Assembly (NCBI GenBank): GCA_946537305.1
Contig: CAMNFR010000005.1
Span: 1 to 64,000 of the forward strand
Direction: 5' to 3'
DNA from: an uncultured Lachnospiraceae bacterium
Lineage (GTDB): Bacteria > Bacillota > Clostridia > Lachnospirales > Lachnospiraceae
Length of the DNA stretch: 64,000 bases
The stretch's first letter is position 1. The number at the start of each line of letters is the position of its first letter. The notes beneath the pieces were generated by a model. That model searched no databases, was not told where the DNA came from, and was given only the letters and a program-made list of their open reading frames with translations. The translations under genes were made by a program, and so were the position numbers. Shown piece by piece: positions 1-64,000 of this stretch.

Positions 1-2284
1 CTTTCTGCTCCTGCTTCGGTGCTCCTTCCGGTTCAGGCTTAGGTGCCGCTTCCGGTTCCACCGGTTCTTCCGCTGTCGCAGGCTCTTCTTCAGAATCCGT
101 CAAAGTCACAGGAATCTGCTCCACTGTCGCCTCTGTTATTACCGGCTCTTCTGCCACTTCACTCTCCTCTACTGCCATTTCTTCATCCTTGCAGATCTTC
201 CGGTTATAGAAATACCAGTAAAGTCGTTCCTGAGAAGACGTCCCTTCTCCGCCTTCTTCGCGGAGATAGCTGCCATCCGGCTGCATGGTGCGGGCTTTTT
301 CTTTGTCCTCCCGGAAGGCATTTAACACCTCGTGGATCTGTTCTCTGGTCTCGGGCGTACGTACCTCAATAAAGGCCTCTACGCGGCGCTCCAGATTGCG
401 GTTCAGAAGATCTCCGGATCCGATAAAGATCCTCTCGTCCTCTCCTTCTCCGAAGGCATACACGCGGGAGTGCTCCAGCCAACGGCCGACCACGCTCTTG
501 ATGGTAATATTTTCCGTTTTGTCCGGGATACCTGGCTTTAAGCAGCAGATCCCTCGGATGAACAGTTCGATCTTCACGCCCGCCCGGGAACATTCGATCA
601 GTTCATTCATGATATCCCGGTTGTTCAGGGAATTCACCTTAATGCATACACGGCCGGCTGCGCCTTTTCCGCGCTCCCTTTGCAGCATCTCGATAACGCG
701 GCTCTTAAAGCTCAGAGGCGCAATCCACAGCGTTTTTGCTTCCGGCGGGAACTCACCGGCTTCCAGGGCTCGGAAGGCTGCCTCTGCATCCGCCGCGGCC
801 CCCTCATCGGACGTGATCAGGGACAGATCGGTATACTGCTCACTGGTGACCTCGTTGTAATTGCCGGTCCCCACCTGGGTGATATGTTTTAAATTTCCCT
901 CTGACTGCCGTGTGATCAGGCAGAGCTTGCTGTGTACCTTCTGACCCGGCAGACCGTAGATAATACGGCATCCTGCGTCCTCCAGCATCTCGGAGTAATC
1001 GATATTGCTCTGCTCATCAAAGCGGGCACGAAGTTCCAGCAGGCACAGCACGTCCTTGCCTCGGTCGGCGGCATAGGCCAGTGCCGCTGCTACTTTACTG
1101 CTGTTGGAAAGTCGGTAGAGCGTTATCTTGATGGAGATTACCTCCGGGTCATCCGCCGCCTCGTACAGCAGATCCACAAACGGGTTCATGCTCTGGAAGG
1201 GGAAGGACAGCAGCAGGTCATGCTTATCAATATAATCAATATATTCGCCCTTCTTCAGGCCGATATTTTTGGCCGGCTTCCGCTCCTCGTACTTATAATC
1301 TGCACCGCCGCGGATACTGCTCCGGAAGGACAGATCAAAGGGGACCGTCGTCGTAAACACACGATGCTCCGGTACGCCGATCTTTTTCACAAGGATGGCC
1401 TTTGACGCCTGGGATAGCTTTCCGAAGATCTGCAGTCTTACAGGCATTTCTCTCTTGCGCTTGCGGAGCATATTGGACATCTTGTCCCTGAAATCATCGT
1501 TGTCCTTGCGGTCCTCAATGAATACATCCGCATTTCTTGTCACACGGATGACCGCCGATTCACGGATCTCTTCTTTTTTCAGAAGAATCGGCAGGAAGCG
1601 CCGCACCAACTGCGCCGTAAGAACAATCTTCTGTCTTCCGTCCAGTTCAAAGGCCGTGTACGCGGGAAGTCGGTTCAGCGGCACTACGGCCAGACGCACT
1701 GCCGGTTCACGCCCCACAAAGGCAACTACATAGGATTCGCCGCCCCACATAAACGGCAGCGGCTGGTTCAGGTCCATGATCCTGGGGGCCAGAAGATGAC
1801 GGAATTCCCCAAAGTGCTTTTTGCACATCAGTTCATCTACCTTAGAGATCTTCTTGAAATCCAGGATATCGATGCCGTCTGCCTTCATTTCTTCCTTCAG
1901 TGTCTTCCACACACTTTCTGCTAAAGCCTGCTGCTTGCGCACGGCCGCCAGAATGTGTGCCACCTGCTCTGCGGGCGTCCAGCCGGATACAGGATCCTTA
2001 TGATTCGGCAGCAGCTTTTCCCGATGCGTCAGAATACCGACGCGCACCCGGAAGAACTCCTCCATATTAGACTGATAGATCATCAGGAATTTCAGGCGTT
2101 CCAGAAGAGGCACCGTGTGGTCTGCCGCTTCCTGCAGGACGCGCAGATTAAATTCCAGCCAACTAAGTTCCCGGTTGACGAACCAGTCATTGGCCGGTGC
2201 GGGAAGTACAACGGCCTTCTTGACCTTCGGTCCCTCATTTTTCTTTGTATCTTTTTTCTTGATGTTTTTCGTTTGGTCTGCCAT
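1..2284 (-). CDS. ppk1: Polyphosphate kinase 1, 3' end runs off the window
   Basis: Minus-strand frame from ATG at 2284 (MADQTKNIKKKDTKK...NDWFVNRELSWLEFNLRVL...) open to window edge; PPK1 motifs incl. KVHSKL, IGSGDLLNRNLERR; C-terminal acidic E/P/A-rich tail at 1-180. Confidence 0.93.
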   Translation of the reverse strand, partial: MADQTKNIKKKDTKKNEGPKVKKAVVLPAPANDWFVNRELSWLEFNLRVLQEAADHTVPLLERLKFLMIYQSNMEEFFRVRVGILTHREKLLPNHKDPVSGWTPAEQVAHILAAVRKQQALAESVWKTLKEEMKADGIDILDFKKISKVDELMCKKHFGEFRHLLAPRIMDLNQPLPFMWGGESYVVAFVGREPAVRLAVVPLNRLPAYTAFELDGRQKIVLTAQLVRRFLPILLKKEEIRESAVIRVTRNADVFIEDRKDNDDFRDKMSNMLRKRKREMPVRLQIFGKLSQASKAILVKKIGVPEHRVFTTTVPFDLSFRSSIRGGADYKYEERKPAKNIGLKKGEYIDYIDKHDLLLSFPFQSMNPFVDLLYEAADDPEVISIKITLYRLSNSSKVAAALAYAADRGKDVLCLLELRARFDEQSNIDYSEMLEDAGCRIIYGLPGQKVHSKLCLITRQSEGNLKHITQVGTGNYNEVTSEQYTDLSLITSDEGAAADAEAAFRALEAGEFPPEAKTLWIAPLSFKSRVIEMLQRERGKGAAGRVCIKVNSLNNRDIMNELIECSRAGVKIELFIRGICCLKPGIPDKTENITIKSVVGRWLEHSRVYAFGEGEDERIFIGSGDLLNRNLERRVEAFIEVRTPETREQIHEVLNAFREDKEKARTMQPDGSYLREEGGEGTSSQERLYWYFYNRKICKDEEMAVEESEVAEEPVITEATVEQIPVTLTDSEEEPATAEEPVEPEAAPKPEPEGAPKQEQK

Positions 2285-2300
2285 AGCAGCAACATTCTCC

Positions 2301-3794
2301 TTAGTCGTTCAGTATCTTTTCCATATGATGATCGATGGCCTCCTCCAGGGCCTCGATGATGATCTCCAGGGTGCGGATGCGGGCGTATTTTTTATCATTG
2401 GATTCAATGATAAACCAGGGTGCATTCTTTGTGCTGGTCTTTTCCAGCATTTCATCGATGGCTTCCTCGTACTGAGGCCATTTTTCGCGGTTGCGCCAGT
2501 CCTCATCCGTGATCTTCCACTGTTTTTCCGGTGTGTTCTGCCGGTCGGTAAAGCGGGCCAGCTGGGTATCTGAATCAATATGGATCCAGAATTTTAATAC
2601 TACAGCGCCCCAGTCGGTCAGCTGCCGTTCAAATTCGTTGATCTCGTTATAGGCGCGCTTCCAGTCCTTTTCGGTGCAGAACCCTTCCAGCCGCTCCACC
2701 ATGACACGCCCGTACCAGGTGCGGTCGAAAATGCATACATGGCCGCTCTTCGGAAGTCTTGTCCAGAACCGCCACAGGTACTGACGGTTCAGTTCATGCG
2801 GCTCAGGCGAAGCAATGGGCATCACATCAAAGCCGCGGGGATCCAGCGGATAGGTGACGCGGCGGATGTTGCCGCCCTTACCGGCAGCGTCCCAGCCTTC
2901 ATAGCAGAGCACGACCGGAATCTTCCGGCGGTAGATAATATTGTGCAGCTCTGCCAGACGCTTCTGCAGCTTCTTCAGTTTTTCCTTGTACTCCTCTTCC
3001 TCCAGCGCGGGGCTCAGATCTACCTCCGAAAGCTTCGGCATGGGGATCAGCGGGAAGTCCTCCTCGAACGGGTCGCCGTTATATTTCCCTTTTTCAAGGG
3101 CCTTTTCGATCTTACCGGTCAGAAGAGCCAGGGAGTCACGCACGGCTTTGCGGCGCTTGCTTCCGTCGATCTTATGCCATTTCACGGTGTCCCCGGTGGC
3201 ATCCATAAAGTTCTCATAGGCCTCCCGGAACCGTTTGTATTCCCGGTGCTGCCAGCGGTCTTCCTCTGTGACACGCCACTCTGTATTGGCCTTATCCTGC
3301 AGATTGGCCAGTCTCTCGAATTGCTCCTCCTTTGAAATATCCAAAAAGATCTTCAGAATAATATAACCGGCGTCCCGCAGCTGCCGCTCAAATTCATTCA
3401 CGGAGCGCACACGTGTTTTATATTCTTTCTTGGTGATCTCATGGCGCACATACTTGCGCACGACATCCTCCATCCAGCCAGAATCATAGAACATGATCTT
3501 CCCGTTTTCCGGAATCTTTTCTGCATAGGGATACAGGAACGGGTACCGGCATTCATTCTCCCGCTGAATGACCGGGGAAGTCACATTATAAAAACGGGGA
3601 TCGATCTCACTGATCAGCTCATTGATCAGACTTCCCTTGCCGGCAGCGGCCCAGCCCTCTATCAGCACGATTACTGGAAGTTTTGCCTCCCGCAGGAGCT
3701 GCTGCTGACCCTTCAGCTTTTCCAGAAGGGCTTTAACCTCCTGTTTCATTTGTTCTTTTTTGCTGATTTTTTCCTCTTTGATTTCCTCTGACAT
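2301..3794 (-). CDS. Tandem-domain PPK2 family protein, polyphosphate:AMP phosphotransferase-like
   Basis: 497 aa with two P-loop PPK2 domains (IEGWAAAGKG and YEGWDAAGKGG; FDRTWYGRVMVERLEGF). Confidence 0.9.
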   Translation of the reverse strand: MSEEIKEEKISKKEQMKQEVKALLEKLKGQQQLLREAKLPVIVLIEGWAAAGKGSLINELISEIDPRFYNVTSPVIQRENECRYPFLYPYAEKIPENGKIMFYDSGWMEDVVRKYVRHEITKKEYKTRVRSVNEFERQLRDAGYIILKIFLDISKEEQFERLANLQDKANTEWRVTEEDRWQHREYKRFREAYENFMDATGDTVKWHKIDGSKRRKAVRDSLALLTGKIEKALEKGKYNGDPFEEDFPLIPMPKLSEVDLSPALEEEEYKEKLKKLQKRLAELHNIIYRRKIPVVLCYEGWDAAGKGGNIRRVTYPLDPRGFDVMPIASPEPHELNRQYLWRFWTRLPKSGHVCIFDRTWYGRVMVERLEGFCTEKDWKRAYNEINEFERQLTDWGAVVLKFWIHIDSDTQLARFTDRQNTPEKQWKITDEDWRNREKWPQYEEAIDEMLEKTSTKNAPWFIIESNDKKYARIRTLEIIIEALEEAIDHHMEKILND

Positions 3795-3877
3795 GGCTTC
3801 CTCCTGTTCATAATAATTCTGAGTAACTATTTACCGATTTTTGAAATACGAAAGGGCAATTTTGTCATATATAGTTT

Positions 3878-3906
3878 ATTATACGAAATCAAAACAGATA
3901 ATACAA
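3878..3906 (-). promoter_or_regulatory. Sigma70-type promoter for ppk2-ppk1
   Basis: Minus strand TTGTAT-17 nt-TATAAT upstream of 3794. Confidence 0.6.
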
Positions 3907-3929
3907 GAAAAAATAGCAAAAATATACGA

Positions 3930-3970
3930 TAAAGGCTGCTGTGCCGGAATCTTTTCCGGCACAGCAGCCA
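3930..3970 (-). terminator. Rho-independent terminator-like hairpin downstream of the TPM gene
   Basis: GGCTGCTGTGCCGG...CCGGCACAGCAGCC perfect 14-bp stem followed on minus strand by TTTATCG (weak T tract). Confidence 0.65.
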
Positions 3971-4013
3971 CATCAGTAATGTAAGCATATTCTGTTGATC
4001 CAAGTCCCCGGTA

Positions 4014-4859
4014 TCAGAATTTACCGGAGTGTCCGGAGAAACCACCGGAATCTACAGAGGTCCCGCCTCCGCCGCCTCCGGATCCTTTATTTCTCTGGAT
4101 ATGGCGGTGCGTGATCGTGCGGTTCTGGAAAACATCTCTTCTGCGATCCACCGTCAGACTGCCCCGGATCGCGTACACGTTCGCATTTCCGGCTTCCGTA
4201 GCCGTCTTCATGCTGCGGTAGGAGCCGCCGACCACAGAACCACCCGCGATCAGGCCGATGATCATGGCGATCACACGCTCCATAAAATGCCTTGCAGACT
4301 TAGCATCCGGGTCCGTATCTACATCAAAAGGCTCACCGTCACGCGCCATCTGCAGGTACTTTTCACTCTGCGTCAGATAGTCGGAAAAGCCGCCGTACCA
4401 GTCGTTATTGCGGAAGTTATCCAGATAGACCTCATCCAGCTTTTCTTTTCCGTAATCCGTAAAGGCCATATTGCCGAAATCACCATGTGCAATAATCGCA
4501 AAATCCCGGTCGTTCATGGAGAGCATCAGCATCTCGCCATCTCTTCCATCCCCGTAGCCGAAATCCATATCCTGCCAGATGGATTTTGCCGCATCATAGG
4601 GACTGGCGGCATTATAATCCTGATAATCATTGACTGTAACAATATAGCAGGCACACTGATAATCCGCCGCCACCTGTGCGGCCTTTTCCTGCAGCGCATT
4701 CTGTTCTTCTTCAGTCATGATTCCGGCCGTATCCCACACATAGACTCCGGAATAATCTGTATTTTCACCGGTTGCCAGCACAGCTGCAGGGGCTGTCAGC
4801 AGAAAGAGGACCGAAAGGATCATTGCAAAGCAAAGGAAAGCTTTTTTCATTTCTTTCAT
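4014..4859 (-). CDS. TPM domain (DUF477-type) membrane protein, Gly/Ser-rich C terminus
   Basis: Signal-like N terminus, YVWDTAGIMTEEEQNALQEKAAQ motif, GGGGGGTSVDSGGFSGHSGKF tail; SD GGAGGT upstream of ATG 4859. Confidence 0.8.
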   Translation of the reverse strand: MKEMKKAFLCFAMILSVLFLLTAPAAVLATGENTDYSGVYVWDTAGIMTEEEQNALQEKAAQVAADYQCACYIVTVNDYQDYNAASPYDAAKSIWQDMDFGYGDGRDGEMLMLSMNDRDFAIIAHGDFGNMAFTDYGKEKLDEVYLDNFRNNDWYGGFSDYLTQSEKYLQMARDGEPFDVDTDPDAKSARHFMERVIAMIIGLIAGGSVVGGSYRSMKTATEAGNANVYAIRGSLTVDRRRDVFQNRTITHRHIQRNKGSGGGGGGTSVDSGGFSGHSGKF

Positions 4860-4871
4860 ACCGATCACCTC

Positions 4872-6089
4872 CTAAAACAGCAGGTTCAGCAGCAGCGAAA
4901 GCACTACGGTAATGCCTCCTGCCAGGCCGAAGAACCAGGCCGCCATCTTCCCCTTGGAAACGGGCAGATCTCCCACGATCTTTCCGGTCTGTCCGTTCAT
5001 GGCGAACAGGAAATCTTTTCCGTCCCAATGTGTGTTCAGGATCCATACCGGCAGCAGCGCATAGCTGACCTTGCCTCGATGAATCTGCACATTCTCCCGG
5101 ATAACATTACACGAACCATAACCGGTAACAGTCTGTTCGATCTGTTGCACAAAGGTGCTGCGCACACGTTTTTCGATCCGCGGAATATTTTCCTTGGCTG
5201 AAACATCATATTTGTCCGCCAGATATCCCGGAAGATACGCGGTGGAGAACTCCTTCAGATCTTCGTAGTGAAACGGCTCTATGGCATCCATGTGACCGTC
5301 AGGCATCTTTTTGGCACCGTCCGCCGGCACGCGCGAAAAGGCCATGCGTCCGCCGCGTTCCACCTGGAAATGTTCTGTTTCCGTTGTCTCCGTATCCCCG
5401 CGGGTATAGGTATGCGTTCTGGTCGCGTGGAAATGCACCGAGCCCGCCGCCTCTCCGTCGAACAGCCAGAAAGGCACGTAGATCCCCTTGATCTCACGGA
5501 TATGGCTCTCTCTGGTAAACGCAGAGGGAAGCAGTCTCTTGCCTTTATAGAGCGTTCTGAGCGCATTCTCCGCCGCCGCCTGATCCAACTTGAAAGGAAT
5601 GATGTAATCCGGCTTCAGCGTTCCAGCGAACTGCCCCGGAATAATGGAAGGATTGTTGCAGTACGGGCACTGTGTGGCAGCCGTGGTCTCCTCGCAGATA
5701 AGCTCCGCGCCGCAGGAAGGGCAGTGATAAGCCTTCATACCGGCCGCTTCTGCGCCCCAGTCACTGGTAATACCATCTGCATCCCAGGGATTTTCCTGTT
5801 CCGCCTCATGTTCCTCCGCGACCGATTCACCGGCAGCAGTATCCGAAGCCGTCATTTCCGCGGCAGCGGTCCCTGACTGTGCGGAAGCTGCAGACTCCTG
5901 TGCCGCCGCTTCCTCTTCCTGGACCATGGCCTGCGCCGCCTGTTCATCCTTCTCCCGATAATACTCTTCTACCTCAGCCACCGTATAGGTGCTGCCGCAG
6001 TAATCGCAGACCAGCTTTCCGCTGGCAGAATCAAAATGCAGCGGGCCGGTACAGGCCGGGCACTGATAGTTTGTTATCTGAGATGGCAT
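4872..6089 (-). CDS. TFIIB-type zinc ribbon-containing membrane protein
   Basis: CPAC..CDYC and CPSC..CPYC zinc ribbons, C-terminal TM segment. Confidence 0.75.
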   Translation of the reverse strand: MPSQITNYQCPACTGPLHFDSASGKLVCDYCGSTYTVAEVEEYYREKDEQAAQAMVQEEEAAAQESAASAQSGTAAAEMTASDTAAGESVAEEHEAEQENPWDADGITSDWGAEAAGMKAYHCPSCGAELICEETTAATQCPYCNNPSIIPGQFAGTLKPDYIIPFKLDQAAAENALRTLYKGKRLLPSAFTRESHIREIKGIYVPFWLFDGEAAGSVHFHATRTHTYTRGDTETTETEHFQVERGGRMAFSRVPADGAKKMPDGHMDAIEPFHYEDLKEFSTAYLPGYLADKYDVSAKENIPRIEKRVRSTFVQQIEQTVTGYGSCNVIRENVQIHRGKVSYALLPVWILNTHWDGKDFLFAMNGQTGKIVGDLPVSKGKMAAWFFGLAGGITVVLSLLLNLLF

Positions 6090-6131
6090 AATAAATCCCT
6101 CCCTTTCCCGCAGCAGCCTGACTGTTCCGGG

Positions 6132-7478
6132 TTAAGACTGAACCACCGATTTATGTTCCCATACGCCGCTCTTATAGCGCGCCAGGTTAATGATACAAGT
6201 TACGCTCCATGCCAGCGGAAGGCTCCACCAGATCGAGCGGTAGCTGATCCAGGTGAGCGCCATCAGATAGGCACTGATCACACGGATAGCCAGATTGATA
6301 AAACTGCTGACGGCCGTGATCTTAACATCTCCGGCGCCCTGCAGAAGTCCTGCCGCTATGGTATAGGCAGAATTCGGCAGCATAAAGATCACAAGAAGAT
6401 CCAGATGCGCGGCACCTCTGGCCAGCCCTTCTTCGCTGATGTGGAATATGGACAGCAGCTGTGTATCGAATGCGATCATAAATGCCGCAATGACCGCGCT
6501 GATGCCGACGGCCACCAGAACGGTATGCCGGAATCCCCGCCGTACACGGTCCGGACGGCCCGCGCCGATGTTCTGCCCGGTAAAGCTGGCCATGGCAGAG
6601 CTGAAAGCGCTTGGAATGATATGGATGAAGGATTCCACCTTCTGTTCCGCTGCAAACCCTTCTATACTGGCCGCCCCGAAGGAATTGACCAAACGCTGCA
6701 GAATAATAAATCCAACGCTGAGCACCGAAGTCTGCAGCATGATCGGGAGCGAGATCCGTCCGATCAGCAGCGCCTTTTCCCGCCGCCACATACGGTTCTC
6801 TTTTCGAAGAAGGTTGTACTCCGGGTAGTGCTTGTTCAGATATCGCATGCATGCAGCTGCGGACCCCGCCTGGGCGATCACTGTGGCCAGGACAGCGCCC
6901 ACGACCTCCAGATGGAATACGACCACAAAAAGCAGATCCAGTACTACATTGATGATGGCAGCCACCAGCAGGAAAAGCATGGCACCGCGGGAATCCCCAT
7001 GAGCACGAAGGATTCCGTAGCAAACATTATAGACAAATTGAAACAGCAGGCCGACCGCATAAATGCAGAAGTACTGCAGACTGTATACCAACATGTTGTC
7101 AGGCGTTCGCAGCAGACCGGAAATCAAAGGCCTGGCTCCGACCAGACAGATCAGGATAACGACCGCGCTCACGGCCAGCCCCAGGAGCTGAGCTGTCATG
7201 GCGGTCTCTTTCACATCCTGATCCCTTCCGGCTCCGTAGAACTGGGAGGTCACGATATTCACTCCGTTCCCCAGGGAGGTGCAAAGAAAATTCACCAGCA
7301 TAATGGAGGAGGCCAGCAGACCAATGGCACCGAAGGCGGTCTCGCCGACAAAGGTCCCCACGATCACACTGTCCACGAAGGAATATAACGCCTGCAGCAG
7401 GCTGGCACCCATCAGAGGCAGGGAAAACCTCAGGATCACAGGCCATTCCCTGCCTTCTGTCATGTTATTATGCTTCAT
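6132..7478 (-). CDS. MATE family efflux transporter
   Basis: 448 aa, ~12 hydrophobic segments, LPLMGASLLQALYSFVDSVIVG N terminus. Confidence 0.9.
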   Translation of the reverse strand: MKHNNMTEGREWPVILRFSLPLMGASLLQALYSFVDSVIVGTFVGETAFGAIGLLASSIMLVNFLCTSLGNGVNIVTSQFYGAGRDQDVKETAMTAQLLGLAVSAVVILICLVGARPLISGLLRTPDNMLVYSLQYFCIYAVGLLFQFVYNVCYGILRAHGDSRGAMLFLLVAAIINVVLDLLFVVVFHLEVVGAVLATVIAQAGSAAACMRYLNKHYPEYNLLRKENRMWRREKALLIGRISLPIMLQTSVLSVGFIILQRLVNSFGAASIEGFAAEQKVESFIHIIPSAFSSAMASFTGQNIGAGRPDRVRRGFRHTVLVAVGISAVIAAFMIAFDTQLLSIFHISEEGLARGAAHLDLLVIFMLPNSAYTIAAGLLQGAGDVKITAVSSFINLAIRVISAYLMALTWISYRSIWWSLPLAWSVTCIINLARYKSGVWEHKSVVQS

Positions 7479-8742
7479 CTATGGCCTTTCCGATATCGGA
7501 GCGGCAGAACATGCCCTCCCAGGAGATTTCCTTCGCAGCCTTATAGGCATTCGCCCGGGCTTCCTTCAGGGTATCTCCCAGCGCCGTCACGCCCAGTACG
7601 CGGCCGCCGTTGGTAAGAAACTTTCCTTCCGGCGACAACTTTGTACCAGCATGGAAGACAAAGTAACCGTCTTTTCCTTCCAGCTTCTCCAGGCCGTGGA
7701 TCTCAAAACCCTTCTGATAGGACACGGGATAGCCGCCGGAAGCCAGCACCACACACACGCAGGCGTTATCTGCAAATGTCAGTTCGATCTGATCCAGCGT
7801 ACCGTCCACACAGGCCTCCATGACCTCTACAATATCATTCTCCATGCGAGGAAGCACGACCTGTGCTTCCGGATCGCCGAAGCGGGCATTATATTCCAGC
7901 ACGCGAGGGCCTTTTTCCGTCAGGATCAGCCCGAAGAAGATGATGCCTTTGAATTCTCTGCCTTCCGCGCGCATGGCGTCCACCGACGCCTGGAAAACAT
8001 ATTTCCGGCAGAACTCCTCCACCTCCGCCGTGTAGAAGGGGCTGGGGGAGAAGGTGCCCATACCGCCGGTATTCAGTCCCTGATCTCCATCGAGAGCACG
8101 CTTGTGGTCCTGTGCGGAGGTCATGGTGCGGATGGTCTTTCCATCCACAAAGGAAAGAACGGAGACCTCCCGACCGGTCAGGAATTCCTCCACGACCATG
8201 CGGTTGCCGGCTGAGCCGAACTTCTTGTCCATCATGATCTCCCGGACGCCGTCCATGGCCTCTTCTTTTGTCTGGCAAATCAGTACGCCTTTGCCAAGCG
8301 CCAGACCGTCCGCCTTCAGAACGATGGGATAATCGGAATGCTCCAGATATTCCATGGCGGCCTGCGGATCATCGAAGGTCTCATAGGCTGCCGTGGGAAT
8401 ATTATATTTCTTCATCAGATCTTTAGAGAACGCCTTGGACCCCTCCAGAATGGCTGCATTCTTCCTGGGTCCGAACACACGCAGGCCGGCCGCCTCAAAA
8501 ACGTCCACAATACCGCCGACCAGCGGATCATCCATACCGATGACCGTCAGATCGATCTCTTTTTCCTTCGCAAAGGCAGCCAGCGCATCAAATTCCATGG
8601 CGCCGATCGGCACGCATTCCGCGATCTGCCCGATTCCGGCATTTCCCGGTGCGCAGTAAATTTTATCCACCTTCGGGCTCTGTGCGATCTTCCACGCCAG
8701 AGCATGCTCTCTTCCGCCGCTTCCTACGATTAAAATCTTCAT
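7468..8742 (-). CDS. purD: Phosphoribosylamine-glycine ligase
   Basis: MKILIVGSGGREHALAWKIAQSPKV..., ATP-grasp; within pur cluster. Confidence 0.97.
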   Translation of the reverse strand: MKILIVGSGGREHALAWKIAQSPKVDKIYCAPGNAGIGQIAECVPIGAMEFDALAAFAKEKEIDLTVIGMDDPLVGGIVDVFEAAGLRVFGPRKNAAILEGSKAFSKDLMKKYNIPTAAYETFDDPQAAMEYLEHSDYPIVLKADGLALGKGVLICQTKEEAMDGVREIMMDKKFGSAGNRMVVEEFLTGREVSVLSFVDGKTIRTMTSAQDHKRALDGDQGLNTGGMGTFSPSPFYTAEVEEFCRKYVFQASVDAMRAEGREFKGIIFFGLILTEKGPRVLEYNARFGDPEAQVVLPRMENDIVEVMEACVDGTLDQIELTFADNACVCVVLASGGYPVSYQKGFEIHGLEKLEGKDGYFVFHAGTKLSPEGKFLTNGGRVLGVTALGDTLKEARANAYKAAKEISWEGMFCRSDIGKAIDEA

Positions 8743-8757
8743 ATTGTTCTCCCCTCT

Positions 8758-9360
8758 TCAGGCTTTCCCGTTGTGACTGTCTGCGATCATCTGGATCGCC
8801 TGTGGCAGCAGCTTCCACTCTGCCTCTTCCATGATGCGCCGCTGTAATGTCTGCGGCGTATCACCTTCTTTCACCTCCACAGCCTTCTGCAGCAGAATGG
8901 GGCCTGTATCTGTACCGGCGTCCACATAGTGCACCGTAGCACCGGAGACCTTCACGCCCCGTGCCAGCGCTGCCTCATGCACGCGCAGACCGTAGTAGCC
9001 GACGCCGCAGAAGGAAGGGATCAGCGATGGATGGATATTGATGATCTGCTTCGGATATCTGGCCACCATCTCCGGTGGGATCTTGACAAGATAACCCGCC
9101 AGAACGATCAGATCCAGCCGATACTCTTCCAGTTTTTCCATCAGTGCCCGGTGGAAATCCACCCGTGCCGGATAATCGCCCGGAGAAACGCAGACGGCCG
9201 GAATATTATGCTGTCTGGCACGTTCCAGGGCGTAAGCCCCCGCATTATTGCTGATGACGACCTCCAACGAAACTCCCGTCAGTCTTCCGTCTTCTACCTG
9301 ATCTATGATCGCCTGTAAATTTGTGCCTCCTCCGGAGACCAGTACGCCCACTCGCAGCAT
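8758..9360 (-). CDS. purN: Phosphoribosylglycinamide formyltransferase
   Basis: VLVSGGGTNLQAIID...INIHPSLIPSFCG...GATVHYVDAGTDTGPI. Confidence 0.97.
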   Translation of the reverse strand: MLRVGVLVSGGGTNLQAIIDQVEDGRLTGVSLEVVISNNAGAYALERARQHNIPAVCVSPGDYPARVDFHRALMEKLEEYRLDLIVLAGYLVKIPPEMVARYPKQIINIHPSLIPSFCGVGYYGLRVHEAALARGVKVSGATVHYVDAGTDTGPILLQKAVEVKEGDTPQTLQRRIMEEAEWKLLPQAIQMIADSHNGKA

Positions 9361-9371
9361 AGGAACCTCCT

Positions 9372-10403
9372 TTAAACGATATCAACGCCCTTTTCGCCTG
9401 CCAGGATCTCTCCGACCACATAAGCCTTTTCACCGGCAGACTCAATGGCTGCACACACAGCTTCCGCCTGATCGGCTTCCACGGCCAGCACCATGCCGAG
9501 GCCCATGTTGAATGTATTATACATCATCTGCTCTTCGATCCCGCCGCTGCTCTGCAGCATTTCAAAAATCGGCGGAATAGGATATCCGCTCTTGCGGACG
9601 CTGGCACGAACGCCATCCGGCAGCATACGCGGGATGTTTTCGTAAAAGCCACCGCCGGTAATATGGCTGCAGCCCTTGATGGTGATGCCAGCCTCACGGA
9701 CCGCCTTCAGGGCCTTAACATAGATCTTGGTGGGGGTCAAAAGAGCTTCTCCCAGCGTCTCGCCCAGAGAATCAAAATACGTGTTCAGTGTCTCCTCATT
9801 CATGCGGAATACACGCCGCACCAGTGAATATCCATTGGAATGGATACCGGAAGAAGCGATGCCGACCAGAACATCTCCGGGCACGATGTTTTCCCCGGTG
9901 ATCATCTCTTTGCGGTCTGCCAGACCCACGGTAAACCCGGCCAGATCATATTCATCCTCGGGCATCAGACCGGGATGCTCTGCGGTCTCGCCGCCGATGA
10001 GGGCCGCCCCTGCCTGACGGCAGCCTTCCGCCACGCCGGATACGATCTGGGCGATCTTTTCCGGTTCATTCTTGCCGCAGGCAATGTAATCCAGAAAGAA
10101 CAGCGGTTCCCCGCCGGCACAGGCCACATCGTTCACGCACATGGCCACGCAGTCAATACCGATAGTGTCATGCTTATCCATCAGGAAGGCGATCTTTGTT
10201 TTGGTCCCTACGCCGTCGGTGCCGGAAAGAAGGACCGGATCATCCATTTCTTTGATTGCCTTCATATCAAAAGCACCGGAAAATCCACCGATACCGCCCA
10301 GGACCTCCGGGCGGAAGGTGGCCGCTACATGTTTCTTCATCAATTCCACGGAGCGGTATCCAGCTTCGATATCCACACCGGCTTCTTTATAATTCATAGC
10401 CAT
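9372..10403 (-). CDS. purM: Phosphoribosylformylglycinamidine cyclo-ligase
   Basis: [26 protein letters not shown]; start moved from 10520 to 10403 from homology to PurM N termini. Confidence 0.96.
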
Positions 10404-10434
10404 CTGCGTTCTTCTCCTTTTTTGTAAGCGTTCA

Positions 10435-10950
10435 TTACATCTGTTCCAGATAAGCTTTATATCCGATATTTTCCAGCTTCTGTGCCTTTTCTTCCACCAT
10501 GGTGCGCAGCCCTTCGGCATAATCGGCTACACGCTGCATCAGTTCCGGATCCGAAAGACCGACGATCTTGGCCGCCAGCAGCCCGGCATTCAATGCGCCG
10601 TTGATGGCCACAGTAGCTACTGGAATTCCCGGAGGCATCTGTACGATTGAATACAGGGAATCCACACCGCTCATAGTACGTGTCTGTACCGGAACACCGA
10701 TGACCGGAAGGGTCGTCTGTGCCGCCACCATTCCCGGCAGATGGGCAGCGCCGCCGGCTCCTGCCACGATCACTTTAATGCCGCGATCCGCCGCCGTTTT
10801 GGCATATTCCGCCATGCGGTCCGGCGTGCGGTGGGCAGAGACAACAGTCAGCTCATAGGGGACGCCCAGCTCATCCAGCATTGCGGCCGCCTTGCTCATG
10901 ACGGGAAGATCTGAATCACTTCCCATGATAATTCCAACTACAGGATTCAT
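10435..10950 (-). CDS. purE: 5-(carboxyamino)imidazole ribonucleotide mutase
   Basis: [18 protein letters not shown]...[10 protein letters not shown]...[10 protein letters not shown]. Confidence 0.97.
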
Positions 10951-10982
10951 AGATAACCTCCTTGGGTCCCAGTCTGCAATGA

Positions 10983-12110
10983 TCAGATACCGATAGCCTC
11001 ATGAGCCGCACGCACGGCTGCCAGGGCTTCCTCCAGTGTTTCTCCGGTGGCAGTAATATGCCCCATCTTCCGTCCTGTCTTTACCTGTTCCTTGCCGTAA
11101 ATATGCACTTTTACATTCGGCAGACGGTAGGCTTCCTCCAGGCCGCTCACCTCCGCAATACCGTTGCGGGCTCCGATGATATTCTTCATGGCCGTAGGGC
11201 GGATCAGGTCCGGGTTGCCCAGCGGCAGTCCCAGAATCGCCCGCACATGATTTTCATACTGTGATGTATAGCAGCCCTCAATGGTATAGTGACCGGAATT
11301 GTGCGGACGGGGCGCCAATTCATTCACCAGGATATGACCTTCCTTCGTCACGAACAGTTCAATACACAGCATACCGCAGGCATCAAATGCCTTCAGGCAG
11401 TCTCTGGCCACCTGCATGGCCTCCGCCGCAGAAGCATCTGAGATCTTCGCCGGCACGGTGGTCTCATCCAGGATACTGTTCTTGTGCACATTTTCCGCCA
11501 CCGGGAAGACAGCCATCTCTCCGTTTTCACTGCGGCAGGCTAAAATAGAAACCTCTTTATCAAAATCGATCAGCCGCTCCGCCATCAGAGGGAGGCGTCC
11601 GCCTCCCAGGGCTTCATAGGCTTCCGACGCTTTTTCTTCGGATTCTACCAGGGCGTTCCCTTTGCCGTCGTATCCTCCCGTACAGGTCTTCAGCATATAG
11701 GGATATCCGTAGATTTCCCCAGCCTTTTTTACATCCTCCAGGCCTTCAACAGCGCAGAAATCCGGCACGCGGATATCATGCTTTGCCAGCCACTGCTTCT
11801 GCACCAGCTTGTTTTGGATCCTGGAAAGTGTCTCCGCAGAGGGATAGACCTTATATCCCTGGGCCTCCAGCTTGCGCAGCGCCTCTACACTGATGTGTTC
11901 GAATTCATACGTGACCACGTCCACGTCCGCCGCCATCTTCAGGATAGCGCCAACATCATCAAATTCCGCCACCACATGAGAATCCGCAATGCTGTGCGCA
12001 GGACAATGCAGCGTAGGGTCCAGGATCGCGAACTGCGTATCCAGACGTTTTCCGTCCAGGATCATCATTTTTCCCAGCTGACCTCCGCCGATGATACCGA
12101 TTTTCTTCAT
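10983..12110 (-). CDS. purK: 5-(carboxyamino)imidazole ribonucleotide synthase
   Basis: [15 protein letters not shown]-grasp, [13 protein letters not shown]. Confidence 0.96.
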
Positions 12111-12142
12111 GATATTCTCCTCTTTATGTTTTTACCCCCACG

Positions 12143-12511
12143 CTACTTTGCGAAGACCGCGCCCAGCAGGTATAAAAGCACCAGTACTGCGATCACACCG
12201 CCATTCGTATAGACGCCGATCTTCCAGTTCATCCGGCTTTCCGCTCCCACGCCAAAGTGACCATAGACGGTGACGCCGATGCCGGCGATGCCAAGCGCAA
12301 GGGCCATGAGCGCCATCAGAATGATCGGCCATCCGGCCTGACCGCCGGATAGCGTGGCCCATACCAGACCCCCGACCACCAACAGTGCTGCCAGAATAAA
12401 GAAGAACATGGCCATCTCCATAAAGGTGACATCCTGAATGCGTTCCGAAAAGGATTTCTTTTCAATGAATTCAATGCCATGACGCGTTCGTTTCCAAGTT
12501 ACACGGGCCAT
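12143..12511 (-). CDS. Small membrane protein of unknown function (possibly DUF6142-like)
   Basis: 122 aa, three hydrophobic segments, in-frame within pyr-pur cluster and overlapping pyrE stop by 1 nt. Confidence 0.7.
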   Translation of the reverse strand: MARVTWKRTRHGIEFIEKKSFSERIQDVTFMEMAMFFFILAALLVVGGLVWATLSGGQAGWPIILMALMALALGIAGIGVTVYGHFGVGAESRMNWKIGVYTNGGVIAVLVLLYLLGAVFAK

Positions 12512-13191
12512 TATGATTCTTTCACCCCGTATTTTTCATAGTAGGCATCGATGCGCGCTTTCATGGCGTCATCGATCAGCACTTTGCCGCCGCACGGGCG
12601 ATTATACAGATGTTCAACGACTTCTGCCATGGTCACGATGGCTGTCGTGCGGATCCCGTATTTCTCCTGGATCTCGGAGAGAGCGCTCTTGGTCCCCTGT
12701 CCGCGTTCCATACGGTCCACGGACACCACCAGACCTACGACAGAGATATCTCCCTGCGCTTTCAGGATCGGCATAGTCTCTCCGATGGAGGTGCCGGCCG
12801 TCGTAACATCCTCGATGATAACGACCTTATCTCTGTCTTCAATCGGGCCTCCCAGCAGGATTCCCTTATCACCATGGTCCTTGACTTCCTTGCGGTTGGA
12901 GCAGTAGCGGATCTGTGCGCCGCAGAGCTCGCTTAAGGCAATCGATGTCGTCACAGACAGCGGGATTCCCTTATAGGCCGGTCCGAAAAGAACATCAAAA
13001 TTCGTACCATAGGCATCCGCGATGGCACGGGCATAGTATTCGCCCAGCCGCTTCAGCTGACTGCCGGTGCGGTAGAACCCGGTGTTTACAAAGAAAGGTG
13101 TCTCTCGTCCGCTCTTGGTCACGAAATCGCCAAAACGCAGCACCTCGCACTCTACCATAAATTCAATAAATTCTTTCTTATACTGTTCCAA
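12511..13191 (-). CDS. pyrE: Orotate phosphoribosyltransferase
   Basis: FGPAYKGIPL, VVIIEDVTTAGTSI PRPP motif. Confidence 0.95.
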   Translation of the reverse strand: MEQYKKEFIEFMVECEVLRFGDFVTKSGRETPFFVNTGFYRTGSQLKRLGEYYARAIADAYGTNFDVLFGPAYKGIPLSVTTSIALSELCGAQIRYCSNRKEVKDHGDKGILLGGPIEDRDKVVIIEDVTTAGTSIGETMPILKAQGDISVVGLVVSVDRMERGQGTKSALSEIQEKYGIRTTAIVTMAEVVEHLYNRPCGGKVLIDDAMKARIDAYYEKYGVKES

Positions 13192-13192
13192 A

Positions 13193-14101
13193 TCAGTCCT
13201 CCTTCAGGCGAATTTCAGAAACATCCTTCATGCCGAACCGCTGCATATACGCCTCGATTCCTTCAATGATTTTCAGTGTAACAGTCGGATCATGGAAATT
13301 GGCGGTCCCGACGGATACCGCCGAGGCGCCGGCCATCAGGAATTCAATGGCATCCTCTGCACAGGCAATCCCTCCCATGCCGATCACCGGGATCTTCACC
13401 GCGTGCGCCGTCTGATAGACCATGCGCACCGCCACCGGCTTAATGGCAGGCCCGGAAAGACCGCCGGTCCGGTTGGCCAGCGCGAAGGTACGGCGATTGA
13501 TGTCAAATTTCATTCCTGTGATGGTATTGATCAGGGATACGGCATCGGCACCGGCAGCTTCTACCGCTTTCGCCATCTCTGTAATATCCGTCACATTGGG
13601 TGAAAGCTTCATAATGACGGGCTGTGCCGCCACTCGTTTGACAGCCTTTGTAATAGTCTCAGCCGCCTTTGGATTCTGCCCGAAAGCGATTCCGCCCTCC
13701 CGCACATTGGGACAGGAGATATTGATCTCCAGCATATCCACCCGTGGGCAGTCCGCCAGACGCTCCACGACCTCTACATAATCTTCGGCAGTGCGGCCGC
13801 AGACATTTACGATGACCTTTGTCTTCGGATAATCCGTCAGAAAAGCCAGATCACGTTTTGTAAAGGTATCGATCCCGGGATTCTGCAGGCCGATGGCATT
13901 CAGCATACCGGAGGTCACCTCTGCCACGCGCGGCGTCGGATTTCCGGGCCATGGGACATTTGCCACCCCCTTGGTGACGACCGCGCCAAGGCGGTTCAGA
14001 TCCATCATTTCAGCATATTCCATGCCGGAACCGAAGGTACCGGAAGCCGTCATGACCGGATTCTGCAGGGTTACGCCTGCCAGTGTTACCGAAAGGTTCA
14101 C
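13193..14101 (-). CDS. pyrD: Dihydroorotate dehydrogenase, class 1B catalytic subunit
   Basis: NPVMTASGTFGSG, ISCPNVREGG, adjacent pyrK. Confidence 0.95.
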   Translation of the reverse strand: MNLSVTLAGVTLQNPVMTASGTFGSGMEYAEMMDLNRLGAVVTKGVANVPWPGNPTPRVAEVTSGMLNAIGLQNPGIDTFTKRDLAFLTDYPKTKVIVNVCGRTAEDYVEVVERLADCPRVDMLEINISCPNVREGGIAFGQNPKAAETITKAVKRVAAQPVIMKLSPNVTDITEMAKAVEAAGADAVSLINTITGMKFDINRRTFALANRTGGLSGPAIKPVAVRMVYQTAHAVKIPVIGMGGIACAEDAIEFLMAGASAVSVGTANFHDPTVTLKIIEGIEAYMQRFGMKDVSEIRLKED

Positions 14102-14862
14102 AGGACCACCTCCCTTGCATCAAAGACCGGTCCCTCTTTGCAGATCCGGCGGTTATGTACCTGGGAATGCTCATCCACATTCTCCGTCTGACACACGCAG
14201 GCCAGGCATGCACCTACACCGCACGCCATTCGTTCCTCCATGGAGACATAACATGGAATATCCTTTTCCAGTGCAAAGGCTTTTACGGCCCGCAGCATTG
14301 GCAGTGGGCCGCAGGCAAAGATCACATCCGCCTGTACGTGATTCTCTCGAATGGCATCCAGCACATTTCCACGGGTCCCCTTGCTTCCGTCCTCCGTGGC
14401 AATGACCAGCTCGGCGACTGCCCGCAGATCCTCCTCCAGATACGTGCGGCTGCGGTAGCCCATGGCCAGGACCTTCTCCCCGGGCAGGGACTTCGCCAGC
14501 TCCAACAGCGGCGGAACGCCGATGCCGCCTCCCACGATGAGTGCCCGCCCCGGATTCTCCAGAGGGAAGCCATTTCCCAGCGGCCCCATCACATCCAGGA
14601 AGTCGCCCGGTTTCATCTCAGAAAATTCCCGCGTACCGGCACCGGCCACGCGGTATACCAAGCGCAGCCGTCCGCAGGCGCGATCAATCTCACAGATACT
14701 GATCGGACGCGGCAGCAGTCTGGTGGGATCCTCCGGATAGAGAGCCAGGAACTGGCCCGGGCACGCACACGCCGCGATATCGGCTGCCTCTATCCACATA
14801 TCATAAATGTCATCTCCCAGCGGGAGGTTCTGCACAACGGCAGCATTACATCTGTATTTCAT
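14098..14862 (-). CDS. pyrK: Dihydroorotate dehydrogenase electron transfer subunit
   Basis: RPISICEID, VGGGIGVPPLLELAK, CGVGACLACVC 2Fe-2S binding motif. Confidence 0.94.
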   Translation of the reverse strand: MKYRCNAAVVQNLPLGDDIYDMWIEAADIAACACPGQFLALYPEDPTRLLPRPISICEIDRACGRLRLVYRVAGAGTREFSEMKPGDFLDVMGPLGNGFPLENPGRALIVGGGIGVPPLLELAKSLPGEKVLAMGYRSRTYLEEDLRAVAELVIATEDGSKGTRGNVLDAIRENHVQADVIFACGPLPMLRAVKAFALEKDIPCYVSMEERMACGVGACLACVCQTENVDEHSQVHNRRICKEGPVFDAREVVL

Positions 14863-14871
14863 AGGCTTTCC

Positions 14872-15789
14872 TTAAAAAATGGTCTTCAGATCTTCGATCA
14901 TATCCAGCACCGCCGCCCGGGAGGCCTCTGCAAAATGTTCTGCTCCAAAGCGGGCATATTTTTCCTGCTTCCACGCGGCAATGATTCCGCGGGAAGAATT
15001 CACGATCGCACCAAGACCGTCCTCATTAAAATACGGAGCCAGATCTGCCGCCGTGCCGCCCTGCGCACCATAGCCTGGCACCAGAATAAAGGCCTTCGGC
15101 ATGATCTTTCTAAGCACCTTTCCCATCTGCGGATAGGTAGCCCCCACAACAGCACCCACATAGCTGTAATCCTCTCCCATGCAGCTCTCGCCCCAGGCAG
15201 CTACCTTCTCGCCGACCCATTCATACAGCGGGCGCCCATCGATCAGACGATCCTGGAACTCTCCGCTCGAAGGATTGGAAGTCTTGACCAGAATAAAAAC
15301 ACCCTTCTTTTCGGCTCTGCAAACATTCAGGAAAGGTTCAATACCATCGGATCCCAGGTACGGATTCACTGTAATAAAATCCTCATCAAAGCCGCGGCAG
15401 ATAGTATTCCCCACCTGAACACTGCCCAGATGACCATCGGCATAGGCGGCCGAGGTGGATCCGATATCGCCCCGCTTAACATCTCCGATCACGATCAGCC
15501 CTTTCTGATGGCAGTAATCGATCGTCTTCTTATATGCCAGCATGCCGGGAACACCAAACTGTTCATACATCGCCACCTGAGGCTTAACAGCCGGAATCAG
15601 ATCATAGACCGCATCCACGATCTCCTTATTAAACTGCCAGATCGCCTCCGCAGCCCCTTCCAGGGTCTCGCCGTACTGCTCATAAGCTTTCTTTTGAATA
15701 TGCTCCGGAACGAAGGCCAGCTTCGGGTCCAGACCGACAACGACAGGCGCGCCAGTAGCCCTGATTTTCTCAATTAGTTTTTGTATCAT
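14872..15789 (-). CDS. pyrF: Orotidine-5'-phosphate decarboxylase
   Basis: VVGLDPKLAFVPE, VIGDVKRGDIGSTSAAYA, VPGYGAQGG. Confidence 0.95.
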   Translation of the reverse strand: MIQKLIEKIRATGAPVVVGLDPKLAFVPEHIQKKAYEQYGETLEGAAEAIWQFNKEIVDAVYDLIPAVKPQVAMYEQFGVPGMLAYKKTIDYCHQKGLIVIGDVKRGDIGSTSAAYADGHLGSVQVGNTICRGFDEDFITVNPYLGSDGIEPFLNVCRAEKKGVFILVKTSNPSSGEFQDRLIDGRPLYEWVGEKVAAWGESCMGEDYSYVGAVVGATYPQMGKVLRKIMPKAFILVPGYGAQGGTAADLAPYFNEDGLGAIVNSSRGIIAAWKQEKYARFGAEHFAEASRAAVLDMIEDLKTIF

Positions 15790-15813
15790 ACAAGGATCCT
15801 CCTCAACATACCT

Positions 15814-17256
15814 TTAGTACTTCTTCGTATACGCCTTGATCCGCGCAGTAGACCCGCTCTTGTATCCTGCCAGATCCAATTTCTGACCGTTCACGATGAT
15901 ATAACTCTGTTTCTTTTTCTGTTTTGTCTTGCTCTTGATATTCCCAATTGTAGAGGAAACATCGGTCAGAATCGTCGGTCCGTCGGCGGCCTTCAGTGTG
16001 ACCGCCACCGTAAATTTATCCCCCTTCTTCAGCTTTACGCTTTTCTTCAGAGGAATCGTGACAAATCCTGCCTCCCGGATGGTCCCGGTCTGCGCTTTTG
16101 AAAGCATTTTTTTGCCGGAAAGCGGTTTCCCGCTCTTCGGATTTTTGTAGATCTGAATGGAATAACGAATGTCCTGAGAAAAGGTAGCTACGCCCACGGC
16201 CATCAGCTTCTGCTTTTGGGCTCCTTTTACAGTAAAGATGTTGGCTGCGGTAAATTTGCTTCCCTGCTCCGGCCTCAACTGCAGACCATCAAAGGCCACG
16301 CCGCCGTCATACTGGTAATTATATTTATAGGATGTGGCGCTTTTCGTCTGAAAAGTATAGGCCGGGCTGTTCACCAGACTGGGCTCCTCATAGGAAAGCC
16401 AGAAATATCCTTTGTTTCCCCAGCCGGTGCTCCACTGGTTCTTGCACAGCCAGGCACCGTCGGTGGCCGGCGGATAGACAAAATTGGAGCGGCTGTAGTG
16501 ATCATCCCATCCGACAATATTGACCGCGTGATTCGGATCCTGCGACCAGGGACAGCAGTAGGCTGCATTGCCGGGATGAAAATAGGCGTTATTATAATAA
16601 AAACCAACGGCGGCAGAACCACTGCTCATAACAGCTCTCTTTACACGGTCCATCTGCTGCATGGGGATCAGCTCAAAGCCCTGTACATGCAGTACGTTCT
16701 TATACGCCTTTTTTGCACTCAGCTTGCTGTGGATTTTAGCATAGGGAGCCGTTGATTCCTTTACCGGCCCTGCCCAGGTCAGAAGCTGAAAAGCATTCGC
16801 TACCAGAACGCCTCCGTCCGTGGCCGCACTGCCGGTGGTACTGGTCGAATCCCCCTTAAGGCCTCCAAGTGAATCTGCCTTTTTATGATGCAGAAAATAG
16901 AGCAGATGTCTTTCGGAAAGATCCAGAGAAGTCGTAGCTGTCTTTTTCCCCACCTTCACCTTATGAGCGATCGCGTGGCTCTCCACAGAGCTGATCGTAG
17001 CAAAATAGCTGCAGGTACCATAAGGACGCTGGTCCTTTACAGAGGTCACCGCAGTGGAACGGTATGCGGAGGGCAGTGTGCCATAGAGGACCTGACCATA
17101 GGGATCGGAGGAACGGACAGGCAATCGGTCTTCCAGATGGGTCAGAGATGTGAACATATCGGATGTTGCAAATACTGACGGTGCCGGCAGGATCATGCTC
17201 ACAAGCAAGACCAGGCACAGCATCTTCCTAATCCAGGATCGCTCCCTCATTTTCAT
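15814..17256 (-). CDS. Secreted C1A (papain-like) cysteine protease with C-terminal beta-rich domain
   Basis: Signal peptide; PYGTCSYFATISSVES (Cys), NHAVNIVGWDDHY (His), CKNQWSTGWGNKGYFWLSY (Asn). Confidence 0.85.
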   Translation of the reverse strand: MKMRERSWIRKMLCLVLLVSMILPAPSVFATSDMFTSLTHLEDRLPVRSSDPYGQVLYGTLPSAYRSTAVTSVKDQRPYGTCSYFATISSVESHAIAHKVKVGKKTATTSLDLSERHLLYFLHHKKADSLGGLKGDSTSTTGSAATDGGVLVANAFQLLTWAGPVKESTAPYAKIHSKLSAKKAYKNVLHVQGFELIPMQQMDRVKRAVMSSGSAAVGFYYNNAYFHPGNAAYCCPWSQDPNHAVNIVGWDDHYSRSNFVYPPATDGAWLCKNQWSTGWGNKGYFWLSYEEPSLVNSPAYTFQTKSATSYKYNYQYDGGVAFDGLQLRPEQGSKFTAANIFTVKGAQKQKLMAVGVATFSQDIRYSIQIYKNPKSGKPLSGKKMLSKAQTGTIREAGFVTIPLKKSVKLKKGDKFTVAVTLKAADGPTILTDVSSTIGNIKSKTKQKKKQSYIIVNGQKLDLAGYKSGSTARIKAYTKKY

Positions 17257-17304
17257 ATGTAAATCCCCCTTTGTGTGAACTCTGTTTTCCTTAATACCGT
17301 ATTT

Positions 17305-18981
17305 TTACAGGTTCTTTTTTGTTTCCTCCGCCAGCGCCTTGATCTCTCTGGCGTTCCGATATACAGTATCCGTGACTCTGGCGCCGCCCAACAGTCTGGC
17401 CAGTTCTTCCACGCATTCTTCTTCCGCTAGCCGGCGGATCTCTGTCTGCGTGCGCCCTCCTGTTTCCTGCTTGCGGATCCGGTAATGGGCATCGGCCATA
17501 CCGGCGATCTGCGGCAGATGTGTGATGCAAATGACCTGGCGATGTCTTCCGATCAGCGCCAGCTTTTCTGAAACCTTCTGCGCGGTGCGCCCGCTGATGC
17601 CGGCGTCCACTTCATCAAAGATCAAGGTAGGAATCTCATCTTTATCTGCGAGAACCGCCTTGATGGCCAGCATGATACGGGAAAGTTCACCGCCGGAAGC
17701 AACTCGTCCCAAAGGCTGAGGCTCCTGACCGGCATTCAGAGAAATATAAAACTCTGTCATATCCTGCCCATACGATGCAGGCTCCGCCAATTTCTCCATT
17801 CGAATATCAAAATCCACATGAGAGAAATTCAGTTCCTGAATGGCTTCTGTCAAACGTTCTCTCAATGGCGGTATCGCTGCCCGGCGTGCGTCAGAAAGTT
17901 CATCGGCCGTTTGTTGTAATTCAGTCCTGGCCAGTTTGTATTCGGCTTCCGCCAACTGCTGCTTCTCCGAAAAGGAAGTCAGCTCTTCGATCCTGGCTTC
18001 CCGTGAAACAAGGGCTTTCATGACCTCCTCAAAAGAACCGCCGTATTTGCTTTCAATGTGATGGATCTCGTCCAGACGGTCCCCGATGCGGCTAAGTTCC
18101 TGAGGATCTGCCGCCAATGCATCCCTGGCGTCAGACAGCTCTCTTGTCACGGAAGACATCAGATCATCGATCTGCATCAGTTCGCCCGAAAGTTCTTCCA
18201 AAGAAGTGTCGTATTTTGTTACGGATGATAATTCTCTGGCAGCGCGGGAAATCTTTTCGGAAGCTGAATCGCCTTCCGCCAGCAGCATATATGCCTCTCC
18301 GAGGGCTTCCTGAATGCGCTGCGCGTGAGAAAGGCGTTTAAAAGAAACCTCCAGTTCCTCTTTTTCACTTTCTTTTAGCCTGGCATTCCGGATTTCTTCC
18401 GCCTCATACTGCAGAAAATCCAGTTCTCGTCTGCGTGACTCTTCGTCCATCCCCCAGCGGTCAAGTTCCTTTTTGCTCTTCTGGAACCTGGTGTATGCTG
18501 CGCTCATCACCTGACGCAGCCGGACCATTTCCTCACCGCCGAATTGATCCAATACCTCAAGATGCTTTTCTTTTTTCATCAGAGACTGATGTTCGTGCTG
18601 GCCGTGAATATCGATCAATAGTGATGTCACCTGCCGCACGCGGGCGCTCGTGACAGTCTCATCATTGATCTTATGGACACTGCGGGACGGATAGATCTTG
18701 CGGGAAATGACAATACAGTCATATTCCGTGCTGATGTCCATTGCCTGCAGCGCTTCTGCCTTCTCCGGATCCAGAGAAAAGACCATTTCCACATACGCGA
18801 ATTCACAGCCGGACCTAAGACACCCGCTGTGGATTCGCCCTCCCAGACAGGCGTTCACCGCATCGATCAGCAGCGATTTTCCGGCACCGGTCTCTCCGGT
18901 CAATATATTCAGCCCCTCGGCAAAATCTACATCCGCCTCTTCAATCAGGGCAAAGTTCCTGACATGCAGATTGATCAGCAT
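17305..18981 (-). CDS. recN: DNA repair protein RecN
   Basis: MLINLHVRNFALIEEADVDFAEGLNILTGETGAGKS...LIFDEVDAGISGRTAQKV. Confidence 0.95.
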   Translation of the reverse strand: MLINLHVRNFALIEEADVDFAEGLNILTGETGAGKSLLIDAVNACLGGRIHSGCLRSGCEFAYVEMVFSLDPEKAEALQAMDISTEYDCIVISRKIYPSRSVHKINDETVTSARVRQVTSLLIDIHGQHEHQSLMKKEKHLEVLDQFGGEEMVRLRQVMSAAYTRFQKSKKELDRWGMDEESRRRELDFLQYEAEEIRNARLKESEKEELEVSFKRLSHAQRIQEALGEAYMLLAEGDSASEKISRAARELSSVTKYDTSLEELSGELMQIDDLMSSVTRELSDARDALAADPQELSRIGDRLDEIHHIESKYGGSFEEVMKALVSREARIEELTSFSEKQQLAEAEYKLARTELQQTADELSDARRAAIPPLRERLTEAIQELNFSHVDFDIRMEKLAEPASYGQDMTEFYISLNAGQEPQPLGRVASGGELSRIMLAIKAVLADKDEIPTLIFDEVDAGISGRTAQKVSEKLALIGRHRQVICITHLPQIAGMADAHYRIRKQETGGRTQTEIRRLAEEECVEELARLLGGARVTDTVYRNAREIKALAEETKKNL

Positions 18982-18997
18982 ATCCTTTCCTTTCTTT

Positions 18998-19861
18998 TTA
19001 AGACATTTTTATACGTAATGTCTCCAGAAAGCTCTGGGAGCTGAGCTTTAAGATCTTGGTCACCTGCTGCGCCCGCACCAGCTCGATGCGGGATCCCGGC
19101 GGCACCTCCACCGCCTTGTCTCCGTCAAAATAAGCCACATATTCCGTCTGGCCTGTTATATCCTTTTCACTGCCCAGGATCTCCAGTTCCACCTTGTCCG
19201 TAGAAGAAAGGATCAGGCTTCGGTTATTCAGGGAGTGCGGCGCAATAGGCGTCACCAGAAACAGCTTGGCTGTCGGCTCTACAATTGGTCCGCCGCAGGA
19301 GAGATTATAGGCCGTAGAGCCAGTGGGCGTGGACACAATAATACCGTCAGCATTATAAAGATACAGGAACGACCCGTTTACATAAAGCTTAAATTTAAAG
19401 ATCCGGAGTGCCCGGATACGGTTTACGGTGAGATCATTCAGGGCCACATCCTCTTCCAGCACCTCGCCTGTGGGCGAAAGGACCCGCCCCCGAAGCATCA
19501 TGCGCTCTTCGATAAAGAACTCTCCGGCAATGATGCGCTCAAGGATATCTGTGATATTATTTTTATCTCCCTCGGTCAGATATCCCAGCGTTCCCAGGTT
19601 AATGCCCAGAAAAGGAACATTCAGATCCACCAGATTTCGGGCCGCCCGCAGCAACGTGCCGTCACCGCCTAGCACAATCACACAGTCTACATGGGTAGGC
19701 AGTGCAGAATCCGGCGTCCGCACTCCATTCGCAGTAATTTCATGATCCGCTTCCTGAACAAAGCAGCTTTTGCCACGCTTCATCAGATAATTCCGGATCA
19801 TCTCTGTTGTGGCAAGATTTTCATCTTTCTGTTTATTGGTAATGACATAAAAATGATTCAT
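18998..19861 (-). CDS. nadK: NAD(+)/NADH kinase
   Basis: VLGGDGTLLRAAR, GITPTGSTAYNLSCGGPIV-type motif; ATG 19861 preceded by GGAG. Confidence 0.94.
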   Translation of the reverse strand: MNHFYVITNKQKDENLATTEMIRNYLMKRGKSCFVQEADHEITANGVRTPDSALPTHVDCVIVLGGDGTLLRAARNLVDLNVPFLGINLGTLGYLTEGDKNNITDILERIIAGEFFIEERMMLRGRVLSPTGEVLEEDVALNDLTVNRIRALRIFKFKLYVNGSFLYLYNADGIIVSTPTGSTAYNLSCGGPIVEPTAKLFLVTPIAPHSLNNRSLILSSTDKVELEILGSEKDITGQTEYVAYFDGDKAVEVPPGSRIELVRAQQVTKILKLSSQSFLETLRIKMS

Positions 19862-19879
19862 AGTCCGCTCCAAAACAGG

Positions 19880-20683
19880 CTACCGGTCCAGCGCCCGGTG
19901 CGCCTCTTCCACCACTGCGGAAGCATTAATGTTTTCGTCAGTCCCGGCATCTGCATTCAGCGAGAGGTATAACAGGTATTCAATATTTCCTTCCGGTCCC
20001 TTGACCGGAGAAAAGGTCAGTCCTCTTACAGAAAAACCGATGCTGACGGCATGATCAAGCACCATGGAGATGACCTCCCGGTGTGTCTCAGGGTCTCTTA
20101 CGACCCCCTTCTTTCCTACCTTTTCTCTTCCGGCCTCGAACTGAGGCTTGATCAGACAGATCACCTCTCCATCCAGGCTCATCAGCGCCTTTAACGGCGT
20201 CAGTACTTTGGTCAGAGAGATGAAAGAAACATCCACGGAAGCCAGACGGATCTCATCCGGGATCTGATCCGGCGTTACATAACGGATATTGGTCTTTTCC
20301 ATACATACAACCCGCGGGTCCTGGCGAAGTTTCCATGCCAGCTGGCCGTAGCCCACATCCACGGCATACACCTTTACGGCGCCGTTCTGCAGCATACAAT
20401 CCGTAAATCCCCCGGTAGAGGCACCAACATCCATACAGATGCACCCATCCGGGGACACCGGAAAGGTCTGCATGGCCTTTTCCAGCTTTAATCCGCCGCG
20501 GCTGACATAGGGCAGCGTCTTTCCCCGCACCTCAACGGAAGCATCCTCCGGAAATGTGCCGCCGGCTTTATCCTCCCGCTGACCGTCCACAAAGACGATT
20601 CCCTCCATGATCATAGCCTTCGCTTTTTCACGTGAGGGCGCCAGTCCTCGTTCTGTCAACAGTACATCCAGTCTTTTTTTCAT
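19880..20683 (-). CDS. tlyA: TlyA family RNA methyltransferase
   Basis: MKKRLDVLLTERGLAPSREKAKAMIMEG (S4 domain) + MDVGASTGGFTDCMLQNGA. Confidence 0.92.
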   Translation of the reverse strand: MKKRLDVLLTERGLAPSREKAKAMIMEGIVFVDGQREDKAGGTFPEDASVEVRGKTLPYVSRGGLKLEKAMQTFPVSPDGCICMDVGASTGGFTDCMLQNGAVKVYAVDVGYGQLAWKLRQDPRVVCMEKTNIRYVTPDQIPDEIRLASVDVSFISLTKVLTPLKALMSLDGEVICLIKPQFEAGREKVGKKGVVRDPETHREVISMVLDHAVSIGFSVRGLTFSPVKGPEGNIEYLLYLSLNADAGTDENINASAVVEEAHRALDR

Positions 20684-20687
20684 GAGT

Positions 20688-22553
20688 TTATACACGCTCC
20701 AGCTCGTTAAGGATTTTCCGGGTGACCGATTCGGTATCCAGGCCCAGCATTTCCTTAAGAATGGTCACATTGCCATGCTCCACATAACAGTCAGGTATGG
20801 CCACGGAAAGAATCGTACCATGATAATCCAGGGCCGCAAGCGCCGCATCCACGTGTTCACCAAAGCCGCCCTTTGCTACATTTTCTTCCAGAGTCACTAC
20901 CACCGAATGGGTCGTCAGAAGTTCTTTAAGAAGTTCCGTATCCAGCGGCGCCGCAAAACGCGCATTTACCAGCGACACGGAATAGCCCTTTTCTTTCAGC
21001 GCTTCTCTGACCTCCCACGCTGTTTCCACCATGGAACCGATGGCCAGCAAAAGGATCCCTTTTTCACGGAACATGCATTCCGCCTTGCCGTATTCAATGG
21101 GAGGACGGAAATCCTTCATCTTTTCCAGCGCGGTGCCGCGCGGATAGCGAATCGCGAGCGGCCCGTTAAAATCAACAGAAAAACGAAGCATATCTGCCAG
21201 TTCATAGCAGCTTTTCGGAGCCATCACGGTCATGCCGGGAATCATGCTGAGATAGGACAGATCAAAAATCCCCTGGTGTGTCTCGCCGTCACTTCCTACG
21301 ATACCTGCACGGTCCAGACAGAAGGTGACCGGCAGATGCTGAATGCATACATCGTGGATCATCTGATCAAATCCTCGCTGCAGGAAGGAGGAATAGACAC
21401 AGAAATATGGCTTCAGACCGCCTGCAGCCATTCCGGCCGCAAAAGTGACCGCATGCTGCTCAGCGATGCCCACATCAAAGAAGCGGTCCGGATAGCGCTT
21501 TGCGAAGCGCTTCAGACCGGTGCCTTCCGGCATGGCCGCCGTAATCGCCACGACCTCCGGATGCTTAGCGGCAATGTCACAAAATACCTTGGCAAACACC
21601 TTGGTCCAGCTGGGGCTTCCGCCGCCGCCTTTCGCTTTTCCCGTGGCAATATCAAAAGCACCTACCCCATGGAAATGCTCCGGATAATGCTCTGCGGGGG
21701 CATAGCCTTTTCCTTTTTTGGTGATCACATGAACCAGAACGGCACGGTTCAGGCGTTTGGCTTCCTCCAGGACACGCACCATTCCCGGGATATCATACCC
21801 GTCGACCGGTCCCAGATAAGTAATATCCATCTCCTCGAATACCATTCCCGGAATCACCAGCTGTTTGATGCTGCTTTTGGTGCGGCTGATGCGCTCCACC
21901 AGAGAATTACCGATTCCAGGAATCTGTGAAAGTGCCGAGGAAACATTTTCTTTCAGGCCGTTGTAGACCGGCGCCGTGCGGATGCGTCCCAGCGCGCGGG
22001 AAATGCCGCCCCGGTTTTCCGCGATGGACATGTTGTTATCATTCAGAACGATAATATAATTGCCGTGGAACTGAGAAGCGTTGTTCAGTGCCTCCAGCGC
22101 CATGCCGCCTGTCAGGGCACCATCACCGATAATCGACACAACATACCCATCTTCTCCCCGCATCTGACGCGCCTGTGCCAGGCCCAGTCCCGCAGAAATG
22201 GATGTTGAGCTGTGGCCGGTATTAAAGGCATCGCATTCACTCTCGCGACGGTTCGGAAAGCCGGAAAGTCCCTGATAGGTGCGAATGCTTCCGAATTCCT
22301 CACGCCGACCGGAAAGGATCTTATGCGTATAGGACTGGTGTCCCACGTCCCAGATCAGCTTGTCCTGGGGCAGATCGAAGGCCAGATGCAGGGCCATGGT
22401 AAGCTCTACTACGCCCATGTTCGATGCAAGATGGCCGCCGTTTTGGCTGATCTTATCCAGAATATAGGTGCGGATTTCCTCTGCCAGCGCCGAATATTCC
22501 GACGGATCAATCTTTTTTATATCATTCGGTGCGTTGATGCGCTCCAGGATCAT
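20688..22553 (-). CDS. dxs: 1-deoxy-D-xylulose-5-phosphate synthase
   Basis: LIWDVGHQSYTHKILSGR, GDGALTGGMALEALN, transketolase domains. Confidence 0.97.
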   Translation of the reverse strand: MILERINAPNDIKKIDPSEYSALAEEIRTYILDKISQNGGHLASNMGVVELTMALHLAFDLPQDKLIWDVGHQSYTHKILSGRREEFGSIRTYQGLSGFPNRRESECDAFNTGHSSTSISAGLGLAQARQMRGEDGYVVSIIGDGALTGGMALEALNNASQFHGNYIIVLNDNNMSIAENRGGISRALGRIRTAPVYNGLKENVSSALSQIPGIGNSLVERISRTKSSIKQLVIPGMVFEEMDITYLGPVDGYDIPGMVRVLEEAKRLNRAVLVHVITKKGKGYAPAEHYPEHFHGVGAFDIATGKAKGGGGSPSWTKVFAKVFCDIAAKHPEVVAITAAMPEGTGLKRFAKRYPDRFFDVGIAEQHAVTFAAGMAAGGLKPYFCVYSSFLQRGFDQMIHDVCIQHLPVTFCLDRAGIVGSDGETHQGIFDLSYLSMIPGMTVMAPKSCYELADMLRFSVDFNGPLAIRYPRGTALEKMKDFRPPIEYGKAECMFREKGILLLAIGSMVETAWEVREALKEKGYSVSLVNARFAAPLDTELLKELLTTHSVVVTLEENVAKGGFGEHVDAALAALDYHGTILSVAIPDCYVEHGNVTILKEMLGLDTESVTRKILNELERV

Positions 22554-22571
22554 AAAATCACCTCATACATT

Positions 22572-23426
22572 TTAGTAAGACCTGTTTTCCAGTCTGCGAA
22601 TGAATGTTCGGAAGAAACCATGATCCCCCGGGAGCTGATCCAACAGGGAAATGGCCTCATCACTCAGGCGGCTTACTTCCGATTGAGCGGCCTTCAGGCC
22701 ATACAGCGTAACATATGTCGTCTTCTGGTTTCGTTCATCTGAACCGATGGGCTTGCCCAGTTCTTCCTCTGTGGAGGAGACATCCAGGATATCATCCCTG
22801 ATCTGAAACGCAAGTCCCAAGTCGGTCCCCATCTGCTCCAGCATGCGAATCTGATCTTCTCCTGCTCCTGCCAGAATACCGCCGATCATCAGCGAAGCTT
22901 CTAGCAGCGCACCCGTCTTTAATCTGTAAATAAAGTCCAGCATATCCGCTGTCAGTGGTTTTCCTGTATTTTCTACATCGACCACCTGACCGCCCACCAT
23001 GCCATAGATGCCGGCCTTCTGTGCCAGTACGCCCATGGCCCGTGCTGCCCTGTCCGGATGCGCTGTAAGCGAAAATCCCTTTGCAGCCGTCTCGAACGCG
23101 TACGTGAGCAGTGCATCGCCGGCCAGAATGCCCATATCCTCCCCGTAGCTAAACCAGGTGGTAGGCTTACCGCGCCGCAGTGTGTCGTTGTCCATGGCAG
23201 GAAGATCATCATGTACCAGTGAATAGGTATGAATCATCTCCATGGCCGCCATAAAAGGCTCTATGACCTCTTCACTGCCGCCGAAAAGTGCATATGCCTC
23301 CTGCATCAGCGCAGGACGCACTCTTTTTCCGCCTGCCTGCAGGCTGTAACAGGAAGCCTCGATCACGGTCTTCTGAAATCCCTCTCCCTGCGGAAGATAC
23401 TTCTCTATGATTTTCTCAATATCCAT
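22572..23426 (-). CDS. ispA: Polyprenyl (farnesyl/geranyl) diphosphate synthase
   Basis: HDDLPAMDNDTLRRGKPT and DDILD motifs. Confidence 0.94.
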   Translation of the reverse strand: MDIEKIIEKYLPQGEGFQKTVIEASCYSLQAGGKRVRPALMQEAYALFGGSEEVIEPFMAAMEMIHTYSLVHDDLPAMDNDTLRRGKPTTWFSYGEDMGILAGDALLTYAFETAAKGFSLTAHPDRAARAMGVLAQKAGIYGMVGGQVVDVENTGKPLTADMLDFIYRLKTGALLEASLMIGGILAGAGEDQIRMLEQMGTDLGLAFQIRDDILDVSSTEEELGKPIGSDERNQKTTYVTLYGLKAAQSEVSRLSDEAISLLDQLPGDHGFFRTFIRRLENRSY

Positions 23427-23428
23427 GA

Positions 23429-23674
23429 CTATTCCTCACCTCCGCTTCCTGCCTCCAGGATCTGCATCTGCTTTTCAATGCGGTCCACTTTCTCATTCAG
23501 GGCCTGCACCATTGTCAGTCCCCGCTGGTATCTCCGAAAGGTCTCTTCCAGCGGATGCTCCTGCTGCTCCAGATCTTCCACCAGCGCTGTCAATTCTTCC
23601 AGCAGCACATCTGCAGGAATTTCTTTATATTCTTCTGTTCCCATGCCTTCATCGGCTTTCTTTTCCGTGGTCAT
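23429..23674 (-). CDS. xseB: Exodeoxyribonuclease VII small subunit
   Basis: LEELTALVEDLEQQEHPLEETFRRYQRGLTMVQ; overlaps xseA by 4 nt. Confidence 0.93.
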   Translation of the reverse strand: MTTEKKADEGMGTEEYKEIPADVLLEELTALVEDLEQQEHPLEETFRRYQRGLTMVQALNEKVDRIEKQMQILEAGSGGEE

Positions 23675-24888
23675 GCATTCCTCCGCATAATATCCGTGAT
23701 CTGTGCCTGCATTGTTCCGTCCGCCACATGGATGCGGACATTGTCTCCCGGAGACACCTGCGCGGCAGAACGCAGCGCTCTGCCGTCTTCACTCTCCACA
23801 TACGCATATCCACCGGCCATTTTTTTCAGGGGTGATGTGCCATCCAGCCTGGCAGCCAGCACGGCGGATCTGTGCCTTCGCGAGAGAATACTCTGCTGCA
23901 TGATCAGGATCAGTTTTTCCTGAAGATCCGAAATGGCAAGTCTCTGGTTATCCAGTCGATGCCTGGGCGTGACCAGTTCAAGTCGGTAGGATGCCTGCCG
24001 TATTCGGGCGCGCTGTTCCTGAATGCATCGGTTCGCGGCAGCAGTAAGTCTGCGCTTCATCTGCGTGAGTTCCTGATCATAGGAGGCGATATCGTAAACA
24101 GCCATCTCCGCTGCTTCAGAGGGCGTGGCCGCTCTTCTATCCGCTACCAGATCCGCAATCGTTGTATCGGTCTGATGGCCCACCGCGGAAATTACGGGCG
24201 TACTGCAGTCAAAGATGGCGCGAGCAACCGGCTCCTCATTAAAAGCCCACAGATCCTCTATGGATCCGCCGCCTCGTCCCACGATCATCACATCCACGCC
24301 AATCCTGTCCAGCTGCCTGATGCCCCGCACAATACTCGGCACCGCATATTCTCCCTGTACAATGGCAGGATACAGTATCACCTGCACGTAGGGATTTCTT
24401 CTTCGGGCGATCTTTTCAATATCACGGATGGCAGCTCCGTCCGGAGCTGTAACTACGCCCAGACGACGGATAAATCGGGGAATGGGCTGCTTGTACTCCT
24501 CTGCGAACATTCCCATCTCTGCCAGTCTGGCTTTCCGTTCCTCGAGAATTCGGAAAAGATCTCCCTGTCCGGCCTGCTCAATGGCAGAAGCAAAAAGCTG
24601 ATAGGTCCCGGTCTTTTCATAGACGGAAATACGTCCGCTTACCAGCACCTGCTGACCTTCCTGCAAACGAAAACGAAGGCCGATCCGGTCTCTGGCGAAC
24701 ATCACTGCCGCCAGGGCTCCCGTCCCGTCCTTCAGTGTAAAATAAATATGTCCGGAATTATGGTATTTGCAATTGGAAACTTCGCCCTGTACCGTAACCT
24801 GGCGCAGGACGAAATCGTGCTGAAGCAAATCCCGAATATAGGAATTCACCTGTGTAACGGTTAGCACTCTGGTTCTTCCGTTCCCCAT
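23671..24888 (-). CDS. xseA: Exodeoxyribonuclease VII large subunit
   Basis: OB-fold N terminus LTVTQVNSYIRDLL, GRGGGSIEDLWAFNEE. Confidence 0.96.
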   Translation of the reverse strand: MGNGRTRVLTVTQVNSYIRDLLQHDFVLRQVTVQGEVSNCKYHNSGHIYFTLKDGTGALAAVMFARDRIGLRFRLQEGQQVLVSGRISVYEKTGTYQLFASAIEQAGQGDLFRILEERKARLAEMGMFAEEYKQPIPRFIRRLGVVTAPDGAAIRDIEKIARRRNPYVQVILYPAIVQGEYAVPSIVRGIRQLDRIGVDVMIVGRGGGSIEDLWAFNEEPVARAIFDCSTPVISAVGHQTDTTIADLVADRRAATPSEAAEMAVYDIASYDQELTQMKRRLTAAANRCIQEQRARIRQASYRLELVTPRHRLDNQRLAISDLQEKLILIMQQSILSRRHRSAVLAARLDGTSPLKKMAGGYAYVESEDGRALRSAAQVSPGDNVRIHVADGTMQAQITDIMRRNA

Positions 24889-25298
24889 TACACCTCTAAT
24901 CCCTTCGCAAGCTTTCCCAGGATGGCGTTCACAAAGGCCGGCGAATCGTCCCCGCCGTATTCCTTCGCCAGCTCCACCGCCTCGTTGATAGCCACCCGCA
25001 CCGGCACCGTTTCATCGTACTTCATTTCGTACCATGCCAGTCGGAGAATGGCCAGTTCTACCTTACCCATACGCGCGGTCTTCCAGCCTTCGGAGACAGC
25101 GTTGATATCCGAATCCATAGACGGGATCATGGCAGAGATCTCAGCCGCCCGGGCGGAAAGCATTTCCCCGGCTTCGGCGTCCACCGCTGCAATATCCTGC
25201 AGGTAGCGATGACACTGCTCCGTGTATTCCTCCGGCCGGTAGAATTCTCCCAGGAATAATTCTTTAAAGATGTGTTCTCGAATCTCTCTTCTTGTCAT
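24888..25298 (-). CDS. nusB: Transcription antitermination factor NusB
   Basis: [15 protein letters not shown]...[29 protein letters not shown]. Confidence 0.94.
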
Positions 25299-25675
25299 GC
25301 TTTCATTACCACGCCGGCGATCTTAATATTCACCTGACGAACCTTATATCCGATCATATTTTCGACATTCATTTCTACACGCTCCTGCACTTTGGCAGAG
25401 GTCTTGGGAATGGAATAACCGAAATCGATATTGATGGAAAGGTACACCGTCACTTCATTGTTCTCAATTTCAACCTTGACAGCTTTTGCCAGCGCACCGC
25501 GGGAAAGCTTCGGAATCTGCTCTCTCACAAGATTATCCCCCAGAGAGATCACGCCTTCCGTATCCGCTGCGGCAATGGCAGCCACCTTGGCTACGACTTC
25601 TTCATCGATTACCACGCGTCCGGCTTCTTTTTCCAGGATCACATGCTTCATTTTCTTTTCGGCTTCATTTGCCAT
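25295..25675 (-). CDS. Asp23/Gls24 family envelope stress response protein
   Basis: [22 protein letters not shown]...[17 protein letters not shown]. Confidence 0.92.
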
Positions 25676-25708
25676 GAGTTTTTATCCTCCCTCCGATTTT
25701 CCCGTTTC

Positions 25709-25737
25709 AGTATAGCAGAGGTACGCCTATTATGCAA
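25709..25737 (-). promoter_or_regulatory. Sigma70-type promoter heading the asp23-to-tpm tract
   Basis: Minus strand TTGCAT-17 nt-TATACT, 34 nt upstream of asp23 start. Confidence 0.65.
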
Positions 25738-25764
25738 GCTTTTACGCAACATGCAGTAGGCGGT

Positions 25765-26703
25765 TTACGCAAAGCTGACTACCTGTGTGACCGGCTGAGC
25801 AGGCTCCAGTTTTTCCGCATAGAGCACCGGGCCTTCTTCCCCATACTGTTTTACAAATTCCTTCCGGATGCGGGCCGTAATGGTGACCCAGGTCTTGTCC
25901 GCCCATTTATATGCTTCCGGAAAATGGCACAGATATCCCAGAAAGACCATGTCTGCCTCGCAGCAGGTCATGGCCATACGGCCGGGCACAAAGCTGTCCT
26001 TCGGCAGTGTCTTCTGCTTGTGGATCATGGCCGTAAAACGGACCGTCTTGCCGTCATAGCGATCCGGATTCTCAGAGGCATCCAGGAACCAGATGCCGTA
26101 ATCCTGATTGGTGACCTCTATGACCGGAGCGTTCAGATCGTAGGGGAGATCCTCCTCAATAAAGGCATCCAGCTCGCCCTGATCGTCCTCAAACACCACA
26201 TCACAGGAAGGGTTGACCGCCCGGAATATACGCTTGATCCGGGGAAGATCCATATCTGCGGAACTGCGGTTGACAATAATGACCTCAGAGCCGCGGGCGT
26301 TATTCCCGAAAACGGATTTCATATTGGCAAAATAGGTCTCGAACGTGGAACCGTCCACCATCATCAGCTGCTGGTGAAGGAACCATCCCTGCGGCAGGAT
26401 CAGATCTCTGGGATCCCACATGCCATTATATTCAATGATCACACGCTCCGCTCCATGCTTCTGGCGCAGCGCCTCCATGTGCGCAGGCGTCAGATCAGAC
26501 TGATCTTCGATGATCTCCGGGAAGGTACGATTCCATGCCAGCATATCCGGATCGTATTCCTCTTCCCCCTCCTCGCAGATCAGGAGCAGCGTATTCCCCT
26601 CGATGGAAAAATAGTCTTCCGTAATGGTACCGGACAGAAAGCTTGTCTTGCCGCTGTCCAGAAAACCGGTGATCAAAAATACCGGTATCTCAGGCTGTTT
26701 CAT
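25765..26703 (-). CDS. CobW/COG0523-like GTPase
   Basis: PVFLITGFLDSGKTSFLSGT P-loop; adjacent COG0523 gene. Confidence 0.8.
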   Translation of the reverse strand: MKQPEIPVFLITGFLDSGKTSFLSGTITEDYFSIEGNTLLLICEEGEEEYDPDMLAWNRTFPEIIEDQSDLTPAHMEALRQKHGAERVIIEYNGMWDPRDLILPQGWFLHQQLMMVDGSTFETYFANMKSVFGNNARGSEVIIVNRSSADMDLPRIKRIFRAVNPSCDVVFEDDQGELDAFIEEDLPYDLNAPVIEVTNQDYGIWFLDASENPDRYDGKTVRFTAMIHKQKTLPKDSFVPGRMAMTCCEADMVFLGYLCHFPEAYKWADKTWVTITARIRKEFVKQYGEEGPVLYAEKLEPAQPVTQVVSFA

Positions 26704-26709
26704 AATCTG

Positions 26710-27882
26710 TTACCTTCCTGCAAAGAGCTCTTTAATCTTATCTGTATGAATATCCGCGCCGATCACGCACACCTTACCGGTGACATCCGGCGATCCCTCG
26801 CGGACCTCTGTCTCACCGGGGACCATATCAAAATACAGCCATCCGCTGCCGTCGGCGCCGGCCACCATGCCCTTCGCACGCAGTACCGCGCCATAGGTTT
26901 CCGCATCGTCCAGTGCGGCCAGGATCTCTTCCAGCTCCGAGGTGCGGAATTTCCGGGACGTCTCACAGCCCCAGCTGGTAAACACATCATCCGCGTGGTG
27001 ATGCCCATGGTGATGATGGTGATGATGCTCGTGCTCATCCTCATCGTCGTCGTGGTGATGATGATGTTCATGTTCATGCTCATCCTCATCGTCGTCGTCA
27101 TGATGGTGATGATGATGTTCATGTTCATGCTCATCCTCATCGTCGTTGTCATGATGGTGATGATGATGCTCATGTTCATGCTCATCCTCATCGTGATGAT
27201 GGTGATGGTGATGCTCGTGCTCGTGCTCTTCCTGCTCACGGCGCACGGCTTCGATCAGTTCCTGCATCATGGCATCCTCTACCTTGCCGGCAGCTTCCAT
27301 GGTCTCCAGGATCTGTTTACCGGTGATCTCGCTCCAGTCGGTGGTGATAATGGTCGCCTTGTCATTCAGCGTACGGATCAGTTCCGTAGCCTCTGCGACC
27401 TTGGCTTCCGAGGCCATGCCTGTGCGGCTTAACACCACTGTGCCGGCCGTCTCGATCTGGTTGCTGAAGAATTCGCCGAAATTCTTCATATACACTTTGC
27501 ATTTCTTAACATCAACAACTACGATTGCTGTATTCAGTTCCACATCACAGCCCTGGGTGGCGTTCTGTACAGCCACCATAACATCAGAAAGCTTGCCCAC
27601 GCCGGAGGGCTCGATGATGATGCGGTCAGGCTGATAGGTTGACAGTACTTCCTTCAGTGCTGTTTCGAAATCACCCACCAGTGTACAGCAGATGCAGCCG
27701 GAATTCATTTCGCGGATCTCAATACCGGCCTCCTTCAGGAAACCGCCGTCAATGCCGATCTCACCGAATTCGTTCTCGATCAGTACGACCTGCTCCCCGG
27801 CCATTGCCTCTTTCAGTAGCTTCTGGATCAGCGTTGTCTTGCCGGCGCCAAGGAAACCGGAAATGATATCAACTTTTGTCAT
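26710..27882 (-). CDS. COG0523 (CobW/YeiR/ZigA-like) GTPase with extended His/Asp/Glu-rich region
   Basis: VDIISGFLGAGKTTLIQKLL, CICCTL metal-binding motif, ~75-residue HEHEHHHHHHDDDDED repeat region. Confidence 0.92.
   Translation of the reverse strand: MTKVDIISGFLGAGKTTLIQKLLKEAMAGEQVVLIENEFGEIGIDGGFLKEAGIEIREMNSGCICCTLVGDFETALKEVLSTYQPDRIIIEPSGVGKLSDVMVAVQNATQGCDVELNTAIVVVDVKKCKVYMKNFGEFFSNQIETAGTVVLSRTGMASEAKVAEATELIRTLNDKATIITTDWSEITGKQILETMEAAGKVEDAMMQELIEAVRREQEEHEHEHHHHHHHDEDEHEHEHHHHHHDNDDEDEHEHEHHHHHHDDDDEDEHEHEHHHHHDDDEDEHEHHHHHHHGHHHADDVFTSWGCETSRKFRTSELEEILAALDDAETYGAVLRAKGMVAGADGSGWLYFDMVPGETEVREGSPDVTGKVCVIGADIHTDKIKELFAGR
26995..27230 (-). repeat. In-frame tandem repeat encoding His/Asp/Glu-rich segment
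   Basis: About four units of (D)nEDEHEHEHHHHHH, unit 14-17 codons. Confidence 0.9.
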
Positions 27883-27917
27883 TTATATTACACTCCTTCC
27901 GTAAACACAATTCAATA

Positions 27918-27936
27918 TAGGGATTATTTAACCCTA
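27918..27936. promoter_or_regulatory. Dyad (possible operator) upstream of the COG0523 pair
   Basis: TAGGGATTATTTAACCCTA lies between candidate minus-strand -35 (TTGTTA) and -10 (TATATT/TATTGA) hexamers. Confidence 0.45.
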
Positions 27937-27977
27937 ACAAGTATTTATAGCACACGTTACGATAAAATGCAAACAGG

Positions 27978-28004
27978 AAAAAGCGGGCAGGCACCCGCTT
28001 TTTT
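27978..28004 (-). terminator. Rho-independent terminator for the Hsp70-like operon (potentially bidirectional)
   Basis: AAAAAGCGGGcaggcaCCCGCTTTTTT; T tract on both strands. Confidence 0.8.
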
Positions 28005-28024
28005 ATCTTTATCTGATGTGTTTA

Positions 28025-29935
28025 CTATCCCAACGGAATCTCTACAACCTCCGCCATGCTTGTGAGACACTTCTCGATCTGCGTGGAGATCTCTTCCACC
28101 ATGCGCTCCGTCAATGCCGCATTCTTTTCCTCTTCAGAATTATAATAGAAATTCTGACGGATGGCGGCGGCCAGCGTATCCTTACGATTCTCAATGGAGT
28201 GCTTCGGCGCCAGCTTACGCATGGGAATCGGAAGATCCGCTTTCAGGAATGCCGCCTCCATGGGACCTTTGCCAAGAAGCAGCAACAGGAAGGAAGCCAT
28301 GGCACCGGCCAGAATGCCCGCCGGTCCGCTGGAAAGAATCGCAATGCCGCTTCCACCACACAATAGTCCAATAATCACTGATACCAATGAATCGAACAGC
28401 CAAGTCAATTCGTCCACACCGAACACGTTTTTAGCATCGATATGGATATCGATCTCTGAAGCCTTCAGATAAGATGTCAGACTAAGTGCCGTATACGGAA
28501 TATGATGCTTTGCACAGATCGGCATGGTGTGTTCTTCCAGATCGCCAGCTACCGGCTTCAGCCATTCCGCCACCGGTCGGCGCAGCCTCTCCCTGGCTTC
28601 ATCCGAGCGGAGAAACTCTTCAATGCCACGCTGCAGCTCTGCATCGGTATCTGCGAGTCTTCGGATTTCCCCGTTTCGCCATCTGGCAAAAACTGAGGCC
28701 GCCACCTGGTCGATGATCGGATCGACCAGCGTATCGATCACAGAACGGTACAGATCAAAAATATGCTTCTGAACGATCTCTTCCACGATATGGGAGGAAT
28801 TCAGCTGCTGAAGTTCCTCGCGAAAATCCCGGAGATCATCATCGATCCTACCGCACCAGGCAAGCCCACGCGAAACAGCAAATTCCGGTTCTTTTCCGCG
28901 GATCACGATGGCATCCGGAAATACAGACAGGCACCAGTCCTGGATCACGGAAAGTCGGGAAACGCCGCCGGTCAGGAAAATCAGCTCCGGCTGGCTCTGC
29001 CCGATCTGCGCGCGCACATTCTGCAGACTGTTCACAAAGACCTCCCGGAAGGAGCGTCCCTCCAGTCGGTCCATAGGACCTTCCAGAATATTTTTCGCGA
29101 TCTTTTCGTCCACGGAGACCGTCAGACGAACGGGCGTCTCATAAAGAATGCGGACCGTTTGCCGGCAGCCGTTCTCTCTCCAATAGTCTTCATCCGAAAA
29201 ATAGGTTTCCTTGCATTTTCTGGCGGCAAATTCGCAGTAGGTGCGCCAGGCATCGCTTTTTGTGAAGATCTCCTTTATCTGAGAAGCCTGTCCGGAAGCC
29301 TTTACCGCCTCTTCCAGGATCATCTCATCCATCAGCCCGCCGCCAAGCGCCACCTCACCGGCCGTTCGCATTTCCACCTCCCGGCCACCCATGATATAGG
29401 CAAAGTCGGTCGTGGAAGATCCGATATCGACGACCAGGACCGGCCGGGACAGGATATCATATCCAACCTGCAGATGCCTGGACTGACAAGCCGAGACCAT
29501 GGCCGCCCGCGATTCTGATATGATGCGAAGCGGCGGGAAAGAGGCATCTTCAAATATCCGCCGATAATCCTCTCTGGCCTGTGCGTTCCAGCCAGCCGGG
29601 CATCCGATATAAAAGCAGCCGTCATTTTCCGGATCAATGGCTCCGCTTGTATACAGTTCAGTCAGTACACCGGAGGCAAAGCGACGGATGTCCATCCTGC
29701 TGTCACGGTCCGTAAGGAACCGTGTCTTAAAGCGTAGCCCGCGCTTCACGGCACCGGGCAGATAACAGGCCGCCTCACCGATCCTCTGGGTACCGTCAGG
29801 CATCAGGGCATAGGCAGATATAAAACTTTCCGCTCCGGCTACCGGCAGCATTTCCGGAAGTGCCGGATCATCTTTTTTCAGGTGAGAGACCGCGCTTTCG
29901 GCGTCTCCCAGATCAAAGCCGTAAAAATGTTCCAT
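28025..29935 (-). CDS. Hsp70/actin-fold ATPase with C-terminal membrane hairpin
   Basis: MEHFYGFDLGDAESAV, VLVVDIGSSTTDFAYIMGG, IFLTGGVSRLSVI actin-fold phosphate/adenosine motifs; C-terminal hydrophobic LVSVIIGLLCGGSGIAILSSGPAGILAGAMASFLLLLL. Confidence 0.8.
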   Translation of the reverse strand: MEHFYGFDLGDAESAVSHLKKDDPALPEMLPVAGAESFISAYALMPDGTQRIGEAACYLPGAVKRGLRFKTRFLTDRDSRMDIRRFASGVLTELYTSGAIDPENDGCFYIGCPAGWNAQAREDYRRIFEDASFPPLRIISESRAAMVSACQSRHLQVGYDILSRPVLVVDIGSSTTDFAYIMGGREVEMRTAGEVALGGGLMDEMILEEAVKASGQASQIKEIFTKSDAWRTYCEFAARKCKETYFSDEDYWRENGCRQTVRILYETPVRLTVSVDEKIAKNILEGPMDRLEGRSFREVFVNSLQNVRAQIGQSQPELIFLTGGVSRLSVIQDWCLSVFPDAIVIRGKEPEFAVSRGLAWCGRIDDDLRDFREELQQLNSSHIVEEIVQKHIFDLYRSVIDTLVDPIIDQVAASVFARWRNGEIRRLADTDAELQRGIEEFLRSDEARERLRRPVAEWLKPVAGDLEEHTMPICAKHHIPYTALSLTSYLKASEIDIHIDAKNVFGVDELTWLFDSLVSVIIGLLCGGSGIAILSSGPAGILAGAMASFLLLLLGKGPMEAAFLKADLPIPMRKLAPKHSIENRKDTLAAAIRQNFYYNSEEEKNAALTERMVEEISTQIEKCLTSMAEVVEIPLG

Positions 29936-29938
29936 AGA

Positions 29939-30832
29939 TCAATCCTCCGCCTCTGCCGCAAGGCCGCGGGCCAAAAGCGTGCCTTCATAGACCAGTGCCG
30001 GGCGAATCGTACTGCTCTCACGCGAAGGCAGCACATCAAACCAATCCCTGTTCTTTCCGTTATAAGAAACCTCCTGAATGCCGCGCCGGTGCAGATAATA
30101 CGGAACCTGTGCTGCCTGTTCCAGGCAGTAGGCGCCGTCTCCGCTCTTTCCAGCCTCCAGCAGCTGTCCGAGAAGCGTCCAGAGGTAACTGTCCTCACGG
30201 GCTATGGACTCCTCCGAGCGTTCTGTCAGCAGCTGTTGCTGTCCCCGCAGGATCTGTTCCAGTTCCTGGTCGATCCCCTGAATTGCGGCGGCATAGATGC
30301 GCCAGATCCTGTTAACATCCGGTACTGTTTCTACCTGCTGTTTCACGGATGGGACCGGATGACGAACCGAACGTCCCGACGCGTAAAAGCATAGGCTGCT
30401 AACGATGAGAAAACCGGCCGTCCAGGGAATAGCCTTTACGGGAAAGGTTTTTCCGAATGTCAGGAAAAGAAACATTGCCGCGGCTGCCAAACCTGCAATG
30501 CCCAGGAACAGCAGCACATGATGTTTTGCGGACATCTGCGGCTTTTCCGCTTCTTTCCCGCCGTTTTCCTTTCGCTCCCAGATGCGGGTCTCTCCCACGG
30601 TATCTGTCAGCCAGACGGCAGACTGCAATGCACGCATCATCCCAGCGGCAGCCTGTCGGCAATATGGATCGTCACATGTCTCGTTGTACTTCACCAGAAG
30701 CCGGCTGCACTCTTCCGACAGCACAGAAACAATCTTTTCTGCCGAGCCGGCGGCTTCCATTGCATGCAGAATAGATTCCCTGTCCTTTTCCAGCAGCGAA
30801 AGCATGCTGACTTGTGTTCTTCCTTCACTCAT
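29939..30832 (-). CDS. Membrane protein of unknown function (two TM segments, large N- and C-terminal soluble parts)
   Basis: 297-aa ORF between two clear genes, 4-nt overlap with upstream ORF and 3-nt gap to downstream ORF; hydrophobic VLLFLGIAGLAAAAMFLFLTF and AIPWTAGFLIVSSLCFYASG. Confidence 0.75.
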   Translation of the reverse strand: MSEGRTQVSMLSLLEKDRESILHAMEAAGSAEKIVSVLSEECSRLLVKYNETCDDPYCRQAAAGMMRALQSAVWLTDTVGETRIWERKENGGKEAEKPQMSAKHHVLLFLGIAGLAAAAMFLFLTFGKTFPVKAIPWTAGFLIVSSLCFYASGRSVRHPVPSVKQQVETVPDVNRIWRIYAAAIQGIDQELEQILRGQQQLLTERSEESIAREDSYLWTLLGQLLEAGKSGDGAYCLEQAAQVPYYLHRRGIQEVSYNGKNRDWFDVLPSRESSTIRPALVYEGTLLARGLAAEAED

Positions 30833-31431
30833 GATCTATCACCATTATTCATTCTTGTACCGGACATCCACTTTTCACAGAGACAAATCGATCCACTTTG
30901 AAGGGATGACTGAAGATCTACGATCCGCTGATTCCGTGATCCCCGAAATGCCAGCAGCAGGTCTTTTTCCTCTTCGTGAAACCTTCCGTCTACCAGGACA
31001 TCTGTCAGTGTCAGTATTTCATGAAGTTCCGGAATATCCGCCCGTTTTCGCCGTTCCTGATCCTCACCGGCACCGGGATCTGTCAGGGTGAATCTTCCCT
31101 TCTCCGCCTTCAGTGTAAAACCGGTATAGATCCAAATGTCTTTTCCGGGAAGGATTTCCCGGATCAATCGCAGCAGCGGCAGCAGATCCCGTTGATTTTC
31201 CGGCTCCATGGGTTCACCGCCCAGAACAGTCAACCCCTGAATATAATCCGGTCTAAGTTCCTCCAGTAACTGCATCTGTGCTGCTTTATCGAATTCCTTT
31301 CCGTAGGAAAAATCCCAGGTGTGCGCACTGAAACAGCCGGGACAGTGATTTCTGCACCCGGAAACAAACAGGGATACCCGAACGCCCGGCCCGTTTTCTA
31401 TACTGAAAGGTTTAATGTTTCCGAAATACAT
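30829..31431 (-). CDS. NrdG-like glycyl-radical-enzyme activase (radical SAM, single 4Fe-4S)
   Basis: VSGCRNHCPGCFSAHTWDFSYGKEF (CX3CX2C), LTVLGGEPMEPENQ. Confidence 0.85.
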   Translation of the reverse strand: MYFGNIKPFSIENGPGVRVSLFVSGCRNHCPGCFSAHTWDFSYGKEFDKAAQMQLLEELRPDYIQGLTVLGGEPMEPENQRDLLPLLRLIREILPGKDIWIYTGFTLKAEKGRFTLTDPGAGEDQERRKRADIPELHEILTLTDVLVDGRFHEEEKDLLLAFRGSRNQRIVDLQSSLQSGSICLCEKWMSGTRMNNGDRS

Positions 31432-31472
31432 TGATCTCTCCTACGAAGCAGCAATCTTTGTTGATCGTATTT

Positions 31473-31502
31473 ATTATACGGCAATCGTTTGGAGATGGTC
31501 AA
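31473..31502 (-). promoter_or_regulatory. Sigma70-type promoter for the NrdG-like/Hsp70-like operon
   Basis: Minus strand TTGACC-18 nt-TATAAT, 41 nt upstream of the start codon. Confidence 0.65.
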
Positions 31503-31589
31503 CCTTCAAATTTGCGGCAGTGTCGGGTTGTAGTAAAAGAGCACGTTCACTGGGAAATTAAAGTTTGCGCGTTAGCATTGAGTCCATGC

Positions 31590-31654
31590 GCCAAGAAACA
31601 TTAAGCAGACACGGAGGAGCTTGCTCATCCGGGACTGCTTAATGTTTTCTTGGC
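31590..31654. repeat. Long imperfect hairpin in intergenic region
   Basis: gccaagaaacattaagcag (31590-31608) / ctgcttaatgttttcttggc (31635-31654), one bulged nt, 26-nt loop. Confidence 0.85.
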
Positions 31655-31748
31655 ATACGGCGAAAGCCGCGACAGCGAGCGCCCGCGAATGCGGGTGCGA
31701 GATGGAGGCATGGACGCAGGTCGTGGTACGTGTTGTGGTGCATGTCGC

Positions 31749-31799
31749 GGTGCAAAATCTGGGGTAATGAAATATTTTTAATACCTCGGAATTTGCACA
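31749..31799. repeat. Palindromic repeat unit 1
   Basis: ggTGCAAAATCTGGGGTAATGAAATATTTTTAATACCTCGGAATTTGCACA, related to units at 31833, 31909, 31980. Confidence 0.75.
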
Positions 31800-31832
31800 A
31801 CATGCCATTTATGACCTTTGAAAAGAATGATA

Positions 31833-31945
31833 TGTGCAATTCTTAAGGTCGTAAGATAGATTTACTACCCTTTTTGACTCCTTCTGCTTGCCTCAGAGAC
31901 GGAAAAGGGGTAGCAAATCTTGTTTACCACACAGGAAATTGCACA
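31833..31945. repeat. Palindromic repeat units 2 and 3, arranged head-to-head as an inverted pair
   Basis: TGTGCAATTCTTAAGGTCGTAAGATAGATTTACTACCC (31833-31870) vs GGTAGCAAATCTTGTTTACCACACAGGAAATTGCACA (31909-31945) in inverse orientation. Confidence 0.75.
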
Positions 31946-31979
31946 AATCAATTTTGGCACAGGATTACTATATCTGGGA

Positions 31980-32031
31980 TGTGCACAATACGAGGTAGCA
32001 AAGATTGTTTGCTGCCCTGGAATTTTGCACA
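31980..32031. repeat. Palindromic repeat unit 4
   Basis: TGTGCACAATACGAGGTAGCAAA-GATTG-TTTGCTGCCCTGGAATTTTGCACA. Confidence 0.8.
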
Positions 32032-32116
32032 GATTATTTCTAGAGAATACGCAGCCGAAGCTTTTCAATGACAGATATAAGCAAATCGACAAACCTATAT
32101 TTGAAGAAATTAGCAT

Positions 32117-32146
32117 AAAAAAGCTGCCGCAGATACTGCGGCAGCC
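32117..32146 (-). terminator. Rho-independent terminator for ackA
   Basis: GCTGCCGCAGTATCTGCGGCAGC followed by TTTTTT on minus strand. Confidence 0.88.
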
Positions 32147-32168
32147 AAAAGAATTCTTTTAGTGGAAA

Positions 32169-33362
32169 TTACTGCACCAGACGAACGGTCTCGCGGGCAA
32201 TTGCCAGCTCTTCGTTCGTGGGATACAGCACGACCTGCACCTTGGAATCGGGAGCAGAGATGATGCGTGCTTCGCCGCGGACGTTGTTGGCTTCATCGTC
32301 GATCTTAACGCCCAGATAGCCAAGGTACTCGCAGATAGCCTTTCTGGTCTTCATATCATTCTCGCCTACGCCGGCAGTGAAAGCAATGGCATCTACACCG
32401 TTCATAGCAGCGGTGTAAGCACCGATGTACTTCGCGACACGGTATACGAACGCATCCAGTGCGACAGCAGCTTCTTCGTTGCCCTCTTCTCTGGCCTTTT
32501 CAACATCACGGAAGTCAGAGGAGACCTCGGACATGCCCAGCATACCGGACTTCTTGTTCAGGATGTTCAGCATTTCGTTGATATCCTTGCCTTCTTTGTT
32601 CATGATGAACTGCAGAACAGCGGGATCCACATCACCGGAACGGGTGCCCATGATCAGACCTTCCAGAGGAGTCAGGCCCATGGAGGTATCTACGCACTTG
32701 CCGCCGATGGAAGCAGAGATGCTGCCGCCGTTGCCCAGATGGCAAACAATAACTTTGCCCTTCTTGGGATCCAGGTGGCAGAACTTCAGGACTTCACCGG
32801 ACACGAACATATGGCTGGTGCCGTGGAAGCCGTAGCGGCGGATGCTGTACTTCTCATAGTACTCATGAGGGATAGCATACATGTAAGCCTTGGGAGGCAT
32901 GGACATACCGAAGGTGGTATCGAATACAGCCACGTTCGGGGTGCCGGGCATAGCTTCCTCACAGGCCTCGATGCCCATCAGGTTGGCCGGGTTATGCAGC
33001 GGGCCAAGATCGAAGCACTCGCGGATAACATCCTTTACCTGCTGATTGACAACGATAGATTCCGTGAACTTGATGCCGCCGTGCAGTACGCGGTGACCGA
33101 TTGCGGAGATCTCACTGGTATCCTTGATGACACCGTGCTCCGGATCCACCAGCGCATCCATGACCAGCTTAATAGCCTGGGTATGGGTGGGCATGGGGGC
33201 TTCCTGAACAAAAGGCTCTTTGCCGGTGGGCTTGTGGGTCAGTACAGAACCCTCAATACCGATACGCTCGCAGAGACCCTTGGCGATAACGCTCTCGTTA
33301 TCCATGTCGATCAGCTGATACTTCAGCGATGAGCTTCCGCAGTTAAGAACTAAAACTTTCAT
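32169..33362 (-). CDS. ackA: Acetate kinase
   Basis: MKVLVLNCGSSSLKYQLIDM...GFHGTSH...; start placed at 33362 rather than 33446. Confidence 0.97.
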   Translation of the reverse strand: MKVLVLNCGSSSLKYQLIDMDNESVIAKGLCERIGIEGSVLTHKPTGKEPFVQEAPMPTHTQAIKLVMDALVDPEHGVIKDTSEISAIGHRVLHGGIKFTESIVVNQQVKDVIRECFDLGPLHNPANLMGIEACEEAMPGTPNVAVFDTTFGMSMPPKAYMYAIPHEYYEKYSIRRYGFHGTSHMFVSGEVLKFCHLDPKKGKVIVCHLGNGGSISASIGGKCVDTSMGLTPLEGLIMGTRSGDVDPAVLQFIMNKEGKDINEMLNILNKKSGMLGMSEVSSDFRDVEKAREEGNEEAAVALDAFVYRVAKYIGAYTAAMNGVDAIAFTAGVGENDMKTRKAICEYLGYLGVKIDDEANNVRGEARIISAPDSKVQVVLYPTNEELAIARETVRLVQ

Positions 33363-33524
33363 TGGACTGTTCCTCCTGAATCTAATGATTGGCACGCACC
33401 CTTTGCAAGATGAGCGAAGAATAATGAACCATCCCCGACCGTGCAATCTTATGTTTATTCTAACCGATATTTCAAACGCTGTAAAGGTGCTTTTTTATAT
33501 CATTAGTCTATCACTTGTTACAAA

Positions 33525-34211
33525 TTAACTATCAGTTTTCACGGCCGGAACATCTTCGCTGCTCTCTGTCCGGTGATGATTCAGTCCGACATGATCCCGT
33601 CTAAGCGAATATACGCACCCACAGTAATCCTGCCGGTACATGCCGAATTCCCGGGAAAGCTCACAGGAACGAAGATATCCGTTCTTTTTCTTGAAATCAG
33701 AAAGCAGCCAGGCTGTACCGCCGATCTCTTCTGCCACCTTCTCTCCGATCTCATTCAGCTTCTGTGCATTCTTCAACGGGCTAACTGTCAGGGTCGTGGT
33801 AAAGTAATCGAAACCACCGGCAGCAGCCATCTGCGCTGTCTTCCTCAGGCGAAGCTCGTAGCATCGAAAGCATCTCTCGCCGCCCTCCGGAAGGTTTTCA
33901 TATTCTCGGGCGATCTCGTAAAACTCCTGTGGGTCATATTCACCCGCCAGGAAAGAGATCGGATGTACCTGCGGAAACAATGAAATCAGCCTCTCCTGCT
34001 CCGCGACACGGTGCGCATACTCTTCCTCCGGGTAGATATTGGGATTGTAGTAAAAGACGGTGACCTTGAAAAATTCCGTCAACCGTTCCATCACAGAGGT
34101 ACTGCAGGGGCCGCAGCAGCTGTGCAGAAGAAGTGTCGGCACTTCTCCCGCTGCGCGGTGCCTTTCAGCCATCCGCTCCATTTCCCGATTGTAATTTATC
34201 TGTCCTCCCAC
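33525..34211 (-). CDS. queH: Epoxyqueuosine reductase QueH
   Basis: LLLHSCCGPCSTSVMERL, ERCFRCYELRL, MYRQDYCGC motifs. Confidence 0.9.
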   Translation of the reverse strand: MGGQINYNREMERMAERHRAAGEVPTLLLHSCCGPCSTSVMERLTEFFKVTVFYYNPNIYPEEEYAHRVAEQERLISLFPQVHPISFLAGEYDPQEFYEIAREYENLPEGGERCFRCYELRLRKTAQMAAAGGFDYFTTTLTVSPLKNAQKLNEIGEKVAEEIGGTAWLLSDFKKKNGYLRSCELSREFGMYRQDYCGCVYSLRRDHVGLNHHRTESSEDVPAVKTDS

Positions 34212-35812
34212 TTTGTGAGTACCCCTTCCAAATCCTTGGTCAGACGGCGCACCTCCTGATTGGGTCGGCCGTTAAAGGAAGCAATCAACGATGTGATCTT
34301 TCTTCCCACTTCTACCAGAGCGGCATACAGCAGGCTTGCCTTGGTGCCGGAAGGTGCACGCTCAGGTACCGGAATGCCTTCCGTCATCTCGATGCAGCGT
34401 CCGGTGGCCAGATCAAAGGACGTTCCGCTGTACGGTGCGACGGCAAAAGGAAAACCGTACTCTTCTTCCAGACAGGTGGCAAAGGACTGCGTCACCGTAT
34501 CCTCCCCGTGGTTTACAAAGACGATCTCCGGTTTCTTTTCAAAGGCCCGGATCCAGCGCAGAAGACCCGCTTTGTCGGCATGGCCGCTGATGTTGGCCAG
34601 ATATCCGATCTCTGCATTGACCTGAATATCTTCTCCGAAGAGCTTTACAGATGTCGCGCCGTCAAACAGTGTGCGTCCCAGCGTTCCCATCGCCTGATAG
34701 CCGGCAAACAGGATCAGACATTCCTCCCGCCACAGATTATGCTTCAGGTGATGGCGGATACGGCCGGCTTCGCACATGCCGCTGGCGGACAGGATCACCT
34801 TAGGGTTCAGGTCAAAGTTAATGGCTTTGGATTCTTCCGCAGAAACAGCGACTTCCAATCCGGGGAAGAACAGTGGATTCTTGCCGGAAGCCAGGACTTC
34901 CTGCATCTCTTCATCAAAGTAGCAGGGATCCGTCTGCACAAAAATACTGGTAGCTTCATTAGCCAGGGGTGAGTCCACGAACACCTTAAAGCCGTCATGT
35001 CCCGTGACCAGCCCGCGCTCTTTGATCTCACGGATAAAATAAAGAAGCTCCTGTGTACGTCCTACCGCAAACGAGGGAATGACTACATTGCCGCCCCGAT
35101 CGAAGGTCTTCTGCAGATGTGCGGCCAGCTGATGTACGAAATCCTCATTGGCAGGCGGTTTTTCGTGAAAACGATCACCGTAGGTAGACTCCATCACCAC
35201 ATAATCTGCCTCTTTAATATACGAAGGATTCTTCAGGATGGGTTTGTCCCGGTTGCCCAGGTCCCCGGAAAACACGATTTTTTTGGTGACGCCGTCTTCT
35301 GTCAGCCACATTTCCACCTCCGCGGACCCCAGCAGATGTCCGGCGTCTCGGAAGCAGATATCAACCCCTTCCAGAATGGAAACGCGTTTGTCATAAGGAT
35401 ACGGAACGAACCGGCGGATCGCTTCTTCGGCATCCATTGTATCATACATGGGTTCCACTTCACCGCTGCCGGCACGTTTGCCCTTCCGGGTCTTCCATTC
35501 CGCTTCAAACTCCTGGATATGCGCGGAATCAAGCAGCATGATATTGCACAGATTCGAGGTGGCCTCTGTGGCATAGATCTGACCCTTGAACCCTTTTTTG
35601 GCCAACAGGGGAAGAAGCCCGGAGTGATCGATATGCGCGTGTGTCAGCACCACGCAGTCTACATCAGAAGCCCGCACCGGCATCTCCTGATTTACGAACA
35701 TATCTTTCCCCTGCTCCATACCATAATCCACAAGCAGATGTCTGCCGTTAATGGTAATCATGGTACAGGATCCTGTCACCTCGTGTGTTGCCCCCAAAAA
35801 GGTAATTTCCAT
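34196..35812 (-). CDS. MBL-fold beta-CASP RNA metallohydrolase
   Basis: MEITFLGATHEVTGSCTMI, LTHAHIDHSGLLPLL, SASGMCEAGRIRHHLKHNLW, ISGHADKAGLL. Confidence 0.93.
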   Translation of the reverse strand: MEITFLGATHEVTGSCTMITINGRHLLVDYGMEQGKDMFVNQEMPVRASDVDCVVLTHAHIDHSGLLPLLAKKGFKGQIYATEATSNLCNIMLLDSAHIQEFEAEWKTRKGKRAGSGEVEPMYDTMDAEEAIRRFVPYPYDKRVSILEGVDICFRDAGHLLGSAEVEMWLTEDGVTKKIVFSGDLGNRDKPILKNPSYIKEADYVVMESTYGDRFHEKPPANEDFVHQLAAHLQKTFDRGGNVVIPSFAVGRTQELLYFIREIKERGLVTGHDGFKVFVDSPLANEATSIFVQTDPCYFDEEMQEVLASGKNPLFFPGLEVAVSAEESKAINFDLNPKVILSASGMCEAGRIRHHLKHNLWREECLILFAGYQAMGTLGRTLFDGATSVKLFGEDIQVNAEIGYLANISGHADKAGLLRWIRAFEKKPEIVFVNHGEDTVTQSFATCLEEEYGFPFAVAPYSGTSFDLATGRCIEMTEGIPVPERAPSGTKASLLYAALVEVGRKITSLIASFNGRPNQEVRRLTKDLEGVLTKWEDR

Positions 35813-35931
35813 GGAACCGCCTCTCTTTCATTTCTTTGTACGGTGATGTTACAATAATAAGATACCACGAACCGGTGATATTTTCCATAGTATTTTTATC
35901 TTTGTGTCGAATTTCTATGAAAGGATCAACC

Positions 35932-35960
35932 TTGACACCGCTCTAAAAGATATCTATACT
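35932..35960 (+). promoter_or_regulatory. Consensus sigma70 promoter for the gene at 35999
   Basis: TTGACA-17 nt-TATACT. Confidence 0.8.
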
Positions 35961-35998
35961 CATCCTATGACCGAAAACATCGCGCCGGAGGTAATACC

Positions 35999-36469
35999 AT
36001 GATCGGCTTACGCATCGCAGATATCCGCGATTTCACATCCCGCCTTTTTGTTAAGAATACCTTTGATTCCTTCGAACTGGCGGAAGCAGAATTTGTGACC
36101 CATTATACCACCACCCTGGACGGAACGCTGACCGAACCTCAGGAGGATCATCTTCATGCCACCTGGGGACAGGTTCGCCCTGTGGCCTATGCCGTGATCC
36201 GGGGAAAGGAGCTGCCGCATTCGTTTCGACTGGTCCTGCGCCTTTCCGACGAGAACGTAAAAAAAACGCTCGCCTCCCTAGGGCTGTCGATCAGCCCGGA
36301 GGAAGTAGGAGCGCTTTTTTTGAACATTCTTTACAATCACGAGCAGCTGACCGTTGTTACCGGTTGTTCCCTGAAGACCTTTTCCCTGGATAAGACCCTG
36401 GAAAAAGAATGGGACCGGCTGGCGCGCCGCTTTTTCGCCAAGAATCAGATTCCTGTTGAGGAAGTTTGA
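35999..36469 (+). CDS. DUF5721-like protein of unknown function
   Basis: 156-aa ORF with consensus promoter and SD (GGAGG) before ATG; family name from recall, not searched. Confidence 0.75.
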   Translation: MIGLRIADIRDFTSRLFVKNTFDSFELAEAEFVTHYTTTLDGTLTEPQEDHLHATWGQVRPVAYAVIRGKELPHSFRLVLRLSDENVKKTLASLGLSISPEEVGALFLNILYNHEQLTVVTGCSLKTFSLDKTLEKEWDRLARRFFAKNQIPVEEV

Positions 36470-36499
36470 CTATGAGAAAAGGGACCTGTCCCCGATTTC

Positions 36500-38044
36500 T
36501 CATTCCATATAGGAGTAGACAGAGCCTTCGTTCTGACGCAGCGTTTCGTGACTGACCGCATCGAGCTCAAACCAGAATTCTACGCCGCCGTCACGGTTGC
36601 GTACGCCGCAGCGCGTGCCGTGGGCGGTGATGACCGCCTTTACGATGGAGAGTCCGATGCCGCTGCCGCCGTAGCTTCTTGTCCTGGCTTTATCCACCTT
36701 ATAGAACTTATCCCAGATATGCTCCAGTTCACTCTCCGGGATGGGATTTCCGGTATTGTGCACAGAAATGATGGCCCGTCCTCTTCGCTCGAGTACCCGT
36801 ACAGTGATAGTACCGGGATTGCTGACATAGTGGCAGGCATTGCTCAGATAATTGGAGACCACGCTTTCGATCATGAACTCATCCGCATCCACAAAGACCT
36901 CCTCCGGCATCATCAGATGCCAGTCACAGTCTTTTTCCGCTGTCATGACCTTCATAGAATCTGTTACCGCGTGGATCAGTTCCGTCACATTAAAGACCTC
37001 TTTTTCGATCTTCATTTCTCCGGATTCGATCTCATCCAGGCTCAGCAGTCTGCGAACGATCTGATTCATCTTCCGGGCTTCGTCCTGTATGACCTCACAG
37101 TAAAAAGCCGCGCTCTCCGGGTCATCCGCCACGCCCTCGGTCAGCCCTTCCGCATAACCCTGAATCAGCGCAATGGGCGTTTTCAGTTCGTGAGAGACGT
37201 TGGACAGGAACAAACGGCGCATCTCATCCACCTTTTCTTTTTCCCGCAGATCCCGTTCCAGCTGCGCGTTGGCCTCCCGGAGTTCCCGGATAGCGCGCGA
37301 AAGATTGTCCGACATCAGGTTAATATTTTCTCCCAGTATGCCGATCTCGTTGTTTTCTTTTCCTTCATAGCGCCGGTCGAAGGTCAGCTCTGCAGCCTGT
37401 CCGGAAATCTCCGCCATCTCTTCAATGGGCCTTGTCAGCTGTCCAGCGGCCAGATACATCACAAGGCCGCCCGCCGCGATCGCAAAAAGGCCAAGATAGA
37501 TCAGGAACCGACTGGAAAGAGCCACGCTGTCCTGGATTCCTTCCAGTGGCGTGGACATAAAATATAAGATATCTTCTCCCAGATAACCGATGCATTCGAT
37601 CTCGTCATTCTTCATGCGCTTGTTAAAGCCGCGGCAGATAAGATAGTCATCGGTGCGCTCGTAGACCTCGACCTCGTCCAGTTCTTCATCCTCCTCCGTG
37701 CTCTCGAACAGAAGCTGCATCGCAGAAAGACGCTCCGCCTGGTTCAGGCTGGAGGCATAGACCAGATAAGGCGTATCGGAAAGGTGGTCCACAATAACGG
37801 TATCGATATTGCTGTTGCGGATCTCCCGCTCCAGCGCTTCCAGGGATTCACTGCTGAAGTTATCATCGGCACAGGTCTGGATCTGACTGATCTCTTCTTT
37901 GATCTGCCGCTGCTTGCGCATGATCGCATAGCGCTCCAACTGTGTGGCATTTATGACCCACAGTGCCGCAATGACCGCAGCAAGGATCCCCGCGATCAAA
38001 ATGGTATATTGTATTCGCAGAGATCCGCGTCTATGCCCGATCAT
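36500..38044 (-). CDS. Sensor histidine kinase (HAMP-HisKA-HATPase_c)
   Basis: FLSNVSHELKTPIALIQGYAEGL, NYLSNACHYV, GGSGIGLSIVKAVITAHG; N-terminal TM. Confidence 0.93.
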   Translation of the reverse strand: MIGHRRGSLRIQYTILIAGILAAVIAALWVINATQLERYAIMRKQRQIKEEISQIQTCADDNFSSESLEALEREIRNSNIDTVIVDHLSDTPYLVYASSLNQAERLSAMQLLFESTEEDEELDEVEVYERTDDYLICRGFNKRMKNDEIECIGYLGEDILYFMSTPLEGIQDSVALSSRFLIYLGLFAIAAGGLVMYLAAGQLTRPIEEMAEISGQAAELTFDRRYEGKENNEIGILGENINLMSDNLSRAIRELREANAQLERDLREKEKVDEMRRLFLSNVSHELKTPIALIQGYAEGLTEGVADDPESAAFYCEVIQDEARKMNQIVRRLLSLDEIESGEMKIEKEVFNVTELIHAVTDSMKVMTAEKDCDWHLMMPEEVFVDADEFMIESVVSNYLSNACHYVSNPGTITVRVLERRGRAIISVHNTGNPIPESELEHIWDKFYKVDKARTRSYGGSGIGLSIVKAVITAHGTRCGVRNRDGGVEFWFELDAVSHETLRQNEGSVYSYME

Positions 38045-38628
38045 AGTGTCCCCTTGGTGGAAAGCACCTCTTGAATGCGGGGATCGGCCTGCGTGGCAGC
38101 ATCGAGCGCCTTGGCAAAGGCCTTGAACATGGCCTCCATGATGTGATGGTCATTTTCCCCGTAAAAAACCTTAATATGTAGATTCATGGCAGCACTGTAG
38201 CTGACCGCATAAAAGAACTCCCGGGCCATCTGTGTATCCATTTCACCCACACGGTCGCTGTGAAAAGCGGCGTCCCAGGCAAAATAGGGCCGGCCGGAAA
38301 GATCTACGGCACAGAGCACCAGCGCCTCATCCATGGGGAGGATGCAGCTGCCATAGCGCTTGATGCCGCGCTTATCGCCCACCGCCTCACGGATCGCGTT
38401 TCCCAGCACGATGCCGGAATCTTCGATGCTGTGGTGGCAGTCCACGAAGGTATCCCCCTTGCAGGCAAGCTCCAGATCGAACAGACCGTGACGCGCGAAG
38501 CCGTTCAGCATATGGTCAAAAAAGCCGATGCCGCTGGCAATCTTCGCCTTCCCGCTCCCGTCCAGATTTAGGCTGCAGGTAATTTTTGTCTCACTGGTAT
38601 TTCTGGCAATCTTTGCAATCCTCTCCAT
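38041..38628 (-). CDS. hisB: Imidazoleglycerol-phosphate dehydratase
   Basis: GIGFFDHMLNGFARHGLFDL, DCHHSIEDSGIVLG, ENDHHIMEAMFKAFAKAL. Confidence 0.96.
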   Translation of the reverse strand: MERIAKIARNTSETKITCSLNLDGSGKAKIASGIGFFDHMLNGFARHGLFDLELACKGDTFVDCHHSIEDSGIVLGNAIREAVGDKRGIKRYGSCILPMDEALVLCAVDLSGRPYFAWDAAFHSDRVGEMDTQMAREFFYAVSYSAAMNLHIKVFYGENDHHIMEAMFKAFAKALDAATQADPRIQEVLSTKGTL

Positions 38629-38643
38629 AGTATCTCTCCTGTT

Positions 38644-40257
38644 TTATGCGTTTGCGCTCTGTCCGGACTTCAGTATCATCTTAATGAAGACCATCAGCGC
38701 GATCATCATTGCTATGGCGACCGGAAGCACAATAAATGCATTGGGAACAAATCCAGCCAGCACATAGGCAAAGAAGCTGACTGCCGCCGCGGTAATCGCG
38801 TAGGGCAGCTGAGTATTTACGTGGGTAATATGATCACACTGAGCACCGGCGGATGCCATAATGGTGGTATCCGAGATTGGGGAGCAGTGATCACCGCAGA
38901 CCGCGCCGGCCATACAGGCGGAAACACAGACCACGCCCAGGGGATTGGTCAGCGGGAATATCTTCAGCGTGATCGGGATCAGGATGCCAAAGGTGCCCCA
39001 GGAAGTACCGGTAGCAAAAGCCATGAAGCAGCCGATCAGGAAAATGATGGCAGGCAGGAAGTACGTGAATCGTCCCGCATAGCTGTTGACAACAGCTTCC
39101 ACGAACTGCTTGGCGCCTAGAGAATCTGTCATATTTTTCAGGCTCCAGGCAAAGGTCAGGATCAGAATGGCGGGGACCATGGCCTTAAATCCCTCCGGGA
39201 TGGAGTCCATCAGCTCCCGGAAGGAAAGTGTCTTACGGAACATAAAGAAAGCGACCGTCAGGATCAGCGTCACAGAGGAGCCGAGCATCAGACCTATAGA
39301 TGCATCAGCATCCGAGAAAGCCTGCACAAATCCTGTGCCGGAGAAATATCCGCCGGAATAGACCATGCCGATCACGCAGGCAACGATCAATACCAGCACC
39401 GGGAGGATCAGGTCGATCACGCGTCCCTTGGAATTGGCTTCTTTATCAGCCTCTTCCGCCATGGCTTTCATGCCGGAAAAAATATCTCCGTTTTCCTCTG
39501 CATTTTTCTCAAACGCAGCCATCGGGCCAAAATCGATGTGCATCAGAGCCATCGTGATCATCATCACGATGGTCAGGATCGCATAGAAGTTGAACGGAAT
39601 GGCACGGATAAAAAGTTCAAAACCATTTCCGTCCGTCACAAATCCGGAAACAGCCGCTGCCCAGGAGGATACCGGGGCAATAATGCAGACCGGTGCGGCC
39701 GTGGCATCGATCAGATATGCCAGCTTGGCACGGGAAATCTTATGCTTGTCAGATACAGGGCGCATAACAGAGCCCACGGTCAGGCAGTTGAAATAGTCGT
39801 CAATAAAGATCAGGACTCCCAGTGCAATGGTCGCAAGCTGTGCGCCGGCACGGGTATGAATGTGTTCCTGGGCCCAGCGACCGAACGCAGCGGAACCGCC
39901 CGCCTTGTTCATCATGGCTACCATAGCGCCGAGCACGACCAGGAATACCAGAATGCCCACATTATAGGAATCCGCCAGCGAAGCGACAATTCCATCGTTG
40001 AAAACATGCAGCAGTGTTCCTTCAAAGCTGAAGTTGGAATACAGCATACCGCCCACGGCAATACCGATGAACAGGGAAGAATACACTTCCTTGGTGATCA
40101 GTGCCAGGGCAATGGCAATGACCGCCGGCATCAAAGACCAGAAGGTCATGTAGAAAGGAGTATTCGGAATCTCCTCCTCTGCAGCCAGGACAACGCTCGG
40201 CATCATTGCCGTAAAAAGAACGGCGCCAAGCAGCAATCTCTTGATTTGTTGTTTCAT
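38644..40257 (-). CDS. NhaC-type Na+/H+ antiporter
   Basis: 537 aa, multiple TM, FATGTSWGTFGILIPI, AVCGDHCSPISDTTIMAS. Confidence 0.9.
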   Translation of the reverse strand: MKQQIKRLLLGAVLFTAMMPSVVLAAEEEIPNTPFYMTFWSLMPAVIAIALALITKEVYSSLFIGIAVGGMLYSNFSFEGTLLHVFNDGIVASLADSYNVGILVFLVVLGAMVAMMNKAGGSAAFGRWAQEHIHTRAGAQLATIALGVLIFIDDYFNCLTVGSVMRPVSDKHKISRAKLAYLIDATAAPVCIIAPVSSWAAAVSGFVTDGNGFELFIRAIPFNFYAILTIVMMITMALMHIDFGPMAAFEKNAEENGDIFSGMKAMAEEADKEANSKGRVIDLILPVLVLIVACVIGMVYSGGYFSGTGFVQAFSDADASIGLMLGSSVTLILTVAFFMFRKTLSFRELMDSIPEGFKAMVPAILILTFAWSLKNMTDSLGAKQFVEAVVNSYAGRFTYFLPAIIFLIGCFMAFATGTSWGTFGILIPITLKIFPLTNPLGVVCVSACMAGAVCGDHCSPISDTTIMASAGAQCDHITHVNTQLPYAITAAAVSFFAYVLAGFVPNAFIVLPVAIAMMIALMVFIKMILKSGQSANA

Positions 40258-40313
40258 TGTTTTCTCCTTTATCGCTTTACACTTTTCTATTTTAAAGCCT
40301 TGGGCAAATTCCC

Positions 40314-40544
40314 TCAGCTCGGCTTTTTAGGCGTCTGTCCGCCGTATTTTTCTCCCAGGTTCTCCCGGTGCCCATCCGGATATTCCACGGTGATGGAGTT
40401 CAGGGAACCGCGCAGATTGGCGCGGATGGCAGCAATATAATCGCGGCGAAGCGTTGCCTGCTCCTCTGCTTCCTCCGGCGTAAGGCCCACGGATTTGGCC
40501 TTATGATACAGGGCGTTGATACGGTCAATGTCCTTCATATCCAT
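40314..40544 (-). CDS. DUF896 (YnzC-like) small protein
   Basis: IDRINALYHKAKSVGLTPEEAEEQATLRRDYIAAIRANLRGSLNSI. Confidence 0.9.
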   Translation of the reverse strand: MDMKDIDRINALYHKAKSVGLTPEEAEEQATLRRDYIAAIRANLRGSLNSITVEYPDGHRENLGEKYGGQTPKKPS

Positions 40545-40624
40545 AAAGAATAAACCTCCTTGAGTGTTAAAAATATAATGCAGCAGTTCTGATCTGTTTG
40601 ATCATTTGCCACTATAGATTATCA

Positions 40625-42241
40625 TCACCGGTCTTGTATATACGGAGAATAACGGGCGATGATTTCCTCGGCCGTCCTTAATCCGTCCACAGCAGCAGAG
40701 GTAATTCCACCCGCATAGCCGGCGCCTTCCCCACAGGGAAACAGTCCCTTTACACTGCTTTCCTTATGTTCATCCCGCAGGATCCTGACCGGAGAAGAAG
40801 TCCGGCTCTCCACACCGGAAAAGATGGCATCCGGTCGGTCAAAGCCCGAAAGGTGTTCTCCAAAGAGCGGCATGGCTTTCAGGATCGCACCGGAGATCTC
40901 CTCCGGAAGTACCTCACGGAGATTTCCCCAGGCCCAGGCGCCGCAGATATCGGGGAGTACATCCCCCATTGTTCCCGTAGAGGCTCTTCCCCTCCGGAAA
41001 TCCTCATAGGTCTGAACCGGAACGCTGCCTCCTCTGTGCTCCCAGGCCAACGCTTCCAGCCTGCGCTGAAAAGCCATTCCCGCCAGCACGTCTTCACTTC
41101 TGAAATCCTGCGTGCCCACCGGCACCACCAGGGCTGCGTTGGCATTCCTGCCTCCGCGGTCAGCGTAGCTCATGCCGTTTACAGCCAGACGCGATGCTTC
41201 CGAGGAAGCATTGACTACCTTTCCGCCCGGGCACATACAGAACGAGTATACGCTCCGCCCATCGGCCGGATGTGCCCTCAGCTTATAATCCGCCACAGGC
41301 AATCCGTTCCCCAAAGCATCGTGGGTACCGTATTGGGCCATATTGATGTCCCGCTGCGGATGTTCAATGCGAAGACCCACGGCAAAGGGCTTTTGTTCCA
41401 TGGGGATACCCTTTTCATGCAGCATCGCAAAGGTGTCCCGTGCCGAATGCCCAATCGCAAGGATCACAGTATCCGCGGGCAATTCATATATATTACCATT
41501 AGATTCCCGGCAAAGGATGCCGTGAACTCTTCCGTCCGGCGTCAGCAGCAGCTCCTGTGCACAGGTGTGAAAGCGGACCTCACCTCCGAGGGAAAGAATC
41601 TGCTCTCTCAGGTTCCGGACCACCCGCTGCAGGGTATCCGTCCCCAGATGCGGCTTATTCCAGTACAGTATAGAGGGATCTGCGCCTGCTTCCACGAACC
41701 ATGTCAGGACCTGAAAAATACGGCCGCTCTTTTCTTTTACCTGCGTATTCAGCTTTCCGTCCGAAAATGTCCCGGCACCGCCTTCTCCGAACTGAACATT
41801 CGATTCGGTCCGCAAAGGTTCTCCGCGCCAGAAAGCATCCACATGTTCTTTTCGTTCTTCTACCGGTGCACCGCGTTCGATCATGATCGGCGCATAACCG
41901 GCCTCCGCCAATGCGCGTGCACAGAATAATCCTGCAGGACCGGCGCCGATGATCACCGGACGCAGTGACAGGGGGTTCGCTCCTCTTTCCGGGAAGCGGT
42001 ACATCCTCGGCTCGGTGACGGTCACATTCTTATCTCGGTTCCTGCGCAGGAACTCTTTCTCTCGCGGGAAGGATGTTTCCACCGCCGCTGTATAATGAAT
42101 ATCCTCTTTCTTTCTGGCATCCAGCGATAACTTGCGCAGCTCCCACGGCGCATTGGCCGGAAGTCTCTTCTTCACAAGCTCTGCGGAAATATCTTCTTCC
42201 TTGAATCCGGGCGCTAGCCGCAGATTGGAAACTAAAATCAT
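40625..42241 (-). CDS. FAD-dependent dehydrogenase (COG2509-like)
   Basis: VIIGAGPAGLFCARALAEAGYAPIMIERG; start MILVSNLRL at 42241. Confidence 0.88.
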   Translation of the reverse strand: MILVSNLRLAPGFKEEDISAELVKKRLPANAPWELRKLSLDARKKEDIHYTAAVETSFPREKEFLRRNRDKNVTVTEPRMYRFPERGANPLSLRPVIIGAGPAGLFCARALAEAGYAPIMIERGAPVEERKEHVDAFWRGEPLRTESNVQFGEGGAGTFSDGKLNTQVKEKSGRIFQVLTWFVEAGADPSILYWNKPHLGTDTLQRVVRNLREQILSLGGEVRFHTCAQELLLTPDGRVHGILCRESNGNIYELPADTVILAIGHSARDTFAMLHEKGIPMEQKPFAVGLRIEHPQRDINMAQYGTHDALGNGLPVADYKLRAHPADGRSVYSFCMCPGGKVVNASSEASRLAVNGMSYADRGGRNANAALVVPVGTQDFRSEDVLAGMAFQRRLEALAWEHRGGSVPVQTYEDFRRGRASTGTMGDVLPDICGAWAWGNLREVLPEEISGAILKAMPLFGEHLSGFDRPDAIFSGVESRTSSPVRILRDEHKESSVKGLFPCGEGAGYAGGITSAAVDGLRTAEEIIARYSPYIQDR

Positions 42242-43503
42242 CGTACCGCCTCCCCGGCGCACTGACCCGCCAGCCACCCGCTGCTGAAGGCCCACTGCAG
42301 ATTATAGCCGCCGCAGATGCCATCCACATCCAGGAGCTCTCCAGCCAGATACAGTCCCGGACAGAACCTGGATTCCATGGTGGCGAGGTCAACCTCCCTG
42401 GTAGGGATTCCGCCGGCGGTGACCTGCGCTGCCTCAAAGCCCAGGGTCCCGGTAATGGTCAGAGGCAGCGACGTACATGTCTCCCACAGTTTTTTTCTCT
42501 CTGCCTCTGAAAGAGATCCCACCAGTCGCCCGGAATGTACATTTGCCAGCGACATCAATACCTCTGCAAGATGATCCGGAAATAAGCCTGAAAAGATCTG
42601 CCCCACGGTGATCTTTGCCCACCGGCTTTCCGCAGCGGTCTCGGCAAACCACTGCTCCTTTGTCCATTCCGGCAGGAAATTGATCAATGCCTTTACGGGC
42701 GGCCGTGCCGTCTTATTTCCTGCCTTTCCATTTTCGGACAGCTCACAGGAAGCATATCGGCTCACCTGAAAAACCGGAATGCCTGAAATCCCATAGGATG
42801 CCAGTTGCAGTTCTCCTTCTGCTTCTGCCCTCTTTTTATCCCGGATCAGCAGCGTGATCCGACCGCGGGTCCTGACATGCTCCCAGCGGCGGCAGAACTT
42901 TTCTGCGGCCGTCAGCGACACCAGGGCCGGCACCGGCTCCAGCAAGGAATGTCCCAGTCCCTGTGCCAGCGCATACCCGCTGCCATCGCTTCCGGTAACA
43001 GGAGCTGCCTTGCCGCCCGTTGCCAGGATGACGCGTGACGCGGCAAAAATGTCTCCGTTCTCGGTTCGTACCGAAAAGCCCTCTGTCTCTGAACCCGAGA
43101 CCGCCTTCACAAGACAGTCCGTCTGAATACAAACGCCCATCCTTTGGGCTTCCTGTTCCAGAAGCGCCCGTACCGCGGACGCCTGATGGCTCCGCGGATA
43201 GCAGTATCCTTCTTTTTCAGCAGTGATCATGCCGCGTTCCGCAAACCATGCGATCAGATCCTTTTCGGTAAAGGAACCGATTACCCGCATGGCAGCACCG
43301 GTTTCCCGGCTGCGGAAGCAGTCATTCTTCATGCGTCTGTTGGTATAATTGCAGCGGCCGTTCCCGGTCATCAGGATCTTTCTGCCGGGACGCTTTCCGC
43401 CCTCAAGCAGCAGCACCGACGCACCGCACTCCGCTGCGCGGATGGCCGCCATCATCCCGGAGGCGCCTCCGCCCACCACGATCACATCCGCCGGATTTTT
43501 CAA
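42238..43503 (-). CDS. HI0933/BaiN-like flavoprotein
   Basis: VIVVGGGASGMMAAIRAAECGASVLLLEGGKRPGRKILMTGNGRCNYTN. Confidence 0.92.
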   Translation of the reverse strand: MKNPADVIVVGGGASGMMAAIRAAECGASVLLLEGGKRPGRKILMTGNGRCNYTNRRMKNDCFRSRETGAAMRVIGSFTEKDLIAWFAERGMITAEKEGYCYPRSHQASAVRALLEQEAQRMGVCIQTDCLVKAVSGSETEGFSVRTENGDIFAASRVILATGGKAAPVTGSDGSGYALAQGLGHSLLEPVPALVSLTAAEKFCRRWEHVRTRGRITLLIRDKKRAEAEGELQLASYGISGIPVFQVSRYASCELSENGKAGNKTARPPVKALINFLPEWTKEQWFAETAAESRWAKITVGQIFSGLFPDHLAEVLMSLANVHSGRLVGSLSEAERKKLWETCTSLPLTITGTLGFEAAQVTAGGIPTREVDLATMESRFCPGLYLAGELLDVDGICGGYNLQWAFSSGWLAGQCAGEAVR

Positions 43504-43994
43504 CGCAGGATCCCCAGCCTTTCCATCAGAAGACGCTGACGTGCCTCCATCAGCTCGCGCTCCTCTTCCTCCATGTGGTCATAGCCCATCAGATGCAGCA
43601 TACTGTGCGCCACCAGAAAAGCCAGCTCGCGCTCTCTGGAATGACCGTATTCCTCCGCCTGTGCGATCACATGCTCCAGCGAGATCACTATATCGCCCAG
43701 AATCAGTTCGCCTGTTTCCGGATGGAACAAATCTTCATCTTCCTCCAGGCAGGAGAAATCTCCGGGGGCCGGATACTCTGCCATCGGAAAAGACAATACA
43801 TCGGTAGGTGCATCGATTTCCCGGTTTTCACGGTTGATCTCGTGAATGCCGGCGTCATCGGTCAGCAGTACACTGACCTCTGCCTCATAGGGGCATTCCT
43901 CCTGATCCAGCGCCGCCTCGATTACCCTGCGGATCAGCGGTTCCTCCTCTAATCCCAGGGAAATCTCTGTTTCTTTATCTACATAGATGGTCAT
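43500..43994 (-). CDS. ybeY: rRNA maturation RNase YbeY
   Basis: TDVLSFPM, LAFLVAHSMLHLMGYDHMEEEE (HGxLHLxGYDH variant, first residue S for G). Confidence 0.92.
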   Translation of the reverse strand: MTIYVDKETEISLGLEEEPLIRRVIEAALDQEECPYEAEVSVLLTDDAGIHEINRENREIDAPTDVLSFPMAEYPAPGDFSCLEEDEDLFHPETGELILGDIVISLEHVIAQAEEYGHSRERELAFLVAHSMLHLMGYDHMEEEERELMEARQRLLMERLGILR

Positions 43995-44992
43995 GAGCGT
44001 CTCCTCAACCGGTAGGTCTGCCGGCGCTTTTCCTGATAAGCCTCTTTTTTCTCATATTTTTCGTAGGCTTCCACGATCTGCTGTACCAGCGGATGCCGGA
44101 CAACGTCTTTATTCGTGAGCGTTACCATGCCGATGTCTTCTACTTCCCGAAGCACGCGCACGGCAACATCCAGACCGGAAGCCTGACCGCTCGGAAGGTC
44201 TTTCTGGGAGGGGTCCCCGGTAATGACCACCTTCGAGCCAAAGCCGATACGTGTCAGGAACATTTTCATCTGGGCAGGCGTGGTGTTCTGCGCCTCATCC
44301 AGAATAATATAGGCGTTATCCAGTGTGCGGCCGCGCATATACGCCAGCGGCGCCACCTCGATCAGACCCTTTTCACTGTTGGCCAGATAGCTCTCAGCAC
44401 CCATGATCTGATAGATGGCATCGTACAGCGGACGCAGATAGGGATCGATCTTGCTCTGCAGATCGCCCGGCAGGAAGCCAAGGTTCTCTCCGGCTTCTAT
44501 GGCAGGCCGGGTCAGAATGATCCTGTTGACCTCATTATTTTTGAACGCCTGGATGGCCATCGCCATCGCCAGATACGTTTTTCCGGTGCCGGCAGGTCCC
44601 AGTCCAAAGCAGATCATTTTTTTACGGATCGTATCCACATATTTTTTCTGCCCCAGTGTCTTGGGCTTGATAGGCTTGCCGCCCACCGTGCGGCAGATAA
44701 TATCGCCGTCTAAAGAAACGACCTCCTGCTCACGGTGTTCATTCGATACCGAAAGAAGATATTGTACGTTCTGATCCTGGATCTCCGTACCGTGCTCACA
44801 AAGCTCCAGCAGACTGTTCAGGATCTGCTCCGCCTTCTCACACCCGTCCTCCGGTCCGATCAGCTTCATGCCTCCTTCCCGGGGAATCAGAGAAACACGA
44901 AAAGCCCGTTCTATTTTTTTGAGGTGTGTATCCGCCGGTCCGCAAAGACTGCTCATATACGCCGCAGGGATATCGATTGTTTTTTCTGTCAT
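43991..44992 (-). CDS. phoH: PhoH-like ATPase
   Basis: ICFGLGPAGTGKTYLAMAMAIQAF, LDEAQNTTPAQMKMFLTRIGFGSKVVITGD; start 44992 or 45007. Confidence 0.94.
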   Translation of the reverse strand: MTEKTIDIPAAYMSSLCGPADTHLKKIERAFRVSLIPREGGMKLIGPEDGCEKAEQILNSLLELCEHGTEIQDQNVQYLLSVSNEHREQEVVSLDGDIICRTVGGKPIKPKTLGQKKYVDTIRKKMICFGLGPAGTGKTYLAMAMAIQAFKNNEVNRIILTRPAIEAGENLGFLPGDLQSKIDPYLRPLYDAIYQIMGAESYLANSEKGLIEVAPLAYMRGRTLDNAYIILDEAQNTTPAQMKMFLTRIGFGSKVVITGDPSQKDLPSGQASGLDVAVRVLREVEDIGMVTLTNKDVVRHPLVQQIVEAYEKYEKKEAYQEKRRQTYRLRRRS

Positions 44993-45013
44993 TCCTAAGA
45001 ACCTCATCCGGTT

Positions 45014-45042
45014 ATGGAAAAGGCCAGTCCCTCGGGACCGGC
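45014..45042 (-). terminator. Hairpin downstream of rpsU, possible terminator
   Basis: GGCCGGTCCCGAGGGACTGGCC followed by TTTTCC on minus strand. Confidence 0.55.
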
Positions 45043-45055
45043 CTGACCGTACAAA

Positions 45056-45232
45056 TTAGTTGTATTTGCGCTTTCTGGCAGCTTCAGACTTTTTCTTACG
45101 TCTTACGCTGGGCTTCTCATAATGCTCTCTTTTGCGAATCTCCTGCTGAATGCCATCCTTCGCGCAGTTTCTCTTGAATCTGCGAAGTGCACTGTCCAGA
45201 GTTTCGTTCTCTTTTACGATAACATTTGCCAT
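45056..45232 (-). CDS. rpsU: 30S ribosomal protein S21 (58 aa; below ORF-track cutoff)
   Basis: Translated by eye: [58 protein letters not shown]. Confidence 0.95.
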
Positions 45233-45371
45233 AAAGCCTTCCTAACCTCCCTCCAGTTGTGTAATTTGTGCAACTGTTTGGGTAACCATCTCAAAGCACA
45301 ACAGTAATTATATCATAATATTTCATTTCGTCAAGGAAATTTTCATCCCGGAGGCAAAAAGTTCCCTGCTC

Positions 45372-46643
45372 CTATTTGGTCAGGCCTTCACTTCGATCTT
45401 CGATCTTTTTAAGCACACGCGCCGCCTCATCCCCGGTCAGGACCGTGGGCTGATAGTTATTTGTTTCATTGGAAGAAGAAATGGAACAGGGAATGATCTC
45501 CGGCTCCTCGGAATCGACCTCGCTCCCGGTGACGGTAAAGGTCTGCTGAAGGATCATGGTGTCTTTATCGGAAGGATTGGAATTCCCGCCGAAGCAGAAA
45601 TTGCCGAGACTGTAAGCTATGGTCTTTCCCTGGTAGGTCTCGATGCCCTGCAGTACATGGGGATGATGGCCGACCACGATATCCGCGCCTTCATCAATGG
45701 CCAGGTGCGCGAGCGCTACCTGGGTGGAATCTGGTTTGGAATCCTTTTCCACGCCCCAGTGGAACACGGCTACGATCAGCTCTGCGCCCTGACTTTTGAG
45801 GGCCGCGATATTCTTCTTTACGTCCTCCTGGGCGTCCATTCCCTTGGAAAGCTCATAGATGCCCGCCAGTCCCACCTTTACGCCGCCGGTCTCCACGATC
45901 TTGACCACATCATAGCCAAAAGAGGTAATCCCGGCGTTCTCCAGTGTGTTCACCGTATCGTCATAGCTGTCACTGCCGTAATCATGACTGTGATTATTAG
46001 CCAGATTGGCGGCTTCCACAGAGGAGCTTGTAAGAACATCCACGTAAGAGGGATCTCCCTTAAACGCATAGGTCTTGTCCGCGCGCGCCGTGGCTGTGGT
46101 AAATGTACCTTCCATGTTGACGATCGTCAGATCGTCGCGGGAAAAAATGCTGCGCACATTTTCCAGGAAATAGCTTCCGCCGTTATTTTCATAATAGGCA
46201 TTAAAACTGCGGGACTGATCGAAATGTTCGTCAGTCCCAAGCGTGCAGTCTCCTGTAAAACTAAGTGTAACGGTGTGCGGAACCGCAGCTACCGTAGACT
46301 CCTCCGTTTCGGGGACCGACTCTCCCTCCCCGGAGGGCGGAACGGTCTCCACGGGCATGGTCTCACGGGCGCCGGCCGCGCTCTGTCTTCCCAGCATATG
46401 CGAAAACAGCACGATGCAGCCGATCAGAATCGCCGCAAGCACCACTGCAAAGATCACCGTAAAACGGCGCACCATACGGCGGCGGTACCGGCGCAGTAAT
46501 GCGCCGGCCTCCGCCATTTCATCTTTCACATTTCCGCCGTCGCGGGCCAGTCGTTTTACGATCAGTTCCGCGTCGTACAGATCCTGTTCCCCTGTCAGGC
46601 TTTTTCTGATATTGATCACAAGCCTGCGAATTGCTTCCCCCAT
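45372..46643 (-). CDS. CapA family protein with N-terminal TM
   Basis: VTLSFTGDCTLGTDEHFDQS, NLANNHSHDYG, VGHHPHVLQGIE, YSLGNFCFGG. Confidence 0.9.
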   Translation of the reverse strand: MGEAIRRLVINIRKSLTGEQDLYDAELIVKRLARDGGNVKDEMAEAGALLRRYRRRMVRRFTVIFAVVLAAILIGCIVLFSHMLGRQSAAGARETMPVETVPPSGEGESVPETEESTVAAVPHTVTLSFTGDCTLGTDEHFDQSRSFNAYYENNGGSYFLENVRSIFSRDDLTIVNMEGTFTTATARADKTYAFKGDPSYVDVLTSSSVEAANLANNHSHDYGSDSYDDTVNTLENAGITSFGYDVVKIVETGGVKVGLAGIYELSKGMDAQEDVKKNIAALKSQGAELIVAVFHWGVEKDSKPDSTQVALAHLAIDEGADIVVGHHPHVLQGIETYQGKTIAYSLGNFCFGGNSNPSDKDTMILQQTFTVTGSEVDSEEPEIIPCSISSSNETNNYQPTVLTGDEAARVLKKIEDRSEGLTK

Positions 46644-46673
46644 GATTTCCTCTCCTGGCTGTAAGGCGATGGA

Positions 46674-49316
46674 TTACTTCAGCTGTCCGGCAAGGATTTC
46701 TTCTGCCAGCATGAGCGCTGCAGGAATTCCTGCAGGGTTCTTGCCGCCGGCCTGTGCCATATTGGGACGTCCGCCGCCGCCGCCGCCGACCTCTTTGGCG
46801 ATGGCCTTGATCAGATTTCCCGCATGAGCACCTGCCTTCTGCGCGCCATCCGAAGCGCTGACGACCAGGCTCACCTTACCGTCCGCGGCAGAGGCCAGGA
46901 CCAATACTCCATCTCCTAGCTTATCCCTCAGCTGATCGCCAAGATTACGCAGACCGTTCATGTCCAGACCATCCACGGATGTGGCGAGCAGACGCACGCC
47001 CTTCACCTCTTTGACCTGATCCATGACATCGCCCATAGAAGCCTTTGCCAGCTTGTCCTTCAGCTTTTCGTTTTCGGCACGGGCGGCCTTTACATCCTCC
47101 TCCAGCTGGGTTATGCGCTGTACCAGGCTGGCAGGCGTCGTCTTGGCGGCGGCTGCAGCATTGCGGAGCATGGTCTCCACAGAAGCGTAATAATCCAGCA
47201 GGTTTGCGGAGGTAAGGGCTTCGATACGCCGTACGCCGGCAGCAATGCCGGATTCAGACAGGATCTTAAAGCAGTTAATATCTGCTGTATTCTTTACATG
47301 GGTGCCGCCGCAAAGCTCCGTGGAGGTTCCCATGGTGACTACGCGGACCTCATCCCCGTACTTTTCGCCGAACAGAGCCATGGCGCCGGTCTTTTGCGCC
47401 TCCTCCAGGGACATGACCTTTGTCTCCACCGGATAAGACGCACGGATCATTTCATTCACCTTGGCTTCCACGTCCGCAATTTCCTGCGCCGTCATGGCCT
47501 GGAAATGGCTGAAGTCAAAGCGGAGGGTATGCTCATCGTTATAGGAACCGGCCTGGGCCACATGGCTTCCCAGCACCTCCTGCAATGCCTTCTGCAGCAG
47601 ATGCGTGGCGCTGTGGTTCTTGCAGGTGGCAGCGCGTCTCTCATGGTCGATGGTCAGCGTAACACTGTCTCCAGTACGGAACACGCCACTCTCTACCACG
47701 CCCACGTGGCCGACCTTACCGCCTTTTAAGTTCAGCACGTCACGCACCGCAAAGCGGGAGCCATCAGCCAGCGTGATCATACCGGCATCGCAGTTCTGTC
47801 CGCCCTTGGTGGCATAAAAAGGTGTGATATCCGTAAGGATGGTGCCTTCCTGCCCGTCCGTCAGGGCTTCAACGATCTCATCGGCAGTCGTCAGTACCTG
47901 AATGGTGCCTTGGCAGCTCTCTTTTTCATAGCCAACGAATTCTGTGGTCAGCTCCGCGTCGATCTGCGCGTAGATGTTTTCTTCCTCGCCCATATAGTTG
48001 GTACCCTTGCGGGCAGAACGGGCCATTTCCTTCTGATGTTCCATAGCGGCGGCGAAGGTCTCCTCATCTACCGTCATATCCTTCTCCGCCAGGATCTCTT
48101 TCGTCAGATCCAGCGGGAAGCCGAAGGTATCATACAGCTTAAAGGCATCATCGCCGGAAAGTTCCTTTTTGCCTTCCGCCAGGGCAGCCTGAGTCATCTC
48201 ATCCAGCTTGGCCAGACCGGAGTCGATCAGTCTTGCGAATTTTTCTTCTTCCTGACCGATGACCTTGGTAATAAATTCCTGTCTGGTCTCCAGTTCCGGA
48301 TAACCATCCTTGGAAAGCTCAATGACCTTCAGGGACAGTTTTGTCAGGAAGCCATCCTCAATGCCGAGCATGCGTCCGTGGCGGGCGGCGCGGCGAAGCA
48401 GGCGGCGCAGCACATAACCACGGCCTTCGTTGCTGGGCAGGATACCGTCAGAGACCATGAACGTAACGGAACGAATATGGTCGACGATCACGCGGACAGA
48501 AATGTCCTTCTTCGGGTCTGTCTCATAGGCGTAATCCTGTGCCATATGGCAGACCTCATCCAGCAGGGCCTTAAAGGTATCAATGGAGAACACCGTATCT
48601 ACATCCTGAACGACCACGGCCAGACGCTCCAGGCCCATGCCGGTGTCGATGTTCTTATTTTCCAGTTCGACATAATTTCCTTTGCCGTCACCGTCGAACT
48701 GTGTGAACACGTTGTTCCAGATTTCCATATAGCGGTCGCAGTCGCAGCCCACGGTGCAGGTAGGCTTGCCGCAGCCATATTTTTCTCCGCGGTCATAATA
48801 GATCTCGGAACAGGGACCGCAGGGACCGGAGCCGTGCTCCCAGAAATTATCTTCTTTGCCAAAGCGGAAAATGCGGTCCGCAGGAATCCCCATCTTCTTG
48901 TTCCAGATCTCAAAAGCTTCGTCATCGTCCTGATAGATGGAAGGATACAGACGGTCAGGGTCCAGTCCAACCACCTCGGTCAGGAATTCCCAGGACCATT
49001 CGATGGCTTCATTCTTAAAATAGTCTCCAAAGGAGAAGTTGCCCAGCATCTCAAAGAAGGTCAGATGACGGGCGGTAATTCCCACGTTTTCGATATCGCC
49101 GGTGCGGATGCACTTCTGACAGGTAGCCATGCGGCGGCGGGGCGGCACTTCCTGGCCCGTGAAATAGGGCTTTAAGGGCGCCATGCCTGCCGGGATCAGC
49201 AGAACGGAATTATCGTTGTGGGGAATGAGGGAATAGCTGTTCTTGCACAGATGGCCCTTGCTCTCAAAGAAATCCAGGAACATCTGGCGCAGCTCGTTGA
49301 CACCATACTTTTTCAC
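46674..49316 (-). CDS. alaS: Alanine-tRNA ligase
   Basis: KKYGVNELRQMFLDFFESKGH; GTG start at 49316 preceded by GGAGGT with 7-nt spacing. Confidence 0.96.
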   Translation of the reverse strand: MKKYGVNELRQMFLDFFESKGHLCKNSYSLIPHNDNSVLLIPAGMAPLKPYFTGQEVPPRRRMATCQKCIRTGDIENVGITARHLTFFEMLGNFSFGDYFKNEAIEWSWEFLTEVVGLDPDRLYPSIYQDDDEAFEIWNKKMGIPADRIFRFGKEDNFWEHGSGPCGPCSEIYYDRGEKYGCGKPTCTVGCDCDRYMEIWNNVFTQFDGDGKGNYVELENKNIDTGMGLERLAVVVQDVDTVFSIDTFKALLDEVCHMAQDYAYETDPKKDISVRVIVDHIRSVTFMVSDGILPSNEGRGYVLRRLLRRAARHGRMLGIEDGFLTKLSLKVIELSKDGYPELETRQEFITKVIGQEEEKFARLIDSGLAKLDEMTQAALAEGKKELSGDDAFKLYDTFGFPLDLTKEILAEKDMTVDEETFAAAMEHQKEMARSARKGTNYMGEEENIYAQIDAELTTEFVGYEKESCQGTIQVLTTADEIVEALTDGQEGTILTDITPFYATKGGQNCDAGMITLADGSRFAVRDVLNLKGGKVGHVGVVESGVFRTGDSVTLTIDHERRAATCKNHSATHLLQKALQEVLGSHVAQAGSYNDEHTLRFDFSHFQAMTAQEIADVEAKVNEMIRASYPVETKVMSLEEAQKTGAMALFGEKYGDEVRVVTMGTSTELCGGTHVKNTADINCFKILSESGIAAGVRRIEALTSANLLDYYASVETMLRNAAAAAKTTPASLVQRITQLEEDVKAARAENEKLKDKLAKASMGDVMDQVKEVKGVRLLATSVDGLDMNGLRNLGDQLRDKLGDGVLVLASAADGKVSLVVSASDGAQKAGAHAGNLIKAIAKEVGGGGGGRPNMAQAGGKNPAGIPAALMLAEEILAGQLK

Positions 49317-49398
49317 TACAGTTACCTCCAAATCGTGTTGTCTTTGCAATTTATTTTTTCGGCAGCGGTAAATATACGTCCGCTCCGATGAAATGGCT

Positions 49399-49890
49399 TC
49401 AGTGTTTCAGGCTCTCCATATAGACAGTATCCTCCGGAAGGTCATCCATAAGCGCGGCGGCACAGGCCAGGCTGTCGCAGCGTTCGTTTTCGGGATGTCC
49501 TGCATGCCCTTTTACCCAGGTCCAGGTGATACGATGCGGGGCCGCTGCGGCCAGGAGACGCTGCCAGAGATCAATATTCTTCACTTCATTGGGCTTTCCG
49601 CGGCGGAAATCGCTCTTCAGCCAGCCGTCGATCCAATGTTGATTAAATGCATTGATCACATAGGCGGAATCCGATACCATGACCACTTCACAGGGCCGGT
49701 TCAGCGCTTCCAGTCCCTTGATCGCGCCCATCAGCTCCATTCGGTTGTTGGTGGTCCGCCGGAAGCCTCCGGATAGCTCCTTTTCATGAAGGACGCCTTT
49801 GGGATCCGTATACTGGATCACCGTGCCGTAACCGCCGGGGCCTTCAGGATTGCCCTTAGCCGCCCCGTCGGAAAAGATCTTGACCTGCAT
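49399..49890 (-). CDS. rnhA: Ribonuclease HI
   Basis: IFSDGAAKGNPEGPGGYGTVI, TNNRMELMGAI, WTWVKGHAGHPENERCDSLA. Confidence 0.94.
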   Translation of the reverse strand: MQVKIFSDGAAKGNPEGPGGYGTVIQYTDPKGVLHEKELSGGFRRTTNNRMELMGAIKGLEALNRPCEVVMVSDSAYVINAFNQHWIDGWLKSDFRRGKPNEVKNIDLWQRLLAAAAPHRITWTWVKGHAGHPENERCDSLACAAALMDDLPEDTVYMESLKH

Positions 49891-50597
49891 CAGTTCAGCG
49901 CCGCCTCCAGCGCCACCTCCATCATCTCACGGAAGGAGGTCTGGCGGTCTTCGGGACTCAGGGCTTCTCCTGTGTAGATATGATCGGAAATCGTGAACAT
50001 CCCAAGCGCATGCTTTCCGGCATGAGCCGCGATCATATAGAGCGCAGCCGACTCCATCTCCACACAGAGCACGCCCATGCGCTTCCAGGCATCGTTGAAA
50101 CCGGGGTCATCATTATAGAAAACATCCGAGGAAAGGATGTTCCCTACCTTAAGACTGATGCCTTTTTTCTCAGCGATTTCCGCCACGCGGCGAAGCAGTG
50201 TGAAATCCGCCACCGGCGCAAAGGTACCGGGCAGGCGGTACTGGGAAGCAAAATTCGAATTGGTACAGGCGCCGATGCCTGCCACGACATCCCGCAGCTT
50301 TACGGAATCGCTTAAGCCTCCGGCGGAACCGATGCGGATAATGGTATCTACATCGTAAAAATGATAGAGCTCATACGCATAGATCCCGATGGACGGAATG
50401 CCCATGCCGCTTCCCATCACGGAAACAGGCTTTCCTTTGTACTCACCGGTGAACCCCAGCATGTTGCGGACAGTATTAAAGCACTTGACATTGGTCAGAT
50501 ACGTCTCTGCAATATATTTCGCGCGCAGAGGATCTCCCGGCATCAGAACGGTGCGGGCGATATCTCCCGGCTTTGCGGTATTATGGGGTGTGGACAT
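49890..50597 (-). CDS. deoD: Purine-nucleoside phosphorylase DeoD type
   Basis: MPGDPLRAKYIAETYL, MGIPSIGIYAYELYHFYDVDTIIRIGSAGG. Confidence 0.96.
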   Translation of the reverse strand: MSTPHNTAKPGDIARTVLMPGDPLRAKYIAETYLTNVKCFNTVRNMLGFTGEYKGKPVSVMGSGMGIPSIGIYAYELYHFYDVDTIIRIGSAGGLSDSVKLRDVVAGIGACTNSNFASQYRLPGTFAPVADFTLLRRVAEIAEKKGISLKVGNILSSDVFYNDDPGFNDAWKRMGVLCVEMESAALYMIAAHAGKHALGMFTISDHIYTGEALSPEDRQTSFREMMEVALEAALN

Positions 50598-50609
50598 CGT
50601 ATCTCCTCC

Positions 50610-51620
50610 TTATTCCCACGGAAGCAGCGGATTTTCTACGGTCTTATCTCGCAGAAGCAGCTTGTTGACAGCATCTTTGGCAGGCAGATCTGCGAACAGT
50701 ACCTGATAGATTGCCTCAGTGATCGGCATATTGACACCGTATTTGAGCGCCAGCGCGCGGGCGGCCTTCGTGGAATAAACACCCTCGACCACCTGGTTGA
50801 CCTCTTCCATTGCCTGCTGCATGGTACGTCCCTGACCGATCAGGATACCGGCTCTGCGGTTGCGGCTGTGCATGCTGGCGCAGGTAACGATTAGATCGCC
50901 GATGCCGGAAAGGCCGTACAGTGTCTCGGAACGGGCTCCCATGGCCAGTCCCAGGCGGGCGATCTCCGCCATGCCGCGCGTGATGAGCGCCGCCTTGGTA
51001 TTATCGCCATAGCCCAGACCGTCGGCAATGCCGGCTGCCAGGGCTATAACATTCTTCAGAGCTCCGCCCAGCTCGATGCCCAGGATATCCGGGCTGATAT
51101 AGACGCGGAAGACCGGGCTCATGAAGATCTCCTGCAGCCATTCCGCCGTTTCCTTCTTCTCTGCAGCAATGACTACAGAGGTAGGAATGCCGCGGCTGAC
51201 CTCCTCCGCATGGCTGGGACCGGAAAGAACGGCCACCACCGCCTGCGGGATCTCCTCGGAGATCTGCTGTGTCAGAACGGCCAGGGTCTCCTCTTCGATT
51301 CCCTTGGCGACATTGACGATTACCTGACCCTCCCGGATATAGGGGCTGACCAGCTTTGCCGTGCGGCGGGTGAACACCGACGCCACAGCCATCACGATCA
51401 GTTCCGGCTCCCGGGTAGCCTCTTCCAGATCCTTGGTGAATTTCACACTGTCCGGAATCACCGCACCGGGCAGATTCTTATGCGCGCGGGTCGTCTGCAG
51501 CATATCGATCTCCGCAGGTACCGCAGACCAGACTGTAACTTCATTCCCGTTGTTTGCCAGCAGAATAGCCAGTCCCATGCCCCAGGTACCGGCGCCCATT
51601 ACCGTAATTTTCATAAGCAT
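50610..51620 (-). CDS. gpsA: Glycerol-3-phosphate dehydrogenase [NAD(P)+]
   Basis: VMGAGTWGMGLAILLANNG, GPSHAEEV, GYGDNTKAALITRGMAE. Confidence 0.95.
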   Translation of the reverse strand: MLMKITVMGAGTWGMGLAILLANNGNEVTVWSAVPAEIDMLQTTRAHKNLPGAVIPDSVKFTKDLEEATREPELIVMAVASVFTRRTAKLVSPYIREGQVIVNVAKGIEEETLAVLTQQISEEIPQAVVAVLSGPSHAEEVSRGIPTSVVIAAEKKETAEWLQEIFMSPVFRVYISPDILGIELGGALKNVIALAAGIADGLGYGDNTKAALITRGMAEIARLGLAMGARSETLYGLSGIGDLIVTCASMHSRNRRAGILIGQGRTMQQAMEEVNQVVEGVYSTKAARALALKYGVNMPITEAIYQVLFADLPAKDAVNKLLLRDKTVENPLLPWE

Positions 51621-51624
51621 CCCC

Positions 51625-52260
51625 CTAAAACAATTTATTTTCTGTTCCTGCCATCAGTCTGCCGATATTTGTGCGATGTCTCCAGATGGCCATTGCCGCC
51701 CAGAAGGCGACGACCACACAGGATTCAACAAAATACGGGCTTCCGCTGATGGCAAGGTGCCCGGTCGCCCCCATGGCCGTCCACATAACAAAGAATGCGA
51801 TGACCACCAGGATCGACCCCAGAGATACATAGCGGGAAAGGATAACCGTTCCCAGAAAAATGATCAGACACACCAGAAGGATCCATTTATCCATGGCCAC
51901 GATCAATGCCGCCGTACAGGCAATCCCCTTGCCGCCCTTAAAATTCAGATAGAAAGGGAAATTGTGTCCCAGTACAGTACCGATTCCCGTATAGAGAGCC
52001 AGCAGCTCTCCCCGGGCATCATGCATGACCCCGCCGTTGAACAGGAAAATGGTCAGGGCCATAGCCAACCACAGCTTCAGCAGATCCCCCAGAAAGACAA
52101 TGGCTCCGGCCTTTTTCCCCATCACACGCAGCGCGTTCGTGGTGCCGGAATTGCCGCTTCCCTTCTGGCGGATATCCACCCCGTTCATTTTCCCGTACAG
52201 ATATCCCGTCTGGAAAAGTCCGAAAACATATCCGATCAGAATACACCAGATCCTTACCAT
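51625..52260 (-). CDS. plsY: Glycerol-3-phosphate acyltransferase PlsY
   Basis: GSGNSGTTNALRVMGKKAG, GHNFPFYLNFKGGKGIA. Confidence 0.94.
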   Translation of the reverse strand: MVRIWCILIGYVFGLFQTGYLYGKMNGVDIRQKGSGNSGTTNALRVMGKKAGAIVFLGDLLKLWLAMALTIFLFNGGVMHDARGELLALYTGIGTVLGHNFPFYLNFKGGKGIACTAALIVAMDKWILLVCLIIFLGTVILSRYVSLGSILVVIAFFVMWTAMGATGHLAISGSPYFVESCVVVAFWAAMAIWRHRTNIGRLMAGTENKLF

Positions 52261-52265
52261 AAAAA

Positions 52266-53591
52266 TCAGTCCTTTTCTTTCCGTTCCCGGATCAGGAAGC
52301 GAAGCGCCGTCCCCCGGAAGCCGAAGGCCTGACGAATACGGTTTTCCAGATAGCGGGTATAGGAAAAGTGCATCAGCTGTTTATCGTTTACAAAGACCAC
52401 AAATGTGGGCGGCTTGACGGAAACCTGAGTAATATAGTACAGTCTCAGTCGTTTGCCCTTATCCGACGGCGGCTGCTGCAGTGCTACCGCCTCCGCCATG
52501 ATTTCATTCAGCACACCGGTAGCGACACGCAGGTTGGAATTTTCCAGGATCACATCAATATATTCAAACAGCTTGCCCACGCGCTGTCCCGTCTCTACAG
52601 AAATGAACAGGATCTCCGCATACGAAAGGAAGGATAAGGTCTGACGGATCTTTTCCGTAAATTCCTTCATGGTCTTGTCGGTCTTTTCGATCAGATCCCA
52701 TTTATTTACCACGATCAGGATTCCCTTGCCCCGGTCATGGGCAATACCCGCGATCTTTGCATCCTGTTCCGAGATCCCTTCAGAGGCATCGATCACCAGC
52801 AGCACAACGTCGGCGCGCTCCACAGCGCTGACCGCACGGATTATACTGTAATGTTCGATTTCCTCTTTGATCTTATTTTTACGCCGGATGCCGGCCGTAT
52901 CGATCAGCACGTATTCTCGTTTATGATACGTGACCACGGAATCGATGGCATCCCGAGTGGTTCCGGCCACATTAGATACGATGACTCGGTTCTCGCCCAG
53001 CAGCTTATTCACAATGGAGGACTTGCCAACATTGGGCTTTCCTACAATAGCGATCTTGGGGCGCTCATCCTCCGTATCCTCCTGCGGGATCTCCCGAAGA
53101 TGCTCTGCAAGAACATCCAGCATATCACCCAGCCCCAGACGGGAAGCCGCGGAAATCGGAATCGGATCTCCCATGCCCAGATTATAAAATTCATAGACGT
53201 CCGGCATCTGCTTCTGGAAGCTGTCCACCTTGTTGACGACCAGCAGCACCGGCTTCTGCGATCTGCGCAGCATATCCGCTACCTTGGCATCCGCATCTGT
53301 CAGCCCCTGTCTTACATCGGTCATAAACAAAATAACATCCGCTGTCTGAATGGCGATCTCCGCCTGCTCCCGCATCTGGGAAAGGATGACATCCTTTGTA
53401 TCCGGTTCAATACCGCCCGTATCGATCAGCGTAAAGGCGTAATTCAGCCAGGTACAGTCCGCATAGATGCGGTCCCGGGTGACGCCCGGCGTGTCCTGCA
53501 CGATGGAGATCCTCTCCCCCGCCAGTACATTAAAGAGGGTGGATTTCCCCACATTGGGACGCCCCACCACGGCAACGATCGGTTTGCTCAT
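52266..53591 (-). CDS. der: Ribosome biogenesis GTPase Der (EngA)
   Basis: Two G domains [14 protein letters not shown] and [14 protein letters not shown]. Confidence 0.97.
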
Positions 53592-53612
53592 ATAGTAAAC
53601 TCCTGTTCTGTA

Positions 53613-54977
53613 TCACGATTCTAATTCATAGCCTGCATAGATGCCAGGGTTCCCGTCATCATCCGCCTCTCCCAGAAACGCTGCCAGTACCGCGTCCCCG
53701 TCCCGCGGGACCACGCGTACCGGGATTCCAAGTTCATCCTCCACACGGCCAACGGTCACATCATCCAGGAAGACGTCCTCCCCGCTGCGCAGCATGTTGC
53801 AGGGAATCAAAAGTTCTGTGCCCAGTGCTTTGCCCGAAAGCTGTGCCAGAAGGTCCTGCCCCGTGACCAGCCCGGAGACGGTAATTTTCTCCCCAAAGAA
53901 ATCATTCCGCACCGGGAAGATGCGCACCTCCACCTGCGGGAATTTTTCCCGCACGGCCTGCGCCAGCTGCTGCATATAAGGTGCCATCAACTCTCCCGTA
54001 GCCACAGAAACGCGGCGCACCCGCCGGTCCCCCACACGTTCCCTCAGTGCCTCCGTAAATTCCGTCAGCAGCAAACGCACGAAGCCGACACCGTTTTCCA
54101 GCTGCAGATAGCCGTCGTAGCGCTCCTCCTCCGGCATTTCCCGCCCTGCGGTGATATAAAACTCATCGCTGGCGTGCACAAAATGCAGACCGAACTGCTT
54201 ATAGCATACACGCTGCCAGGATTCGATCGCATCAATCGTCTCTCCTGCCAGGACCGGCGTTACGGGCGGGATTTCCGCCAGGCCGCGCCGGAACTTTGTC
54301 AGGCCCACCGGCACCACAGAGACGCTTCGCATCACCGGGGCATACTGCATAAGATCACGGATCGTCCTTGTCAGCTCTCCGCCGTCATTATACCCCGGGC
54401 AGAGAACGATCTGCCCATTCATCTCTATATCCGCCTCATACAGGCAGCGGATCTTTTCCAGTGAGCTGCCCGCAAAACGATTATGAAGCATACGGCAGCG
54501 AAGCTCCGGATTGGTGGTGTGCACGGAAATATTGATAGGTCCCAGGCGATATCGGATGATCCGGTCGATATCGGCATCGCTCATATTTGTCAGGGTCACA
54601 TAATTCCCCTGCAGGAAGGACAGCCGGGAATCATCATCCTTAAAATAGAGTGTTTCCCGCATGCCCGGAGGCATCTGATCGATGAAGCAGAAAATACAGG
54701 CATTCCGGCAGGACCGGTATTCGTCCATAATGCCCTGCCCGAAGCGGATGCCCAGATCCTCATCCTCTTCTTTTTCGATTTCCAGCAATACCTCTTCCCC
54801 TGACTTCTCGCGGATCAGCATTTCCAGATAGGTATCCTGACACAGAAAATCGTAATCAAAGATATCCGCCAGTTCCTGTCCGTTGATGGCCAGCAGCACG
54901 TCGCCGGGCGCGACCTCCAGTTCCTCCGCGATCGAGCCCGGAAGGACTTCGGCTATAACATGTTCGTGTTTTTTCAT
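53613..54977 (-). CDS. DUF512/PDZ radical SAM-like protein (COG1625)
   Basis: N-terminal PDZ-like VAPGDVLLAINGQEL, CRNACIFCFIDQMPPGMRETLYFKDDDSRLSF. Confidence 0.9.
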   Translation of the reverse strand: MKKHEHVIAEVLPGSIAEELEVAPGDVLLAINGQELADIFDYDFLCQDTYLEMLIREKSGEEVLLEIEKEEDEDLGIRFGQGIMDEYRSCRNACIFCFIDQMPPGMRETLYFKDDDSRLSFLQGNYVTLTNMSDADIDRIIRYRLGPINISVHTTNPELRCRMLHNRFAGSSLEKIRCLYEADIEMNGQIVLCPGYNDGGELTRTIRDLMQYAPVMRSVSVVPVGLTKFRRGLAEIPPVTPVLAGETIDAIESWQRVCYKQFGLHFVHASDEFYITAGREMPEEERYDGYLQLENGVGFVRLLLTEFTEALRERVGDRRVRRVSVATGELMAPYMQQLAQAVREKFPQVEVRIFPVRNDFFGEKITVSGLVTGQDLLAQLSGKALGTELLIPCNMLRSGEDVFLDDVTVGRVEDELGIPVRVVPRDGDAVLAAFLGEADDDGNPGIYAGYELES

Positions 54978-55064
54978 CGCCCTACCTCCAAGCTCTACTT
55001 AACCCATGTATTGTACCACAAGCTTATCTCTTTTGCAAATAAATATTCTGTCGTCCATTTCTCC

Positions 55065-55093
55065 TTGCCAAGAGACCAAATCCATGTTATGAT
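55065..55093 (+). promoter_or_regulatory. Sigma70-type promoter for prs
   Basis: TTGCCA-17 nt-TATGAT. Confidence 0.7.
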
Positions 55094-55132
55094 GCAAACG
55101 TTCTGAGAATCAGCACCATATCGGAGGATATA

Positions 55133-56320
55133 ATGGCTAAAGACTACACTTTTAAGAACACGATCCCGCTGGCTCCGTTGAAGATCGTTGCCATGGATAA
55201 TTGCAGGGATTTCGGCAAAAAAGTAGATGATTACATCGTCGGTTTCCGCAAACACGACCAGGAAATCCTGAAGGCCCGTGAAGCGAACATTGAATTCCGC
55301 GGCTATGATATGGATTCCTATCTCCTCCCCACCTCCTGTCCCCGTTTCGGGTCCGGCGAAGGCAAGGGCATGATCCACGAAAGCGTGCGAGGTGTTGACC
55401 TGTTTATCATTTCCGACGTCACCAACTACAGCATGACCTTCCCGATGTACGGCCGCGAGCACATGATGTCCCCGGATGATCACTATCAGGATCTGAAGCG
55501 TATCATCGCCACCGCGATGACCACCGCACGGCGCGTTAATGTGATCATGCCTTTCCTGTACGAGAGCCGCCAGCACAAGAGATCCGGCAGAGAATCTCTG
55601 GACTGCGCGATGGCCCTGGAGGAACTGGCCGACATGGGCGTGACCAACATCATCACCTTTGATGCCCACGACCCCCGCGTACAGAACGCCATTCCGCTGC
55701 ACGACTTCGACAGCTTCCCCTGTGTCTATCAGTTCATGAAAGCTCTGCTTTCCAAAGAAAAGAACATCCCCATCAGCAAGGATGAGCTGATGATCATCAG
55801 CCCGGATGAGGGCGCCATGGGCCGTGCCGTCTATCTTGCCAACAACCTGGAAGTAGACATGGGTATGTTCTATAAGCGGCGCGACTATTCCCGTATCGTA
55901 AACGGCAAGAACCCCATCGTTGCACATGAATTCCTGGGTTCGGACGTAGAAGGCAAGACCGTGATCATTGTAGATGACATGATCGCCTCCGGCGATTCCA
56001 TGCTGGACACCTGCAAGGAGCTTCGCCGCCGCAAGGCCAAACGAGTAATCGTCTTCTGTACCTTCGGTCTGTTCACCTCCGGTTTTGAAAACTTTGATCG
56101 CTACTATGAGGCCGGATACTTCGATTATATCGTGACCACCAACCTGAACTACCGCAAGCCCGAGCTGCTGGATCGCCCGTGGTATCTGGAAGCGGACATG
56201 ACCAAATATGTGGCCACCATCATCAACACCCTCAACCATGACGTCTCGCTCAGCGACATCATGAGCCATACCGAGAAGCTGCAGCGGCTCATCAACCGCT
56301 ACAAAAGAGGGGAATTTTAA
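55133..56320 (+). CDS. prs: Ribose-phosphate pyrophosphokinase, long non-canonical type
   Basis: 395 aa; VNVIMPFLYESRQHKRSGRESLDC, TFDAHDP, VIIVDDMIASGDSML PRPP loop. Confidence 0.88.
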   Translation: MAKDYTFKNTIPLAPLKIVAMDNCRDFGKKVDDYIVGFRKHDQEILKAREANIEFRGYDMDSYLLPTSCPRFGSGEGKGMIHESVRGVDLFIISDVTNYSMTFPMYGREHMMSPDDHYQDLKRIIATAMTTARRVNVIMPFLYESRQHKRSGRESLDCAMALEELADMGVTNIITFDAHDPRVQNAIPLHDFDSFPCVYQFMKALLSKEKNIPISKDELMIISPDEGAMGRAVYLANNLEVDMGMFYKRRDYSRIVNGKNPIVAHEFLGSDVEGKTVIIVDDMIASGDSMLDTCKELRRRKAKRVIVFCTFGLFTSGFENFDRYYEAGYFDYIVTTNLNYRKPELLDRPWYLEADMTKYVATIINTLNHDVSLSDIMSHTEKLQRLINRYKRGEF

Positions 56321-56349
56321 CCCAATGCAGAACCATGCGAAACAAAAAA

Positions 56350-56388
56350 GAAACAACCCCTGTGCTTGCACTAAGGGGTTGTTTTTTT
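56350..56388 (+). terminator. Rho-independent terminator for prs
   Basis: AACAACCCCtgtgcttgcactaaGGGGTTGTTTTTTT. Confidence 0.9.
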
Positions 56389-56409
56389 ATGTTTCATATG
56401 GTGAGAATC

Positions 56410-56457
56410 ACCAAAGTCACAGACAAAAGCGCTGAAGGCGCGTCTGTGACTTTTGGT
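56410..56457. repeat. Near-perfect 15-bp-arm inverted repeat between convergent prs and thrE genes
   Basis: ACCAAAGTCACAGAC-aaaagcgctgaaggcgc-GTCTGTGACTTTTGGT, one bulged nt, no T tract. Confidence 0.8.
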
Positions 56458-56469
56458 TCTGCATTATCA

Positions 56470-56913
56470 TCAGATCCTATGTTCTCTGCGATAGCTGCGG
56501 AACAGCATGGGCCCGATCATGGATCCCAGTGCGATACCTAACAGCGCCTGTGCAAGAATGACCAAATGATGCATCATCGCCGGTTGATCCAGCTGGATCA
56601 TTGCCATGATCATTTCGTACAGGACGTCACCGGGGATCAGAAGTACCAGTGCCGGATACAGGAATTTGGCAATGGAAACCTTCTTATGCATACCCACCAA
56701 CTCTGCGTACAGCGTTCCGACAAGCGCCGCTACCATGGTATAAAACAGACGGTTAAACAGCAGCGACTCACAGATGATCAGCACAATGCGGGTGACAACA
56801 CCTGCCAGGCCTGCCCATACCAGTTCTTCCTTTCTGATGCCGAAGCAAATACCAAAGCCAATGGTACACGTAAACGAAAATAAGCACGCCAATAATATTT
56901 CCGTGATCGCCAT
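56470..56913 (-). CDS. Threonine/serine exporter small subunit (ThrE_2-like)
   Basis: 148-aa, 4 TM MAITEILLACLFSFTCTIGFGICFGIRKEELVWAG; 1-nt overlap with next gene. Confidence 0.85.
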   Translation of the reverse strand: MAITEILLACLFSFTCTIGFGICFGIRKEELVWAGLAGVVTRIVLIICESLLFNRLFYTMVAALVGTLYAELVGMHKKVSIAKFLYPALVLLIPGDVLYEMIMAMIQLDQPAMMHHLVILAQALLGIALGSMIGPMLFRSYRREHRI

Positions 56914-57683
56914 TACAGTACACCTCCAAATATCACCAAAGAAAGGTAAAATCCGCACGCTACAGCCAGTGTCTCCAGAAAAGCTGTCATAAACAGAAGA
57001 CCGCCGCTTAACACGCGGCCGTTCAGCATCTCACGACAGGCATTGATCAGCGGAATTCCCGGGATCAGGCCAATGCAGTTGATGATCATCAGAAGATAAG
57101 GATTCGAATGCAACCCCGTCTTATAGCCGATCATGATCACACTGCCCGCCAGGAACGAAGAAATACCGCACAGCAGCAGATGATTCACCGGAAAGATCTC
57201 ATGCATGTACATCTGCGTCCCCATCGCAATGGCAATGCCGATCGCTACCAGTACGCCGCCCATAACGCCGCCGCCGATAAAATAATTCAGCGAAAGCAGG
57301 GCAATCGCCATCCCGCAGATGATCATGGGTCTCGGATACGGCGGATGTATGGATATTGCGTGCAGCTTCTCCTTCAGGGTGCTCACAGGGATATGATTGT
57401 CACGGATCTCCCAGGCCAGGCGGTTCAGCTGCGTCAACTGCTCCATATTGACCAGGATATCTCCCACCGTTTTATGACGCATCACAGGCTCCTGATCCTT
57501 CGGCTGTACAGAGATCATCAGCGTATGCGGCAGCATGAAAATATCCGGTTCTTCAATGCCATAGGCATGAAAGATCAGATGCAGCAGATCATCTGTTCGC
57601 CAGATTTCACCGCCGCTGGTCATTAATCGGGCACCGAATTCCACCGCGAAATCCATTAATTCATTCAGTTCTTTTCTTTCCAT
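56913..57683 (-). CDS. Threonine/serine exporter family protein (ThrE/DUF1212)
   Basis: FAVEFGARLMTSGGEIWRTDDLLHLIFHAYG, several TM. Confidence 0.88.
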   Translation of the reverse strand: MERKELNELMDFAVEFGARLMTSGGEIWRTDDLLHLIFHAYGIEEPDIFMLPHTLMISVQPKDQEPVMRHKTVGDILVNMEQLTQLNRLAWEIRDNHIPVSTLKEKLHAISIHPPYPRPMIICGMAIALLSLNYFIGGGVMGGVLVAIGIAIAMGTQMYMHEIFPVNHLLLCGISSFLAGSVIMIGYKTGLHSNPYLLMIINCIGLIPGIPLINACREMLNGRVLSGGLLFMTAFLETLAVACGFYLSLVIFGGVL

Positions 57684-57698
57684 CTTCTCTTCTTCCCG

Positions 57699-58451
57699 TT
57701 ACGTATTTTCCGAGTCCCTTGTCATATATTCCTGCAGGAACCTTTTTTCTTTACTGCTGAGGTCTGCCGATTCCAGAAGATCCGGTCTGCGTTCTCCGGT
57801 ACGGATCAGGGACTGCTCCCGACGCCATTTCGCGATATTGGCGTGATGCCCGGACAATAGCACCTCCGGCACCGCTTCTCCCCGAAAGACCTCCGGGCGC
57901 GTATACTGGGGATATTCCAAAAGACCGTCAGAAAAGGACTCATCCTCCGCCGATTCACTGTTATTCAGCACGCCCGGCACCAGTCTTGCAATGGCATCTA
58001 TCATCACCAGGGCCGGCAGTTCCCCACCGGTCAGCACATAATCGCCGATAGAGACCGGTTCCGCCCCGATCTGTATCAGCGCGCGCTCATCTACGCCTTC
58101 GTAATGCCCGCACAGGATCACCAGGTCCTCTTCACGCGCCAGCTCCTGCGCCATTTTCTGACTGAACACCTGCCCCTGAGGTGTCACATAGATCACGCGG
58201 GGGTGTTTCTCTCCTTCAATCCCGGAAGTCACCGCGTCAAACGCCCGGCAGATCGGCCCAGCCTGCATCACCATGCCGGCGCCGCCGCCGTACGGATAAT
58301 CATCTACATGGCCATGTTTGTTTTCTGCATAGTCACGGATATTCGTGGCGCTTACGGAAATCTGTCCCTTACTCTGCGCCCGCCCCAGAATACTGGCGGC
58401 GCAGCACTGTTCGATCATTTCCGGGAATAAAGTCAGCACGTGGAATTTCAT
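57699..58451 (-). CDS. trmD: tRNA (guanine37-N1)-methyltransferase
   Basis: FHVLTLFPEMIEQ, DDYPYGGGAGMVMQ, LCGHYEGVDERA, GDYVLTGGELPA. Confidence 0.97.
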   Translation of the reverse strand: MKFHVLTLFPEMIEQCCAASILGRAQSKGQISVSATNIRDYAENKHGHVDDYPYGGGAGMVMQAGPICRAFDAVTSGIEGEKHPRVIYVTPQGQVFSQKMAQELAREEDLVILCGHYEGVDERALIQIGAEPVSIGDYVLTGGELPALVMIDAIARLVPGVLNNSESAEDESFSDGLLEYPQYTRPEVFRGEAVPEVLLSGHHANIAKWRREQSLIRTGERRPDLLESADLSSKEKRFLQEYMTRDSENT

Positions 58452-58957
58452 AGATCCCTCAGTCCTTCCATTATATGCACCGTCATGGTTCCGGCTTCAA
58501 TATCCACTTCCTGCACGCAGTCCGCGATGGCGGGCAGCAGCAGCTCTCCCTGCGCGGTCTGCACCGCATACACATCGTTTGCGCCGGTCTGAATGACTTC
58601 TGAAAGTCTGCCAAGTTCCTCGCCTTCATCTGTATATACCATGATACCGATCAGATCTGCAATAAAGTATTCATTCTTTTTGAGGGGAATCGCTTCTTCG
58701 CGGGGTACGAAAAGTCCGGCACCCTTGAGGGGTTCGATATCGTTGATGTTGTCGATTCCCTTGAACTTCAAGAGTACCATCTGCTTTGCGAATCGAACGG
58801 ACTCGATTTCCAGCACACGTTCTTCTTTGGGCGCGCGCAGGATGACCTTTTTCAGTTTTTTAAAGCGTTTGGGATCATCGGTCGTGGGGAAGACCTTGAT
58901 CTCTCCTCGGATGCCGTGCGTATTGGTGTAGATTCCTACTTGAAAGTGCGTTTCCAT
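58448..58957 (-). CDS. rimM: Ribosome maturation factor RimM
   Basis: QVGIYTNTHGIRGEIKVFPTTDDPKRF. Confidence 0.94.
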   Translation of the reverse strand: METHFQVGIYTNTHGIRGEIKVFPTTDDPKRFKKLKKVILRAPKEERVLEIESVRFAKQMVLLKFKGIDNINDIEPLKGAGLFVPREEAIPLKKNEYFIADLIGIMVYTDEGEELGRLSEVIQTGANDVYAVQTAQGELLLPAIADCVQEVDIEAGTMTVHIMEGLRDL

Positions 58958-59065
58958 AGTTTGTCCTCGTGTACTGTATTAATCTGTAGACTTGCTGATT
59001 CCCGAAAGGTACTGTGAAAAAGTGGGTCACAGGAATCGTCCTCTGACCCACTAAAACTGCCGGAA

Positions 59066-59293
59066 TTATTTGATATCCAGTGTAACCTTTTTGTCTTCCC
59101 GGGATGCTGCCGCCTTCACGACAGAACGGATCGCCTTGGCGATGCGTCCCTGCTTGCCGATCACTTTGCCCACATCGGCCGGATCTACGGTCAGCTCCAG
59201 AACAGTCTCGTCCTCACCCTCGCTCTCCGTAACCACGACAGCTTCCGGATTGGTCACCAGGGATCTGGCAATGACCTCTACCAGTTCTTTCAT
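59066..59293 (-). CDS. khpA: KH-domain RNA-binding protein KhpA (YlqC)
   Basis: 75 aa, VDPADVGKVIGKQGRIAKAIRSVVKAAA. Confidence 0.93.
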   Translation of the reverse strand: MKELVEVIARSLVTNPEAVVVTESEGEDETVLELTVDPADVGKVIGKQGRIAKAIRSVVKAAASREDKKVTLDIK

Positions 59294-59308
59294 GCACAGA
59301 CCTCGAAA

Positions 59309-59551
59309 TTATTCGATACCAGCGATCTTGAACAGCTTGGCAACGGTATCCGTGGGCTTTGCGCCGTTAGCCAGCCACTTCTTCGCCTTCTCAGCATCGA
59401 TCTTGATCTCGCTGGGATTCTTGGAAGGATCATAGGTTCCCAGCTCATCGATGAATCTGCCATCGCGAGGATAACGGGAATCCGCAACCTGTACACGATA
59501 GAAAGGAGCCTTCTTCTTACCCAGTCTTGTCAAACGAATCTTAACAGCCAT
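59309..59551 (-). CDS. rpsP: 30S ribosomal protein S16
   Basis: [42 protein letters not shown]. Confidence 0.98.
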
Positions 59552-59667
59552 TTTTTACACCTCTTATAATATAATAATAATTTATGATCAAGCACGACAA
59601 TTGTGTGCAAGATTTCAACAACAGTAAATTACAGTGCGCCAAGCCGCTGCATTTCGGTTCCGCCTTA

Positions 59668-61038
59668 TCAGAACGGAAGTCCGAATCCGCCGCCCTTGCC
59701 TCCGAACAGGCCGCCCATGCCGCGTCTGCCCTTTTTGCCCATCATGCCGGACATCTGCTTCATCATCTTCCGGCTCTGATCGAACTGTTTGACCAGGCGA
59801 TTGACCTCGGAAATATCCACACCGGCACCTGCCGCAATGCGGCGTTTCCGGCTGACATTCAGCAGATCGGGATTGGAGCGTTCCTGCGGTGTCATCGAGT
59901 AGATGATGGATTCGATCCGCCGGATCTGTTTGTCATCCGGCATATCGGTATCCTTTACCTTCCCCGCCAGTCCAGGGATCATGCCGATGATGTCTGAAAG
60001 AGACCCCATCTGACGGATCTGTGAGAACTGATCCAGGAAATCGTTGAAGTCGAATTCCGCCTTGCGGAACTTCTGCTCCATCTCGCGGGCTTTCTGCTCA
60101 TCCGTGGTGCTCTGCACTTTTTCGATCAGGGAAAGTACATCGCCCATACCCAGGATTCGGGAAGCCATACGATCCGGATAGAACTGTTCCAGGTCGGAAA
60201 GCTTTTCGCCCATACCTACATACAGGACGGGCTTGCCGGTCACGGCACGGATGGAAAGTACCGAACCGCCTCGGGTATCGCCATCGAGCTTTGTCACGAT
60301 GATGCCATCCAGACCTACCTTGTCATTGAAGGAGGAGGCTACATTTACGGCATCCTGACCGGTCATGGCGTCTACCACCAGGATGGTCTGGTCGATCTCG
60401 ATATTCTCCTTGATGGAGATCAGCTCTTCCATCATGGCCTCATCGATGTGCAGACGACCTGCGGTATCGATGATGACTACATTCAAGCCGTTCTTTTCGG
60501 CATGCTCCAGCGCAGCCTTGGCGATATCCAGCGGCTTGTTCTGGTCGCCCATGGTAAATACAGGTACACCCTGCTTTTCACCGTTCACCTGCAGCTGTTT
60601 GATGGCTGCAGGACGATAGACGTCGCAGGCTACCAGCAGCGGCTTGCGGCCCTTTGCCTTCAGCTTTCCGGCGATCTTGGCGGCTGTTGTCGTCTTGCCG
60701 GCGCCCTGAAGACCTGCCATCAGCAGGACCGTGATCTGATTTCCGGGCTTTAAGGCAATCTCGGTGGTCTCGGAGCCCATCATGTTGATCAGTTCTTCGT
60801 TAACGATTTTGATGACTGTCTGGCCGGGCGTAAGAGAATTCAGTACCTCTTCGCCCACAGCACGGGCTTCCACATCCTTCACGAACTTTTTGACAACCTT
60901 AAAGTTGACATCCGCCTGAAGGAGGGCCATCTTTACTTCTTTCATGGCCGATTTGACATCTGCCTCAGACAGCCGTCCCTTGCCCCGAAGGTTCTTAAAT
61001 ACATTCTGTAATTTTTCGGAAAGGCTCTCAAATGCCAT
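59668..61038 (-). CDS. ffh: Signal recognition particle protein
   Basis: GLQGAGKTTTAAKIAGKLK, M domain; methionine/glycine C terminus. Confidence 0.97.
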   Translation of the reverse strand: MAFESLSEKLQNVFKNLRGKGRLSEADVKSAMKEVKMALLQADVNFKVVKKFVKDVEARAVGEEVLNSLTPGQTVIKIVNEELINMMGSETTEIALKPGNQITVLLMAGLQGAGKTTTAAKIAGKLKAKGRKPLLVACDVYRPAAIKQLQVNGEKQGVPVFTMGDQNKPLDIAKAALEHAEKNGLNVVIIDTAGRLHIDEAMMEELISIKENIEIDQTILVVDAMTGQDAVNVASSFNDKVGLDGIIVTKLDGDTRGGSVLSIRAVTGKPVLYVGMGEKLSDLEQFYPDRMASRILGMGDVLSLIEKVQSTTDEQKAREMEQKFRKAEFDFNDFLDQFSQIRQMGSLSDIIGMIPGLAGKVKDTDMPDDKQIRRIESIIYSMTPQERSNPDLLNVSRKRRIAAGAGVDISEVNRLVKQFDQSRKMMKQMSGMMGKKGRRGMGGLFGGKGGGFGLPF

Positions 61039-61380
61039 TTACAGCTCTCCAATCTCGCGGGAAATCTCCGCGATCTGCCGGACAAGTTGCCCGTCGCCGG
61101 TGGTTTCATATTCCTGCGCCAGCCGGCCGATCTTTTCTACAAGGACCCTGGTGGTCTCAAATTTCTTCACCAGGCCAAGCTTATCCTCATATTCCTGAAG
61201 AGAACGGCTGCAGCGCCGGATCAGATCGTGTACGCTCTGCCGGCTGGTGTGATGCGCTTCCGCCACTTCGCTCAGCGAGAAATCACCGAAGACAACGTCC
61301 TCATAGATCTGCCGCTGGTGCTCCGTCAGCAGCTCCCCGTAAAAATCATAAAGTAAAGTCTGTTCCAGAATCTTTTCCAT
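61039..61380 (-). CDS. ylxM: YlxM-like DNA-binding protein
   Basis: MEKILEQTLLYDFYGELLTEHQRQIYEDVVFGDFSLSEVAEAHHTSRQSVHDLIRR; start moved to 61380. Confidence 0.92.
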   Translation of the reverse strand: MEKILEQTLLYDFYGELLTEHQRQIYEDVVFGDFSLSEVAEAHHTSRQSVHDLIRRCSRSLQEYEDKLGLVKKFETTRVLVEKIGRLAQEYETTGDGQLVRQIAEISREIGEL

Positions 61381-61463
61381 GGCGCTCACCTGCGGTATCA
61401 TATCAGATTGCAGTTGGCTTGTCAAGTGTTTTTCCTTGACAAAAAGAATTACATAAAAAAGAA

Positions 61464-62786
61464 TTACTTCTTTACGGGATGTGCCCGTTCTGCTTCGGTG
61501 ACTTCGCCGGCATGATGCGCGTTGGTATGTACATCAATATACTGCATTTTCAGCTTGGAATACAAAATACGCTGACTGGAATAGAGCCCGCTGTAGCCGG
61601 ACAGTACAAAGCTGATGCCGCAGGCCAGTGTATAAAAAAGAGCGCCGCGGGTACCGAACAGTTCTATGGCCAGGAATATCGAAGCGATAGGGCAGTTCAC
61701 GGCGCCGCAGAAAACGGACACCAGACCGATCGCGGCGGCAAAGCCTGCATGAATACCCAACAGAGGACCGGCCAGAGCTCCAAAGGTCGCGCCCACAAAG
61801 AAGGACGGAACAACTTCACCGCCCTTAAAGCCGGCTGCCAGTGTGATCGCCGTAAAAAGAATCTTCAACAGGAAGGAAAGCGGTTTTGTCTCTCCCATTC
61901 CCACGGCACGGGTGATCGATACCACGCCGGCTCCGTTGTATTCCTGTGTGCCGACCAGCAGTGTCAGCGCGATGACGGCGGCTCCACCTACGACCACGCG
62001 CAGCCAGGGATTTTTCAGGTATTTTTTCATCTCATGCTCTGCCAGATGCATGACGCCGCAGAAGAGTACGGCGACCAGCGCGCAGAGAATCGCAAGTACC
62101 GCTACCTTCAAAAAGGTAAAAGCGTCATGCGCAGGAACATAGACCGGGAATCGAGTCGGGCGAACCCCCAGCACCAGCGAGATTCCGTAGGCCACCAGGG
62201 CTGCCAGGAAGCACGGCACCAGAGCTGCGTGATAGATCAGGCCGATACTGATGACCTCCAGTGCGAAGATGGTCGCCGCCAGCGGCGTCCCGAACAAGGC
62301 AGAAAACAGGGCTGCCATCCCCATCATGGTAGTCATACGGATGTCTTTATCGTCCAGTCGGAACAGCCGCCCGGTCTGATAGCCGATGGTCCCGCCCATC
62401 TGAAGAGCTGCGCCCTCTCTTCCGGCGGAGCCGCCGCATAGATGTGTGAGAACGGTTGCCGCAAAGATCGCGGGCAGCAATGTCAGGGAAACGCCCCGGC
62501 CAAGCTGTACTTCTTCTATAATATTATTTGTCCCCAGTTTTTCCGCACGGGCCAGTTTATAGATAACAACAATCAAAAGTCCAGCCACCGGCAGCAGATA
62601 AAGCATCCACGGGTGTTCGCCCCGGAACTCGGTAGCAATCTCTACGCCGATATGAAAGGCAGAGCCCACCAGTCCGCTGACAGTCCCCACCACGCCCGCA
62701 ACCAGGGTCCATTTGGCCATTATTCGAATATAGATCCACCAATGAGAGAAATAATGAACAATATTTGAAGCAATTCTTTTCATCAT
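61464..62786 (-). CDS. ClC family chloride channel/antiporter
   Basis: GGSAGREGAALQMGG, GGEVVPSFFVGATFGALAG. Confidence 0.93.
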   Translation of the reverse strand: MMKRIASNIVHYFSHWWIYIRIMAKWTLVAGVVGTVSGLVGSAFHIGVEIATEFRGEHPWMLYLLPVAGLLIVVIYKLARAEKLGTNNIIEEVQLGRGVSLTLLPAIFAATVLTHLCGGSAGREGAALQMGGTIGYQTGRLFRLDDKDIRMTTMMGMAALFSALFGTPLAATIFALEVISIGLIYHAALVPCFLAALVAYGISLVLGVRPTRFPVYVPAHDAFTFLKVAVLAILCALVAVLFCGVMHLAEHEMKKYLKNPWLRVVVGGAAVIALTLLVGTQEYNGAGVVSITRAVGMGETKPLSFLLKILFTAITLAAGFKGGEVVPSFFVGATFGALAGPLLGIHAGFAAAIGLVSVFCGAVNCPIASIFLAIELFGTRGALFYTLACGISFVLSGYSGLYSSQRILYSKLKMQYIDVHTNAHHAGEVTEAERAHPVKK

Positions 62787-62841
62787 GAAGCCACCTTATC
62801 GATTTATCAACAGCCCCCAGGCACTTCATGGACTATAGCAT

Positions 62842-62872
62842 AAAAAGAAAGGGAGCACAAGACTCCCTTTCT
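62842..62872 (-). terminator. Rho-independent terminator for ppdK
   Basis: AGAAAGGGAGtcttgtgCTCCCTTTCTTTTT on minus strand. Confidence 0.88.
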
Positions 62873-62909
62873 CAATGTGTCATAAAATTATGTGATGTAA
62901 CAGTTCGAC

Positions 62910-64000
62910 TTAGCGAGGGAACTGGATAGCAGCCTGCGCAGCAGCCAGACGTGCGATCGGCACGCGGAACGGCGAGCAGGATACATAGTTCAGGCCGACC
63001 TTGTGGCAGAACTCCACGGAGCTCGGATCGCCGCCGTGCTCACCGCAGATGCCGAGCTTGATCTCGGGTCTGGTTCTGCGGCCGTTCTCAACAGCATACT
63101 TCACCAGCTTGCCAACACCCTTCTGGTCCAGCTTCGCAAAAGGATCGAACTCGAAGATCTTGTTCTGATAGTAGCTGTCCAGGAACTTTCCGGCATCATC
63201 ACGGGAGAAACCGAAGGTCATCTGGGTCAGATCGTTGGTACCGAAGGAGAAGAACTCAGCTTCCTCGGCGATCTCATCGGCCAGCAGAGCGGCACGAGGG
63301 ATCTCGATCATGGTTCCGATATGATAGTTGATGAAGCTGTTCTTTTCTTTCTTCACCGCTTCCGCTGTCTCGATAACAACATTGCGGACGAACTCCAGCT
63401 CCTTCTTGTCGCCGACCAGCGGGATCATGATCTCGGGAACGATATCATACATATCCTCGGCCTTGACTTCGATAGCAGCCTCGATCAGAGCACGGGTCTG
63501 CATGCGAGCGATCTCCGGATAGGTGATAGCCAGACGGCAGCCACGGTGACCCATCATCGGGTTGAACTCGTGCAGATCGTCGCAGCGCTCCTGAACCTCT
63601 TCTGCGGTCAGGCCCATATCCTTGGCCAGTGCAGCGATGTCTTCAGGATCGGTGGGAACGAACTCATGCAGAGGCGGATCGATGTAACGAACGGTCATCG
63701 GTCTGCCGCGCAGGGCCTTGTACATGGCCTTGAAGTCTTCCTTCTGATAAGGGATCAGCTCGTTCAGAGCGGCTTCTCTCTCTTCCACGGTGTCGGAAAG
63801 GATCATGCGGCGGATCTTCGGGATACGATCATCGTCGAAGAACATATGCTCGGTACGGCACAGGCCGATACCCTCAGCACCCAGACGCACGGCCTGTTCG
63901 GTATCACGAGGAGTATCCGCGTTGGTACGGATCTGCAGCTTTCTGTACTTGTCAGCCCAACCCATAACACGGCCGAAATCGCCGCCAACGTTGGCCGGAA
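62910..64000 (-). CDS. ppdK: Pyruvate, phosphate dikinase, C-terminal part (5' end off window)
   Basis: RLGAEGIGLCRTEHMFF, MMGHRGCRLAITYPEI, FSFGTNDLTQMTFGFSRDDAGKF, GICGEHGGDPSSVEFCHKVGLNYVSCSPFRVPIARLAAAQA; frame open to window edge. Confidence 0.96.
   Translation of the reverse strand, partial: PANVGGDFGRVMGWADKYRKLQIRTNADTPRDTEQAVRLGAEGIGLCRTEHMFFDDDRIPKIRRMILSDTVEEREAALNELIPYQKEDFKAMYKALRGRPMTVRYIDPPLHEFVPTDPEDIAALAKDMGLTAEEVQERCDDLHEFNPMMGHRGCRLAITYPEIARMQTRALIEAAIEVKAEDMYDIVPEIMIPLVGDKKELEFVRNVVIETAEAVKKEKNSFINYHIGTMIEIPRAALLADEIAEEAEFFSFGTNDLTQMTFGFSRDDAGKFLDSYYQNKIFEFDPFAKLDQKGVGKLVKYAVENGRRTRPEIKLGICGEHGGDPSSVEFCHKVGLNYVSCSPFRVPIARLAAAQAAIQFPR

Follow-up and report, generated by a model that had tools for sequence, protein, structure and literature searches.

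A conserved gene pair encoding a membrane-anchored Hsp70-type ATPase and a membrane protein of predicted GrpE-like fold, found behind an nrdG gene in a Lachnospiraceae genome

Hsp70 machines are normally defined by their peptide-binding domain, and the β-wing of GrpE contacts the ATPase domain of DnaK. Hsp70 and GrpE genes occur together in the predicted GAP1-N2 GTPase-centred conflict systems (PMC7159879), in which some of the Hsp70 genes are devoid of the peptide-binding domain and an association with the membrane is found. The gene pair presented here lies in a window of 64,000 nucleotides (the whole stretch analysed) from an uncultured Lachnospiraceae bacterium. It resembles these systems in linking such a shortened Hsp70-type ATPase to a protein of predicted GrpE-like fold, and in its membrane association. 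Unlike them, the pair stands alone, gene 2 being the one conserved neighbour of gene 3. Hsp70-like and GrpE parts are also joined in the same genome by an Hsp70-GrpE fusion (locus L132, 1495-3057), which differs from the pair in that one protein carries both parts, the GrpE domain is a true one, and the gene lies on another contig, C83. The locus consists of the following elements.

30829-31431, minus strand: gene 1, 200 aa
29939-30832, minus strand: gene 2, 297 aa
28025-29935, minus strand: gene 3, 636 aa
31473-31502, minus strand: sigma-70-type promoter-like site TTGACC-18-TATAAT, 11 of 12 positions matching
27977-28004: terminator-like hairpin GCGGG-loop-CCCGC directly past gene 3, flanked on both sides by A/T tracts

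There is a 4-nt overlap between genes 1 and 2, and a gap of 3 nt separates genes 2 and 3. The tight packing, the promoter ahead of the genes and the closing hairpin with its T-tract, all described in the initial annotation, were thus recovered at these positions. The promoter-like site, read from 31502 to 31473, was the sole match in a scan of positions 27880-32170; it is plausible but not proven, since shuffled sequence yielded 3.5 ± 1.9 matches at a looser cut-off. Genes 1, 2 and 3 may share one transcript. An Rfam scan of the locus gave sub-threshold matches only.

Scanning the genomes of GTDB for relatives of gene 3 gave 80 loci, with most of the relatives 52-65% identical over the full length. 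Gene 2 is located directly upstream of gene 3 in 77 of these loci, and the remaining three end at contig ends. In the L052 family (Erysipelotrichaceae as recorded), gene 3 was detected in 41 of 245 genomes and gene 2 in 18 of 20 loci, while the other two loci break off close to where gene 3 starts. The conserved unit consists of two genes, gene 2 and gene 3. Besides gene 2, every gene family occurs near gene 3 in at most 15 loci, and the neighbours that were looked up (alpha-amylase, glycosyltransferase, tRNA methyltransferase and endonuclease III-like protein) are unrelated. No J-protein gene was recognised among the neighbours of the pair that were examined, nor were genes for GTPase, vWA, tubulin or FNIII proteins recognised beside it. 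Gene 2 evolves fast, as its relatives display 23-38% identity to the window copy versus about 57% for gene 3.

The initial annotation had considered the three genes as a self-contained cassette. This holds for the genome studied here, but not for the other loci: nrdG was found before gene 2 in none of the 69 others in which the sequence upstream of gene 2 exceeds 700 bases. Co-occurrence beyond close strains, which it had proposed as a test, was therefore observed for genes 2 and 3 and not for gene 1, which is a hitch-hiker outside the conserved unit. At one locus (L034), a weak nrdG match (27%) is located about 1 kb upstream of the pair on the opposite strand.

Gene 1 reached 158.4 bits against the NrdG equivalog TIGR02491, above the cut-off of 126.1, in line with its earlier designation as NrdG-like. 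The cysteine triplet C26/C30/C33 (CX3CX2C cluster motif) is intact and invariant in the alignment with relatives, the GGEP motif is equally intact, and the likeness to NrdG extends over the whole protein. Compared with its NrdG relatives, the protein is longer by a loop of about 14 residues inserted after residue 115 and by a short extension at the C-terminus, and the gene does not adjoin nrdD. Judged from its sequence, gene 1 is an ordinary activase NrdG of class III ribonucleotide reductase. Among 60 related genomes its best relatives are 45-57% identical, and nrdD adjoins nrdG in 12 of 18 neighbourhoods of these relatives. The adjoining NrdD proteins share 51-77% identity with the NrdD encoded on contig C12 of the genome studied here. 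This genome, of 83% completeness, has two nrdD genes, on contigs C12 and C9. Contig C9 harbours a second, distant nrdD-nrdG pair which is intact. The contig C12 NrdD ends in RRTCGYIGTQFWNQGR, so that the glycyl-radical site is present, and a search of the 10 kb surrounding its gene found nothing resembling nrdG. Since the nrdG of the relatives adjoin a matching nrdD and the contig C12 nrdD has none, gene 1 was assigned to this NrdD and is most likely its relocated nrdG. Two types of repeats are located upstream of gene 1.

31563-31716: copy of repeat type 1, a multi-copy repeat, upstream of the promoter-like site of gene 1
31723-31860: repeat type 2, with several genome copies 83-87% identical, upstream of gene 1

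The full-length copies of repeat type 1 elsewhere in the genome are 84-97% identical, and the copy at this locus contains an inverted repeat at 31596-31647. Repeat type 2 also has one copy on contig C12, where it lies about 4 kb away from the nrdD without adjacent nrdG. Multi-copy repeats upstream of gene 1, with one type also near the contig C12 nrdD, make a rearrangement plausible, though not proven.

Three regions were distinguished in gene 3.

28847-29935, minus strand: Hsp70 nucleotide-binding domain (residues 1-363), from Foldseek and invariant residues
28271-28417, minus strand: glycine-rich membrane hairpin (residues 507-555), from hydropathy
28028-28069, minus strand: conserved C-terminal tail (residues 623-636), consensus KMAEVVEIPLG

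The structural model of gene 3 displayed a mean pLDDT of 81.5, the hairpin region being a low-confidence part. A Foldseek search with the N-terminal domain gave Hsp70/DnaK structures, mostly isolated nucleotide-binding domains, as the best 50 PDB matches, with E-values of about 1e-13 to 1e-12. The genome's own DnaK aligns with residues 1-360. In all 59 members, residues D8, G10, K70, E141, D170, G172, T175 and D177 and the adenosine-motif GG are unchanged. Gene 3 thus shares with DnaK/Hsp70 (PF00012) the fold and the catalytic residues of the nucleotide-binding domain, but not the substrate-binding domain: neither beta-sandwich nor lid is present, and in the model residues 364-636 are occupied by helices and a membrane hairpin. 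Hydropathy peaks were located at 517-535 and 537-555, with helices on either side. The C-terminal tail also differs from that of DnaK/Hsp70. The last 14 residues, ending with EVVEIPLG, are the best-conserved region of the protein (87% mean majority), V631-P634 being invariant, and the tail is likely a docking site. Gene 3 is a membrane-anchored Hsp70-type ATPase without substrate-binding domain. The initial annotation had proposed an Hsp70/actin-like ATPase with a membrane hairpin; the hairpin-like pair at about 517-555 agrees with it, while the ATPase turned out to be of the Hsp70 type and not generically actin-like.

Gene 2 comprises an N-terminal helical domain, a transmembrane hairpin and a C-terminal half which is GrpE-like in its predicted fold.

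30368-30529, minus strand: two transmembrane helices (residues 102-155), from hydropathy and model
29948-30082, minus strand: GrpE-like β-wing (residues 251-295), the best-conserved part of gene 2

The two hydrophobic peaks of gene 2, already interpreted earlier as two transmembrane segments, are shared by most family members (hydropathy of 70 members); in the model, the helices span residues 102-125 and 132-155. Resemblance of the C-terminal end to GrpE was proposed by sequence inspection ahead of the structure model, from the pattern FDxLPxxxxGTIRPALVxxGxLLKKGLA, which recalls the GrpE β-wing; residues F265, P269, T275, P278, A279 and G290 are invariant in this region. In the model (pLDDT 88), the transmembrane helices are followed by a helix of 39 residues, then by shorter helices and finally by a small beta domain. 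In a Foldseek search of the PDB, Thermus GrpE (3a6m) ranked at the top with a probability of 0.95, albeit with an E-value of only 0.097, and the second hit had a probability of 0.11. The match covers nearly the whole of 3a6m, with a low whole-chain TM-score of 0.35 by target.

Tests based on sequence profiles were negative throughout. No Pfam match, no PADLOC match and no convincing NCBIfam match were obtained for the window protein, and GrpE was not among the families listed in a Pfam scan of 70 gene 2 members. The hhalign probability against GrpE (PF01025) stayed under 1% in both local and global mode, hmmsearch between gene 2 and GrpE gave real scores no better than shuffled ones, and GrpE was returned neither by a PDB sequence-profile search nor by a viral structure library. 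Because the Foldseek E-value is weak, the TM-score low and the profile tests negative, gene 2 is termed GrpE-like in predicted fold only, and not a member of the GrpE family. In the model it appears to share with GrpE a long helix, some shorter ones and the β-wing at the C-terminus; its pairing with an Hsp70-type ATPase is a further point in common. In contrast to GrpE, it is membrane-anchored, possesses the extra N-terminal domain, lacks the FDPxxHEA turn and has no detectable sequence homology. The former description of gene 2 as an unknown protein needs amendment for its C-terminal half.

The distribution of the pair is patchy. Gene 3 was detected in only 3 of 61 genomes among the window's own relatives, and among 399 genomes sampled across the phylum only the window's own carries it, plus one partial match. 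In the gene 3 tree, Lachnospiraceae, Oscillospiraceae and Erysipelotrichaceae (families as named in the records) are intermingled. The mixed tree and the patchy distribution suggest that the pair was probably transferred horizontally. Nearly all carriers with a stated source come from the ruminant gut, including presumably the RUG and RUI of the genome records, which we take to be rumen isolates; one comes from horse faeces. In the cyanobacterium Calothrix brevissima, a conjugative plasmid encodes a full-length relative of gene 3 (28% identity, E 4e-63, aligned over 606 columns with hhalign). The gene directly upstream is a relative of gene 2 (hhalign probability 83%, E 9e-6). Its annotated C-terminus seems out of frame, and the adjacent frame reads YFDFEPSIDPDSKDYVTLAPALLKGDRLLRRG, which resembles the gene 2 β-wing. 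Because this plasmid carries both genes, the pairing spans phyla. The pair was present in one of 72,556 plasmid records. No relatives were found in phages or viral contigs, and a phage origin was rejected on this ground; likewise, PADLOC gave no match to the pair, and a known defence system was rejected.

The explanation that we favour, with modest confidence, is that of a relocated NrdG ahead of a dedicated membrane Hsp70 module, in which gene 2 is the GrpE-like exchange factor. The main competing explanation retains genes 2 and 3 as a membrane ATPase pair and regards gene 2 as a scaffold or client-binding subunit, its likeness to GrpE being due to convergence. The sequence of gene 2, unrelated to GrpE in every profile test, and its fast evolution relative to gene 3 speak for it. 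GrpE is nevertheless the sole credible structural match to gene 2 among PDB chains, its established partner is the very type of domain found in gene 3, and the GrpE-like β-wing is the best-conserved part of gene 2; this explanation is considered less probable than the favoured one. The pair could also serve as a module of anti-phage defence or mobile-element conflict, with the Hsp70 ATPase triggering a membrane effector made of the hairpins. This differs from the favoured explanation in purpose alone and overlaps with it otherwise. Predicted conflict systems that contain Hsp70-GrpE genes (PMC7159879) make such a role possible, and the patchy distribution with probable horizontal spread and the conjugative plasmid of Calothrix would fit it. 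It is considered improbable in view of the negative PADLOC and viral searches and the lack of conserved defence neighbours.

Little credence is given to gene 3 as a cytoskeletal or plasmid-segregation actin of the ParM/MreB type, forming filaments at the membrane. Weak, below cut-off profile matches to MreB/ParM and to phage partition proteins, together with the homologue on a plasmid, point in this direction, but the profile matches fall in the shared phosphate-binding core, the identified neighbours are ordinary metabolic or housekeeping genes, and the uniform Hsp70/DnaK type of the best 50 fold matches led to the rejection of this reading. The least probable reading is a radical-SAM activase that acts jointly with the pair on a target in the membrane. 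The tight packing behind one promoter-like site in this genome is what recommends it; gene neighbourhoods led to its rejection, as none of the assessable loci has gene 1 ahead of the pair, and as gene 1 is a standard NrdG over the equivalog cut-off and belongs to a genome with an nrdD deprived of its usual nrdG. The activase was hence wrongly counted as part of the system in the initial annotation, which was nonetheless right that the locus is not plain anaerobic ribonucleotide reductase activation, the pair being a membrane-associated Hsp70-like system.

According to the favoured explanation of a membrane Hsp70 module behind a relocated nrdG, gene 1 would install the glycyl radical on the contig C12 NrdD, and would have been parted from its nrdD and landed ahead of the pair near the multi-copy repeats. 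The intact catalytic residues suggest that gene 3 would bind and hydrolyse ATP in its Hsp70 ATPase domain. The ATPase cycle would then move its own C-terminal helical and membrane-hairpin region, in place of a peptide-binding domain. Gene 2 would be held beside gene 3 in the membrane via its own hairpin, and its C-terminal β-wing would open the nucleotide cleft, resulting in release of ADP and reset of the switch. The genetic linkage suggests a direct contact between gene 2 and gene 3, and gene 2 may act in the manner of GrpE. Remodelling of membrane proteins, envelope stress and mobile-element conflict are possible tasks of the pair.

No description of such a pair was found in the open literature searched, in agreement with the earlier suggestion of an undescribed system; as far as this literature shows, the pair is uncharacterised, and it would be a variant of the Hsp70-exchange-factor kind. 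The case illustrates how an ordinary gene such as nrdG, once relocated by chance, can resemble part of a new system. The pair may be testable in culture, since Sarcina sp. DSM 11001 (L054) is a named strain carrying it. As a tentative proposal, it may represent a stand-alone, horizontally moving membrane Hsp70 in which a hairpin replaces the peptide-binding domain, with its own membrane-fixed GrpE-like factor and an ATP-driven switch that would operate within the membrane and need no substrate-binding domain. If true, the Hsp70 motor would have been adapted to serve as a switch in the membrane, peptide binding having given way to membrane segments in gene 2 and gene 3 alike, in a pair that spans ruminant-gut Firmicutes and a cyanobacterial plasmid.

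The region directly upstream of gene 1, which encodes the class III ribonucleotide reductase (RNR) activase NrdG, carries two types of repeats.

31563-31716, repeat type one, multi-copy
31723-31860, repeat type two, multi-copy

Several copies of both types were found spread over the bacterium's own genome, and an inverted repeat (31596-31647, 88% complementary) lies inside type one. Both are possibly small mobile elements. The same genome encodes two class III RNR large subunits, on contigs C9 and C12, which are highly divergent (27% identical); nrdG adjoins one of the two genes, and the other has no adjacent nrdG.

On the other side of the three genes, a further gene was read by eye.

26710-27882, minus strand, CobW-type GTPase-like protein

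The predicted protein displays very long His/Asp/Glu runs. It is adjoined by a second gene of similar look (25765-26703), and together they look like a metal-handling pair.

A relative of gene 2, the membrane protein with a predicted GrpE-like fold in its C-terminal half, is encoded on a Calothrix plasmid.

L163 8997-9980 (AP018209.1), gene 2 relative

The deposited record seems frameshifted close to the protein's end; the conserved C-terminal motif runs on in a different frame.

Contig C83 of the own genome encodes a 520-aa protein (L132 1495-3057) combining an Hsp70-like N-terminal part and a GrpE domain in one chain. The latter is a true GrpE (83 bits), and the Hsp70 likeness of the former is weak. 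Since several further genomes of the same order harbour GrpE domains within long frames (about 570-650 aa), Hsp70-GrpE fusions may be common in this order.
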